This document shows positions 1 to 64,000 of a stretch of DNA of 64,000 bases, piece after piece. The notes under the pieces are model-generated. The model searched no databases. It saw only the letters and a list, made by a program, of their open reading frames with translations, and was not told the DNA's origin. Made by a program: the position numbers and the translations under genes. This DNA is from Pollenia angustigena (lineage: Eukaryota > Arthropoda > Insecta > Diptera > Polleniidae), in the NCBI GenBank assembly GCA_930367215.1, contig OV884059.1, positions 159,710,511 through 159,774,510 on the forward strand, written 5' to 3'. Every line of letters starts with the position of its first letter. Within the stretch, counting starts at the first letter, position 1.

Positions 1-593
1 AATAAAAAAAACTTCCAAAAATGCCATTAAATCATAGTTTTGTAGTGGAAAAAAAGAAATATATTAACTTCCACAAGAGATAAAGAAAGAATTTTTTTTT
101 CATAAATATTTTGCACTTTAAAATGTCTTTGATCATATTTTTCTCTATTGTTTTTACACAAGATTTTAAAAATGATTTAATTTGCAAAGGAAATGCTTAA
201 TAATTTTTATTGCTGAAAGAAATTTACGAAAAAGATCTTTATTAGTTTTTATTTATTTATTAAATAGCAGAATTTTAAATTTGTTATGACTAAAATGTAT
301 AATTGCACAGAATTGGCCGAGCCTTATATCTAAAGTATTATTATGAATTATATTAATCTAAGAATTATCATTTTAAATTATTATTTGGACTGAAGGAAAA
401 CTATTAACAAAAACCTTCAATAAGAGAGAGAGAAAAAAAAAGACACAAGTATGATACAATGAACATAGTTAAGTGAAAATACAAAAATTCTATAAATAAC
501 AAATTAAGTATACTTAACGAACTATAAGTTGTAATATTACATTTAAATAAGAATTTTTAATATTATACATGGGTACGAATAAAGTAAAGAGTA
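1..593. other. AT-rich intergenic or intronic DNA, no gene seen
   Basis: This is AT-rich sequence with short homopolymer runs. I found no exon-like stretch, tRNA or clear repeat boundary before the inverted arm that begins at 594. It probably belongs to the intron that follows the chitin deacetylase exon at 3106-3248. Confidence 0.5.
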
Positions 594-1139
594 AAACCAG
601 AAGAATGGAAGAACATGTAAATCAATTAAAATAGATAATAATTTAAAACAACAAATTTCGATCCACCAAAGTAAAAAATACGATTTGGTTTATAGATTGA
701 CTTTTATCAGCCAGCCGTCGTCAATGACGGTGAGTATTAAAAGACAACGATTTATGAAGAGATAGTGTGGTGGAAACATATAAAATTAATTTGTCCGTGA
801 ACATGTGTTCGATTCCCCGGTCAGTCACGAATGAAAAGCAAATTATCAAAAAAATGTTAATTCATTTCATGTTGTAAAATTCCTTTCCGAAGAATCACAA
901 TTGGATCTAAATATTTTTTTTTTAAGTTTTATGCAAAGAATGTTGAAAGAATTATTAATATCAGTTATACATTTTTTGCAGAAAATTTTGTGTTCCCACG
1001 GATTTGACTTTTCTGGATAGTTTTGTAACATTGTGATTAAGGAAACATTTTAGTTTTTTTTTTAATTTGGCTTTTAAAGTTAAATTTTTTATTTTATTTA
1101 TTTTTTTTTTTTTTTAAAGATTTTGTTATTCGTGCTTAA

Positions 1140-1370
1140 TTCCCAATTTTTATTCTTGATGAAAACACTGACATTTATTGTTGATGGGATAAGCTTAGGC
1201 CAGATCGTCAGGAAACTTCATCTAAAGATTTTAGAAAAACTAAAGATATTAAACCAAATAAAACTGTTAAGCGTTTAAGAATTAAATGCAACAGTTCTAC
1301 TTGTAATAATATCAAAGTTTAAACAAAAACGTCAACAATAAACAGTGAGTTTATCTTTTCTTAATTTTTT
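1140..1370. repeat. Dispersed repeat, copy 1 (second copy at 14585-14760)
   Basis: The stretch containing CTTAGGCCAG, AACTTCATC, AAGATTTTAGAAAA, AAAGATATTA and ACAGTGAGTTTATCTTTTCTT recurs in the same order and orientation at 14585-14760, with scattered differences. This suggests a common transposon family. No coding capacity is visible in either copy. Confidence 0.6.
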
Positions 1371-1616
1371 TTTTTTTTAAAGAAAAATAATTGTTCACTG
1401 CGACGCATGAGTGATGTTCGTCTTTTGAAGTCATACAAGGCGTATAAGTAATATTTTTATTCTAATAGGAAGCTTTATAGTATTTTTTAAAGTTTAAACT
1501 AACTTTTTTTTAAATAATATTAATTGTTTTTTAATTTTTATCGTCATTAGGTCATGAGTTAAAACAAATTTCAAATAAAAAATATTAACATATTTTGTTT
1601 AAAAATTCTATTTTAT

Positions 1617-2190
1617 TTCGCAATATTTCGGTCAATCTTCAGGGGCTCTGCATAATAATACACAAATATATTACAAAAATTATTACACAAAACATTTCAA
1701 ACAAAAACAATATAATTAGATTTAAAAATAAATAAACGAAAACAAAAAATGTAAACAAAAAATTACTTTTTGAGCTGTTGTTCAGCTGTAAGCTTTTGTC
1801 AACTCATGTTTTTTACATTCTGGTCCTTTTCTGTTTTTGTGTATCGTGTGTTTGTATGTGTGAGCTGAGATGCTTTATGTATTTAGTTTGTAGTTAAATC
1901 TCTCATTTGTGTCTAAGTCAAGTATGTGTATCATCTCCAAAGTAAATCTCCTACCATAATTGTTCTACTCTACTAACATTTTTACATCATCGAAATTTGA
2001 TGTATATCCCGTAATTGCACTGTGGGCCGCGAGTGCTGTTTTTGCTCCAGTGGTTTGTAAGTTGCTTTTTAATCAGATTTATGTAATGAGAGTCTGGTTT
2101 TTAGTATCGTTTTAGTTATGCCTACGTATGCCTTTTGACATTTGTTGGTCAATACCACCTTTACAATTGATTTTGTACATTACGTTTGGT
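1617..2190 (-). pseudogene. Penelope-like retroelement, GIY-YIG endonuclease remnant (broken)
   Basis: Read on the minus strand, the segments are typical of the C-terminal GIY-YIG endonuclease of Penelope-like retroelements. A block ending in YKINCKG (about 2160-2185) is followed, one frame over, by AYVGITKT and LKTRLSLHK (about 2065-2130). Then, in another frame, come ALAAHSAITG (about 2010-2040) and FTLEMIHI (about 1920-1945). The order and spacing match the family: GIY part, YVG part, conserved Arg, then the AAH helix. Several frameshifts and stops make it non-functional. At its 3' side (about 1617-1650) is the CAATATTTCGG...TTCAGGGG string often seen at Penelope termini. The reverse transcriptase part is absent, so this is a 5'-truncated copy. 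Confidence 0.75.
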
Positions 2191-3105
2191 TTTTCCTCAG
2201 TTTTCAATTTTGATTTTGTTTTGCTGAATAATTAATTAACAGTATTGTTACATTTAACGGCTAACTGGAACTTGTCCTTATTATATATATTATATATTCT
2301 TTCAGAAAAATTCGGTATATAACCGATTGATTTAAAGATTTTATCCTCCGATTCTCTAGTATAAGCTATTAGACATTTATTCATTACACGTTATATCAAA
2401 TCGTTAATTGTCTTTTTAGGGATGTCATTCATTCTTAAAGTTTCCTTGATTTTGTATAAATTTTCTTTTTGAAACTGATTGTCACTTATGTATATCTAAA
2501 ACCCTGCTGATAAAATTGGTTTTTAATTTTTTATATTTTATTGAACTGGTATTTAATAAAAATTGTCATATTTTTTCAGACTAAAGTTCATTAAATTTAG
2601 TTTTCATTACATTATTTTTATGAAGAAAGGAATTTTACAACATGAAATGAATTAACATTTTTTTGATAATTTGCTTTTCATTCGTGACTGACCGGGGAAT
2701 CGAACACATGTTCACGGACAAATTAATTTTATATGTTTCCACCACACTATCTCTTCATAAATCGTTGTCTTTTAATACTCACCGTCATTGACGACGGCTG
2801 GCTGATAAAAGTCAATCTATAAACCAAATCGTATTTTTTACTTTGGTGGATCGAAATTTGTTGTTTTAAATTATTATCTATTTTAATTGATTTACATGTT
2901 CTTCCATTCTTCTGGTTTATATATTTTTTGTCAAGAACTCTTCTGGAAGTTCAAAGTATATTTTTCTGTGTTTCATGTTTTTGTGAAAAAAATACTTATT
3001 GAATAGATGTTTTTTTTTTAAGAAAACCTCGTTTTTGATTTAATATTAAACATATTTTAGCATGTTTCTTTGTAAATTTTTTCTTTTTTTTTCTTTACAA
3101 CTCAC

Positions 3106-3248
3106 CTGTATTCATGTGACATAAAGAATGTACCGCGTATAAGACATCCATTGGGATTTTTGCGTTTTCCATTGAAGATTTTATTATAATGATCATAATT
3201 ATTCAAGTTGACAGCACCGTCGAATGTCAACATAATTATTTGGGGAAT
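3106..3248 (-). CDS. Chitin deacetylase, internal exon carrying the start of the NodB catalytic domain (partial gene)
   Basis: This minus-strand exon encodes the start of the polysaccharide deacetylase (NodB) domain of an insect chitin deacetylase. That is a secreted metalloenzyme that removes acetyl groups from chitin in cuticle or tracheal matrix. The translation begins IPQIIMLTFDGAVN, continues through FNGKRKNPNGC and ends GTFFMSHEY. The acceptor (TTTTTAG, AG at 3249-3250) and the donor (AG|GTGAGT, GT at 3104-3105) both fit consensus. The exon is 143 nt, begins in phase 0 and leaves a two-base codon start (AG) for the next exon. Motif 1 reads TFDG rather than the TFDD of classical NodB enzymes. 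Wording and length resemble the Cda3/Cda4 class of Drosophila, but I cannot separate the paralogues. The next exon is off the left edge. Confidence 0.88.
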
Positions 3249-4334
3249 CTAAAAATAGCAAATAAAGAAGAATAAATAAATTAGAGAAATAATTTTTTTC
3301 TATTATGTTAATAATAAACAGAATTTTGCTTACATATGCATGTATGTTTAAGTATTCTTAAGGATTCTATTACAATTGACCTAATTTACAAAAGGATACA
3401 TTGATATTTTCAATAGAAGATTAATATGAAAGAGAACTAGAGCTTTGTAAGTTATGAAATGTGTTTTTGCTTTGTAAGTTTCTAATGACCCTTCAATTAT
3501 TAACATAGTTTTAACATTCAAAACTATTAGGAAGATTAAGCAAAAGCAGACGTTATGACTTAATAGCAAAGGCCTCTTATTTAAACATAATGAAGGAAAA
3601 GTCTTCAGTCTCTAATAAATTGAATATCCTTAAGTCAAATACAACTTTAATTTTGTTTTTATTTAAACAGTTTCAAATGAAATTTTTTTGCAAGTTATAA
3701 ACAATTAATTAAATTTTAAAATGTCATAACGGCAAGTTTTTCATGCTATTTGCAGGAAAAATATGCTTTTGCATATTTCTTAATTTTTCCCAATAAAGTT
3801 ATTTTTGATATATTTTGCATAAATTTTTATATTTCCAGCGATGCTGACTCTTTTTGCTAATACTGGCAGTCATGATCGAATACTTTTTTGATTCGAAAGC
3901 AATTTTGTTTCTTGTTCTCTCTGTCGATACTGAAGGAATCGAAGTTATTTTTCAGTTTTGTGAAGCATATATTTGAGATTTCACAACATTGAAAATTTAA
4001 TTTCAATTGAGCAGTATCGAATGAAAGAATTAAAAGTGAAAAATGATTTTTAGTCGAAAAAGTATTCGATCGCGATCTCCAGAATTATTCACCATTTATC
4101 TGAGAAAAGCATTAATTTAAAAATTCAGTATCTTATGAATATTAAGTCAGATTTCTGACTCAAAAATTTAAGAAGTCATTGACACGAATTCTGGCAGACA
4201 TGTCGTGATGAATTCTGGGTTTTATGCCGGCTTTTCTGATAGAAATCTAATGAAAAAGGCCGACAATATTACAGATTTTTTTACATTTCTTGACAGACAG
4301 CTAATAGAATTAGTTTTATAACAAAATAAAACTA

Positions 4335-4771
4335 CCCAGTAAAAAATGTGCTCCAAAAGGAGCAGGTTTTGTGTATGAATTCATACCACAAATCGCTTCA
4401 AACCTGCTGATGGGATGCCTGATTTTTGTTTGGGGTGTTCCCGGTTTGAAGGACTATTTTCTGCTTACCATAAGCGCTTCTTTTAACATGCAAACAAAGC
4501 ACTCCTAAAGTGTTTTTTAGGGGCTTACTATATTAACATATTCATTAATGTTTTGCTTTTACTTTTGTTTAAATGACTTTTTCCAATCATTTTCGCATAT
4601 TTTTATTTTTTTCGGTTTGCAACCTTCTTCATTGTCAGCACTAAAATAGCAGCTTTTTGTATATTTTATTCTATATCAGTTACTGCTTTAGAAAAGCTCT
4701 TTTATTGAAGCGCTCGATTATGCGCTTTTTCTCTTAAGAGCTTCAAAAACCCCAAATTTTTTTTTGCTGGG
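4335..4771. mobile_element. MITE, CCCAGTAAAAAA family, copy 1
   Basis: The ends are inverted (CCCAGTAAAAAA and TTTTTTTGCTGGG) and flanked by TA on both sides, consistent with a TA target duplication. The interior (AAACCTGCTGATGGGATGCC, TGTTCCCGGTTTG, AAGCGCTTCTTTTAACATG) recurs at 19178-19528 in the same orientation. There is no coding capacity, so this is a non-autonomous DNA transposon. Confidence 0.8.
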
Positions 4772-4778
4772 TATGTGG

Positions 4779-4975
4779 CATGTCACAGAGACCAATTCCG
4801 TTCGGAACCGATGAAAACATATTTGTTTATTAGTTTTTTCGCCTTTCAGATACTGAAAACTCCCATTTCGTTCATGAAAACAAAAATGGTTTCATTCAGA
4901 AAAATTTTTTCCTCGTTTTCTGAAGCACTAAATTACGTAATGAGTTCCGTTTCTGAACGGAATTGTACTCTGTAT
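4779..4975. mobile_element. MITE, GTCACAGAG...AATTCCGTTCGG family, degraded copy
   Basis: The left end (ATGTCACAGAG then AATTCCGTTCGGAA) and the right end (CTGAACGGAATTGTACTCTG) form inverted termini. The interior phrases AAAACAAAAATGGTTTCATTC and TTCTGAAGCAC match the element at 51614-51836 in reverse orientation. It is more degraded than that copy. Confidence 0.65.
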
Positions 4976-6220
4976 CATTTTTTTTTTTTTTTTTTTAAAT
5001 AACGAATACAAATGATTGTCAATTAATTTACTTATTGTCATAATTATCAAATTTATTTTTGGGAGTACATGATTATTTCATCAATAGATTTTGTTTCGTT
5101 GTGCTCATTTCCGAAAAAAATAACTCTCGTTTGACACATCTGCATGAATTAAGTCAGAAATCTAGTAGACATTTCAGTACATAAACATATCCCACGATAT
5201 ATTCATGCCAAATCGATCAGAAAGCGGCATATATTCAATGTCTGAAAGAAATCTGAACGAAGTGTCTAGGAATGAAATCAGAAATTTGCCAGAGATGTCT
5301 GGTTCAGACAACGTACGAGTATTTTGCTTGCTTCATTTCAATTTCGAGAAAATGCACAGAAAAAATGAAACACCAACTTCCATTAGCGTAGTTGTTAGAA
5401 ATTTGTACTATTAATTAAATTCCGTACTGATTTTCCGCCTGTAAATAAATTGATTGTATCAATTAACACATTTGTAAGTTTGAGCTGTTCTTGCTGTTCA
5501 GTTTTAATCAATTGGTTTAATTGAAATGTGACCACCAGAACATACATCTATTAACAAATTATTAGTTTGTGTTTTTGTTCGTGTGTATATTTTTGTACAT
5601 ATTTTTAAGTCTTTTTTGGATATATTTGCATGCATATTGTAAACAATTTTGTGCATATTTCAATTTGTTCTAGTGTTTAGGTAGAATTTGCTTTTGTGGG
5701 TTAACAGAGTGCACGTTGGTTGGAATAAGGTCCAAATGACAGTAGCTTATATAACCCTGAAGTCATCTGGTGAATATCCTTTGGTTAAACTTTACTTTAC
5801 TTCACTATAAATTATTTAATTATTTGGTTATTTTATTAACTCAGTTATTTATACCGATTTTGTTTTTACTAATAGTATTCCACTAAGTTTATTATAGGTG
5901 AAACGGAAGAAATATGGTTCTTAGATTATTATAAAAATTAAAGTTTAATAAGTAAACATTAGAAGCATTCGTGGTTTCTTTCTTTTATAGCTAAGACATT
6001 TATGGACAATTCTGTATGATTTTGAATAGCAGACTTAGGCGACGTACATGTGACATAAATATATAGCGGCCTTGCCTCCAACATATCTGGGGTCATCCAA
6101 AAACCAATTTCAACAGACAAACTGACGAAAGAACAGACGAATATCATTGAATCAATTCCGATTCTCATAAGAATTCTTAACATATATAATCTTTATAGGA
6201 TCTAAGATCAATATAAAGGG
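4976..6220. other. AT-rich intronic DNA without recognised features
   Basis: The stretch has a poly-T run at about 4978-4996 and otherwise unremarkable AT-rich sequence. Short open frames here show no family resemblance. Confidence 0.45.
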
Positions 6221-6264
6221 TGGTTCAAAACGCACGATGCCAATTGTAAACAAAACAAAAAGGG

Positions 6265-6466
6265 TGTGTTCGTAAATGCATCACTGCGCTGCATAAGAAT
6301 AGCAAACTTTTTTAATGGCGATAAAAGAATAATTGTAATTTTTTTATTGTGTGACTATTATTTTTGTGGAGTATTTCATAATTTTTTTCTCCACATTTGC
6401 TCCACTGATAAATATATAACGATTTCTAATCACTGATGCAGCGCAGTGATGCATTTACGAACGCAT
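6265..6466. mobile_element. Short MITE with about 28-bp inverted ends
   Basis: GTTCGTAAATGCATCACTGC at about 6270 and its reverse complement at about 6438-6464 form near-perfect termini that continue into GCTGCAT. The interior is about 140 bp of AT-rich DNA. The right arm runs into a mariner transposase remnant, so the MITE seems to have inserted there. Confidence 0.7.
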
Positions 6467-6469
6467 CCA

Positions 6470-6617
6470 AAGTTTTCAGCGAATTACACATTTGGTCTAT
6501 TATGCTGACCAAAAAAACACGAAGTACATTTTGATTTACACGCCCATTTTCGTTAAAGGCTTCAACAATCTTAACGCGCTGCTCAATTGTGTACCTCTCC
6601 ATGGTTAAATTTGTCAA
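6470..6617 (-). pseudogene. Mariner-family transposase N-terminal remnant
   Basis: The minus strand encodes MERYTIEQRVKIVEAFNENG, the start of the first helix-turn-helix of mariner transposases. After about 25 residues the resemblance is lost and the sequence runs into the neighbouring MITE. No catalytic domain remains. Confidence 0.6.
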
Positions 6618-6684
6618 TCACTGAAAGAAAGAAATTAAGTTGGGGAAAAAAATTCGGCTTTATGCTGTAACTGGAGTTTCTGCG

Positions 6685-6765
6685 CGGGAAATAATTCTCG
6701 GGAATCCCGGGACATTTTTTTTAAATTAATTCCGGGAAATTTTTTCCGGGAATTTCAAATTAAAG
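6685..6765. repeat. GC-rich CGGGAATCCCGGGA repeat motif
   Basis: A short stretch iterates GGGAA/TTCCC words (CGGGAATCCCGGG, TTCCGGGAAATTTTTTCCGGG) in an otherwise AT-rich setting. Related CGGGAC/GTCCCG words occur at 10545-10640. It is likely a transposon end of unknown family. Confidence 0.35.
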
Positions 6766-7355
6766 TTTTTTAAATTTTAATTTTTTAGCATCGTTAAAAT
6801 CAAAAACGACCAATAACAACATATTCTTTACTAAAATTACTGAAAACTACCTACAAATCGAACTTTTTTTCCTACGCCAATAAATCAACGGTCTTTTTCA
6901 TTGCTGATGCAATGTTTAAATGGCTTCTTGAAGTAGAAAGTGTACACGATACACCATCGCCAACACCAGATGATGAACCATCTACTATATTTAAAGAACA
7001 CCTTGAAAACGCTATATAAAATTCTAAAAAAATAAATGTAAAGAAAATACAAAAGCCTGAAAATATCTTAAAAAAAAGAATTTGACATCTATGGAGGCAC
7101 GGGTAACAGGCCAACAAATTTATAATCTTTGTATGATGCACTTCTCACTATCAAACCAACGTCTGTAGAAAGTTAGAGAACGTTTTGTACATATCATACA
7201 GTAAGTCTAATATGATTTAGTTTCTAGATCATGTATGGATTAAAATGGACTAAAGAAAGAAAAGAATAAATGATTTTTTATTGAATCATATTATGACTAA
7301 ATACACTCGAACTATTACATCATAATATTTTTCCCTTAATCATATTATTATTCGG

Positions 7356-7515
7356 TTAATCATACTAAGTTAAGAAGTAATCAAATTATTGTCATGTTAA
7401 TCATAATAAGATAAGAAATTAATCATATAATTGTCATGTTAATCATAATAAGCTAAGAAGTAATCATATTATCATCATGTTAATCATAATAAATTTAGAA
7501 GCAATCATATTATGA
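7356..7515. repeat. Tandem repeat, about 4 units of 41 bp
   Basis: Each unit reads approximately TTAATCATAATAAG, AAGAAGTAATCATA, TTATTGTCATG. Four imperfect copies follow one another. Similar ATAATATGATTA and TATCATGTTATGG words return at 9470-9640, so both may be subterminal parts of one larger element. Confidence 0.7.
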
Positions 7516-8092
7516 TACAGCACCTTTCATAGCTGTCATAAAAATACAAAATAAATTAAAATATTTTTGCATCGATTTTTTATTTTGTGGCTTTTTACAA
7601 TTTTTCTTAATGTTAATAAAATAGCGGAGTTCAATAAAAGGCTTGCAAAACAGCAAATGAAAAATCTGTGGTTTTCATGGGCAACCGCGTGTGTCCATTT
7701 TTTCGATTTTAAGATGTTGATGAAATATCGTAGCACTTTTATAAAATATACCGAAATCTCTGTGTGTTTTGTTGTTGGATTCAGTGATGTTAACTTTTAT
7801 TTTTTCATTACCTTGCGGACCTCTTAAAATTACCTTTTTTGAGAAGAAATTACCGTACGCAAAGATTTTTTTTATCAAAACATTAATATGCTGTTTCCAA
7901 ATGACAGGCGATTGATTGTGTAGTAAAATTTATATTAAAAGCAATAGGTCCATCGCCTGTTAAATGTGTTTTAATAAAAATTTCAATAGAAAGTTTTGTG
8001 TTTAAATACATTTTTAACAAAATTTTTATTTTTTATGAATAAGGAAGTAAAATAATTTTGAATAAAATAGGTACATATATGGGCAAATCCAA

Positions 8093-8756
8093 AGTGTTGA
8101 ACGTGACAGTCGTACGCATCAAAAATGCAATAACATTTTAAACAACAAATATTTTTACGTTCTCTTAACCCTTTAATTATAGCACTAAGAAAGACCTGTT
8201 ATCTATGCTAAAGTTTATGGAGGGCGCGATTTTAGGTCAAAGATAATGACAAAAGAAGTAGCGGTTCGAACGTGAAACAAATAGAAGTAGTTTTTGTGGC
8301 CATGTATAAAAAGGCGTAATTAAGCGAAACCTGGCACAATTTTTTAGTCAAACTACTTTGAGAATTTTACGTAGCAATGTAAAATTCAAATGTCTTTGGT
8401 TCGATTCCAAAATCTTCTGTATTTTCTTTTTTTTAAGCCAAAATCTGGGTCGATACGTGACATTTTGAACGTGAAATTCCATAATAATTGAACTGAATAA
8501 TGATTAAAATAAAATAAAGATTTACCGTTAATCCGAATAGCATATTGCTCTTTGAATTTTTATCAAATATCACATCTTTTCAAGAAGATAATATGAAAGA
8601 AAACATACAATAAAACATTCTCAAAAATAAGAAGTTGCAGTCTGGTTGTTCATCTAAGTGAAAAAAATTAGTAAAATCTAAATATTTCTCTATAATAATA
8701 TCGTAAAATAATCAGCTTTTAATAACTTTTAAATTTTCGGACACGGTTGACCTTTT
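8093..8756. repeat. Dispersed about 0.7-kb repeat, copy 1 (inverted relative to 24160-24884)
   Basis: The sequence from GTGTTGAACGTGACAGTCG to about GACACGGTTGACCTTTT matches the reverse complement of 24160-24884 almost end to end. Shared blocks include TAGTTTTTGTGGCCATGTAT, TTTTACGTAGCAA, CGATACGTGACATTTTG and AAAGAAAACATACAATAAAA. It contains no recognisable coding sequence and is probably a transposon of unknown class. Confidence 0.7.
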
Positions 8757-9649
8757 GACGGATATGCCCAGATGTATATTCAATCAACTCAAAATATTTT
8801 TATTTAATACGCTTAGCGTACATATTGCACTTGTTGCTCTAAAGAGAGTCAGCTCAAATTTTTCAATTTTTACTTTTTGCAAGAAATCGATGAACAGTGG
8901 TCATATCTACGCACGGTAAAAATCTGATATCAAAAAATAAAATACTATTTCATCTATTTTTTACGTTTAAGAATTGTTGATTTTTAATATAAAATTAATA
9001 ATAAACAAGAGTAATTTCATTTTTCTTATTTTGCACTTATCGGTTTTACGAAAAAAATTTGCAGAAACATAATTAAAGTTCTTAATTTTTTGTTATAAAA
9101 TTTATCTATTTTTAAACTGAAAATCACCTCGCAAAAGTTAAAATTATAAAACCTACTTATGTTAGTATATATATACCAAAAATCCAAATTTCTTTAAATT
9201 ACCGTATTTAAAAAAAATTACCTTGCTACCTTTTGCGGCTCAAAATTACCCTAAAAAAGGGTAATTACCGTACGGTTAACATCACTGGTTGGATTTTACC
9301 AAAAAACTATGATATTTTGCATTTGCACTATTACTTGAATGAGCTCCGCTAATATTTTATTTTTTTAATTTCTTTCGACTTATTTTTTTATGGAATTTTA
9401 TCTTTTAATTGTTTAACCGCTCACAAATAAAAAAACGACACAACTGCTTCAAAATTATTTTACAAATGGCGCTAACATAATATGATTAGAGTAAAAATAG
9501 TTTGATTGCATCTTTAACATAATATGATAAATGTATAGAAAGTTATCATGTTATGGCTATTAAATATCATGATATGGTTGTGAGAAATATAATATGTTTA
9601 GAAAGTTATCATAATTAAGTTGTTAGAAAAAGAATTATTTTTCGGTCAA

Positions 9650-9820
9650 CAATACTCAAATTCAAATTTGCGATAAACATTGATATGTTTACAGTAACTA
9701 TAATATTGTTGATATTAAATAAAAATAACAATTATTTGTGTACGACAACAATATATTGTTACATTAAACATAGTGTTGTTGCCGTAACCATGCCCAACCA
9801 TATTTTTTCTCTGCGTGTAC
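9650..9820. repeat. ACAATAT-iterating stretch ending in TTTTTTCTCTGCGTG
   Basis: The words AACAATA, TAATATTGTT and ATATTGTTA recur through this stretch. It ends in TTTTTTCTCTGCGTG, which resembles the TTTTTCTCTGC terminus of the small element at 48241-48370. A matching left terminus was not found, so this may be a one-ended remnant. Confidence 0.4.
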
Positions 9821-9875
9821 ATATTTAGTTTTAAATTTATATCTTTTATAAATTTTATCAGCTTTTATTAAATCT

Positions 9876-10073
9876 TTATTTAAAGTAATAAATGCCAACA
9901 AACTCAGCACATCTTAAGTTAAATTTAAAATGAACCAACAACTTAGCTTTAAATAAAGGAACAAACATATTAGAGCGCGTATCATGCCATTTATTTTTCA
10001 TGAAGCTGAAAACACGCTCTACATAGCAATTACTAGGTGGTACAATAAAAATATTTTGCACTATAATAAACAA
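9876..10073 (-). pseudogene. hAT transposase C-terminal dimerisation remnant
   Basis: The minus strand encodes IVPPSNCYVERVFSFMKNKW followed by HDTRSNM and KAKLLVHFKFNL. This is the pattern of the hAT dimerisation domain: Pro-Ser/Thr-Ser/Asn, ER-FS, W-x-DxR, then a hydrophobic helix. Only this final part is open, with no upstream RNase H-like domain. It is a fragment of a dead hAT transposon. Confidence 0.68.
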
Positions 10074-10079
10074 ATTTAA

Positions 10080-12300
10080 ACTTTCCCCATTATCGAAAAA
10101 TGTTAACCATTTTGGATTATTTTATTTGAATGGGGGATTTCATAGAAATTGATGCACTATATATAAACATAATGACAAAAGGGAATCAAAATGTTTCAGT
10201 GTTGCTATTAAGGCAGAATTATTAACCAGGTAGTTGCAGTTCTTTGAAGATGTCAAATTATTAAACACAAGGCGAATTCTCTTTACATGTTCTCGCCTTT
10301 CTCATACACAATATAACTAATTTATTGTGATACAAAGTTGACAGCTACAAATAAAAAAAGTAATCGGCTGTGGAATCAAGAGTATCTAGTACATACTTAT
10401 ATCTGCGTTGGTTGGTAACACAGAGCACAGTTAATAATGTATAAAAAAAAATCCAGTTCTGCTAAAAAAAAATTTGTAGTACTAAAATAAGTGCTAAAGC
10501 TCTCGAATTTTTGATTTGTTATGGCAGGTTATAAAAAAGTTAGTTAAAGAAAAACGGGACAAATAGCGTCCCGTTCAGAGTATCGACGGGACACGGGACA
10601 TTCCACTCTAAAACTGGACCGTCCCTTCGAAAACTGGCCAGTTGGCAAGTCTAAGCAGATATCGGCCTTTTTGTATATCTTCTTTTGAATATTCTAAAAC
10701 AAAAGTGTGATTTTTTCGTAACATTTGGTGATTTGAAATGGAAAATAACTGCTTATGCGAACAATATAGTCTTGAAATATGGAATAAATTATAAATTATA
10801 TTATAATTACCAATAATTATTGGTTCTATGATTGCTATAGCTTTTTGATCAATTTTTTTTTACTATTTTAAAGCATATTTTCTTAAGCACACTCATCTTT
10901 TTTTACTGCCCTTGTACTTTTACTTCTTTTTGCTAAATTTTTATTCTATTTTTTTGCTTTTCCTTTTATCCCTTAAACTGAAGTGAAAAAAACAATAACT
11001 CCAATAATAATATTTGTGCTCATCACTTAAATGATCCATTACAAAAGTGCCATTGAATCAATATGAAAATTACATTTGGAAAAAAGCTTCATAGAAATCC
11101 TCCAGCAGTAGACAAATAAATTTTAATAAATTCTATTCAAAAAGTAAAAATAAAAAAAAAAAATTAAAAAAAATTAAAAAAAAAAATATTAGAAAAAATG
11201 CATTTCAATATGTTTGAATGAATAAGAAGAACTAAAATAAGCCAGCCATACAATTTGAATAAGGCAAATAGAGAAAACAAAAATGCAAATAAAAATAATA
11301 TTTGCATTTCTATAACGAGAATAAGGAAAAAATAGTTTAGCTGTTTTCTTTTCTTTTTTTTTACACACCACCAAATAAACTGGGCCGTGTATTTACGCCA
11401 TGAATGAATAGTGTCAGTAAAGGAAGAAATAAAAAAAAATCTTGTCAATGGATTCTCAATAACATTTCATCACCATCATTTTGGTGAATTAGAATAAAAG
11501 AAAACAAGTAAGAAAGTATAGTCGGATCAGGTCTAATCATGCCATTCGCTACACCACTACAGGTGCTTATCAGAACATTTTTAATTTTTGGGAAAAAAAT
11601 TTTAATTTTCCAGAATCTTGGATATTTAAGGTTAAGAGAAATAAACCATCTAATTGTATTAGGGAATGTAAGAAGAGACAAACTTACTGTTTATTGTTGT
11701 TGTTTTGCTTAAGCTTTGACATCGTTGTAATTCTCATTCACTTTACAATTTTATTTGTATAATATTTTTAGCTTTTCCCAAATATTTGGAAAAAGGTTTC
11801 CTGATGATCTGGCCTAAGAAACCAGTAAAATACGAATAGGAACTAGCTTTATTCTATTAGCAATACATTTCAGTGTGTTAATTAATAGTACGAATTAGAG
11901 ACTTTGCACTATAAAATGGAATATTGTTAATGAATTTTTACTCCAAGGAAAAACTTTGAAAATTTTATAGTTTTTGACAAATTTTTAATAAATTAAATAT
12001 CTTTGGTCATTTTCAATCATAGAACTTAAACTCTAAACTAAGCTTTCTAATTTCCCAGACCTTTTTCCATTCCTGGGAGCCAAAAACTCAGTATTTTATG
12101 GAGTTTAGTAATTATTGGCATTCAGTGGCTATTTTATGCAATAAGACGTGCTAAAGGGTTCTGTACACTACCACATAAGTCTTTCGCAATTTTTTTTTTT
12201 TCTTAATCTTCAAACAATAATTAGATGTGGGAAGCATTTTCGTCCAAATAATTAAGACTTGTGGGATAGTGTAAAACAACCTTTAATCGGTAAAAACTGA
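10080..12300. other. Intronic DNA; part of a dispersed repeat at 11507-11560, otherwise nothing recognised
   Basis: This is mostly AT-rich filler. The words CAAGTAAGAAAGTATAGTCGG at about 11505-11526 are the reverse complement of the terminus seen at 30390-30415 and 33370-33397, so a copy of that repeat family begins here in the opposite orientation. GTCCCGT/ACGGGAC words occur at 10545-10640. Confidence 0.4.
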
Positions 12301-12310
12301 ATCACATGTA

Positions 12311-12915
12311 TCAGTGATGGAAAATTCAGTACTATGGTACTTTTTCCTTTCAAAAATACCACGGTACCCCCACGTCCGTTTTAGTACACTCAAAATATTA
12401 TGTAGTTAAATTCAAACGAAAATTCATTTTAAACAAATTAAAATTCATTTAAAAAACGGATCATTTACATTTCATTTAAAACAAATGATTTTTTCATTAA
12501 TTTCAAAATTTTTTATTTATTGAACATCATATTCCTTAAAATTGAATAGTTTTTTTTTTTTTTTTTTGGAAATTATTAGAATATTTTTATGCCGAATCCG
12601 GTACTCCGGCTCAATAGCCCTGTTGACAATATTGCCTTTACAAAATGTATTCTTATCAAAAGCATATGTGCTTGTTGGTATATTTTAATGCAAGATATTC
12701 TCATCAAAAAGACGTTGAAATTTCGCCAGCTCGATTCATAAATGGCTGAGATATGAGCAAGAAAAAAATTCTGTATTTTAGTTTTTTATTTTTAAGTTAA
12801 TTTTCCTAAAAAAAAATAAGTTAAAAAAATATGTTAAAAAATACCAAAATATTGAAAAAGCACTATTTTGCTTGGTGGTCAGTACCATCTAAATTTTTAA
12901 ATTTTCCATCACTGA
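12311..12915. mobile_element. hAT-type non-autonomous element with 8-bp target duplication
   Basis: The termini TCAGTGATGGAAAATT and AATTTTCCATCACTGA are inverted. They are flanked by CACATGTA (12303-12310) and CACATGTC (12916-12923), a 7/8 match that fits an 8-bp hAT target duplication. The interior carries TACCATGGTACT-like words near both ends and no coding sequence. Confidence 0.82.
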
Positions 12916-13249
12916 CACATGTCAGTGATGTGGTTTAGACATAAGAGTTTGAAAAAAATAACCCAGCTTAACATTTGATCCAAATTGCTTAGTATCGTCT
13001 TCAAATTGTCGCATTGCATCACAAAAGATTTTATTAAATGACAAGAATTGATTTTAAGCAACATTCAAGCCTGGCAGCATGTGCTCAAAGCCAGAAGATT
13101 TTACATTCTTGTTTTATTTTGTTAAACATTAAAAAATGATTCTGTCAGCCAATAACTCAAACATTATGTCCTCGCCATAAATTCCTTTTAATATTTTTAG
13201 AACTTTTTCCAAAATAATATGATTTTAGGGAAAACCTTAAAGAGGAAAT

Positions 13250-13945
13250 CTAGTAGGGTCATACATGGAAGTTATGATTAACTTTGGAACTAAGTAAGCC
13301 AACAATTAATAAAATCGTATAAATTCAAATAAAATTTAATCTCGCTATAAAATGGGAAGGAACTATGGTCATTTAACTTATTTGGGTTAAGTCGTAAAGT
13401 TGTAAAGTCATATGTCTTAAAAAAATTACAGTATACTACACTTTTGAAAATAAAATTAAAGCTGTTAGGCGCAGGGGGGAAATACCTTCCATAGGATGCA
13501 TATATTAAATTTCGCTCAACTGAAGAAATATTAAAGAGATAGTCTTCAATCGTGGTTAACAATAAATTTCAATATAGAAATGGGCGGGGTAGCCAGAGTA
13601 GGAGCAGTACCCTCATAGATAGAAATATTAATAAGAGCCGCTGCAAGCAATTTGTTGAACTTTTGGTAATAGGATCTTCTGAACCCCAAAATTGAAATAA
13701 AATAGCAGCGGGAAAATGTTACCCCCCCATAGGACGTCAATGTTTAACATCGCATATCTTAAGAACTGTTATAGTAAGAATTTTAAAACTTTGTAGAAGT
13801 CACTCTACCATACTTTTGAAAATAAAAATAAAGCGGGAAGGCGCAGGGGGCAAAAAACTTCCATAGGATGCATATATGAAATATCTCTCAACTGAAGAAG
13901 TGGTTAAAGCAGTGTAGCGAAGCGCACCGGGTTAAGCTAGTTCTT
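13250..13945. repeat. Decayed transposon ending in a CTAG hairpin terminus (possibly Helitron-like)
   Basis: Two direct copies of a segment (AAAATAAAATTAAAGC, GGCGCAGGGGG, CTTCCATAGGATGCATATAT, CTCAACTGAAGAA) lie at about 13440-13530 and 13810-13905. The second leads into TAGCGAAGCGCACCGGGTTA and AGCTAG followed by T. A short hairpin followed by CTRR and a T fits the known 3' terminus of Helitrons, but no 5' end or Rep/helicase coding region was seen. Confidence 0.4.
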
Positions 13946-14584
13946 AAATATCAGTTCATATTTAGTTATAGTTTTTCATATAATTTTATTTTTATATGAC
14001 TTGAAAAACGAATTTTAAGCATAAATTTGAATAAATTTGTGAAATCGGCAATTTTTTTTAATTATTTTTTTTTTCAACAGCACCACTAAAAAAATGATAT
14101 AGTGTCATTAATTAATTTTTAAAAATTCTATTTTATATTTTTCTTACTGCTTTATTTATTTGTTGTTTACTACTTTGTTTTGTTAACTGCTTTGTTTGTA
14201 CCACAGAGTTTAATTTTAATTTACCAGTTTTCCTGATTTTCTTTTGTTTAATTTGTTGAATAGTTGATGTGGCAATGTTGTCATTTAACAATGAATAAAT
14301 GGATTACATTAGAAATGTAAGTCATGATGACCGACAAGTCGATATTTAGTGGGCCGCTAGGAGAAAGATCGTTATCGTGGGCCAGGCTGAAAATAAGCCA
14401 ACATAACCTCGATAATATAAATTGTATGAGTTTTTGTCATGCAGATGGATTTTCGAAAACGAGACCTCTTTGCGGTTAATAAGTCTTGGATCAGTTGACT
14501 CATGTCAACATATTACTTAGCTGCGTAATTCATCAAAGGTTTTCTTGGAAGTCAAAAAATTTCATCAAAAAGATTTAGTTTTAA

Positions 14585-14760
14585 TGCTTAGGCCAGTTAA
14601 TTAGAAAACTTCATCCAAAGATTTTAGAAAAGCTAAAGATATTATTCAAATAAAACGGTTAAGCGAATAGGAATTATAAACACTCAAAAGTCTTATCCGT
14701 AATAATATCAAAGCTTAAACCAAAAACCAACAACAAACAGTGAGCTTATCTTTTCTTACA
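14585..14760. repeat. Dispersed repeat, copy 2 (first copy at 1140-1370)
   Basis: It matches 1140-1370 in direct orientation. It is surrounded by a short direct duplication (CATCAAAGGTTTTCTTGG at about 14530 and TATCAAAGGTTTTCTTGG at about 14878), suggesting an older composite insertion. Confidence 0.55.
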
Positions 14761-15361
14761 ATCCCGACTACAATCGGTTGATTTTTTGTCAACCATAATT
14801 GTAGTTTTAAGGGAAAAACTACTTTATTTCATTGTAGCCAGTTCAGTTTTTTTGCACTGCCACTTGAATATTTAGTATCAAAGGTTTTCTTGGGAGTCAA
14901 AAAATTTCCTTAATAAGATTTAGTTTATGTTTGATAGCCATTAATAGCGACAACTTGTTGACTTGGGAAGAAAAAGTTAATAATGTGCATTTTGTGTGCT
15001 CATAAAGTATATTATGGAAAAGAAATCAATGAATAACGATACGTATTCTTAGCTTTTAAGCCCTATTCATCGGAATCAGCTCCGACCTAAAATTGTTTAT
15101 TTCCAAACCTGAAAAAATTGCTCGGCGAAAAGAGATTTGATTCGAAAATGAAATCATCTCACAAGCAATTTCAAATATTTTGGATCTGGTGACACAAAAA
15201 TTGGTATTTTGGTTCAGTTTTGAACACAGTTTATCTAAATATAAAAATTTAAATTCGTAATTCATCCCATATCGATACTTGGAGCACAGACGCAAATAAC
15301 GTTGTAAGTGATAAAATGATTATTTTTTAGGAGAGCAAAAGTTATTTTGAATTTTTTTTTA

Positions 15362-16292
15362 TCGGGTGATTATTTAGCTATTATATTTTTGCCAACACTG
15401 GTTTAAACAGCTAACACACGTTTCGTGTTTTGTTTCACTGTCAAACATCTTCAGTTTGATCTATAATTTAACCATGAATCGTCTTACAAACGAACAACGC
15501 TTGCAAATTATTGAATTTTATTATCAAAATGAGTGCTCTGTTAAGAAAGTTCATCCACTTTTTTATCGAAAAATTGTGTTCAGCGACGAAGCTCGTTTTT
15601 GGCTAAATGGGTACGTTAATAAGCAGAATTGTCGATTTTGGAGTAAAGTTCAGCCAGAAGCATTGCAAGAGCTACCAATGTATCAAGAAAAAGCCACAGT
15701 TTGGTGCGGTTTATAGGCTGGTCGCATCATTGGACCGTACTTCTTCAAAGATGATGCGAATCGTAACGTAACTGTGAATGGTGAGCACTACCCTGAGATG
15801 ATATCCAACTTTTTTTTTGCCCAAAATGCAAGAGCTTGACTTGCATGACATGTGGTTTCAACAAGACGGTGCCACATGCCACGCAGCACGCTTAACAATG
15901 GACTTATTGAGATGCGAGTTCGGTGAATATTTAATTTCACGTTCGGGACCGGTCAATTGACCGCCTAGATCATGCGATTTAACGCCTTTAGACTATTTTT
16001 TGTGGGGCTATGTTAAAGCTCATGTCTATACACAATTTAATTGACGCATTGGAAGACAACATTGAAGCATTTATTCATGAGATACCGGCCGAAATGTGAG
16101 CAAGAGTATGCCAAAATTGGACTAAGCGGATGGACCATTTGAGGCGCAGTCACGGTCAACATTTGTATGAAATAATCTTCAAACATTAAATTATATGGAC
16201 CGTACTATCGATTCAAATAAAGATTTCATGAATTTTTCTGAATTTTATGTGTTTTTTTTTAACTTTCCTATAGCTCTTAAAAAATCACCCAT
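15362..16292 (+). mobile_element. Mariner-family transposon, inactive (DD41D type)
   Basis: The inverted ends (TCGGGTGATTATTTAGCTA on the left; TAGCTCTTAAAAAATCACCC on the right) are flanked by TA on each side, the target duplication of Tc1/mariner elements. At about 931 bp it is shorter than a complete mariner, in agreement with the internal deletion seen in its transposase gene. Confidence 0.82.
15474..16189 (+). pseudogene. Mariner transposase with DD41D catalytic spacing, deleted and interrupted
   Basis: The start MNRLTNEQRLQIIEFYYQNE matches the first helix-turn-helix of mariner transposases. After KKVHP roughly 100 residues are missing, and the frame resumes just before the first catalytic Asp in FSDEARFW. 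A stop follows at 15714-15716. A further frame gives the second Asp in WFQQDGATCH and the third in CDLTPLDYFLWGY. There are 41 residues between the last two, which is the DD41D spacing of the rosa-type mariners. A TGA replaces the Trp codon just before PPRSCD, and another stop lies near 16098. Known family role: cut-and-paste transposition at TA sites. This copy cannot make an active enzyme. Confidence 0.8.
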
Positions 16293-18478
16293 TAGATTAC
16301 CAAAATTAATCACTTGTTTGCAATTGTTTAATGAACAGTATTTCTATGAACTTTGAACAAACGTATAATAACCTTTCCACCTTTGTGTAGGGTGTACAAA
16401 AAACAAACAAAAAGTGGAAAAAACATTAACGTGGCGATACTATTCTTATTGTAAGTGGTTTCCTTTCAATCACATTTCCATTATCTGTATTATGGGCATT
16501 TTTTCCTTTTTTCTTTGGCGCTTAAAGTAAATGAGGACTTTATAGCGGAGTAAAATGTTTTTAAGTAATACCCTACAATAGGTACAAAATGGGCAATATA
16601 ATAACAAAATTTAACAAATTTTTGAAAAAGCAAATTTAAATATTTCTTAAAATCTTGTCATCTTTTAATGCACAAAAAGTTTTCAAGAAATTCCCAAAAT
16701 GTTACCTACGCAATTTGAATTTTGTTTTCTTCTTCCATATATTAAGGCATTTCTTTCATCTCAATCCATTTCACTCTGTTTCTGTTTTTTTTTTTTTTTT
16801 TGTATACTCGTTATAATAACTTTTAAGTGCAGTTGAATGATTTTGATTTTAACATTTGCGCCTTTTTATTATCATCTGTTTTTTCTCTCTCTCTACTTTT
16901 CATGGCTTGAAATAAAAACTTATAAAAAAAAATTGGAAAAATCTTTTTTTTTTATTTTGACACTTTCCATGGATTTGTAGTTGATGTTTTTCGGTTTGTT
17001 GTTATTGAGCCGCAGTAACAACTCGAGTGTATGAATAATAAAGTTGAATGAATTGGTTTTCTCTCTTTTTTTTCTCTACCTTTCGGTGTTTTTTTTACCT
17101 TTCAAATAAATTTAAAATAAAAATGAAAAAAAAAATGGTATAAAAATATCTTTAAGCCTGCTACCGTAAAAGTGCATTAATCTTTTGTTTGTTTTCTTTT
17201 TAATATTCCTTTTTTTTATATTTTTGTTCTGTGGTTTTAGTCATCAAATTAGAATGAGAGTAATCTGTGATATTGGGGTCATTTAAAGACGATTTTTTTT
17301 GGTTGCCGTTTGTTTTTGTTGTTTCTTAAAAGTGCAACATTATTGATATTGTTGCCATTAAGAATAATGAAAGGAAATGGGGAAAAAACATTGTTAATGG
17401 CTTAAGATAGATTAAATGATTAAATTTTTTAAAGAATTTCGTTAAGTTTGATATAATTAAAATTTTCTTTTCATAATGTTTTTTGTTTAAATTGCACATT
17501 GGGTTAACAAGAAGAAATATACTACTAAAAGCCCAACCATAATGTGCTTAAATTGGCTTTAGCAAATGTGAAAATAAATGTAAAGCAAATAACGCAAACC
17601 ATATTGAACTTAAGAAACCTTTTTCTTAATTTTGATTAAACTGTTATTTGCTTAAGTAAAGTTCGATACTGATCGCATATACCGCATTTTTTTATGTTAT
17701 TTTATTTTGGTGCTAAATTTCAGTTATGTATTTTATAAAGCTTTTTTGTGATAGTCCTATTGCTTCAATTATTCAGCAATGACTTTATACACTACCAGAC
17801 TATTATATTGTGTTTTCTTGTTACATTTTTACCTTAGCTTTCCTTTGGAAAGCAGTGAGGTATATTGTATGTACAGAAAAATTTACAATTATTAGACACC
17901 AGCAGAATGTATTTTTTTTTAAATACATTTGAGAGACTTTTTGTTAGATTTTGACAGTAGGTTAAGCAAGGCTATGTATATTATGGTTGGGCTTTTACTT
18001 ATACGATAATCTACTATACTTCTGGTTAAGTAGACTATTTTATAATTAAAAAGAAAACTCTCCATTTGAGTACTCCATTGAATACTTGTAAACTTTTGTA
18101 GACTTCTGCCTACTTTGGTACATTACGGCCTAGTTCGCTTGATTCAAGAATTATAAAATTGTTTTAATCCGAATTCGTACTTAAAATAACCCGAAAGTAA
18201 GATTAATTTAAATAAATCTAAAATTGAATCAATCTAAAAATAACCTTGATTTAAGTATCATAAAGTTGATTTCATCCTGAATTCGTGCTTGAAAAAAACC
18301 AAAAAAAGAATTTAGAAAGAAAAAGTTATTATGATTGATTTACTTACCCGTATAACACCTTCCAGAATAATAAAACCCCAACATCATGCCCGATATAGAT
18401 TTTACTTTAGAAATCTTTTATGTACATATTAAAACAAAAATATAAACTAAATGAGTAGCACGAGTGCAAATTCACTTT
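16293..18478. other. AT-rich intronic DNA with homopolymer and CT runs, no gene seen
   Basis: The stretch holds poly-T (about 16785-16801) and CT microsatellite runs (about 16885-16897). I see no exon or complete transposon. A short tract of ACT/TAGAC words (about 18000-18130) belongs to the same family as the large array at 36180-36955. Confidence 0.45.
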
Positions 18479-18563
18479 TTAACCCTTCGTGGTACACATG
18501 AGTCTGGCCAGACCTTTTTTCAGTTTGAATAGAAAATCAAAATATGTGTAGGCCGGAGGGTTA
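18479..18563. mobile_element. Very short MITE with TTAACCCTYCG ends
   Basis: TTAACCCTTCGTGGTACACA on the left faces TGTGTAGGCCGGAGGGTTAA on the right in about 85 bp. The ends are inverted with a few mismatches. A similar TTAACCCT... arrangement lies near 46120-46195. Confidence 0.5.
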
Positions 18564-19177
18564 AACACAACGAAAAGTTTAATTTTATTTTACTTGATTT
18601 AAGAATTTTATTCTTATTTCAAGAAATTCCGGGATTGATTTTCGAAGGACATCTCATTTAGGATTGTTTTGAGTACGTTTAGTGTTATTTGAACTTGAAT
18701 TTTTGAGTACGACTCGTACTTAAAGTAATCAGAAAAAACTTGATTTATCCCGAGTGTTTTTCTTTCTGGGAACTACCTATTTATTGCTGTCTATACAGGT
18801 AGACTGTTGTTTATTTGTGAAGAAGTCTGTCAACTTGAGTAGAATTCGATTGTCTACTTGTGTAAGCTACAGTCTTCTGGAGAATACCACGATTTGTTTA
18901 AGTAGATCATTGTCAAGCGTATTGTTTTTTCAATATTTATGGTTTTAAAATACATTTTCACAAAATAGGAACATTTACTATTATTAAATAAAAAATAAGT
19001 TATCTCACGCCTTAAGTTCTTTGGGCACTACGGACTTGAATACTTTCATAGAAAGAGTAACTATTTATAATTTTTTAAGTGAAGTTTTTTATATGCAATA
19101 TTTTCAGAAGGCCCAAAACAGCACCAGATTGTCTTGGACACAAGTAGAAATTTTACTACATCTTTTGAAACATAAAT

Positions 19178-19528
19178 CCCAGTAAAAAAAAGTGATCCAA
19201 AAGAGCAGGTTTTATGTATGAATTTATACCTCAAATCGCTTTAAACCTGCTGATGGGATGCCTGATTTTTGTATTGGGTGTTCCCGGTTTGGAGGACTAC
19301 TTACTGCTGACAATAAGCGCTTCTTTTAACATGCAAATAAAGCACTCCTAAAGGGCTTTTTTCTATTTTTTCGCTTTAAAACCTTCTTCGTTATCAGCAC
19401 TAAAATAGTAGCTTTTTTGTATATTTTATTCATTATCATTTACTGCTGTATAAGAGCTCTTTTTTGAAGCGGTCGATTATGCGCTTTTTCTCATAAGTGC
19501 TTCAAAACCCCAAATTTTTTTTACTGGG
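19178..19528. mobile_element. MITE, CCCAGTAAAAAA family, copy 2
   Basis: The element has the same termini (CCCAGTAAAAAAA and TTTTTTTTACTGGG) and interior as the copy at 4335-4771, in the same orientation. It is about 85 bp shorter, mainly through a deletion in the middle. The flanks read AT on both sides. Confidence 0.8.
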
Positions 19529-19544
19529 ATATAAGTTAAATGAA

Positions 19545-19690
19545 TTATTTGATAAGTTGAGTAAAGACAAGACTTTCTCGGCTATCGAACTGGAATATGT
19601 GAAGGCATTCATAATAGTAATGAAAACAATTGATACACTAAAAGAAAAATGCTTCATATATTTAATGAATCATTTTCATACAAAAATTTT
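19545..19690 (+). pseudogene. Possible hAT transposase internal fragment
   Basis: The plus strand reads LNELFDKLSKDKTFSAIELE followed by YVKAFIIVMKTIDTLKEK. The pattern (short helix, aromatic-acid, then VM-P/T-I-x-LD-LQ/K) recalls the insertion domain of insect hAT transposases. No catalytic residues are present, and the resemblance is from memory only. Confidence 0.35.
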
Positions 19691-20200
19691 GCTTGGGTAA
19701 ATGGAAATGTTCATTGTCTAAATGGAATTTCATAGTTATAATGAAGTATTTTCGTTAAAATCGCTTCATTGGATTTCGTAATTACGTTAAAAATTTTCAT
19801 TGGATATATGAAAACTTAAGTTTGTCCAAGTTAAACAAAAAATTTTAATTGGGAACATAAAAAAACAATATACAAACATAACTATATTCATAAATTAATA
19901 CAAAATTATAGTTTCCTTAATTGTTTAATTGTTAATCAAAAAATGTAAGATTTCATTATTTTATACATCTAATGTAATATGCCATTAAATTTATGAAATC
20001 AAAATTTTTTTTGATAAAAGCAACATATTTCAATAATGCTTTTATAAATTTAAATTTTCATTATGACAATGAAAAATGTCATTATAGTAATGAAACAAAA
20101 ACTTTCAAGCAACGTTGTTATTATTGTTATGGACAATTTAATCTCATATTTACGTTCTTAATTGAGTAAAAAACATAGTTTTGTTATCCAAAAACTACAC

Positions 20201-20304
20201 TGCCCCGGTAGGCTAGCTGGTAGTGAACTAGTCTATCAGCACCGAAGTTGCGCGATCGATTCCCGCCAGAGACAGAAAAAAAATAAAATAAGAAAAAATA
20301 AAAT
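20201..20304 (+). mobile_element. tRNA-derived SINE head with A-rich tail
   Basis: The tRNA-like start TGCCCCGGTAGGCTAGCTGG holds an RNA polymerase III A box (TAGCTGGTAGTG, about 20214-20225). A B box (CGATCGATTCCCG, about 20253-20265) lies at tRNA-like spacing, and an A-rich tail (about 20276-20304) follows. The body is too diverged to name the parent tRNA. This is a SINE head or a short SINE rather than a working tRNA gene, because the 3' part does not pair to close an acceptor stem. Confidence 0.68.
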
Positions 20305-20310
20305 ATTCAT

Positions 20311-20630
20311 GAAAGTATTCATCCAATGAATAATATTCATAGATCTAATGTAATGTTTCATTAAATTCATTTCAATGAAACTGTTTTTATTGATCCAACG
20401 AAGCGCTGCATAGGTTCCATTTTAATGCAATTTTTCATTGGATTAATACAAAATTTTATTTTACTTTATTGAAAGTATTCACCCAATGAATAATATTCAT
20501 AGATATAATGTAATGTTTCATTAAATACATTTCAATGAAACAGGTTTCATTGATCCAACAAAGCGCTGCATAGGTTCCTTTTAAATGCAATTTTTCATGG
20601 GATTAATGTCAAAATTCATTGGTATTGCTA
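20311..20630. repeat. Tandem duplication, two units of 160 bp
   Basis: Two copies begin with GAAAGTATTCAYCCAATGAA (20311 and 20471) and continue through ATGTAATGTTTCATTAAAT, AGCGCTGCATAGGTTCC and TGCAATTTTTCAT. They differ by a few substitutions. The array directly follows the SINE tail. Confidence 0.85.
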
Positions 20631-21099
20631 AGAAAATTCTTTCAGTGTACATCTTTAGATTTCGTTAAGGTCAACAATTATTATTATTAATTTTCTTTAA
20701 ATGTATTCTCAAAAAAGGTTACTTGAAGCGCATTTTAAAGTGCAGCGTGTAAACTGCACCAAACGTTGCATTTTCCTAGATGAATTAGAGACTGCAGGTT
20801 CTTTTGTGGATTGGTCTCACTCCATATATGGCAATTTTGTTTATTAAACCAAGCATGTGACGTGAGCCATACAAATAATTAATCGATGATTAATGTTAAA
20901 AGTAAAATTGCGTTATTTAGTAGAGTTGTTCAAGCTTAAATCTTTTCAAGAGGATTTTCTAAAGTATTCGGATTATCAATCTCAAAATTTAAGCGCAATA
21001 TGATAGTTCGTTTAACACTCTACTTAACTGATAATTACACTCATAAAATTATTACAGTAACTGATTGTGGGTAATTAAATAAATGATCCGGTTTTTTAA

Positions 21100-21265
21100 T
21101 GAATTTTAAGTTGTTTAAAATGAATTTTTGATTCAATTTAACTTCTTACGGTCTAATTTATAAAAAATAAAACATGTTAATAAAGGGTTTATTAAACGGA
21201 TTTTGTATGAAAATCCGTTTCATAAAGCCTTTATTAACCGGTTTTATTTTTTATAAATAAGGCGG
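21100..21265. repeat. Short inverted repeat around a TTTATAAA-rich core
   Basis: TTTATAAAAAATAAAACATG and TAATAAAGG (21158-21188) are mirrored by CCTTTATTAACCGG and TTTTATTTTTTATAAATAAG (about 21228-21262). The result is a stem of about 45 bp with a loop that contains AAACGGATTTTGTATGAAAA. It is probably a small foldback element. Confidence 0.5.
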
Positions 21266-22006
21266 TTAATCTTTTAAGTGTGTATATGCATAAATATATT
21301 GTACATTGATTTTAAATAGAAAAAAGTATTTTAAGTACACAGTTCAAATGTATTATTTCAAATACATCAATGCATGTTTTTTGCCCAACCCTGACTACTC
21401 TGTACACCTATATAGACTTCTGTTTGTTGAATATCCACCAGGGAGTTTAAATTCTATTTAAAACTGTCGATTGGGATAGATTGTTACCTAATTGAGCACT
21501 TAAAGTACTGAAAAATACCTTCTGGGCACACTTTTATCTATTAAACTAAACAACTTGTTACTTAAGTACAATATCGTCTTTTAAATTACCCTTCTCTCGA
21601 CACTACTTTTGAATTCATACGATTATTTTAAACAAGTCTTAAACTTCTCTGACTAATATATATTTGATCTTCTATTTCAGTGTCATATTAATAATTTTTT
21701 AATTAATATCAAATATCTTTAGTTCTAATCAAAATCTAACATAAATGTATAAACGTGTTTTCAAACAAAATACTAAAATGCTTTTGACATGTTATTTAAA
21801 TTTAAAGTTTTTGTTTTTAACATGACATTTGAAATTAATTTCATTAATCAGTCGAACATGTCATATTTTGTAATTTGCAAATTGAAGAGATTTTGTAATT
21901 GTTATTTGTAAATTTGATAATAGTTTTATATACAATCGATAACATCATTATAATTGAGGTAATAGATACACACAACTACATTAACATGAATTTAAATAGT
22001 TAAGTG

Positions 22007-22232
22007 CATATCGCCCAATTACTTCAATAGTGGCGTAACTCAAAAAAAAAAAAAGAATCCATTTCGAAAAACAGCACGGCACATTCTCGTCAAACGGGGA
22101 AAGTATAAAATATAAAAAGAAGAATTTAATACACAATATGTATAAAGAAATACATAGAGAACAATTCTTCATCACTAACACCAAAATTTTATTTGGTGAG
22201 TTATGTCACTATTGAAGTAAATGAGCGATATG
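22007..22232. mobile_element. MITE with about 35-bp inverted ends
   Basis: CATATCGCCCAATTACTTCA on the left, running into ATAGTGGCGTAACTCA, is mirrored on the right by TTGGTGAGTTATGTCACTAT and TGAAGTAAATGAGCGATATG. Interior words (AAACGGGGAAAGTATAAAA, ACACAATAT) recur at 45590-45660. Confidence 0.72.
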
Positions 22233-22531
22233 TTCATATGTATGTTTGTATATACATATGTTTTATGTATGTATGAGCTGATATACATATGTAAATTAAT
22301 TTTCAACTAATCATGTGTTTGTAAATCAACCAAGCGTAATTTTCCAACATTGAAAAACATTTTCAGAACATTTACTTAATAACTTTTAATTACACAGATA
22401 CTTGATTAATTTTGTTGAATCAACGTAAACCAAAATTGTGTTAAAGGTTGCAGCAAAGATCTTCAACTACAGATTGTAATTTAAACTTAAATGCCACACA
22501 GTTTAGTAATGGGAAGTTTATTTCGAAATAA

Positions 22532-22827
22532 GAGGGAGTTTACACGGTGTCTTTTCAGACATGTCTGACAAACACGTCTGCTTTGTTCGTAGGCGATCGG
22601 GGTAGAGAAGAAAGAGGGGTTGCCAAACAGACATGAAATAAGTTTTCATGTTTGTTTATATATGTTTTCATGTTCTCAATTTGTATGTATATGTGTATTC
22701 GACTATTAGACATGAAAACAGACATGTTTGGAAAGACATCGTGAATAGACAAACGGTTTTTGGTAGTATGTTCAAAAGAGAATGTTTAAAACAGACATGT
22801 CTGGAAAGACACCGTATAAACTTCCTC
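22532..22827. mobile_element. PIF/Harbinger-type MITE with TAA target duplication
   Basis: The left end GAGGGAGTTTACACGGTGTC and the right end GACACCGTATAAACTTCCTC are inverted over about 35 bp, continuing into CAGACATGTCTG. TAA flanks the element on both sides (22529-22531 and 22828-22830). A 3-bp TWA duplication is the mark of PIF/Harbinger elements. The interior shows no coding sequence. Confidence 0.78.
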
Positions 22828-22904
22828 TAAGAATTTCATGTTCAAATTAAGGTCATACATTTTGAATGGAAGTTATTATTTACTATTTTCTAAAATTTCT
22901 ATTT

Positions 22905-24100
22905 ATTAAAAACCAGTATTCGAAAATAAACAGAACATTATTTAGCGTACTGCTCACACATCCAGAAACTATATCTATTTTTTTAAATGTTTGTGTACTT
23001 ATACACAACGCGTAATGCTCTTCATAACTCTTTTTAGGAAAGTTACAAACATTATATAACGTTCTGTTCTTCTGTATAAAACAGAAGAATGGTAATGGTA
23101 CTGTAGACATATGCACATTATATTCTAATCAGTAATCGAAAAAAAAGAACTTTATTAAGCGTTCGGCACACACACACTCAGGAACGATATCTATTTTTTT
23201 AGTGTTTGTGTAGACGAACACAACCTTTAATACCTTTCGTAATTATTTTCAAGAAAGAGCCTAACATTATATAGTGTTCTGTTCTTCGTTAAAAAAAAAA
23301 AACAAAACAATTGTAGAGATGCTGTAGACAAATATTTTAATGTTCTCTAATATAATGTTTCTTTTTTTACATGGATAATGAAATGAACAAACAACAAAAT
23401 TCAGCAACGACCACATCACGAACAGCTTGTGTGTTTATTGTGTATATATTTTGTTTGTATAATTATATTTTGCGGGCTTCTGTGTTTTCGTCTGTTTATT
23501 TTGTTTTTGTAAAAAAGTTTTGGTTTTTTTTTACCAGCCAAAAGGGACGAACATTAATGAGCCGAACCGAGCACAATAAAGTTTGTGGTTAAAAAAAACC
23601 GAACGGAATTAAATGTTCTCATCTTTTGTTGAGTTGGATAAAAATATTATTATTTTTGTGTTTGAAAGATGACAAAATGGAAAACGTAATTTTTTTTAAC
23701 GATTTACTACACAAAGACTATTGGCGTTTATGTTTTTCACAAATCTACCGAACCGAACACTAAGGAGCGATATTAAATGTTTATTTTCGAACACTGATTT
23801 TAATATTCTATAGTTTTTCTTTTTTACGTTGATAAAGGAATGTGAAAAAAAAAATTCAGCAACGACCACAACTCGAAAAGTTTGTTTTTTAAAAAATTGT
23901 TTGTTTTCTTTACCAGCCAAAAATACGCTTAGCACACTGAAATGAATTAACATTAATGTACTGAACCAAACACAACGAAGTTTGTGGTTAAAAAAAACTA
24001 GAATGTAATAAAATGTTTTCAACTTTTTTTGAGTTGGATAAGTATAGTTTTATTTTTGTGTTCAAAGATCGCAAACAGGGAAACGTTTTTTATTTTAATA
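22905..24100. repeat. Complex array of large tandem duplications
   Basis: A unit of about 230 bp is present twice (about 22905-23115 and 23135-23350; shared words AACAGAACATTATT/GTTCTGTTCTTC and ATCTATTTTTTT). It is followed by a larger unit present twice (about 23370-23690 and 23830-24090; shared ATTCAGCAACGACCACA, TTTACCAGCCAAAA and AAAGTTTGTGGTTAAAAAAA). Phrases such as CTACCGAACCGAACAC recur and continue at about 24893 beyond the inserted repeat. The apparent open frames here come from the repetition. Confidence 0.65.
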
Positions 24101-24159
24101 ATTTACTACACAAACACTAAGCGTTTGTATTTCCACATATAGGCATGCATTTCTTTCTA

Positions 24160-24884
24160 AAGGTCCACCGTGATCGAAAATTCAAAAGTTATTAAAAGCA
24201 TATTCTTTTATGATTTTGTTAAAGAGAAATATTTAGATTTTACTAATTTTATAAATTCGACTATTAGTTCGTTCACTAAGACGAACAAGCAGACTGCAAA
24301 GTTGTGCACACGTAGTTTCTTATTTGTGAGAATGTTTTATTGTATGTTTTCTTTAATATTTTCTTCCTTAAAAGAGGTGATATTTGATAAAAATTATTCC
24401 AAAAAAATTTTCTTACATGGTCTGTTATCTAAGGAAGAGTTCGAAGAGAAATATGTTATACGGATTAACGGTAAATTTTTATTGTGTTTTAATCATTATT
24501 CAGTTAAATTATTATAGAAAAAATTTCACGACCAAAATGTCACGTATCGACACAGATAACGGCTTAAAAAAATACAGAAGATTTTGGATTCAAACTAAAG
24601 ACATTTAAATGTTACATTGTTGCTACGTAAAATTCTGAAAGTAGTTTGACTAAAAAATTGTGCCTTTTTATACATGGCCACAAAAACTACTTCTATTTTT
24701 TCACGTTCGAACCGCTACTTTTTCTGAAATTACCTTTGACTTAGAATCGCGCCCTCAATACACTTTAGCATAAATAACAGTGCTTTCTTAGTGCTATAAT
24801 TTAAGGGTTAAAAGAACGTAAACAAATTTGTTGTTTAAAATGTTATTGCATTTTTGATGCGTACGACTGTCACGTTCAACACTA
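24160..24884. repeat. Dispersed about 0.7-kb repeat, copy 2 (inverted relative to 8093-8756)
   Basis: It matches 8093-8756 in reverse orientation. It interrupts the surrounding duplicated array, whose sequence resumes at about 24887, so it inserted there. A 115-codon plus-strand frame (24170-24517) is open in this copy but carries stops in the other copy and has no recognisable family, so I do not call it a gene. Confidence 0.7.
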
Positions 24885-24893
24885 TGGAATTAT

Positions 24894-26057
24894 TCATATC
24901 TACCGAATTGAACACTTAAGAACAGTATATATTGATTGTTATCGAACACTTATAAAAACAATTCTATGAATCTGTAAATATGCTTTTCTATTTTAAACCT
25001 TTACGCTCAGTTAGCCAGAAGTAATAGTAACATTGCAAATCAGCTGCTTTATTTTGCTGTATGTTAAGCAATACGAACGATTAAAGTTAGCAGTAAGAAG
25101 TAACATCTCAATCTGTAAGAAATTAAGATTGGTCTTACTTGTTTACGGTAAGGTTATGTTACTGTTACACCCGGCTAACTGAGCCCTTATTCATTCCATT
25201 ATGTAATAATAACAGATGTTGATACATTAGGCTCAAAAGGTATGCATATAACAAATTAACCACACATTTGCGGTTAATTTATATTTCAAATTTAAGCTAT
25301 TACTTTTTTCTTTCTATTAAATATGAGTTTGCTATTAGACACACCAACATACATACTTATGAAAATGTGCTAAAAATCTGATGAAAACTTTATAATTTTA
25401 ACATCAAATAATTATAAAATATTTTGCTGACTGAAAAATCAACAGTTTGGCGTTGAAAAATTCTTTTCTGGCTGTTTAAAGCAGGCACCACCGCACATTT
25501 GCTCCTCCCTTAATTTTACCACATCGTATACTAATTTTTGAATGGCTGTCATTAGTGTAATTTTAAAACCAGAATTTCCCTAAAAACAGCTTTAAACATT
25601 AGTTTGCAATATTAAAGAGGTGAGTTGAGGCGGCATAAAAGAGAGGCAGGTAATGTTTAGTTAAGTAAATTTTATGCGTGAATGTTTATTAGGGCGACAA
25701 CGATTTCTAAAATAAACATTTAGGTTAGAATAAATTAAGAGGTTTTAGGAGTTTATTTCCAGTGCCAGTTTTTGACATAAAGATCAGCGATTATATTAGA
25801 ACTTATCTTTGAAATTCGTTTTAGGGTAGTCGATTACAATTTTATTTTGTTTCCAAGTTTAAACGCCCAAAGTTGGCGGTTTAAACTTGCGACAGAACTT
25901 TCTAAAGTACGAACAGCTTATAAAAGGAAATATTTTGTATTTTTTTTTATTTAAAGTTTTATTAAATATTCCACCTCGTAAGATAAAATATTGCTCGGTT
26001 ATTTTGCTTCTTTTTCGATTTCATTTATTTATAAATATATAATTTTATATAACACAA
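24894..26057. other. AT-rich intronic DNA, no gene seen
   Basis: No exon, RNA gene or complete element was recognised here. A weak inverted pair sits near 25010-25190 (CTCAGTTAGCC...CCGGCTAACTGAG), which may bound a short decayed MITE. Confidence 0.45.
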
Positions 26058-26059
26058 TA

Positions 26060-26227
26060 AGGGTATTCACGTCACAAGTGCCACCCTTGCAAAAAAGCAA
26101 AAGTGCAAAAACATAACAACAACCACAAAGACAATTATTTACGCACAACTTATTGTCTGTGTGGTTGTTGTTATATTTTTGCACTTTTGCTTCTTTGCAA
26201 GGGTGCAACTTGTGACGTGAATACCCT
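26060..26227. mobile_element. Palindromic MITE, GGGTATTCAC family
   Basis: Arms of about 75 bp (AGGGTATTCACGTCACAAGT through ACAACAACCACA) fold on themselves around a loop of under 20 bp with only a few mismatches. TA flanks both ends (26058-26059 and 26228-26229). The end sequence GGGTATTCA is shared with the element at 28350-30121. Confidence 0.85.
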
Positions 26228-26740
26228 TAATATAAAATTCTCGCCTTTTCTTCTTCTTTTTTACGTTAAGAACAGTAATTTGATGACAATTTTTGGCATT
26301 TGTTTTAAACCGCCATACTTATACATAAAAGTATTGTCAATTCATATGGCAATGCTAAAAGCTTTAATCTTTCACTTAAAAACGCCAAAGAGGATTAAGG
26401 CTAGATTAATTTTATTATAAGATTAACAAATCTTACTTTTGATCCTGGTTTAAACTCTAAGTAAAAAACCCGCTCTAAGAAGATTATTGCAATCTGTGTA
26501 CACTGAGGTTTTATCGAATACACAAGTATCTCCATGGTTACTCTAATTCTAATTTAGTAAACAGACTTCACGCTAATGTCAGTTCTGACTTCTTAAGTGG
26601 ACTACTGGCTATTATTGTTTTTAATTACCAATTAAATACTTCAGAAACTGTCTACACGGAAAGAACTATTTACTAAATATGGCTTGAACTAAGAACATTT
26701 TGCATAATTCTCGTCCAATCAAAAATTAATTGGTCTAAAT

Positions 26741-26970
26741 CATAGCTGGGGAATTAGGATTAGAATTAGAAATCATTACGATTAGAGAAATAAAATAATC
26801 TAATCTAATCGTCACTAATTATGATTAGATTTTTGATTATTTCTAATCTAATCAATTAGTAATCGTCTAAAATGGTTGACTAGTCATAATTAATCAATTT
26901 TTAAGCACAATTAAAATTTCTAATCCAATTGCTAATCATTAGGATTTCTAATCATTATTCCCAAGCTATG
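26741..26970. mobile_element. hAT-type MITE with perfect 8-bp target duplication
   Basis: The termini CATAGCTGGGGAATTA and TAATCATTATTCCCAAGCTATG are inverted. The direct flanks GTCTAAAT (26733-26740 and 26971-26978) are identical, giving a clean 8-bp duplication. The interior is built from repeated GATTAGAA/TTCTAATC words. Confidence 0.85.
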
Positions 26971-28951
26971 GTCTAAATATATGTATGTGTGGATTGGTTA
27001 AAGCAAAATGTTTCTTTATTTAAGAAAAGAATCAAGATTTTTTTTAAAAATTTTGTATTTTTTTTTCGTTAAGAAACGAAATTACACTTCTTTCTGTGCA
27101 AGATCTCGAGTATCCCACTGTATTGGATAGTAAAATACTGTCTTTTTAAGTAAAATACTGTCTATTTAAGCAGACTATCTCAATATTTTTTGGCTATTTT
27201 CTACTAAAGAGGTCAACGGGTTACTTGAGTAGTTAGGTAAAGAAGGGTTATGCGCCCAATGGCACACTTCCACCCGGAGACCAAGCTTTAAAGATAGAAC
27301 TTTTTTTATTATACCCTTTACCGAAGGGTAAATGGTCAACCCATACGTTCGGCACCGACACTTAAACAAATATTTTATTGTGTTAAAACTTGAAAGAGAC
27401 CTACATTTCCGTTCCATTTCGCAGATTTTTACATTTCACTACTGTCAGCCAAAGTTAACTTCTAATTTGCATACGTTCGTGATCGCATTGCGAAATTTAG
27501 CAATGCACGTAACAGACGGCATTCGTACCCAAAAATAGCTAAATCAACTTTATAAACTTTTAGCGATAGAGTTTTAGCTTTAGCGTGTTACAGAATACGG
27601 CTGCTGGTTCCTTATGAAGAGCAAAGTCAATTTAACGATGTCTGTCTGTCTGTTTTTGTGTCCGTTGAAATGGATTTTCCGAAGACTCCAGACTTTACTA
27701 TGCCGGGCTTCTTATAGCATATTACAATTTTTAAAAAGCAAAAAATAAAAGTTGAAAAACTGACTTTCTCTTTGATTAATTTTTAGTAACTGCAATTAAC
27801 AATTTTCAATTTTCTGCCGATTAAATACAGATACTGGCAACCCTGGAATGATGCTTTAAAATTACTGTTACAACAGCAATTAACAAGATCCATGAGGAAA
27901 GACCAAATATTTAGTTAGATTAGCGGTATATTTTTGTGTTTGTTTTGGATGCTATTCTAATGTCACGTACGTAATGCCAAAACATCATTTGTCTTTGTCA
28001 TTTGAAATGGATCAGTCTTAGGTATTTCAAAATAAAAGTGCAAAGCAGTTGATTTGCTGCAAACAAATATTGATCGGAATTTTTTTTTTAAATTGGTATA
28101 ATAAAAATTTTATAAGCTTTTAAAGCACGTCACGTACGATATTGTAAGTACTTAAATGCAACTTAATGCATCATCTTATTATGTTGGTATTTAGTTTAAA
28201 TTTGGTCAAACCTTATTTAATTACAATCAAAATCATCTTACAAAATTTTTTTGGAATCGGTCCATATTTGACCATTGCTCCCATACAAGTAATACTCCCG
28301 AAAATAGCTTTTAATTCCATAACTTCCTTATAGACGTTGGTGTTTACTAGGGTATTCATTCGGTTAATCGTCAATCGGTTAACCGATTAATAACTACCCG
28401 ATTAACTGATCGGTTAATTTCAAATTGGCTTTTTTCGATTAACGATTAAACCGATTAATTTCAGTCGATTAACCGATCTGATAAAATTTTCAATATTTTG
28501 TAGTATGTTTCATCTCATATACAAAATGTATGTATGTGTTTAGAAAATATTTTTTCCATAAAAACAAAAAAGGTGTTCAGTGATCTTTATTTAAACCCAT
28601 TTTCCGCCGACTGGTGACTTAAATTACAATGTTTTTTATCTTTATCATCGATAATAGTTATATAGTTATGTATTTGTTTCATCTTATATCTTCTCATATC
28701 GGTCTTTTAACATAATTAAAAAACTCTAATGGCATAATGGAGTATTTTATATGTTGAGAGAAATCCTGGAAAAGGACTGAGAAATTAGATATTCATCTAC
28801 GATAAGTGAAAGAATTTTTTCCAAGTCAAGTTTTGACAAAAAAAAAAAACTTTTCTTAACGATTATTTTAAAAGATCTCATATAACTAATGAAATTATGT
28901 CAGTTTATTTTTTTATAAATACATATTTGGGGGATATACAAGATAGTCATA

Positions 28952-29170
28952 GGCCCGTTTTCACAACTTACCAATAGCCAAAAGTAGACTTTAACCGGCC
29001 TTATAAAAAGAGTTCCATTATTAAAACTTTACTTTAACCTTAAGTGAGCGATAAAGTAGATTAAGGTTCATCCTACCTGGTAGGTTAAAGTAAAGTTGTA
29101 ATAATGGAACACTTTTTATAAGGCCGATAAAATCCTACCTTTAGCTATCGGTAAGTTGTGAAAACGGGCC
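28952..29170. mobile_element. Palindromic MITE nested in a larger element
   Basis: GGCCCGTTTTCACAACTTAC on the left is mirrored at the right end. The pairing continues through CGGCCTTATAAAAAG, TTCCATTATTA and ACTTTACTTTAACC to a short centre at about 29055. The whole element is thus close to one long hairpin. Confidence 0.8.
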
Positions 29171-29584
29171 ATAAAGTCTTATGTCTTTAAATAATTACAA
29201 GAAATATATATCGTTGGCTTAATATGCAAACCGGCTAAATCCACTTTTTATGTAAATTGAGATTTTGGTGCCGTTTGGTAGAGAAAGGTACGCCTCGTCG
29301 ACCAGCATGTGGTTTTTATTCTATTTAAGTCTTGAAGAGTGTCAAACTAACTTTATTTTTAATTTTCTATCAAGCTGCAAATAGGAAAATTAAGAAGTTT
29401 TTCGTCTCTCCTGTTAAATGTGCTGATAGTGACTTAGCAGGATATTAAGCCGACGATATGAATGTTGTGGGCTACCGCTTATAATTTAGATTTCTACTGT
29501 ACAGTTTTGAAGAATCAATGAACACAACATAAAAATTTTTATTTTGTTTGACACACAACAATATTTATTTTTAACATGATTTAG

Positions 29585-29806
29585 CCAAATAGTATGTAAG
29601 ATTTGGAAGAAATTTTAAAAATGAAAGATGGCTTTTTTTCATACAATATTTAAAAAACGAAAAATCACCCAATAATAACGAAAAATAGCCCAACAACTTT
29701 GGGTCACTTGTCATATGAATTCAGGCCCAATTTTACATGGAATTTTTTTGGGCGATTTTTCATTTTTTTTGGGCCATTTTTCTTTGGGCGATTTTTTCTA
29801 CAGCCA
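29585..29806. repeat. Solitary right end of the GGGCGATTTTTC element family
   Basis: This stretch (GTATGTAAGATTTGG, ACGAAAAATAGCCCAA, CATATGAATTCAGGCCCAAT, ATTTTTCTTTGGGCGATT) matches the right end of the element at 47677-49304. The left end is missing here, so it is a truncated copy. Confidence 0.65.
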
Positions 29807-31009
29807 TTATGGCGATATGACTTGTGTAATAATTGAAAAATGCATATTAAATATTTATGAATTGTTTTTTTTTTTGCTCGTTTTAGTTCAAGAATTGTTA
29901 TGTTTGGTATGTTATTGTTTTTTTTTTTTTTAATAAACTCCAAATAATAAACAATTAATGCGTTTTTATATATTGAAATTACTTAATTTATAAAAAAACA
30001 TTATTAATCGGTTAACCGATCAAGAACAAAATTAACCGATTATTAATCGATTAAACCAAAACCTCGGTTAATTAATCTAGCGATTAACCGATTAAAGTAA
30101 AAGGCCGATTAAATGAATACCTATGTCATAACAAAATCTTGTACGAGTGGGTCCAAAATTAACCATGGGTCCCATATAAACCCCCTTCCTTTAATCAGCT
30201 AGAGGCAAACAAATCTCATATAGATGAAGATAGCTAAATAATATTCGGCACAAATTACTTTTATATAATTCTTAACCTGAAAGCATAATTCTGTTCTGGC
30301 AATCTTGATTGGCCATGGGTCCCAAAAAGGGTACACTCTCAAATTTTTTTTTTTTATAATATAGTGTAGGGTATCATATGGTCGGGCTTGCCGACTATAC
30401 TTTCTTACTTGTTTGTTAAAAGGTTTTTATATACATATATTTACAAAAAATTTATTTCATGCCTTATAAGTGCTATAAGAGATAAATCTGTCACGTACGG
30501 TATGTCACGAACGACATTGCATTTTGTTCATTATGAAACCATCCAAAAAAAATGTTTTTTCCAATTACGGATTATAAAGGAAAAATATTTCGGTTAATGT
30601 AAAAATTAAAAAGAGAAGAAAAACCTCACACTATTCCCAGATCTTCGTATTTTTTTACATTCACCCCAAAATCACTTCCGTTTTATGTCACGTACGATTT
30701 GCACGATATTTTGGACAACAAGGTTCCGAATTTAATAATTTTCATATATAGTACTATAAATGAAACATAATGATAAAAAAAAATGTCCAGTTAAAACTAT
30801 TTTTGCAAAATTTCTATCTCTCTGTCTTTTTGTCACGTACGATGACATGGAAGTGCCCATATATTTATGTCACATATGCTCCATTTAAGTTTGCTATGGA
30901 AATTCAGCCTGATCGGTCCACAATTGGCTGAGATATGAGCAAAAATCACGACTACCTCTAATTTACCTAAAAAACCCTTTTTTGTTGTTGTTTCTTTATT
31001 ATATTTGTA

Positions 31010-31390
31010 TCCATATCTGGAGAACGGCTGGAGCCAATGTTTCCAAATTATGTACGAACATCTTGGTTGTCAAAACACTACATCCATAAACTCGTAAGCG
31101 GGATTGGACAAGTAGGCGCGGCACTTCCCGTACAAATATATTATAGATATCTGTTCCAAAGTTCCCAAATTAGGTACAGGCATCTTGGTTATTTATTCAA
31201 AACATCCGACAAAATGTGGACGGAATTGGACAAGTGCTCGTGGCACCTCCCATAGAAAGACATTAAATATTTCTACATATCTGAAGAACGGCGATAGCCA
31301 AAATTTCCAAATTAAATACAAGCCCTGGGTTATCAATGCACAACATCCGACAAAATTTAGGCGAGATTGGACAAGTGAGTGTGGCACAAA
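31010..31390. repeat. Tandem repeat, three diverged units of about 125 bp
   Basis: Each unit carries GAACGGC, a CCAAATTA / GGTACA block, CATCCGACAAAATG or similar, and TTGGACAAGT followed by GTGGCAC. Divergence is roughly 25 percent by eye. The array belongs to a dispersed fly repeat and ends near GGCATAGCCGGATATAGC. Confidence 0.65.
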
Positions 31391-31889
31391 GTTAATTTAT
31401 TTATAAAAAACATTTCTGTTGCTATCGCGCCATGGCGGAGGTTATTTAAGGTTAGGCATAGCCGGATATAGCACTCGTACTTGTTTAAAAGCTAAAATTA
31501 TACTAACTGGCATTATTACGAAACCGTTTTTTGGAGCCATCCTAATTAAAAGCCTCAAATGATTTTAAATTAATTATTTATTTTGCTGAAAAAAAAATTC
31601 AGCAGGTTGTTATAAAATCTGTAAATTGTAAATTTAACTTTTTTAATTTTTCATATTAATATTTAACAAAAATATTTTGAGCATTATTGCTTGTTAAATA
31701 ATTAGGCTACAAAAAAACTAACAAAAATTTTAATAATTTAGTTATAAGAGCTTTGAATAATTTAAAATTAGAAAGAAAAAATTGCTTAATTTTTTTTAAA
31801 AAATTTTTAAATAATTTCAAATATTTTCTAAATTATTTGGTCTAATATTGTAGTAAAGTTTTTAAGGTGGCCTTATTTATTTATTTTTA

Positions 31890-33397
31890 TACCCACACCA
31901 CAATAGTGAAGAGGGTATTATGCATTTGTGCTGATGTGTGTAACGCCTTAAAATATTGGTCCTAGACCCACCTAAAAGTATACCGATCGACTCTGAATCA
32001 CTTTCTGAGTTGAACTAACGATGTCCGTCCGGCTAGCTGGCTGGCTGGCTGTCCATGTAACCTTGTGCGCAAAGTACATGTCGCAATTTTGGAGATAATT
32101 TGATAAAATTTTGGACATAGGTTCTTATTGGCACAAGGACCAAGCCTATTGGAAAAGGACCACGAGGGAAGATAGGGAGAAATTTCTTCCTCTCAGAAAC
32201 TATCAAACCGATTTTAATTAAATTTAAAACATACATAAACCATATCTTTATGGACACAAAAGGGATGCATTTTTTAAAGAATAGGACCACGAGGGGAGAT
32301 AGAGCCAATTTCTGCCTCTCAAACCGATTTTAATGAAATTCAAAGCATAGATAGATCCATATCTATATGGACACATAAGCTACAGTTTTTCAAAAACAGG
32401 ACCACAAGGGGAGGTAGGGGGCAATTTCTGCCTCTCACAAACTTTTAAACCTATTTAAATGACTTTTATAAACATAGATAAATCCATATTTATACACACA
32501 GAAAAAAATCAATGTAAATTCGTTCAAAACAAGGTTGATTTTAAATTTTTCAGTAGTGATTTTGCTTCATTGTTGTTTCATGTTAATTTAACATGATTTT
32601 ACAATAACTTGCAAACAACATTTTTTCCTTTTAAAATAACTATAATTCATGTTAATTTAACATGGCAGTAAAGTTAGAACAAAATGTCATTTATATTGAA
32701 ATAACTATCCGAATCACGTTGAATGAAAGTTATTTCAAGTTGAAACAACGTGAATTTCATGTAGAATCAAATTGGTTGGAGTGTGATATAACAGTGTGAA
32801 GACAACATATGCATTTATTAAAGAATAATTTAAAACACTTACCCCTGTAACACATGTTTCACTTATTTTGTATCTCCTTTGTTAACAGAAGCATCAGCAG
32901 AATGGCCCGATATGGTTTTCGTCATCATTCTACTTTGAAAACTTGATGTACTATTTAACTAAATAATTTTAATTAAAAGAATACGGGAATTGTCTTCTTT
33001 TTATAACATACTTTAAACATGAAAATACAAAAATGTACATACTTAAGTATGTATGCATGTTAATTTAACAAGATAAGCCTTTGATTTTAATATAAAACAG
33101 GTTTTTATGGATTCAATATTGAACAATGTTATTTTAACAGTGAATAATATTAAATAAACGTGATTTAAAGTTATTTTAATATTTTTCATTTAAAATTAAT
33201 ATGAAATAATGATAAATTTAAATAAAGGGCATAATTTTTCTGAAATTTAACATGATTCTCAATCAACATTTCGCCATGTTGTTTTAACATTGGTATTTTT
33301 TTCTGTGTGTATGGACATATAGCATGATGTGTTTTTTAATACTGTAGTGTAGGGTATCATATGGTCGGGCTTGACCGACTATACTTTCTTACTTGTT
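31890..33397. repeat. Dispersed TATACCCACACCAC...CTTTCTTACTTG repeat, interrupted by 32495-33309
   Basis: It begins with TTTATACCCACACCACAATA followed by GAGGGTATTATGC, carries GACCCACCTAAAAGTATACC, a GGCTGGCTGG run and AGGACCACGAGGG blocks repeated about three times at 120-bp spacing. It ends with TAGGGTATCATATGGTCGGG, TGACCGACTATA and CTTTCTTACTTGTTT. It is a common fly repeat of uncertain class without coding sequence. Confidence 0.6.
32495..33309. mobile_element. MITE with CACACAGAAAAAAAT ends and TA duplication
   Basis: CACACAGAAAAAAATC faces TATTTTTTTCTGTGTG, with TA on both sides (32493-32494 and 33310-33311). Removing it restores the host-repeat phrase that recurs upstream (CATATTTATATGGACA), which proves insertion. 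The interior repeats the palindrome CATGTTAATTTAACATG at about 32580 and 32648, with a variant at about 33057. Confidence 0.85.
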
Positions 33398-34299
33398 TAA
33401 ATTCTTTTTGAATTTATAGAGAACTAATCTAAGAATTTTTATAAAGTTTAAAATTTTACATTTCCGTTTACTATACCATGAGTCTCCATGCTTAAGCACC
33501 AAAAGATTTAACATAAAAGCAAATAAAGTATTTTAAATATCTATTATTTTCAATTTTTCCCAAGCAAAAGAAAACTTTATGGTCTTTAGTGAGTAATTCT
33601 TATAAAATACAGAATACAAAACAAAGACTACAGCAATTCTAGAGAAAACTAAACAGATAACAAAAGGAAGAAAACTGTCACTGCAAATATTAACAGGATG
33701 TTAAGTGACACAAACATAATTTTGTAACAAACAAAGACTAGCAAACAAAATTTTAGCTAAGCTGGCAAACTAACGAGAATGTAACTTTATTTAGTTTAGA
33801 ATAAAATAAAATTCCTTATTTTCATTTTGCTAAATTTTAGTTACTCAAAAATAAAATATCCGTTTTCGTTTGTAGTTCAAAAAAAAAAAAAAAAAAAATA
33901 AATATAAAAAATGGCAATAATAAATAAATTTCCTTTTGCAATTTTTTGCTTAAAACTAACAAATAAATAAAGCGAATCTATAAAATACAAATGGATAAAA
34001 TTGTTTAATAGATAGAGAAGGAAAGAGAGGATGTCAAAATAAATCTTCATACATATGGCGGCAGTAAGAAGTTGCAGTTGGTAGTTAACAATATCGTTAT
34101 TGCTTGTAAGAGATTTATTTGAAATGATTAAAACATAAATGTTTAATTGAGTTTGCTACTTTCTACTTAAGTAGAACACTATCCACTTGAGTGTTCTACG
34201 GCTCGTTTGAGTACGCTACTCTCTACTTTAATAAGCTACTAGAGACGTGGATGCTTTAGTGTTTTATTGAAAAAAGAAACACTTTTAAATTGCATAACT

Positions 34300-34943
34300 C
34301 ATTAACCCCTGGGGTGTTCGGATCATATTAAGGATATTTCACTTTTCGGTGCTACATCCTCCCGGGCAAATCAGCAGCCTGCAATCTGGGATACGACAAA
34401 CATGCAAATGTCAGTGATCATGAAGTTTTCTGATGTCTTGAGTGCGAAATTTCACAAAAGTACTTAGCTCTGATGCTACGGGAGTCAGTAGCAACCGGTG
34501 AGCAGGCACCGCGGCTACTTACAAAGTTATGATTTTTGTCGTCCTATTTGTTTTTAAAATCTAAGACTGTGCACCGGTCTTACTATTGGTTTAGGCCTCT
34601 GTTAGTAGGCTTCTTGTGGAAAATCTTTTATGATGACTGTCTTTGCAGGAGCCATGCTGTTATTTGAAAAGATACTTTCCGGAATCACGTTATGGCTTTG
34701 GTTTTTACCTAAAACCGCGGGAAGAAAGACTTCCATATGGAAGGGTGATTTTTCAACCTTGTGGGAAGTTCGGCTTGTAGAGTTTATCTAGATGCTGCTG
34801 CTATTTAACAGATGCTACTGGATTCATTAGGAAGTGGCAGTTAGATAGCTCCGGCTCCTAAACAAGGGGCGAGTGCATAAATGCCTTAAATGAATCATCT
34901 AGCTAGTAGCTAGGATCCACCATAAGATTAGGCCATATAGCAG
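34300..34943. repeat. GC-richer transposon-like segment of unknown family
   Basis: The segment is markedly less AT-rich than its surroundings. It holds phrases such as GCAACCGGTGAGCAGGCACC and CGCGGGAAGAAAGACTTCC. No open frame longer than about 60 codons covers it. It resembles untranslated parts of a decayed retroelement, but I cannot support a class. Confidence 0.35.
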
Positions 34944-34951
34944 GTGCTCAT

Positions 34952-36143
34952 TAGACTGGTCGCATCTTGTATGGGATTTTTTTAGTTTTTCAATAACCTA
35001 AAGCGTTTTTGAGTTACGCGAGCATATGTTGTGCAACATCCTTAATTTTTGAAATAACGGTATATCTCGAAAACCAAAGCTTACCTAAAAAAACAGCTAG
35101 CACCACTGGATTCAGCGACCCCGAATTAGGTTAAAAATCTTTCGTTCGTATCATACTAAAATATTAAACACCAAATACTTTAATCTATCTATACAATTGG
35201 GGTATTCACAAGGTGTGCTATCATGTTATATTGTCATAATGTTCTAACATTTTACAATGGTTTAAAAATATTGTTGTTGCTTTGTAAACAAAAAGTGTCT
35301 TAAATTAATAGAACGTTGCTTGCTATGTTTATTGTGCTGTCGTAATTAATCAGAAGAGACCAGAGCTGAGCGGCTGAGCCGTATCGAGTTAGTTCTTGTA
35401 GCCGTCGCCGTTGATGGTATATTTTTATCCGATTAACATCAAAATTTTACCTGCGGCTAGCAATTTTTGCAAGAAATCACTTGCGGCGTCAAATAAGATC
35501 GGCTTATGACTCTGCTGTTTGGTAAACAAACAAAATAAAATTTATTTCTTATTTGCGTCTGCAAAATGGAAAATAGTCAGGTAAGATCCAATTTAATTTA
35601 TTAATTCATGGAAAAGAATTAAAAAATATTTTGATGTTAGTTAATTATTTATTTTTTATATTTTTTTAAATCAGCTGATTTAAATTCAAAATAGCACACT
35701 AAATTATGAGGGGCTGTTCACAACAGTCGTATTTTTTCATGTTATTATTTTAAGACATATGACTTTATGACACCTTGTGAATCCCCCAAATATATAATTT
35801 CTTAGTATGTCAGGATGTTTGCATGCATGTCCTATTCTTTCCGCAACTTTCTGAAGCCATCTGATGACATAGGAAGCTGAAATTTGGCACACTTGAAGTA
35901 CTTTCTCTGCGGAAGATCGTTACGAAGCCATATTTTTCGGTTTTTTAACTAGTATAACTATAAAGATCTGATAGAAAAGATGTTTTTTTTTATAATATGG
36001 GGAACTTTGGGTCCCACCTGGCACGGCTAGGCACCGTCGGATTGACCTGAAAAATTAGATCATGATTTCTTACAGCAAACCTCATATTTTAAGCAGCGCA
36101 AACAATTAAATTAAAAAAAAAAAAAAAAATTGCGACCAGTCTA
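34952..36143. mobile_element. Element with perfect 8-bp target duplication and TAGACTGGTCGCA ends
   Basis: The inverted termini TAGACTGGTCGCA / TGCGACCAGTCTA are flanked by identical GTGCTCAT (34944-34951 and 36144-36151). An 8-bp duplication suggests a hAT or P-like element. The left interior contains a segment (GAGTTACGCGAGCATATG, CACCACTGGATTCAGCG) that recurs in the long hairpin at 44404-44952 and partly at 39200-39300. A second element (about 35198-35787) lies inside. Confidence 0.85.
35198..35787. mobile_element. Nested element with GGGGTATTCACAAGGTGT ends, keeping a first-exon-like start
   Basis: TTGGGGTATTCACAAGGTGT on the left faces ACACCTTGTGAATCCCCCA on the right. A less AT-rich stretch (about 35350-35570) leads to GCAAAATGGAAAATAGTCAG and then GTAAGATCC, that is ATG GAA AAT AGT CAG followed by a consensus splice donor. 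This looks like the 5' untranslated region and first coding exon of a transposase gene kept in a deletion derivative. No later exon is present. Confidence 0.6.
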
Positions 36144-36179
36144 GTGCTCATGCTAGTCATAATCAAAATTGCATTATTC

Positions 36180-36955
36180 GTAAGACTTCTGTCAACTTTA
36201 TTAGACTACTGAACACTTCCATAGACTATTGTTTACTTGATAAGACTGCTGTGTACTTGAGTATACTACTGCCTACTGTATAAGATTACTCTACATGTGA
36301 GTAGACTTCTAACTACTTATGTAAACTTCTGGCTTCTTAAGTAGACTTCCGTTCTCTTGAATAGACTACTATCTTTTTGCCTTAACTAATGTCTACTTGA
36401 GTAGAATACTGCCTACTTTAATAGTTTACTTTTTACTTATACATTGTCTACTATATAATGAATTAAACTACTGCCTACTAGATGTATAAAGGATTAGACT
36501 CTGTGTTTTACTTAGACTACTGGCTTCTTAAGAAGAGTTCTGCTTTCTTGAATGGACTACTGTCTACTTCAGTGCAATACTATCTACTTTAATAGTCTAT
36601 TGAGTACTTTAGTAGACTACTTTCTACTTCAGTATATAGTCTATTGTGTAATGAAGTAAATTATTGCCTTCGAGATAAGATTACTGTCTAAAATATAAGG
36701 CCACCGTGTACTTTCTTAGACTTCTGGCTTCTTAAGTAGACTTGTGTTCCTTTGAATAGACTACTTGAGTTCTGCCTACTGTAATAGTCTACTGTGTACA
36801 TAAGTATACTGCTTTGTACTGTATAATGAGATAAACTGCGATCTTCGTGAGTAGACTACTTTTTTCTGAAGTAAACTACTGTCCACTTGCGTAAACTTCC
36901 GGCAGCTTAAGTATAATACGGTCGACTTGTGCAGATTATTGTAAACAAGTCAATA
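36180..36955. repeat. Degenerate array of GACTACTG / CTACTTGAGTA repeats
   Basis: About 775 bp consist of imperfect 18-24-bp units such as AGACTACTGTCTACTTGAGT, including half-palindromes (ACTTAAGTAGAC). Divergence is high and the register drifts. The same words appear in small clusters at about 18000-18130, 18780-18920, 21400-21440, 26480-26660, 27120-27180 and 34150-34250. Confidence 0.7.
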
Positions 36956-37263
36956 CATCAAACCATCAAACTATCCCTGGTTTCCCTTATTCTGCTATAA
37001 AACCTAAATTTTTTTCCACTTACAACGAATTTACTGTTTAAAGTAACTGCTTTTTAATACTTACATGTTGACATTTTGTTCCTCTTTTCTAACGTTTTAA
37101 TATATTGTTTTCTTTCCCTTCAAAAAACACTATATCTCCCTTTCTAGAACGCATTTGCAAAAGAATGTGCTAAATCTTGCTACACACATCTAATAATATT
37201 TACTATTGTATTTTATTTTAAGGGGGAAGAAATTATTTCAGTTTAATATTTACACAACTTTAC

Positions 37264-37391
37264 CTTATCGGCTTCTAAGCCACCGGGAATTTGTGTGCCA
37301 TCTTTGGAACAGAAGCAGTATGGCAGTTGACATTCTTCGGTATTACATTTTTGTGCTTTATCAGCAGGTGCTTCGGTTATTGTAGCTGGTG
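37264..37391 (-). CDS. Chitin deacetylase, Cys-rich linker exon before the catalytic domain (partial gene)
   Basis: This minus-strand exon encodes a Pro/Ala/Thr linker (PATITEAPADKAQKC) followed by CQLPYCFCSKDGTQIPGGLE, a highly conserved Cys-rich stretch that precedes the NodB domain in insect chitin deacetylases. The acceptor is CTCTCCAG (AG at 37392-37393) and the donor is AAG|GTAAAG (GT at 37262-37263). The exon is 128 nt; the first two bases finish a split codon and it ends in phase 0. It joins the exon at 3106-3248 to give GGLEADK-IPQIIM, as in the family. The upstream exons for the signal peptide and the chitin-binding (CBM14) domain were not found to the right. An alternative acceptor a few bases inside is possible. 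Confidence 0.87.
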
Positions 37392-37394
37392 CTG

Positions 37395-40300
37395 GAGAGA
37401 AAAAATACAAAGAAACATTTTATAAATAAATACAGATTTTTTTCACAGAAAATATGCAAAGTAAAAGGAAGTAAAGAAGAATAAAAAGTAGGGTTTGAAA
37501 TATGTTTTTTTTTTCGAAGGAAGTAATTTTTTATTTAAATCTGTTACAATTTCCTATTTTAGAAGAATTGAATGTAGGTAAATTTAAGTTTTTAAAATGA
37601 AATTTACTATTTTTGCTTCGAAATTTAATTCTCTAATTAAAAATTTTTTTTTTTATAAAAATAACTCTGAAGCATCCTTAAGGCATTAGAGGGTTTGAAA
37701 GAAACGCATGTTTACATATCGAGAATTCCTCAATCTTCCATGAGAATTCTGTTTAAACGTTCATCTTAATCAAAAAAGGAATACCCATGATTTCCTTAAG
37801 ACCCAACCATGGCGCCATTTGTTTATTTCTTTCTGTAAAATATCAGCTGTTATTTGAAAGCTTGCATAAGTTTTCTAAATTCTTAAAGTCTCAGGGTAGA
37901 TAGATCTTCATATAGCAATGACCTCATTACTATAAGTACTACAATTTAAATTTGTACTAAAAATCTTTTTCTAAAAAAATTATTACGTTTATTATAAAAA
38001 AAATTTATCTTTTTAGTGTGAATTTTGTATGCAAAATTTTATATTAAATATTTCAAAACAAATTTATGTCATATTTCTGACAAAAAAAAAAAAAAAACTA
38101 CATGTTATCAATAGAAATAGGGGCACAATACAAATACACATTAAAAAAAAAAACTCACAAATACAAACAAACAAAAAACAAATTAAATTTAATTTGTTTA
38201 AAAAATTAAAAGTATCAGATTTTAGAAAGTGCATAAACATGTGTGTCATTTCTTTAAACACATACATACACATAAATGACAATAAAAAATGACAGGAAGG
38301 AGGAATAGGTGATCAAATCAATATAAACAAAGTTGTTTCATTTCTAATCGAATTTTTGTCTTTTAAAAAGATTTGCATGACTTTACACTCGAAAGCAGTT
38401 TTTTTTTTGATGTATATGTGTTAAGTGATATATTATATTAGGGGCTGCATTTTTATGCATTTGTTGTTGGAAAATGTACGTTTCAAGAATCTTGCCTTAT
38501 TATGGAAGTGCTACTGCCTTTTCGCGCAAAATTTCAGGGCGATCAGACTTTCCTTCTGAAACAGCTTGTAGAGGTTATGAAAAGAATGAGTGGTTAAATG
38601 TGGGCACTTCTATTGTGGCATAACCAGAAATTTGTACGTCAAAGAGACAAAAAAGTTAAAGTTAAAAAAATAATAACAAAGGTGGGGTTTAACTTGCTTT
38701 ACGAAATTTCATAACTCTGCGAATTGGGCAGGACTTTTTGTATAAAATCCTTTTTAGTAGGACTTGCAATAATGAGATTTATTTTCCAAGTTATTAAATT
38801 TGGAAATCTTTGCTCGTTTTTTTTTTTTTAATTTGCCTTTAGTATCTGACACAATGTTAGAAACCGTTACGTTACTATAATATTCATTTGATATGTTTTT
38901 GACTTAAAAATAATAGACCATTTACACTGCAACAAAATCAAGAATTAACGAAATTTCGAGCAAAATCTGGTTGTTTTGAATGGATTTCGAAAACAAAACA
39001 TAATCTAATTCGTGACTTGATTTTAACGAAATCTACTCAAAATCTAGTAGTACGCAAAAATTATAAGACGTAATCTTAAAATTAACATTTTACCGTTAAT
39101 TACACTGCGCTCGAAGTTGACACTTTTTTTTAGACAAGCCGAGCACATGGCGTTTTAGCATAATTCGGGTTTTAGCATAATTCCAATGGTGCCCAACGTT
39201 TTTTTAAGTTAGCTCTTGTTTTCGAGATATGTATACCTTTATTTCGAAAATGGAGGAGGTTGCACAACATATATTCGCGTAACTCAAAAACGGTTTAGTT
39301 TATTGAAATTAATAAAATAATAAAATTTTATTTAAAGTTTTCCTAATTAATTGTAATTAAAAAATGTTTTTATTTAATTGTGAAAGTAAAGGAAGATGTA
39401 ATTATTTACACAATGTAATTACGATCCGTTTAAGAAATAATTCTTTACGAGCGCTTAAGAAAGATCAATGCATTGACATATAAATACGGCCCCTATTTTT
39501 ATTAGTGTGAATGGGCTTGTGCAATCGTACAAGTGTATTTGTGAACATGTTGACATTTTAAGAAAATCAAAATGTATTTTATACTTCAGTAATTTCAATC
39601 AATTGAATCAAATGTATTTTTTTTAACTTGTTCGATTTTTCATTGTTATTATTGCTTTTTGTTGTTGTTGTCTTTTAGTCTCATTGTTGTTAAGTGAACA
39701 AAAACAAAACAGCACATACATACTTCTGTTGAATAATGTATGAAATTGTATCGTTGTATTATTTTTAGAACTAGGACACGGACAGAGTTCAAATACATAC
39801 AAATGTATATTGCCCATATACAAGTGCATAATCGTTTACATTGACAGTAGGATGAACAAGATAATACCGATTTTAAAAGGTAAAAAAATATAACGGAAAT
39901 CAATCTTTAAAGGTCTTTGGATAAACAAAAAATTTATCTTCTGTCTTCATTCTTAAAAATCCATATTTTTACAACTTGATGAACTGATACTCATTTAAAC
40001 TAAAAGATTAACTTTTATTTTTGTGCGTTTATTTTTCATTCATACTGTCTGTCACTGTATATAAATGCTATTAGAGTTTAACCATATAAAGTCTTGATTC
40101 TTTTTGTGATGGTGTTAGTAGAAATTGTAACTCAACAAACAGCTGATTGTATTTCAATTTTAGATAAACATCATTTACAACTACAAATTACACTTAGGGA
40201 AAATGCTAAGTAAAATTTATGAAAAGTTAAGAAAAATTTAGTTGCTGTAGTAGTTTATAAAATAGCAGCTTAAATTTAAAATATGATTAATGCCCAATTT

Positions 40301-40718
40301 TCAGGATAGTATTTAAATCTATATTAAGTTAATTTTCATATAAACTTAAAACGTATTTAAATACAGATTGATTTTTTGAGTCTTGCTTAAAAAGTCTTAT
40401 TTAATTAAGATAAAAGTATGGTAGCACTACTAAATACAAAAAATATCATAAAAAGGTGTCCTCCAAAAACAGTTGTTTGCTATTGTTTTGCCTGTTGTTG
40501 TTGCATTGGTTTAATATTGAGACCACCTTGCTAAGTTTTTGCAATGGAAACTTAAGATGCATTTAAATGTACTACATCGGTGAATTAAGTTACATTTAAG
40601 TGTTTAGTGAAGAAAATAATTTTGTATTTAAAACGATTTTAAACATAAATATCAATCCCAAAAATTGGGCATAAGACAACAACTATTTGTATTATCTATT
40701 TACACAAATACATAAAAA
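37395..40718. other. Repeat-poor AT-rich DNA upstream of the linker exon
   Basis: No further chitin deacetylase exon was found here. Apart from A/T homopolymers (for example about 38082-38096), the only recognised item is a segment at about 39180-39300 (GGTGCCCAACGTTTTTTTAA, TATTCGCGTAACTCAAAAAC) related to the long hairpin at 44404-44952. Confidence 0.4.
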
Positions 40719-41991
40719 GGGCGGCATGAAATAGCCCTCCACGAAATAAGTCCCCAAAACGGAAATGAAATAACTTCCCAAAAAAATATATGAGAGGCAA
40801 CAACAACGTTTTTTGGGGATTTATTTAATTTTTTTGGGGACTTATTTCATTTGGGGAGTTATTTCATATGATTTAAGTCCCCAAAAATCCGAAATGAAAT
40901 AAGTCCCTAAAAATATTTTGGGGACGTTTTTCATTTTCAACAAACTTCAAACAAACTTGTTTTAATGAATGGTCAAGACCACTCATTCATTAAAAATAAT
41001 ACTTACTAGGCAGTTAGTTTGAGAAATAATTTTGCGGTAAGGAATAAAATTAAGCCATAATGGTGTTATTGCTCATTTAATTTTTTTTTTGCTGGATGCA
41101 ATAAATCCAGGTATTAATTCATATTCGTATATTTGGTCCTCTTCCATTTTATTATTTGATTTAATTTTTTGATGATGTTTGCTTGTAACATGCGGATAGT
41201 ATATTGAATTGATAATGTCATGTTAAAATAAAAAATAGTGCTGATATAAACTAACATTTCTTCATACAATAGTCAGTACCGTTACTTTCTCTTTTGATAA
41301 GTTCTTAACTAAGTACCGTATCCCAGAAAACTTGAAATGTTGGTCATAGAAACAGAAATAAATGCTTTCAATATATTGAAGAAGGGCGGATAAAATGCAA
41401 TATAGAGCGCACCTGCCGTGTATGTCGCGGGCCAGCCGGGCGCTGCAATCAGCGGCCGGTCGCGCTACCCCCCCCTTCCCCTTTCCACCTCCTATACCAT
41501 ATTTTTTCAACACTTGACAATGGCAACTCATTCTTTTGGCAATTTGTAATTACAATTACACTGTTCTGGCGTTATTTTAACTTTGGTTACTAAACGATTA
41601 TGGTGATATTGCACTTCCATTGAAAAATAAGTTCATATGGCTTTATTTTTATTTCTCATTCCATTGAGAAATAAGTACATATGGCTTTATTGCCTATGGC
41701 TTTATAACACTGCATCCAAATAAATGTATATTTTGAATTGATTGGATGTTTTGAATACTTTTTGGGGATTTATTTCATTTCAGGAAATGGGGACTTATTT
41801 CCAATGAAATAACTCACCAATTTTTCGAAATTTATTTCATTTTGATTTGGGGAGTTATTTCATTTTCTTGGGGTTTCATTTCATTCTAAAATTGGGGGTT
41901 TATTTCATATGAAATAAGACCCCAAAAATTGGGGAATTATATCATCATTTTGTTGGGGACTTATTTCGTGGGGGGCTTTTTCATGCCGCCC
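40719..41991. mobile_element. Element with GGGCGGCATGAAA ends and iterated GAAATAAGTCCCC motifs
   Basis: The ends GGGCGGCATGAAATAGCC and GGCTTTTTCATGCCGCCC are inverted, and the pairing continues through CCACGAAATAAGTCCCCAA. Inside each end the word GAAATAAGTCCCC (or its complement) and close variants such as ATGAAATAACTCCCC recur many times. The centre is AT-rich apart from a GC-rich island at about 41390-41490. No transposase was recognised, and no exact target duplication was seen. Confidence 0.78.
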
Positions 41992-42398
41992 ATTAAAAGT
42001 ACCTATTGGTGTGTAGAATAGCTCACTTGTTTGCCTTAACTCAAAGTGCACAACATTTATTCAAATATGATACACTCAATGAAGGGAGTGAACAATATAA
42101 ATACAAAAATTAGAGTGAATGAATTGAATAAAAAACTCGTTTACTGTAAATGAATTTGCGATGCATTCATAAATAAGTTTACAGAAAAAATGCAACTAAT
42201 TTTTGAATAATTGAAAGTGTTTACATATATTTAAGTACATTGACATAATAAGTATGTAAGCTTGTAGCTTCTTTTATTTATAAGAGTTAAACTCACACAT
42301 ACTGTACATAATATGTATGTACAGTAAAAATTCAAAGAAGAAGAAAAAGTTCAAATAATTTTACATTCAAAATATATTTGAATATTCAACTTGAGTTG

Positions 42399-42572
42399 AC
42401 TCAAGGCGAATTAACTGCAGGTGGTGTCGAAAAGGCATCAGATTTTTACAGTTCGGGCTTATTTGTCTTGATTTGTTAGTTTTTTGCTAATAATGGTTGA
42501 CATTTCGAGCTAATGTTGTTTGTTGGATTGTTGTAATTCTGACACCAACTGTAGTTGAATTCGCCTTGAGTT
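42399..42572. mobile_element. MITE, ACTCAAGGCGAATT family
   Basis: ACTCAAGGCGAATTAACTGC followed by GGTGGTGTC faces GACACCAACTGTAGTTGAAT and TCGCCTTGAGT. The arms of about 32 bp enclose about 110 bp of filler. Its outer flanks also contain TTGACT words, so the exact end is uncertain by a few bases. Confidence 0.75.
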
Positions 42573-43029
42573 GACTGAATTGAATTTTTTTCGCTATTAT
42601 TGGGTGCTCTCGACACATCGTAGGTAAAAAAAAATTAGTGTGTTGAAATGAATTTTTATTCATTCCTGCAGACCTCTTGTGTGTAGAATACAATATAAAC
42701 TACCAGAGTACAGAATTTTTCATCCACCAACATTTTTCCAATTTAACATGAATGGAAAATTAAAATTTTGTTATTTATTTTTCATTCATAAATATGAACA
42801 ATATGTAGGTATTAGCTGCGTTTTTTATTCTTTATATTTATTAATGAAAATAAGCAGCTACATTTTAGAGCGTTCATACATATATCGCTCATTTGGTGCA
42901 ACGTCGTCATAACTAAAAAACAAATAGAATCTAGGAATTTATTTCTCATGGTGTGTAACATTTATTATAAATTTTGGATATTATTCGAATGTGTATTCTA
43001 AGTCAAATTACAATCCTCAAAAGCTTTTA

Positions 43030-44105
43030 TACCTAACTAGTGTACCCGCCCCGGCGTCGCACGGGTACCGCTTATTATCTGTAAGCAGATGACAGCACAT
43101 GGGGGCGAACTTTGTAACTAACACGACTTTCTTTTATATATATAGATAGCTGACCCGGTCCACGTTGCTGACCCTAAGCAAACAGTAGTGTTGTATTACC
43201 ACACGATTTAAATTAAACATTTAACGAAATTTACGGCCTTTAAAATAAAAATCCATGGAATACCTATCATTAAGTTTTTTTTACAAAATAACTTACATAT
43301 GGTGTAGATATGGGCTCAATCAAAAAAGAAACGCATGTATTTAAGGCAAATTGGAAATTATATTTATTTATTACTTCATCTTAAGGCCAGCGCATAGACA
43401 ATGTTTTTTGTTTTTTTTTTTATTTGGTGAAAGAGCCGTTTTCTGATTTTAGGTAAATCGGAAAAAGCGGGCGAGGCAAAATTTTCTTTCCGTAAAAACC
43501 TAAGTTAAACCATAGCGATCATTTTGAAGAAAAAATCGTCCAAATCGGTCAAGTCGTTCTCCAGTTATGCGCTTAATAGAAAAAGTGCGCGTAAAAGTAG
43601 GCGTGGTAAATTTTTCTATCGATGAAAACTTAAAATGGATTAATACGAACATTTGAAAGATAAATTAGTCAAATCGATGGAGCAGTTTTTTGATTTTAGG
43701 TAAATCGAAAAAAGTGGGCGTAAAAGTGGGCGGGGCAAAATTTTCTTTCCGTAAAACCCTAAGTTGGACCATGGCGATCATTTTAAAGAAAAAATCGTCC
43801 AAATCGGTCAAGCCGTTCTCAATTTATGCTCTTAATAGAAAAAGTGGGCGTAAAAGTAGGCTTGGTAAATTTTTCTATCGATGAAAACTTAAAATGGATT
43901 AATACGAAGATTTGAAAGAAAAATTAGTCAACTCGATGGAGCCGTTTTCTGATTTTAGGTAAATCGAAAAAAGTGGGCGTAAAAGTGGGCGGGGCAAAAG
44001 TATCCTATGTCCGTCTCCTGGCTCTAAGCTACCTCCGTACCAATTTTCAGCCAAATCTGTTCTGCCGTTCTTGAGTTATAAGTGGTGTAACTAACACGAC
44101 TTTCT
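43030..44105. repeat. Tandem AAAGTGGGCGTAAAAG repeat (about 270-bp period), possible Helitron-like terminus
   Basis: Units carrying AAAGTGGGCGTAAAAGTGGG, AAATTTTCTTTCCGTAAAA, CATGGCGATCATTTTAAAG and AAATCGGTCAAGCCGTTCTC repeat two to three times with a period near 270 bp. At the left edge the minus strand reads CGGGGCGGGTACACTAG followed by T, a possible Helitron 3' end. An inverted relative lies at 49310-49950. Frames open here are repeat artefacts. Confidence 0.6.
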
Positions 44106-44112
44106 TTTATAT

Positions 44113-45525
44113 ATGGGTAATTCCATGTCAAAACGACCAAGAGTGGGACACGACCCCTTCCGATTTTAATGAAATTTGGTGAGAAGGTTCCTTTTATCTT
44201 ATTAGGAACATATATAAACGAAAAAAATTTTTAAAATTTGTTTTTCGAAAGTTATGTCATATTCAAAAGGTCATAATTTCGCAGAATTAGCCGAATGTGT
44301 TGATCTTATTTCTTCAATATCTCGAAAACTACTTGACATATGAAGATGATTTTGATGTCATTTTAAAGAGAATACTTGGCGCTACAAACCATAAATTGAA
44401 TGAAATGCCGCGCACCTGGCATTTTACCCTAATTTGGGACGCTGAATCCAGTGGTGCTAACAGTTTTTTTAGGTTAGCTCGCGTTTTCAAGATATACCGT
44501 TATTTCGAAAATGTAATAGGCTGCACAGCATATATTCGCGTAACTCAAAAACGGTATAGTTTATTAAAATAACTAAGAAAACCGAAATTCGGCAATAAAT
44601 AATAAAGTGGGGCTGGTCATACATTTGACCCATCAGGGATCATCCTACGCGCTGCAGGGGCCAAATTAAAGAATTTTATTAAGCCGCAATATTTATATGG
44701 AACAGCGCGTAGGATGCTCTTAGATGGGTCAAATGTATGACCAGCCCCACTTTATTATTTATTGCCGAATTTCGGTTTTCTTAGTTATTTTAATAAACTA
44801 AACCGTTTTTGAGTTACGCGAATATATGCTGTGCAGCCTATTACATTTTCGAAATAACGGTATATCTTGAAAACGCGAGCTAACCTAAAAAAACTGTTAG
44901 CACCACTGGATTCAGCGTCCCAAATTAGGGTAAAATGCCAGGTGCGCGGCTCGTCTGTTTTTTGCAACTTGCACAGTGTACTTATTGCTCAAAATAACAA
45001 TATAAAAATTCTATTTTAATATTATTTTTTTAAGGGTTGCGAAAGGAAAAAAATCATATCTTAAAAAAGAAAAAAAACACCTCCTTCAAAGTTTCAGGAT
45101 TTTTAAAGAACAGTTTGAGGTATTATACAAAAAAAAATCAGCCAAATAAAAAAATAGGTTTTTGACTTAGTCCGTTTTTAAAATTTAACATTTTGCAGAC
45201 ATTACATTTTTCAAAAAAAATTTTTTTTTTCAATTTATGGTTTGTAGCGCCAAGTATTCTCTTTAAAATGACATCAAAATCATCTTCATATGTCAAGTAG
45301 TTTTCGAGATATTGAAGAAATAAGCTCAACACATTCGGCTAATTCTGCGAAATTATGACATTTTGAATATGACATAACTTTCGAAAAACAAATTTTAAAA
45401 ATTTTTTTTCGTTCATATATGTTCCTAATAAGATAAAAGGAACCTTCTCACCAAATTTCATTAAAATCGGAAGGGGTCGTGTCCCACTCTTGGTCGTTTT
45501 GACATGGAATTACCCATATATAGAT
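44113..45525. repeat. Long near-perfect inverted repeat (1.4-kb hairpin)
   Basis: The left arm (44113 to about 44652) pairs with the right arm in two blocks. 44404-44652 pairs with about 44700-44952 around a loop of about 45 bp, and 44113-44403 pairs with about 45233-45525. A segment of about 280 bp (44953-45232) occurs only in the right arm. By eye the inner arms differ at only a few positions. The same short frames therefore appear on both strands, which is a mirror effect and not evidence of coding. The inner segment is related to 34965-35110 and 39180-39300. Confidence 0.88.
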
Positions 45526-46218
45526 TAGGCTTTTTCCTTCAATATTTAGAAATAAAGTTTTTAATTTGCTTGAACCATTTAGAAAAGATAGCGACACATT
45601 CCCATCAAACGGAGAAAGTATAAAAGATATGAACTTTATACACAATATAAAGAAAGACAAAGCGAACAATTAACGATATATGCGTTACCGTCTTATATAT
45701 AAGAAGCATAGGGCCTCAACAACCACGTTCAAAAGTGATTAGTTTTTTCTCTGCAGCTGTTGTATATGAAAGCTACGGTGACCACATTTTTCAAACAAAC
45801 AAACAAAAGGACATTTCGAAATGTTGTTAAAATAATAAATAGTATCAAGGTTATTGGATAGATAACACAGTGCAGCAAAATTCGGATCATCGCCGCAAGA
45901 CTCAATACTTACATCGCGAAATAAAACTAGACTATTGGTAGAGCAAATCTGGCAAACGTGAAAAGTAAGATCGGGTTCCCGAAATATCAGCCCCTAAAGT
46001 TTTTGAATTTTTTGAAAAGGAGTTTGGTATAATCAAAAAAAAAAAAATTTACTTCTGAGCTAAAATACTATTTCAGATATCTTCAGTAGAATTGTATGGC
46101 GATTCTTTTCTTAGAATATATTAACCCTCTAACACTCATTGTATTTTTTTAACTTCCACACTAAAATATACTAAAACGGCACTTTAAGGGTTAAAATGTT
46201 CGACGAATATTTTCTGCA

Positions 46219-46494
46219 TCAAATTTCGAAAAATTTCAAGGCCCGTTTAACATACATTGCACGATTTTTTGGTCTAAGAACAAGTAGTAAAATTAGATGC
46301 AGAATATAATCGTGGAACATTTTTAATTGGGACTTTTCGATAATCCAAAAATTATTAGCAATTGAAAGTAATCTTTTTGTTGGCGCACTAAAGGAAGGCA
46401 GATACAAACAAAATGCTGCAAGCTTCATTATATTTTTATTTCCAATATTTTTTTCATTTAAATAGCCAAAATGTTCCATCTTAATTTGATCCAC
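46219..46494 (-). pseudogene. hAT transposase C-terminal remnant
   Basis: The minus strand reads LYLPSFSAPTKRLLSIANNF followed by WIIEKSQLK. This recalls the hAT dimerisation motif, in which a Pro-x-(T/S)SA block is followed by ER-FS and W-x-(D/E)-(K/R)-S-x-L. Several key positions are altered and nothing upstream is conserved. It is a fragment distinct from that at 9876-10073. Confidence 0.5.
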
Positions 46495-46499
46495 TGTTG

Positions 46500-47676
46500 T
46501 ATCATCTTATCTCCACTTCTTAGCCAATCAAAATGTTAAATTTTTGTTAACACTGCAGCCCATAGATTTAAATCGTCAATACAGAATATTAAAAACAGAT
46601 TTGCTTGGCGTGCAATTCATTTCAATTTAAAGTCCTTCAAATTAAGAGCAGCCTCAGGCATTGCAATATGTTTTTTTTTCTGTGTACAACATTTTTTTTC
46701 TGTGTGCAAAATTAAAGAAATAAAGACTAAAAGATTTCTTCATTTCTGCGAGTGTATTTTACCCACTGCTACATAGAAACTATGTAATACGAATGTTTCA
46801 AAAATAAGTCTTAAAATTGTTGTTAGTTTATATTCCTGTTCTTGTTCTAAGTATCAAAAAGTCATTTGATGTAATGCGTAAATGGCAAACACCTGTTTGC
46901 TGACATTCTTCCATCAGTTTCCATCTCAGTCACAAAATATAATCAAAATCTGATGGCATTACACTTGTACTTTAGATACTCTACTTGAACACTTTTCATG
47001 AAAATTTGATTTAATAGAATACATTTTGTTGTACAATGATTATAAGAGTCAATTGCATTGGAGTATATAAATGTTGGTATGTGTATGAAAGTAAGAGAGA
47101 TAGAGAGAGAGAGTGAAAGACAAAGAAAGAGTAAGAGTTTAAGTGTAAATGGATTTTTATTTCCTGTTTATTTTATTTATGGGATAATTTTTTATATTGT
47201 ATTTATCTTATTTTCTATTATTTTTATTATAGAATTTTGTGATAAATGATTATTTATGCTAATGATACTAATTCACGGCATTGTTTGCAGTTGTTGATGT
47301 TCTTTTAAGAGTTTTATGTGTGCATGTGAATGTTTATTGGAAATTTATTTATTGTTTATTGAATGACAATAAAATACGTGTTATTCTTTATATATTTTTT
47401 TAGTGGTAATAAAAAGTTAAATGAATGTCACATTAACGTTTATATTAAATTATTTATGGTTGAAAAACTTATTCAAAGGAGTTTTTTCGGGCGCATTAAA
47501 GGTGATGTTCAGGAAACAGACTAAATGTTAAAAGCGTTTCAAAAATGTGTTAAGTGCATTTGTATTTTTTAATTAATTTAAATAATAAAATTAGTAAAAG
47601 CTTTTGCTGAAAAAACGTTCATGACACACACATATTTAAAATGTTAGTTTTGTATGGAAATCGATATTCGGCTGTA
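46500..47676. other. AT-rich DNA with a GA microsatellite, no gene seen
   Basis: A purine-rich GAGAGATAGAGAGAGAGAG tract (about 47094-47135) is the only marked feature. Two TTTTTTTTCTGTGT words (about 46672-46705) resemble the ends of the MITE at 32495-33309. Confidence 0.4.
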
Positions 47677-48240
47677 GGAAATATCGCCCAAAGAAAAATG
47701 GCCCAAAAAAAAAATCAAAAATCGCCCAAATGACGAATCGCCCAAAAGAACATGAAAAATTACCCAAAAAGTTATACATGAAATTTTGCCCAAAAGAAAC
47801 GAAAAAGGGCCCAAAATAAAAATGAAAAATGACCCAAAAAAAAATTTTTTCCCAAAAAAAAAAAAAATTTTAAAATTACTCAATTTGCAAAACAGTGTTT
47901 ATTATTTATATAAATTGAGTAACATACAAATGTAAGTTTTATGTAAAAAATTGCATTGTATCTTCAACAGCTGCGTTGCAGTATGGACAGTAATACCTAT
48001 TTGAGCCCTCCGCCAAACTTTGTGCACTAAATGTAGTCAAAACAGAATATAGCTTTTTGCAAGGTGGCATGTCATAAAGTCCAGTGTCGTAATGTCCATG
48101 GACACTGTGACACTTTTGAAAATGTCATAACGTACGTGGGCATTAAGACACGTTTCAAATAGACATTATGTTATTTTTAAAAATGTCATAAGGTCCATAA
48201 TTACTAAAGATGTTTTATACAAAAAAGATCTACATACACG

Positions 48241-48370
48241 CAGAGAAAAACCTGTTTTATTATGGTCACAACCAACAAAACTATTTTTAAAGAAACTTAT
48301 TTTACCATAATATGTGACAATGATATGGTTAAATTAAACATTTAAAAATGGTTTTGCTGTTTTTTCTCTG
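48241..48370. mobile_element. Small MITE with CAGAGAAAAA ends
   Basis: CAGAGAAAAACCTGTTTTAT faces ATGGTTTTGCTGTTTTTTCT and CTG. It is about 130 bp, AT-rich and non-coding. It lies just left of the GC-rich block. Confidence 0.6.
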
Positions 48371-48404
48371 CTTGCATATATTAAACATATAACGAAAACA
48401 CTTT

Positions 48405-48990
48405 TGGGCGCAAGGATTTTCTCCCCTATGGTGTAACAAATACCGGCAGCGCTTACAAAAGCGTCTCGGCATAGCAGGCCTTCGGCCAGGCGCAAGTATT
48501 TTCTACTCTATGGTATAACAAAAACCGGTTTCGCTTACTAAAGCTTCTCTGCACAGCCGGCCTTCGGCCGGTCGCAAGGATTTTCTCCTCTATGATATTA
48601 CAAAGACCGGCTTCGCTAACTAAAGCTTCTCTGCGCAGACGGCCTTTGGGTGGGCGCAAGGAGTTTTTGATTTTTGGTATAACAAGTACCGGTTTTGCTA
48701 AGTAAAGCTTCTAAAATCTGCCTTGTTTCCGAACGAAGGTCGACTTCGCAGATAAGTTTTAGTTAGCGAAGCCAGTATTTGTTCCTTGCGCCCGGCCGAA
48801 GGCCGCCTATGCAGAGAAGCTTTAGTTAGCGAAGCCGGTTTTTGTTATACCATAGAGGAGAAAATCCTTGCCCCCAGCCGAAGGCCGGCTGTGCAGAGAA
48901 GCTTTAGTTAGCGAAGCCGGTACTTGTTTTATCAAAGAGGAGAAAATCCTTGCGCCCGACCAAAGGCCGGCTATGCTTTCGAATTTGTAA
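48405..48990. repeat. GC-rich foldback block of about 115-bp units
   Basis: Units contain GCGCAAGGATTTTCTCC, TATGGTATAACAAA, ACCGG, TTCGCTAACTAAAGCTTCTC and CGGCCTTCGGCCGG. About three lie head to tail in one direction (48405-48720) and two to three in the opposite direction (about 48770-48985), so the block can fold into one large hairpin. The self-complementary GGCCTTCGGCC core is striking in so AT-rich a genome. Confidence 0.75.
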
Positions 48991-49309
48991 GCTATGCTTT
49001 CGAGTTTGACCACGGACACTATGGCACTGGACGTTATGACATTCCACCTTTTTGCAATATGTCACGTTATTTTTATAAATAACATTAAGGAATTCGACGT
49101 ATAGTAATAATGAATGATTAAGACAAATAATATGTAAGACTTTGACCAAATTTAAAAAACGAAAAATATCCCAATAATAACGAAAAATAGCCCAAAAATG
49201 TTGGGACACTTTTCATATGAATTCAGGCCCAATTTTAAATGGAATTTTTTTGCGCGATTTTTAATTTATTTTTTTGGGCCATTTTTCTTTGGGCGATATT
49301 TCCTTCTTC

Positions 49310-49950
49310 TTCTATAAAACAGGATGTGTGTATGTAACGTATGAACTCCAAAACGGCTTGGCCGATTTTGATGAAATTTTCAGGGAATCTTCAGAATATT
49401 CAGGCGGGTGACACTGTGAAGTCTGATTTCCGGTCTGCGGGCGGAGGGGCGTGGCAAAATCCAATTTTCGTATTGCACCACCAATGACATTTATATATAA
49501 TTTGGACGTTTTTTTCTTTAAAATTATCGCCATGGACCAACTTAGATTTATACGAAAATAAAATTTTGCCCCGCCCACCCTTACGCCCACCCTTTTTTTG
49601 AATTACCTTAAATCAGAAAACGAAATGTTCGTATTAATCCATTTTAAGTTTTCATCGAAAGAAAAATTTACCACGCCCACTTTTTCTATTAAGCGCATAA
49701 CTTGAGAACGGCTTGACCGATATGGACGATCTTTTCTTTAAAATGATTGCCATGGTCCAACTTAGGTTTTTACGGAAAGAACATTTTGCTCCATCCACTT
49801 TTTTCGATTTACTTAAAATCAAAAATGGCTCCATCGATTTGACTAATTTTTCTTTTAAATGTTCTTATTAATACATTTTAAATAGATTTTAAAAATCGAA
49901 CGCAAACATTTTTCCTAATTTGGACAGGACAACGTCTATCGGGTCAGCTA
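49310..49950. repeat. Inverted relative of the AAAGTGGGCG repeat, ending in GGGTCAGCTAG
   Basis: It carries the complement of the units at 43440-44010 (CACGCCCACTTTTTCTATTA, CGATTTACTTAAAATCA). It ends ATCGGGTCAGCTAG followed by T, a possible Helitron-type 3' end. The start reads TTCTTCTATAAAACAGGATG, and it adjoins the end of the GGAAATATCGCCC element. Confidence 0.55.
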
Positions 49951-50029
49951 GTTGTGAATAAAACCAACAGTTGTGCACCGATTACAATGAAATAAATCTC
50001 TTTTCATTCGAAATTATGTTTAGCTAACA

Positions 50030-50130
50030 GTACGTTTACATTTGACAGTGCTGGCAAGACAGTAAGAAAATACATATTAGTTTCAAAAAACACTACTAAC
50101 TGTCTTCGTGACGTAGGCGCACTATGCTTC
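50030..50130. repeat. Short dispersed repeat related to 52870-53205
   Basis: GTTTACATTTGACAGTGCTG and GCAAGACAGTAA at the left and CTGTCTTCGTGACG, GCGCACTATGC at the right match, in inverted orientation, the ends of a longer copy at 52870-53205. Confidence 0.55.
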
Positions 50131-51068
50131 GTTCCCATATAACGAAGGGACAAAAATAGAAGGAGTTGTCAGATATTTTTGAAATTTGGTACACTAGCAT
50201 AAAAAAGCTTAGTTAAGAAAAATTAGAATTTTTGGAAAAATCGGCCCAAGGACACGCCTACCTCCCATGTGTCCTGAAATTGAAAAATTTAATTTTAGCT
50301 TCATTAATGCCCACAAAATTACAAAAAGTGGTCATGCTGATACAAATGCAACTTGAAACGTGTGTTTAAATTTTTATTTAAATCGGGCTAAGGACTCAAA
50401 GTCCTGCTATATATCCTCTTTCTTAAAAACGCTACCACTCCTACAAAAATTGTCCGATCGTAATAAATTTTGATATGTAAGTTGATATTTGCAAGTATAT
50501 ATTTATGCCAAATTTGGGTAGAATCGGATTATCAATGTGGAAAATACAAAAACATCATTAATTGAAAAAAAGGCTAAAACGGTTAAAATGCTCTTGCAAA
50601 AACAAAACTATAAGGATATTTGAAAGATAACATAAATGAAAAAATTAAAGAGGAAAACTAGCAATGTTAACGTCATTAAAAAATGATGAAAAAATCATAT
50701 CGCACTTGATCCATCAACATTTTTATTTTTCCACTTTTCGCAAAAAATCGACGCGTAGTATTCATATCCGCTGTAAAAATATCGTGCAGTTTTGCCTACT
50801 TTTTGGTAATGAAATGGTTGGTTTAAACATTTTCTTTCATATGCCTTTAATATTAAATTTAAAATTGTTTTGCTTCTACTGAACATCCTGTTGATTAAGT
50901 GCGATATATTTCCATAAACAAATTAAAATTTTGGATTTTGAAACACTGCCACTGGAGCATAGGGCGCCAAAATATCATAATTTCTTAAAAATTATAAAAG
51001 CTTAACTTAATAATTATTTTTATCACTCCTAAAATAAAAAACGTTAAAAAAAACATATAAAGACAAAC

Positions 51069-51338
51069 TTATAACAAATCATCATCGCTACTTGATTCTT
51101 CCCAAAACCAATTTTCGCTTAACGAAGAACTCATCTCGTCTTCTATTATCTCATCTTCGATTTCAACATTTTCTCCAAGAATATATTTCCCAATTTCAGC
51201 ATCTATTATTTTATTTTTAATCTTAATGTTTCTCTTTGATGATAATACGGGATCTGAAGACAACAACAAATATGTCATTAAATTAAAAACACCGAAGGTT
51301 TTTAAAAACTTAGCTCGAGTTATTTTTGTATGGCCCAC
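51069..51338 (-). other. Open frame of 89 codons, acidic C-terminus, unrecognised
   Basis: The frame starts MGHTKITRAKFLKTFGVFN and ends with a Ser/Asp/Glu-rich tail (FWEESSSDDDLL). The composition is that of a real protein rather than random AT-rich translation. It starts within the left arm of the composite repeat, so it may be the last piece of a transposase. No catalytic motif is visible and I do not recognise a family. Confidence 0.3.
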
Positions 51339-52215
51339 TGAACTTTTTAATTTTTTTAAAGGTGTTTGGAATGTGTAAAAAAAAAACTATTTAATGTTTG
51401 TAAAACATTTTAATCCTTTAAACACACGTTTTTAAGGTTTTCAATAAGAATATTTAAAAAAGAGACTTAAATGTCTCCTAAAAATAGGAGTCATTTAATC
51501 CTAAAAATGGGAGATAGAGGGTTAGATAATATGTTAAGCTCAAAAGTAGATTTATTACATTTTTTCGAATTATTTCATACGACTTTGCTGAAACACAATT
51601 TGATAATAATCAGCCATGTCACAGAGTACAATTCCGTTCGGAAACGGAATTCATTCCGTATTTTGGTGCTTCAGAAAATAACGAAAAAATGTTTCGGAAT
51701 GAAACCATTTTTGTTTTCATAAACGGTATGGGAGTTGTCTGTATCTAAAAGGACATAAAACTATCAAAATACACTTTCCATCAACAAACAAATATGTTTT
51801 CTTCAATTCCGAACGGAATTGTACTCTGTGACATGGCCCAATATATGATAATTTACAACTTTACTGTTTTAAGCATTATGCTTATATCACACGAACTTAC
51901 AACCCCTAGTGAAATTCGATGCAGAAAATTGTTGTAGAATATTTTAACCCATTAAACGTACGTGTTAGTGGTGTTCTATGAGGAGGGGCTGAAATGACCC
52001 CTAAAAATGGCAGATAGTGGGTTAATTAGTTTTATGAAAAGAACCGTCATCAAATTTTATTAAAATCATCTACTAACCTTATTTAGCTCAGAATTAGATT
52101 TAATACATTTTTTTTTGACTTACTCAAAACGCCTTTAAAAAAAAAAATAAAAACTTCAGTGGGCCATAAAAAAAGAACTCGAGCTAAATTTTGAAAATAC
52201 TTCAGTGGTTTTGGT
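51288..52215. repeat. Composite repeat: inverted arms plus an internal direct duplication
   Basis: Arms of about 80 bp (about 51288-51370 and 52124-52215; shared TTAGCTCGAGTT, TATGGCCCACTGAA, TTTAAAGG) face each other. Between them are two direct copies (about 51405-51600 and 51940-52125) with CCTAAAAATGGGAGATAGAG / GGGTTA and TTAGATTTAATACATTTTTT. The MITE at 51614-51836 separates the copies. Confidence 0.6.
51614..51836. mobile_element. MITE, CCATGTCACAGAGTACAATTCCG family
   Basis: CCATGTCACAGAGTACAATT followed by CCGTTCGGAA is mirrored at the right end over about 30 bp with almost no mismatch. A more degraded relative lies at 4779-4975 in the opposite orientation. It is non-coding. Confidence 0.82.
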
Positions 52216-52869
52216 CTACTAATGATATAATAAAATTTTTTTATTTTTTAATATTCAAAATATAAAATCGTGTTGCGCAATGACATTAAACACTCTTAAA
52301 TGCCTGATATTTGAGTAAAAATCATAAAATTAGGCATTTCAAAAAACGCATTTTTTTTAAGTTGTGGTAAAAAATAGGCACTAATTTTTGAATACCCTGT
52401 TAGCTAAGAGTACAAACTTACAAAAACAGAAAAAAAAAATATCTAATTTTTTTTTATACTCCATCAAACTTAAGTAATTTTTGGATTTTCACCAAAAAAA
52501 TTGTGTTTTTCAGAGTAATAAAAAAAAGTTATTTTGTAAATAAATACTAAATTATAAATTTTAGTTTAACTGCAAATATATCAAAGTACTTGAAAACCAA
52601 ATTTCGAGCGACTTTAAAAAAAAATTAATTTTTCAGAATTATTTTTGTGAAACAACTAAAACTAATTTTTCTGTTAAGTAATTTTTGCAAGAAATTATCT
52701 GCTTTTAACGTCCTCTCGTGGTGGCAAAAGCAATCAGGAAATTTTTTTTCGTCAACATTTATTTGAGATACCTTATTATCTTTAAAAAAAATCTGTATGT
52801 AAAAACAATTTGAGACAAAAAATTTTTTTTTGATTTTTGTCTATGGGACAAAGCATAGTGAGGCGTCCA

Positions 52870-53205
52870 GACAGTAGTTAAGACAGTTCACTTTTAAAAA
52901 TAAGTCAAACGTGAATGTGAACATGAACTAAACAAACTTAAAAACAGCTTAAAATAACTATATTGTGTTAACAATCATAACACTAAACTAAAATATAAAA
53001 AATCAAATATGTTAAATTTTTTTTTACACTTTGATTTATTTCCCTTTTGCTAACAAAACTTCAGATTACTGTTAGCAAATGTCAAATCACTGTCCAAAAT
53101 TTGCTAGACAGTAGACAAGACAGTTGGAAAAGTGTGCATGTATTAGTGAAAAAGTTTGCATGTATTGCTACTGTCTTGCCAGTGCTGGCAAATGTAAACG
53201 CCAAG
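52870..53205. repeat. Dispersed repeat with GGCGT ends and GACAGTAG words
   Basis: It starts GGCGTCCAGACAGTAG and ends TACTGTCTTGCCAGTGCTGG, CAAATGTAAACGCC. The word AAGACAGT occurs several times inside. It relates to 50030-50130 in reverse orientation and has no coding sequence. Confidence 0.5.
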
Positions 53206-53280
53206 TAAATGTTTTAAGGCCAAAACTTTGTTTTAGTCGCATTTTTATTTTTTATGAATTTTTAAAGAACAAAAATTGTT

Positions 53281-53444
53281 TATTTTTTAAACTTTAATAA
53301 ATTTTTGAGCCTTAGGTCTTTTTTTTATAAAAAACTTTTAACTTTTATTTAAAAACCAATATTTCGGCACTTCCTTGAGTGCCTTCTTCAGGGTTATTTT
53401 TTCTTTAACAAATTATAACAAATTTAACAATAAGTGACAAATTA

Positions 53445-53483
<39 letters not shown>

Positions 53484-53530
53484 AAAAAAGACCTAAGGCT
53501 CAAAAATTTATTAAAGTTTAAAAAATAAAG
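53281..53530. mobile_element. Penelope-type terminus between short inverted arms
   Basis: TTTTTAAACTTTAATAAATT, TTTGAGCCTTAGGTC on the left is mirrored at about 53490-53526. Between the arms, the minus strand reads GAAGAAGGCACTCAAGGAAG, TGCCGAAATATTGG, the phrase typical of Penelope-like element termini. A poly-T tract of about 30 bases (about 53450-53478) follows. No coding part remains. Confidence 0.65.
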
Positions 53531-56500
53531 GTCGAATAAAATACATAATTTATACATTGTTTATTTTTTTTCAAAATTTCCCTTATTTCAAAATTTCAAC
53601 GATATCTCTGAAACTACAGGCAAATTTAAAAACAATGTAAGGACAACTTTAAAATAATATTGTTGCTTGAATTAACTGTTAACTGAATATGGTCAATCGT
53701 TTTCAAATTATTCTAATATCTGTAGTGAAAACGCCTTAATTTTGGACATAACGGTATATCTCGAAACGTAGAACTGATAGAAAATGGAGATTAGATTTGA
53801 AATCAGCGACCTCAAATAAGTAAAAATTTGCATTTAAATTCCAGACCGATCAAAAAAGTTCAAATTTTATCTGCAGTGTTAATAATACCGCTTTAATATG
53901 TTAAACAGTTGGTAAAAACTCTCTTTTTTTTTGTATGAAATATATTTTCTTTTCTTATCCTACAATCTAAAAGTGAAAATTTTAATTCAATATGTCAAAT
54001 CAATCAAATTGCTAAAATTAATAGTGTATTTTAAAGAAAGAGTTAATATTTTCAGTTTAAAAATTATTTTTATCAGTTTTTTTAAGTTTTTCTTGAATAA
54101 GTTTTTAGGACGTTAACAAACTGACAGTAAGCTCCATTTAATACCGCACAGTTTCCCGACAAAAAATTTGCAAAAAAAAAAACAAACAAAAAACAAGTTC
54201 ATTTAGCTGAACCTGCAGCCAACTTCAGGTTAGTCATACTCATGATACGACGAATATAATATTAGCTGTACTTATTAGATGATGCGACGCTCAGTGGCTG
54301 AAATTCGTTTTTCATCGGCCAAAAAACTTTGAACCGATAGACCTAATTTTGCAATTTTCAAAGTTGAACTTTTGATTTTTTTTAACATTGATGGCCATTT
54401 TCTCTTTTCTTCTTTTTTCCCAACGAATAACTGCACACTACAGATAAATTCAATCAGCCGACTCCCAACTTTTACAGGTATTCTGAGAGGTGTTGCCAAC
54501 TGAAAACATTTGTCAGTATATTGAGAAACATAAAATCATTAAAGCCCTTATTACACTACATTTTTAGTGCATTGTTCAAGTTTTGGTGAACAGTGCAAAT
54601 ATAAAGTAATAGAAAAATTTACCAAGTGCGAAGGGTTCAGCTGCATTAAGATAAATGGCAAACTGTCAAAAATTTTTCTAAAGTTATCGATAAAAAAATG
54701 AAGTTATGTCAAAAAAAAAAATGTAAAATTGACATTTCAAGCTTGAAATATTAAAAGTGTTGCTGAATCAGCGGTTTATGGGCAAATTCAGCGATTTACC
54801 GCTTTTTGCTTTTAGGTTTCTCATAAAGAAAAAGTTGGCAACATTTAATAAAATTAACAGAACAGGGAGGGCTAAGTTGTTTCAATTGTACTTTTTTGGT
54901 GATACTTTTTAAACTAAGATTTATAATACCTTTTTGTGGTGTTTTTTTAAGATCATAAATGAAATTAATTTCAACTTAAAAAAATCTTTTAGTACAATTA
55001 GGGTAAAAAGTACAATTTTTAAAAGTTGTTGATATAATTTTAAAAATTCTCAACGCCATCCCTGAAACAAAACCATAACAAGAGAAAAAAATTAAAAAAC
55101 TTTGTTTACATTTTTAATAGTTTGCTCTTTCTAGCATTTACTGTTCCTTTTTATCAATTCTATATCAATTAATGAATAAAAAATGTAGTGTCATAAGGGC
55201 TTAACGGACCGTTCATCGGTCTAATAATATTGACACTTAGTAACAGACAGTTGGTCGATACTTTGAGAAAATGGCCATTAGTATGAAAATGCATTTGATT
55301 GAGATTGATGATTATGGCATTTTTTATTCCAAAAGAGGGATGTTTTTAAGTGTACTGTTTTAAGAACTTTCTAATCTACATAACTGCCAAATTTCGTTAT
55401 GATTGATTTTTGTAGGCCAGCTTAAGTTGAATTTATTCGCAATCCATAAGAACATACAGGTTACCAATTTTAGTGGTCCACAAATTACTCTCCAACCCTC
55501 TATTTACCCGTGTTCTTTTAAATCAACTCAAAAGTTGCCCGGATATGAGAGACTGAAGAAAAGCATCAGTTAAAGAATTATTTTTCACAACCAAACGTTC
55601 GTTAACCAGTGTGTTATATTTCAATAAAATAAAAAGAAAATGTTGAGAGCTCCAAACAGTTGTTAAAGTATATATGGGGTAAAGAGGACACTTTCAGCAT
55701 TCTCGTGCTACTAAAATCTCTTTAACCCCCTTTGACACTAACAAGTTCTGTTCCTCTGAATTTCGGATTTAACGAAAATATAGAACCTGAGGAAACTTTT
55801 AATAATACATCAGATATAAATTATACGGAGCTGTAACGAACCATTTCTTGAAGACTACTATTCCACTTATTTAACAAGAAAAAATTTCGACCCATCATTG
55901 ATAACAGTTGGCGAGAAATCATAATTTAGTTCTGATCAAAATTACAAAAAACTGATTTTTTTAAAACAACGTAAAATTTTTGATTTCAGCTGCTTGCCAA
56001 ACCCACAATTATCAATATTTTGATTCAGTTTTTTGGATACCTTAGTTCTAAAATGTTTGCTATTGAATGGTGTTAAAGTTTTTGAAATTAGCAAAAACAA
56101 AAAATTGGACTTTTGGGCGATAAAATTAAATTTTTAACCACAGTGTAATTTTTATAAGCAGAATGCGCTATCTTTTTTCTTTGTATCGTGGACTAAAAAC
56201 GTCGATTACGTCTTAAAGTGGTCCGGACGAAACGCCGATACGTTTCGTGGAGTGTGGACTGTATATAGGGGTGGATTTGGGCTACAGCTCCAGAATACCA
56301 GCCAAGGATTTCCCGAGAAAACGCCGATTGCGTTTCTGGGTTTATGGATGGCTTCGGGATTTCGCGCTTAAAAATCAACCAAGTATCCAAACAACTTGAG
56401 GATAACACAGAATGCACTTTTAAATATATAAAAACACTTTCCTCTTGTTTATTTATCCAAAACGTTATAAAATTCTATTTATTTAATTGCAAAATATTAA

Positions 56501-56850
56501 ATTTCCAAACAATTTAAATATGTACAAGTTTATCTATTACAAAAGTTTGATTTCGAGACAATTTAGTTAAACGTAAAAGTCGCGATTCAATATGACCGAA
56601 CAATATGGTGGTTTAACAACGATTGGACTCAGAAATTTTACAAGTTAAAAACCTAAACTTGAAAATTTAAAATCCAATTAAAAACGTAATCTTTAATGAC
56701 GGTGGCGCCTCAAGTTGTCAACTCCTTGCACACACAATAGCCATCAGGGATAAAAAAATCGCTGCCCTAAGTTAAGACGTAAACATGGACCACAAAGAAC
56801 ATCTCTACCTCTGTACACACTAGTAGTATATTTAGGATGGTCCTACGGCA
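53531..56850. other. Repeat-poor, mostly AT-rich DNA with a few less AT-rich islands
   Basis: A short segment at 53745-53830 (ATAACGGTATATCTCGAAAC) is related to the long-hairpin family. Islands at about 54270-54500 and 56195-56420 have less AT and short open frames, but I could not match them to any family. No host exon was recognised. Confidence 0.4.
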
Positions 56851-56854
56851 CTTT

Positions 56855-56945
56855 TTCCATACAAATTTGGGAGCATGGTATAACCCAGCAAACAATCACT
56901 TGTTCCATACACATTTGGGAGCATGGTATAACCCAGCAAACAATT
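56855..56945. repeat. Tandem duplication, two units of 48 bp
   Basis: TTCCATACAAATTTGGGAGC, ATGGTATAACCCAGCAAACA is repeated immediately with one or two changes (starts at 56855 and 56903). Confidence 0.85.
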
Positions 56946-57124
56946 TCATGTAAAAACTATCCTCTATATATCCCTATGTGTCCCCTTCCTATCTTGGAGG
57001 CGATATCGTAGTGAGCATTCGCTATCAAGATTTTATTTTCACCCTACAGTCGGTTGGTTAACTTAATAAGTTCATCGATTTGCAAGCTCCACCACTTTTA
57101 TTGTCTGTGTATGTTTGTGTGTGC

Positions 57125-57350
57125 GTAAATGTGACCGTCTGGCAACCCTATGCGGGCTCTTTGTTAGGTGTTCGTAAAGAGTAGGGTGTGCATGTGTGTA
57201 AATGTAACCATCTGGCAACCCTATGCGGGGTCTTTGTCAGATGTTCGTAAAGAGTAGGGTGTGTGTATGTGTGTGTGTAAATGTGACCATCTGGCAACCC
57301 TATGCGGGGTCTTTGTTGGATGTTCGTAAAGAGTAGGGTGTGTGTAGATA
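57125..57350. repeat. Tandem array, three units of about 73-79 bp
   Basis: Units start GTAAATGTGACCRTCTGGCA and continue through ACCCTATGCGGGGTCTTTGT and TGTTCGTAAAGAGTAGGGTG (starts at 57125, 57198 and 57277). Length differences come from GTGT microsatellite stretches. Frames open here follow the repeat. A separate direct repeat (CTTTTTTATGTAATAT at about 57368 and 57584) follows. Confidence 0.85.
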
Positions 57351-57747
57351 CAACCATGTCGAATGGTCTTTTTTATGTAATATGAAACTTTTTTATTTTC
57401 CAAATGAGTTGTACATACGTGACAAATTTAAGTTTCATAAAGTCTCAAAATTCTTGGAAATACAAAGAAATTTGAGTATTAGTTGAGCAGATGTGTAGGT
57501 GTTTAGAATTCTTAAAAAAACAAAACAAAAATAACTAAATAAATATTTTATAGAATCAGCTAATTGCTCCTTTTCATAATTATCTTTTTTATGTAATATA
57601 AAACCTTTTTATTTTTTTCAAATGAATTCTACATTTATTCGTAATAAATTTATTTTATGTTTGTAATATGATTTCATAAAAAAAGAAACTATGTTTATGA
57701 ATTAGAAAATAAAACAAATAGTTTGATATATGTATGTATGTATATGT

Positions 57748-58071
57748 TTACATTTTATTAAAAATACAATTTTTACATTTAGTTAAATTATATACATTAT
57801 TATTATAATATTCCATGATTTCTTTAGCTTCTTCTATGACAGTTTCTTTTGTTTTCTTAAAGCGGGAGCAGGAACAAGTATCTGGACCACACGTATTATT
57901 TTCATATGACCAAGCACAATTATTGTAATGTTCCCCATATCGATTAGTTATTGTATGAAATTTGTTTCTATCCTCCAGATATGATTTAATGTTCATAATT
58001 TTATTTTTATGTTTATCAGAAATAACGTTAGAAAATTTTTTTAAAAAAGTATAAATCTCTTTGATAATCAT
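57748..58071 (-). CDS. Small Cys-rich protein of the virus-like element (107 aa)
   Basis: Unrecognised. The protein is mainly charged and helical at the N-terminus, with seven Cys placed like a zinc-binding module: one in NNCAWSY, three in the tight group CGPDTCSC, and a final pair in CKNC near the C-terminus, plus one in CIF. It follows the capsid gene after a gap of 278 bp, the widest in the cluster. That gap contains its own TATA-like box (58138-58148), so it may be transcribed separately. The last codons overlap an AATAAA signal. A DNA-binding or virion role is possible but not supported by a named domain. Confidence 0.6.
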   Translation of the reverse strand: MIIKEIYTFLKKFSNVISDKHKNKIMNIKSYLEDRNKFHTITNRYGEHYNNCAWSYENNTCGPDTCSCSRFKKTKETVIEEAKEIMEYYNNNVYNLTKCKNCIFNKM

Positions 58072-58137
58072 TGTTGAATATGTTACTGTATACCTATATG
58101 TAATGTTTGTGAATAATCATTAATATTGATTGCTCTT

Positions 58138-58148
58138 CTATTTATATA
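58138..58148 (-). promoter_or_regulatory. TATA-like box before the 107-aa gene
   Basis: The minus strand reads TATATAAATAG about 67 bp before the start codon, followed by AAGAGCA. A similar TATATAAAG-GAGCA arrangement precedes the 227-aa gene. Confidence 0.45.
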
Positions 58149-58321
58149 ATTTTAACTACGTTCGAAGTGGACTTGTTTCAAAGTCACTATTTCTATCATT
58201 AAAGTATATGAAGAGTAATTTCACAATATTATGAAATTTATAAAAATACTTACTTACTTATAATATTAATAAACAAACAAAATAAATAAAAACAAAAGAT
58301 TTTTAATAGAAAAAATTATAT

Positions 58322-58346
58322 ATATTTATTTATTTATTTTATTTCT
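58322..58346 (-). terminator. Cluster of AATAAA polyadenylation signals after the capsid gene
   Basis: Directly after the stop codon of the 396-aa gene the minus strand reads GAAATAAAATAAATAAATAA, giving three overlapping AATAAA signals. This would suit 3'-end formation for the long leftward transcript. Confidence 0.5.
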
Positions 58347-58349
58347 ATT

Positions 58350-59540
58350 TTACATTAGTTTTTTTATTTCATTTGTAAGTGGTATGTATTCGAACATTTT
58401 ATCATGTATAATTAAACAATATGCGGCCGTATTAGCTGGAATGTTTGTTAAAGTTTTCATCTCAATGCGAATATCGATTGGTCCAGTTTTGACTGATTCA
58501 TTTTGATGAGTCACATCTAACACAATTAAAGGAGCATCGGATTTAAATTGTTCTCGTGTTAGTAATGGTTGTGGATGACGTAAATAATAGCTTTGTTGGA
58601 ACTTCAAATACATTTCGTATAGTAGAGCAAAACGATTTCTATCAAATTTGAGATTTAGATCATCATATGGATAAGTATCAGAATTTAGATAAACTTTTAT
58701 ATCTGACAAATCGCAATGTATAAACTTGTTGTTAGTAGTGTTTCGAAATCCTAAAAGAAGAAAACGAGGTCTTTCATTTTCGTTGGCTAGCTTAACATTC
58801 CACAAAACAGTTGTACTTTCTGGTAGCGAAGGATAATAATACATATCCCAACTTCGAAATGATATATTTAATGGATGACGATTGTTGATGGTTTTAAATA
58901 TATACAATTTATATGTATCAGAAAGTTGAACATGCGGTACTTTCCATGTAATATTAAGTATAGTTAACTTTATTCTTTCTGTGGCAACGCTAGATTTGAA
59001 AACTTGTTTATCATCTTTGGAACGTAAAAGAATCAATTCATGTTTTGAATTGACTATTATTTTGTTAAAATCTTCAGCAAATCCAAGTAACATCTTTAAT
59101 GGCACACAAAAGTTAAAATATCCGTTTACAAGTGTCAAATCATTATTATTAGAGGGTGCCCATCCTGCATTTAAGAGGTTATCACTTTCAGATTTATTAA
59201 GTGAGGCGTAGTTTTTTATTTCTGTTGCAATACCCAAATGTCGTGTACGATCAATCTCTACACCGTTTAATTCATATCGAATTTCATCAAACAAATGTGA
59301 TATACAATTATTTAAGAGCCGTATATTTGAAGAGATTGTTGAATCTTCCTTTGATGCTAACCCTTCAACATATAAGAGACTTTCATGTGGTAATACGTAT
59401 AAATCCTGATTTTGAATGGCTATACGAATTTCATCATTATTCTTAAACGATTGTAAATATGATGAGTAGCTATGATACTCCTTTTTGATGATTGAATTGT
59501 CGAATTTAGGTTTTTGTAAAACATCAATAAAATGATTCAT
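58350..59540 (-). CDS. Double-jelly-roll-type major capsid protein candidate (396 aa)
   Basis: This protein resembles the 'double jelly roll-like domain' proteins found in insect-integrated Polinton-like elements, the likely building block of an icosahedral shell. Seen here: a short N-terminal extension; a beta-rich first half with LYVLPHESLLYVEG (about residues 47-60) and the well-conserved block ISHLFDEIRYELNGVEIDR (about 80-98); a GYFNFCVPLKMLLGF segment (about 140-154); and a second beta-rich half that includes PLNISFRSWDMYYYPSLPES (about 218-237). There are no signal peptide or membrane segments. The length of about 400 aa is shorter than classical Polinton capsids but usual for this insect group. 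Its start overlaps the preceding stop by ATGA. Assignment rests on remembered family pattern, not a search. Confidence 0.72.
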   Translation of the reverse strand: MNHFIDVLQKPKFDNSIIKKEYHSYSSYLQSFKNNDEIRIAIQNQDLYVLPHESLLYVEGLASKEDSTISSNIRLLNNCISHLFDEIRYELNGVEIDRTRHLGIATEIKNYASLNKSESDNLLNAGWAPSNNNDLTLVNGYFNFCVPLKMLLGFAEDFNKIIVNSKHELILLRSKDDKQVFKSSVATERIKLTILNITWKVPHVQLSDTYKLYIFKTINNRHPLNISFRSWDMYYYPSLPESTTVLWNVKLANENERPRFLLLGFRNTTNNKFIHCDLSDIKVYLNSDTYPYDDLNLKFDRNRFALLYEMYLKFQQSYYLRHPQPLLTREQFKSDAPLIVLDVTHQNESVKTGPIDIRIEMKTLTNIPANTAAYCLIIHDKMFEYIPLTNEIKKLM

Positions 59541-59719
59541 TTTTTTAAATGTTTTAATCGAAATCCCAAGTTTTTTAAAAATTCTTGATTATTCTCGCTT
59601 AGACTAAGTCTTAAAGTTTTTTCAGCTTCTTGCTCCTTTGAACGTAAATGTGTGAATGATGACTCCTTATACAAATCACTTGTATTTTTATTACTATTGT
59701 TATTATTGAATATAATCAT
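59537..59719 (-). CDS. Small protein between minor and major capsid genes (60 aa)
   Basis: Unrecognised. It is hydrophilic and Asn/Ser-rich at the start, then forms a charged helix (RSKEQEAEKTLRLSLSENN) and a basic end (RLKHLKK). I accept it as a gene because it fits exactly between its neighbours: it begins 4 bp after the 227-aa gene stops, and its TGA stop overlaps the capsid ATG (ATGA at 59537-59540). This suggests coupled or reinitiated translation. It could be a scaffold or cement-type virion protein, which is inference from position only. Confidence 0.55.
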   Translation of the reverse strand: MIIFNNNNSNKNTSDLYKESSFTHLRSKEQEAEKTLRLSLSENNQEFLKNLGFRLKHLKK

Positions 59720-59723
59720 TCTT

Positions 59724-60407
59724 TTATACTGGTTTTAAATGTAATCGTATAGATATTTTCTCCTCACGAAAATTTATTAAATTTCCTTCTTGATCGATTA
59801 CTTTTAAAACTAAAGTGTTTATACTTTTAGTGTTAACGGGTAAATATATAACATTAGCCGGTGTCTCTGTTATTTTATAGCCGGGACTGACAACAAGCGA
59901 AAACTGATGAAGGGTATGCGCAGATGTGATATTTATATAGGATCCGTTAACAATATTACATTCAACTATAATATTGTTTATTTTTGTAATCTCTATAGTT
60001 TTATCTGAAAAATGTTCTTGATTCTTTTCCAAAATTTTCTTACTAAAGCCCAATAGGGAACCGATTGATCGCTCCTTGTTAAAATAAATTGTATCGGTTG
60101 TACATTTTATAGACGTTTGTAAAGTATTATAATTAGCTTCAATAATAAGATTTCCTCTTGGATTAAGGGTGTTATATTTATCTATAATCAAATCAGCTAT
60201 ATCCGAGAATTCATATGATCCAACAGGTATAACTATTTCATAATCACCAATATGAAATCTATTGTTTTCAACATCAACATTTGGTATAGAATGATATGTA
60301 TCAAGACTAATTAATCCGCAAACGTAATTTCCATCAAGTTGAATGGGGGGAAAATAGTTGGCAACTAGAAGTGAAGTATCACCATTTAATGTTAGCGTTA
60401 TTGACAT
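59724..60407 (-). CDS. Probable minor capsid (penton-like) protein of the virus-like element (227 aa)
   Basis: The protein is beta-rich without membrane segments, as expected for a single jelly-roll virion protein. It starts MSITLTLNGDTS and contains VIPVGSYEFSDIADLIIDKY (about residues 60-79). This block, a strand followed by 'GSY-x-x-x-D-I' and a helix, recurs in proteins coded next to capsid genes in insect Polinton-like elements. Its place just before the major capsid candidate agrees with a penton or minor capsid role. A TATATAAAG box overlaps the stop of the upstream integrase gene, about 45 bp before this start. A receptor-binding or other structural role cannot be excluded. Confidence 0.55.
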   Translation of the reverse strand: MSITLTLNGDTSLLVANYFPPIQLDGNYVCGLISLDTYHSIPNVDVENNRFHIGDYEIVIPVGSYEFSDIADLIIDKYNTLNPRGNLIIEANYNTLQTSIKCTTDTIYFNKERSIGSLLGFSKKILEKNQEHFSDKTIEITKINNIIVECNIVNGSYINITSAHTLHQFSLVVSPGYKITETPANVIYLPVNTKSINTLVLKVIDQEGNLINFREEKISIRLHLKPV

Positions 60408-60450
60408 CTTAAAGTTCGGTGTATTAATAAATTAAAAATTTTTTAATGCT

Positions 60451-60459
60451 CTTTATATA
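60451..60459 (-). promoter_or_regulatory. TATA box overlapping the integrase stop, before the capsid genes
   Basis: The minus strand reads TATATAAAG followed by AGCATT. It ends about 43 bp before the start of the 227-aa gene and includes the final bases of the integrase gene. The spacing would allow a separate transcript for the capsid genes. Confidence 0.5.
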
Positions 60460-61391
60460 GGAGACGAATCGTTTACATTTATCCAAGAGTTATGATCTGA
60501 TGTAAATCCCAACCATTTAACATATAACATATTTCCTCTTCTTCTTAAAATCTTTTCAACCAAATACGTTTCTGGATATTTAGTTTTCATTAGTTCAAAA
60601 TCATAAAAACCACCTTTAATATCATGTCCTTTATAATCTTTTAGTATATAAGTGGTAGGACTTGTGGATCTTACAGTTTTAACTTTAAAGATTTCTGTAG
60701 TCCAATTCGGTGTATAACCTTTTTCAAACACATGTTTATATTTACTTATTCGAACATTATCACCAACTTTAAACTTCGGTCTTTTAAACACTTTTAAATT
60801 GTTGTAGACTGTATCCAATAGTGATTTTTCATTTGATAAATTTACTTGATTTGGTGTCATTTTTATTGTTCTATGATAAGTATTATTATATTTATTAACA
60901 AGTTCTTGATAAATGTGTATCCATTTATATGTTCCTTGATAACTAAATTCTTTCCACATTAGTCCCTTTAATGTTCTATTAAATCGTTCAATGATGGAAG
61001 CTTTTAAAACGCTATATGTTGAATAGTGATTAATATGATTTAATTGCATCAATCGATGAAATTGATTATTGAAGAATTCTTTACCATCATCTGTTTGTAG
61101 GTTTTTCGGTTTTCTATGATTAATATTAAATATATTTTTAAAAGCGTTCAGTACACTTTCACCACTTTTATTTTTTACTGCAACAGCCCAAGCTTTTTTC
61201 GAAAATGTATCTATTACGGTTAAAAGATAACGATATCCATTGTTAAATGTTGCATAACTTCCCATTTCTACTAAATCCGCTTGCCATAAATCATCAATTC
61301 CTTTTACAACAACTCGCCTTCTTTTAAAATTTTTTCTCGCTTGTCTATGTAGTTCATTAACTATTGTTCTTTTATCTGCATTTAGATTCAT
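60453..61391 (-). CDS. DDE integrase with C-terminal chromodomain, Polinton type (312 aa)
   Basis: This retrovirus-like integrase joins the element's DNA to host chromosomes. The N-terminus is short and basic (KNFKRRRVVVKG, about residues 20-31). The catalytic core begins at WQADLVEM with the first Asp at 39. The second Asp is at 101 in QTDDGKEF, and the Glu at 135 in ASIIERFNRTLK gives a D-D-34-E layout. Further core marks are the DTFSKKAWAV strand (61-70) and the NNTYHRTIKMTPNQV end block. A small SH3-like segment follows (KFKVGDNVRISKYK), then a chromodomain (VEKILRRRGNMLYVKWLGF...SW, about 272-302) that may steer insertion to methylated chromatin. All catalytic residues are present. It lacks an obvious N-terminal HHCC zinc finger, so the start may be truncated or encoded elsewhere. 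Confidence 0.9.
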   Translation of the reverse strand: MNLNADKRTIVNELHRQARKNFKRRRVVVKGIDDLWQADLVEMGSYATFNNGYRYLLTVIDTFSKKAWAVAVKNKSGESVLNAFKNIFNINHRKPKNLQTDDGKEFFNNQFHRLMQLNHINHYSTYSVLKASIIERFNRTLKGLMWKEFSYQGTYKWIHIYQELVNKYNNTYHRTIKMTPNQVNLSNEKSLLDTVYNNLKVFKRPKFKVGDNVRISKYKHVFEKGYTPNWTTEIFKVKTVRSTSPTTYILKDYKGHDIKGGFYDFELMKTKYPETYLVEKILRRRGNMLYVKWLGFTSDHNSWINVNDSSPI

Positions 61392-61429
61392 ATCTTTTAT
61401 TTTTGTATTATGTCTGAATTAATATATAT

Positions 61430-62107
61430 TTATGGATATTTAGTTATCTTTATCGGAGGACGTTTATCAATATTTTTAAAAAGGTAATCTTCAATATTGT
61501 TAAATCTTTCATCTATGCCATCCAATTTTAAAATATATTCTTCTACTTTATTAACTCTTTCATCCACTTTTTTCATATATTCTTTATTTACTTTTAATAT
61601 TTGTTTCTCAACTGATTGTTCAATAACATTTTCCTCCTTCTTTATATGATTTGGAATGGCAATACTAATAGCTTCTACATCTTTATAGAACTTTTCAATG
61701 TTATTAACGATAGCTTGATTAATTTCATTTTTTAAGTCTGATATTTTCTTTTCGAAATCTTTGTTAGCAGTGGTAATGACTTCAACATCTTTATACAGCT
61801 TTTCTATGTTATTAACGATAGCATGGTTAATTTTATTTGTTAGCAGTTGTATTTTAGTTTCAACATCTTTAACAGTTTTATCTATTTTATTTGTTAGTAA
61901 TTCATTTGTTCGTTTTAAATAGGCTTTTGTAACAGCATCCTTAGGTTCGATCGGTGTGGCTAGATTAGTAATTCTTTTTTTATGTATATCAAAAACATGA
62001 TTGTTTACTTCAACATCAAGCATTTTTAATAGATTTGATCTTAGTTTTGAATCGTTAAATTTATACTTATGTGTTGAGCTTTCTCCAAATTTATTTATAA
62101 AACTCAT
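61430..62107 (-). CDS. Coiled-coil, tail-fibre-like protein of the virus-like element (225 aa)
   Basis: The first 60 residues lead to HKKRITNLATPIEPKDAVTK followed by AYLKR. This closely follows the '(K/R)-I-T-N-(L/V)-x-x-P-x-x-x-x-D-A-V-T-K-x-Y' motif that marks the neck of many viral and phage fibre proteins. Most of the rest is heptad-patterned coiled coil with an internal duplication (two copies of AIVNNIEKxYKDVE, about 90-103 and 130-143) and a second pair of long helices. The C-terminus (FKNIDKRPPIKITKYP) is short, with no globular knob. The gene starts only 4 bp after the 479-aa gene stops. A trimeric virion fibre or spike role is inferred from the motif and context. Confidence 0.65.
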   Translation of the reverse strand: MSFINKFGESSTHKYKFNDSKLRSNLLKMLDVEVNNHVFDIHKKRITNLATPIEPKDAVTKAYLKRTNELLTNKIDKTVKDVETKIQLLTNKINHAIVNNIEKLYKDVEVITTANKDFEKKISDLKNEINQAIVNNIEKFYKDVEAISIAIPNHIKKEENVIEQSVEKQILKVNKEYMKKVDERVNKVEEYILKLDGIDERFNNIEDYLFKNIDKRPPIKITKYP

Positions 62108-62111
62108 GTTT

Positions 62112-63551
62112 TTAATATATTATATTAGCCTCTCTTAGTTCCTCAATAATTGAAATTATCTCGTTTTTATGATTATTATGACCAGCACCTTCCGATGAAA
62201 GGAGTAAACGTAATCTGTCGACTAATTCATTAGGATCATCCCAATATATATAGTTTGGTTTACGTTTTTCTACTAATTTTAAGGATAATCCACTACCTTT
62301 AGTAAGAATATTACCCTTTGTGTTGAATAATTTTTTTATAATGCGTTCATATTTAAATGCTTTAGTTCCTTTAATTTGTTTATTTGACTGATAGTTACGT
62401 CTGTGTACATTTGTATTAATAAGAATATCTTTATATTTTTTTAAATCTATTTTATTATAATGTAAAGGTTTTATGTGGAATAATAGTTCAAATAATCCTG
62501 GTGTCAATTTCAATTTTTTATCGCCTATATATAAAGTGTTATCGTTATTAAATTTTAGTTTGTTTGTTCCATATCGCCAATTTCCAGCATGATCTATATT
62601 AAATCCATAGATTCTATCAATCATTTCATTATTTATTAACAACATAATATTCTTATAAAGAGGTGATTCATTTAATTTAGAATTACTTAATTTAATTCGT
62701 TTCTTATCGGTATTTAATTGTGTTTTACTTTTACGTTTGGAAAATAAATGTGTGATTTTGTTGCGTTTTCTATCACCATCTTCATCGAAATTTGAAAGCA
62801 ATGAATAATTCTTTCTTTTTAGATTTTTTTGATTTTTATCATTCTTCAATTGTGTTGTGGATGTTGTTGTTTTTGTTTTTAGTGAAATGTGCTTTTTAGT
62901 ACTGATAGGTTTTGATGATTTCGTTGTTTCTGTTGATTGTAAAATTTTCATATTATTTTTCTTTCTCTTTATATTAGGTAGAGTAGATGTGTTATTGCTA
63001 AATGTTCTTATTCTTTTTAAGTTGTTTAGGTATTGGACTTTGTTATCATTATTATCTTCATTGTAATGGTCATCATCATCAATATCCATGTCGTAATTGG
63101 ATTTATTTTCTTCATTTAACCTCATCAAACTAGATACATTATCAATATCATTATCATAATCCATATTGGAGTTAGATCTATTTTCTTCATTAAAAACAGC
63201 AAAACCAGCTTCGTTATTATCAATTTCATCATCATCATAATCCATATAAGAAAGAACATTACTAGAAGCATTATCCTGATTTAAATTAGGTCTATATAGT
63301 GATAGAGAAGATGGTGTATATAGTGATTGATATGATGGCGCTCGTACTGTTCCAGAAGATTTATTTGTCTTATCAAGTTTTTTTATTATATGTTTTAAAG
63401 GTTTTGTTATAGGTTTAAAGGTATCTTCTAACATATTAACTTTATCTATTTCATTAAGTTTAATATTTTGTAATTTTTCCTTTAATACCGCTCTGGTTTC
63501 AACAATATGTTTTAACAATTCATTATTCTTATTCATGATTGCTGAATGCAT
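62112..63551 (-). CDS. Large charged protein with DUF8207-like C-terminus (479 aa)
   Basis: This is the first gene of the cluster. Seen in order: an N-terminal helical, possibly coiled-coil region (about residues 6-60); a Ser/Tyr-rich stretch; an acidic Asn/Asp-rich region with repeated MDYDxDxDN words (about 100-170); a strongly basic Lys/Arg/Ser/Thr-rich segment (about 185-290); and a folded C-terminal domain (about 300-475). The C-terminal domain contains IYGFNIDHAGNWRYGTNKL, KLTPGLFELLFHIKP and the closing WDDPNELVDRLRLLLSSEG. I recall it as the DUF8207 domain common in insect Polinton-like elements. Function is unknown; the basic region could bind DNA. A second Met is six codons in, so the exact start is uncertain. 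Confidence 0.68.
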   Translation of the reverse strand: MHSAIMNKNNELLKHIVETRAVLKEKLQNIKLNEIDKVNMLEDTFKPITKPLKHIIKKLDKTNKSSGTVRAPSYQSLYTPSSLSLYRPNLNQDNASSNVLSYMDYDDDEIDNNEAGFAVFNEENRSNSNMDYDNDIDNVSSLMRLNEENKSNYDMDIDDDDHYNEDNNDNKVQYLNNLKRIRTFSNNTSTLPNIKRKKNNMKILQSTETTKSSKPISTKKHISLKTKTTTSTTQLKNDKNQKNLKRKNYSLLSNFDEDGDRKRNKITHLFSKRKSKTQLNTDKKRIKLSNSKLNESPLYKNIMLLINNEMIDRIYGFNIDHAGNWRYGTNKLKFNNDNTLYIGDKKLKLTPGLFELLFHIKPLHYNKIDLKKYKDILINTNVHRRNYQSNKQIKGTKAFKYERIIKKLFNTKGNILTKGSGLSLKLVEKRKPNYIYWDDPNELVDRLRLLLSSEGAGHNNHKNEIISIIEELREANIIY

Positions 63552-63578
63552 GTGTTTGTATTTTAAATTATAAACGAT

Positions 63579-63909
63579 CTGCTTTATATCTGCTTTTGAT
63601 CTGCTTTTGATCTGCTTTATATCTGCTTTTGATCTGCTTTATATCTGCTTTATATCTGCTTTTGATCTGCTTTATATCTGCTTTATATCTGCTTTTGATC
63701 TGCTTTATATCTGCTTTTGATCTGCTTTTGATCTGCTTTATATCTGCTTTTGATCTGCTTTATATCTGCTTTATATCTGCTTTTGATCTGCTTTATATCT
63801 GCTTTTGATCTGCTTTATATCTGCTTTTGATCTGCTTTCGATCTGCTTTACATCTGCTTTTGATCTGCTTTCGATCTGCTTTACATCTGCTTTCGATCTG
63901 TTTTATATA
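63579..63909. repeat. Tandem array of about 30 units of 11 bp before the virus-like gene cluster
   Basis: Units read CTGCTTT followed by TATAT... or TTGAT... (CTGCTTTATAT / CTGCTTTTGAT). A few TCGAT and TACAT variants gather at the far end (about 63835-63905). In places the two main types alternate with a 33-bp higher period. In the gene direction the units read GATATAAAGCAG and GATCAAAAGCAG, so TATAAAG recurs many times within about 30-360 bp of the first start codon. It may be a promoter/enhancer, a replication-related site or an element end. Confidence 0.9.
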
Positions 63910-64000
63910 AAATCTTACTTATAATTGAATAAAATTATTAAATCCCTTCCTATAACGACCGCCATTAATTGGATCGTCCTTACTGACAACAACAAAACCA

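Follow-up and report, generated by a model that had tools for sequence, protein, structure and literature searches.

A complete, recently inserted Polinton/Maverick element with open genes on chromosome 4 of the fly Pollenia angustigena

Results

Organisation of the element

The window, i.e., the whole stretch of 64,000 nucleotides that was analysed (contig OV884059.1, positions 159,710,511 to 159,774,510), sits on chromosome 4 (contig C4) of the cluster fly Pollenia angustigena, whose genome comprises 1,370,458,813 bases and is, according to its description, a HiFi chromosome assembly with a QV of 51.7 (PMC11437293). The frames at the right end of the window form the left half of a complete Polinton/Maverick; the cluster runs on into the adjoining sequence (L009), which holds the right half, and the total length of the element is 16,609 bp. 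The following features were assigned, with coordinates in the window unless L009 is named:

56816..56821: target-site duplication of 6 bp, CACACT, with its partner at L009:9431-9436
56822..57606: left terminal inverted repeat (TIR), beginning AGTAGTATATTTAGG, with 3.1 copies of a 79-bp repeat
57748..58071, minus strand: cysteine-rich protein, 107 aa, 69% identical in lineage A2
58350..59540, minus strand: predicted double-jelly-roll major capsid protein, 396 aa (Pfam and fold)
59724..60407, minus strand: predicted penton (minor capsid) protein, 227 aa (predicted structure; no Pfam family above cut-off)
60453..61391, minus strand: retroviral-type integrase, 312 aa, with D39/D101/E135 and a weak C-terminal chromodomain match
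61430..62107, minus strand: 225-aa protein with internal repeats, a candidate fibre with a tail-fibre-like stretch near the N terminus
62112..63551, minus strand: conserved protein, 479 aa
63576..63905: tandem array of about 30 units of the 11-bp sequence ATCTGCTTTNN, between the ATPase stop and the start of the 479-aa gene
63919..64000, minus strand: 3' end of the A32-type packaging ATPase gene (stop codon 63919-63921; the ORF begins at L009:566)
L009:617-712: second, short array of 11-bp units, between the divergent ATPase and PLA2 genes
L009:8561-9430: right TIR, with 4.1 copies of the 79-bp repeat, from an inverted comparison of both sides

The TIRs are about 0.8 kb long with AGTAGT... tips and are identical at 487 of 505 aligned bases, the outer part being nearly without differences. 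Because these TIRs occur together with CACACT at both sides and with near-identical copies elsewhere in the genome, the cluster is not a chance arrangement.

The sequence-only reading had described a Polinton/Maverick cluster of seven open genes on one strand. Six of these are complete ATG-to-stop ORFs on the minus strand, while only the 3' end of the seventh, the ATPase gene, lies in the window. The extension to the right that had been proposed as a check revealed the TIRs and the A32-type ATPase, and also protease-like and polymerase-like genes. With hallmark genes and termini in the flank and a predicted capsid fold, the assignment is supported and extended. The view that the surrounding elements are decayed fits as well, as no stop-to-stop ORF of at least 150 aa is found in window positions 1-56000.

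Proteins encoded in the left half

The capsid-type protein noted earlier gave a match to the Pfam DJR-like domain (E 3.3e-124). By sequence no solved structure was matched and the structural match is one of fold only; on its predicted fold the protein is the double-jelly-roll major capsid protein, and the 227-aa protein is, on its predicted structure, the penton. The catalytic completeness claimed for the integrase agrees with a match to the Pfam rve domain (E 8.4e-14) and acidic residues at 39, 101 and 135, and among solved structures it matches a PFV integrase chain (E 7.2e-7). The chromodomain that had been read together with it is a weak match below the Pfam cut-off (E 0.0026).

For the 225-aa protein, called fibre-like before, support is modest: a PHROG tail fibre was matched at E 3.5e-6 and the Pfam T7 tail fibre at E 5.3e-4, under its cut-off. 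The same protein matches Pfam Clathrin_bdg barely over the cut-off (E 6.4e-5), and a protein search yielded one homologue. The DUF8207-like nature of the 479-aa protein was not upheld, as Pfam gave neither DUF8207 nor any other family at E up to 1. In profile searches no family above cut-off was obtained for the 107-aa and 479-aa proteins or for the 173-aa and 103-aa proteins of the right half (PHROGs were used for the 479-aa and 173-aa proteins only).

Proteins encoded in the right half

The ATPase matches Pox_A32 (E 1.1e-7; 32 bits, cut-off 22.8) and has the P-loop GPSNCGKT. L009 further encodes a PLA2-domain protein (E 5.7e-13), a protease-like protein matching Peptidase_C5 below the Pfam cut-off (E 0.019, 15.1 bits against 21.3), a 173-aa protein (orf173) and a 103-aa protein.

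The polymerase-like gene consists of two exons, the first with a weak zinc-finger match and the second with an Endonuclease VII domain (E 1e-6). Profile searches gave no match to a polymerase, and no polymerase was found by sequence among solved structures. What we take to be the exonuclease and polymerase motifs are present in order, and a profile comparison with phi29 DNA polymerase (hhalign) is weak (E 0.015, probability 3%) and pairs DVNNLYGYAM with DVNSLYPAQM and KLLNNAVYGK with KLMLNSLYGK. The gap between the exons, 84 bp in lineage A1, has GTAGGT at one border and a T-rich tract with ACAG at the other. These borders are identical in all nine A1 copies that were inspected, the window copy included, and the gap has an identical codon position in A2, B1 and B2. 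A broken polymerase was considered as an explanation of the split ORF and rejected, since all 12 elements that were examined have splice-like signals at one and the same codon. The gap is thus a putative intron, which would be removed by splicing.

Copy number and age

The integrase and capsid searches of the genome score the best candidates only, so that all counts are lower bounds. At least 127 integrase matches were found, at least 59 of them full-length at ≥99% identity with 29 sharing the top score; 53 of these 59 young copies are without a stop and six contain one. The capsid search gave at least 106 matches, including at least 62 at ≥99% that reach residue 394 or 396, of which 56 are without a stop and six already carry one. 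The element has therefore copied itself recently, and dozens of times, in the P. angustigena genome.

A search with the TIR tip returned 40 matches, all at 100% (rounded) identity, and the 30 that were taken gave 12 pairs of A1 TIRs. All 12 pairs are flanked by exact 6-bp duplications and each has no mismatch over 284 outer TIR positions, while inner stretches of 170 bp contain five mismatches in total over the 11 assessable pairs. Eight other A1 copies differ from the window at three to nine positions over about 3.9 kb, three of them also by gaps. The mutation rate of flies is about 3e-9 per site and generation, and together with a TIR divergence near 0.1% this gives a rough age of the order of 100,000 to 200,000 generations. 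A recent insertion, which the reading of the window alone had named as one of two alternatives beside maintenance of the genes, agrees with these young, near-identical copies and exact target duplications. Some other copies are old or broken: several have stops, and a decayed form lies in a tandem array at C2:91.86-91.91 Mb.

Selection on the genes

To estimate dN/dS, the window element (A1) was compared with an element of lineage A2 (L042/L043), whose capsid is 92% identical, in 12 segments. Ratios were 0.14 for the capsid, 0.26 for the penton, 0.16 for the integrase, 0.25 for PLA2, 0.06 for the protease, 0.07 for the ATPase part and 0.09 for polymerase exon 2; exon 1 (0.19) and the 173-aa protein (0.14) both gave values at saturated dS. 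The 479-aa and 107-aa proteins reached 0.29 and 0.41, respectively, and the 225-aa protein showed the highest ratio of the 12 segments (0.87). The capsid genes are under purifying selection.

Mosaic lineages

Besides A1 and A2, two B elements, B1 (L045/L040/L041) and B2 (L048/L046/L047), were compared. Between A1 and A2, dS is 0.20-0.33 in the capsid, penton, integrase, 479-aa, ATPase and PLA2 genes and climbs through 0.50 (protease), 0.88-0.94 (polymerase exon 2) and 1.38 (exon 1) to 2.40 (orf173). For exon 1 the nearest pair by dN switches: A1-A2 is nearest in 0 of 200 resamplings, against 179 for A1-B and 21 for A2-B, whereas for the other ten segments A1-A2 is nearest in 194 to 200 of 200. 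No alignment was obtained between the TIRs of A1 and A2. A1 and A2 appear to share a young capsid core but to have older polymerase ends.

B1 and B2 have exact target duplications (CCACTC and CTTCGC, respectively), and the two TIRs of each element are 99.4-99.8% alike. Their cores show about 19 differences over about 11.8 kb, whereas the alignable parts of both TIRs are about 10% or more apart. Polymerase exon 1 differs by 0-8% per 250-bp bin, and the change in similarity is abrupt at the right TIR border and gradual on the left. The polymerase stands at the opposite end of the element in B relative to A. In these comparisons, a conserved capsid core is joined to ends (TIR together with polymerase and accessory genes) that seem to have moved between lineages within one genome. 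The matched TIR pairs may have arisen when an end was replaced and one TIR was then copied onto the other. A candidate A/B chimera at C2:225.12 Mb, with an A1 capsid gene beside a B-type BIR gene, was rejected, as it is a B1 element inserted into an A1 element.

That the lineages differ through unequal rates alone, or through gene conversion homogenising the core, without any exchange of ends, is improbable in our view. Gene conversion could yield a near-identical core, although it is itself recombination; the comparison covers two B elements and a single element each of A1 and A2; and by dS, which is saturated above about 1, exon 1 keeps A1-A2 closest (1.38, the other pairs giving 2.60 and a capped 3.0), opposing the dN result. 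Against this stand the rise of dS from the six core genes to orf173, the switch of the nearest pair in exon 1, and the near-identical B1 and B2 cores that meet diverged TIRs, sharply so at the right border.

A DIAP1-like gene and other accessory genes

The B elements encode a 232-aa protein adjoining one TIR, with a BIR domain (E 1.2e-17, part on L040) and a hydrophobic stretch at the C terminus, as read from the sequence. Its residues 29-131 match Drosophila DIAP1 BIR1 chains ("Apoptosis 1 inhibitor") at E 1.2e-43. The genome contains 153 matches to this gene, and none of the 31 full-length copies at ≥99% has a stop. Between two B sublineages dN/dS is 0.31 for the whole gene, 0.20 for the BIR part and 0.36 for the tail, and against a closer copy it is 0.64. 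Among the matches listed, 11 of 11 integrases in one B sublineage, 9 of 25 in another and 12 of 14 B capsid genes have the gene at a distance of no more than 12 kb. The capture of the BIR domain is probably old.

Lineage A2 instead encodes a RING-like protein directly inward of one TIR, together with two proteins whose starts resemble signal peptides and which by eye look related. Among the ORFs of the window and L009, the window copy has neither the BIR gene nor the RING-like or signal-peptide-like proteins. Among the open-access papers listed in literature searches, none was seen to describe an IAP gene carried by a Polinton, and the accessible part of PMC8905726 does not link Polinton and IAP.

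Discussion

We interpret the element as a recently inserted Polinton/Maverick, i.e., an adintovirus-like provirus, with open genes, and give this reading a probability of roughly 90%. In the cycle that seems most probable, its genes would be transcribed in the nucleus and the polymerase message then spliced. The element's own family-B-like polymerase would replicate the DNA, starting at the TIRs, the A32-type ATPase would package it into icosahedral particles built from double-jelly-roll capsid protein and penton, and the integrase would insert the element with a 6-bp duplication. Spread between cells or flies may follow.

A transposon that moves within cells only, with the capsid genes as passengers, would also explain the many chromosomal copies, and it agrees with the viral-contig scan, which found no capsid relative (0 confirmed of 86 pattern-matching stretches; records close to this genome possibly lie outside the scan). 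A useless gene is, however, expected to drift between lineages, whereas 56 of 62 young capsid genes are without a stop, and capsid, penton, PLA2, protease and ATPase have dN/dS values of 0.06-0.26, which overlap with those of the integrase (0.16) and the polymerase exons (0.09-0.19). We therefore regard passenger genes as unlikely. Purifying selection on the capsid genes would equally be expected if the host maintained them as domesticated particle genes, like the virus-derived ones of parasitoid wasps. Mobility is usually lost on domestication, yet the present element retains its integrase and TIRs, has target duplications and keeps the polymerase-like gene open, and the copies lie at many scattered young sites, one of which holds an inserted element of another lineage; we consider domestication very improbable. 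The near-identity of the copies might finally reflect an assembly artefact or a contaminating virus joined into contigs, but differing flanks and exact 6-bp duplications at 12 of 12 A1 pairs and at the window, B1 and B2 copies, in a HiFi chromosome assembly of this quality (QV 51.7; PMC11437293), make this explanation almost negligible.

A broader interpretation is offered tentatively, and we hold it at somewhat below even odds: several Polinton lineages moving at about the same time in one fly genome would be a recombining virus population with interchangeable ends, between which a conserved capsid core would be handed on, one accessory gene being a captured DIAP1 BIR1 cargo. The interchangeable ends would be the matched TIR pairs with the polymerase N-terminus and the accessory genes. 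A BIR1 domain with a membrane-anchor-like tail could restrain the effector caspase drICE or bind Reaper-type killers during replication of the element. Each of the 31 near-identical copies of the DIAP1-type gene is open, and this suggests a virus-like phase during which host-cell death has to be delayed; the mosaics suggest that the lineages meet and recombine in one nucleus.

The element is a complete and recent Polinton of a kind already known. What is unusual is how many young open copies, belonging to several lineages, one genome contains, together with the evidence for end exchange and the DIAP1-type gene kept in sister lineages. With its dozens of such copies, this insect makes the question of whether animal Polintons still form particles accessible to tests on existing reads.

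Comparison with known systems

Polintons/Mavericks are reportedly about 15-20 kb long, with TIRs and a 6-bp duplication, and are said to encode a retroviral-type integrase, a protein-primed family-B polymerase, an A32/FtsK-type ATPase, an adenovirus-type cysteine protease, a double-jelly-roll capsid and a penton. TIRs, 6-bp duplication, integrase, A32-type ATPase, predicted capsid and penton and a length of 16,609 bp are found here; in difference to that description, the polymerase-like gene is split by a putative short intron at a conserved site, a PLA2-domain protein is encoded and 11-bp arrays adjoin genes. The predicted capsid and penton folds resemble those of the virophages Mavirus and Sputnik. 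Virophages depend on giant viruses, whereas the present element sits in an animal genome. The B-lineage cargo shares the BIR domain with baculovirus-type IAP genes and fly DIAP1 but has a single BIR, a C-terminal hydrophobic tail, no second BIR and no RING, and is carried by a Polinton.

For the capsid 2,375 homologous proteins were found, and those named among the 120 listed include proteins from Lucilia cuprina and L. sericata (85%), Stomoxys calcitrans (79%), Glossina fuscipes (73%, partial), Calliphora vicina (60%), Musca and Haematobia. The Adintoviridae are said to combine adenovirus-like virion genes with an integrase in an animal, and judged from its genes the present element has the same combination. 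The nearest described entities found in the accessible literature, likened by description, are the Drosophila-associated adintoviruses 1-3 of 13.3-14.6 kb (Wallace et al. 2021, PMC8363768). According to that paper, number 1 encodes polymerase, integrase, capsid, protease and FtsK, number 2 has nearly the same set, and both may be integrated in fly genomes in the view of the authors (PMC8363768). In comparison to these, the chromosomal sites, termini and copy number are known for the P. angustigena elements, and several lineages occur in one genome.

Accessory Genes of the B and A2 Lineages

The B-lineage Polintons encode a protein that joins a DIAP1 BIR1-like domain to a hydrophobic C-terminal tail, and in the genome search of Pollenia angustigena a stop was present in none of the 31 near-identical copies of its gene. 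Lineage A2, a sister of the window Polinton's lineage A1, encodes a glutamine-rich RING-like protein and two further proteins with signal-peptide-like starts, which look related to each other; all three are absent from the window Polinton copy. The regions concerned are:

L046:897-1595, + strand, BIR-protein gene, B lineage
L040:9392-10000, running on into L041, - strand, BIR-protein gene, B lineage, second locus
L042:1624-2739, + strand, A2 accessory-protein region
L043:6248-7645, + strand, A2 accessory-protein region

Repeats Within and Beside the Elements

Arrays of an 11-bp unit adjoin the starts of the ATPase, 479-aa and PLA2 genes in A1. The A2 arrays, near the same gene starts, are shorter, and a search of the B1 element for such an array found none. 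The arrays are possible control sites. The TIRs contain 79-bp repeats, whose number is unequal between both element ends and also from copy to copy.

Window 63576-63905 and L009:617-712 (L009 continues the window rightward), 11-bp unit arrays, A1
L043:539-605, 11-bp unit array, A2
Window 57107-57346 and L009:8819-9145, 79-bp repeats inside TIRs

Left of the Polinton, no stop-to-stop frame of at least 150 aa occurs in 56 kb (window 1-56000); at window 53279-53529, two 56-bp arms separated by a 139-bp spacer form a perfect inverted repeat.

A Possible Tandem Array and a Nested Copy

On contig C2 (G000:C2:91858363-91912298) nine integrase matches share one orientation, spaced ~6.5 kb apart in six of eight intervals, and each is listed with three TAA stops. 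This seems to be a decayed Polinton piece turned into a tandem array.

At L067:5828 a B1 element is inserted within an A1 element, at or just ahead of the PLA2 gene start (A1 matches stop at L009:803; the gene begins at 810). At this locus B therefore moved later than A.
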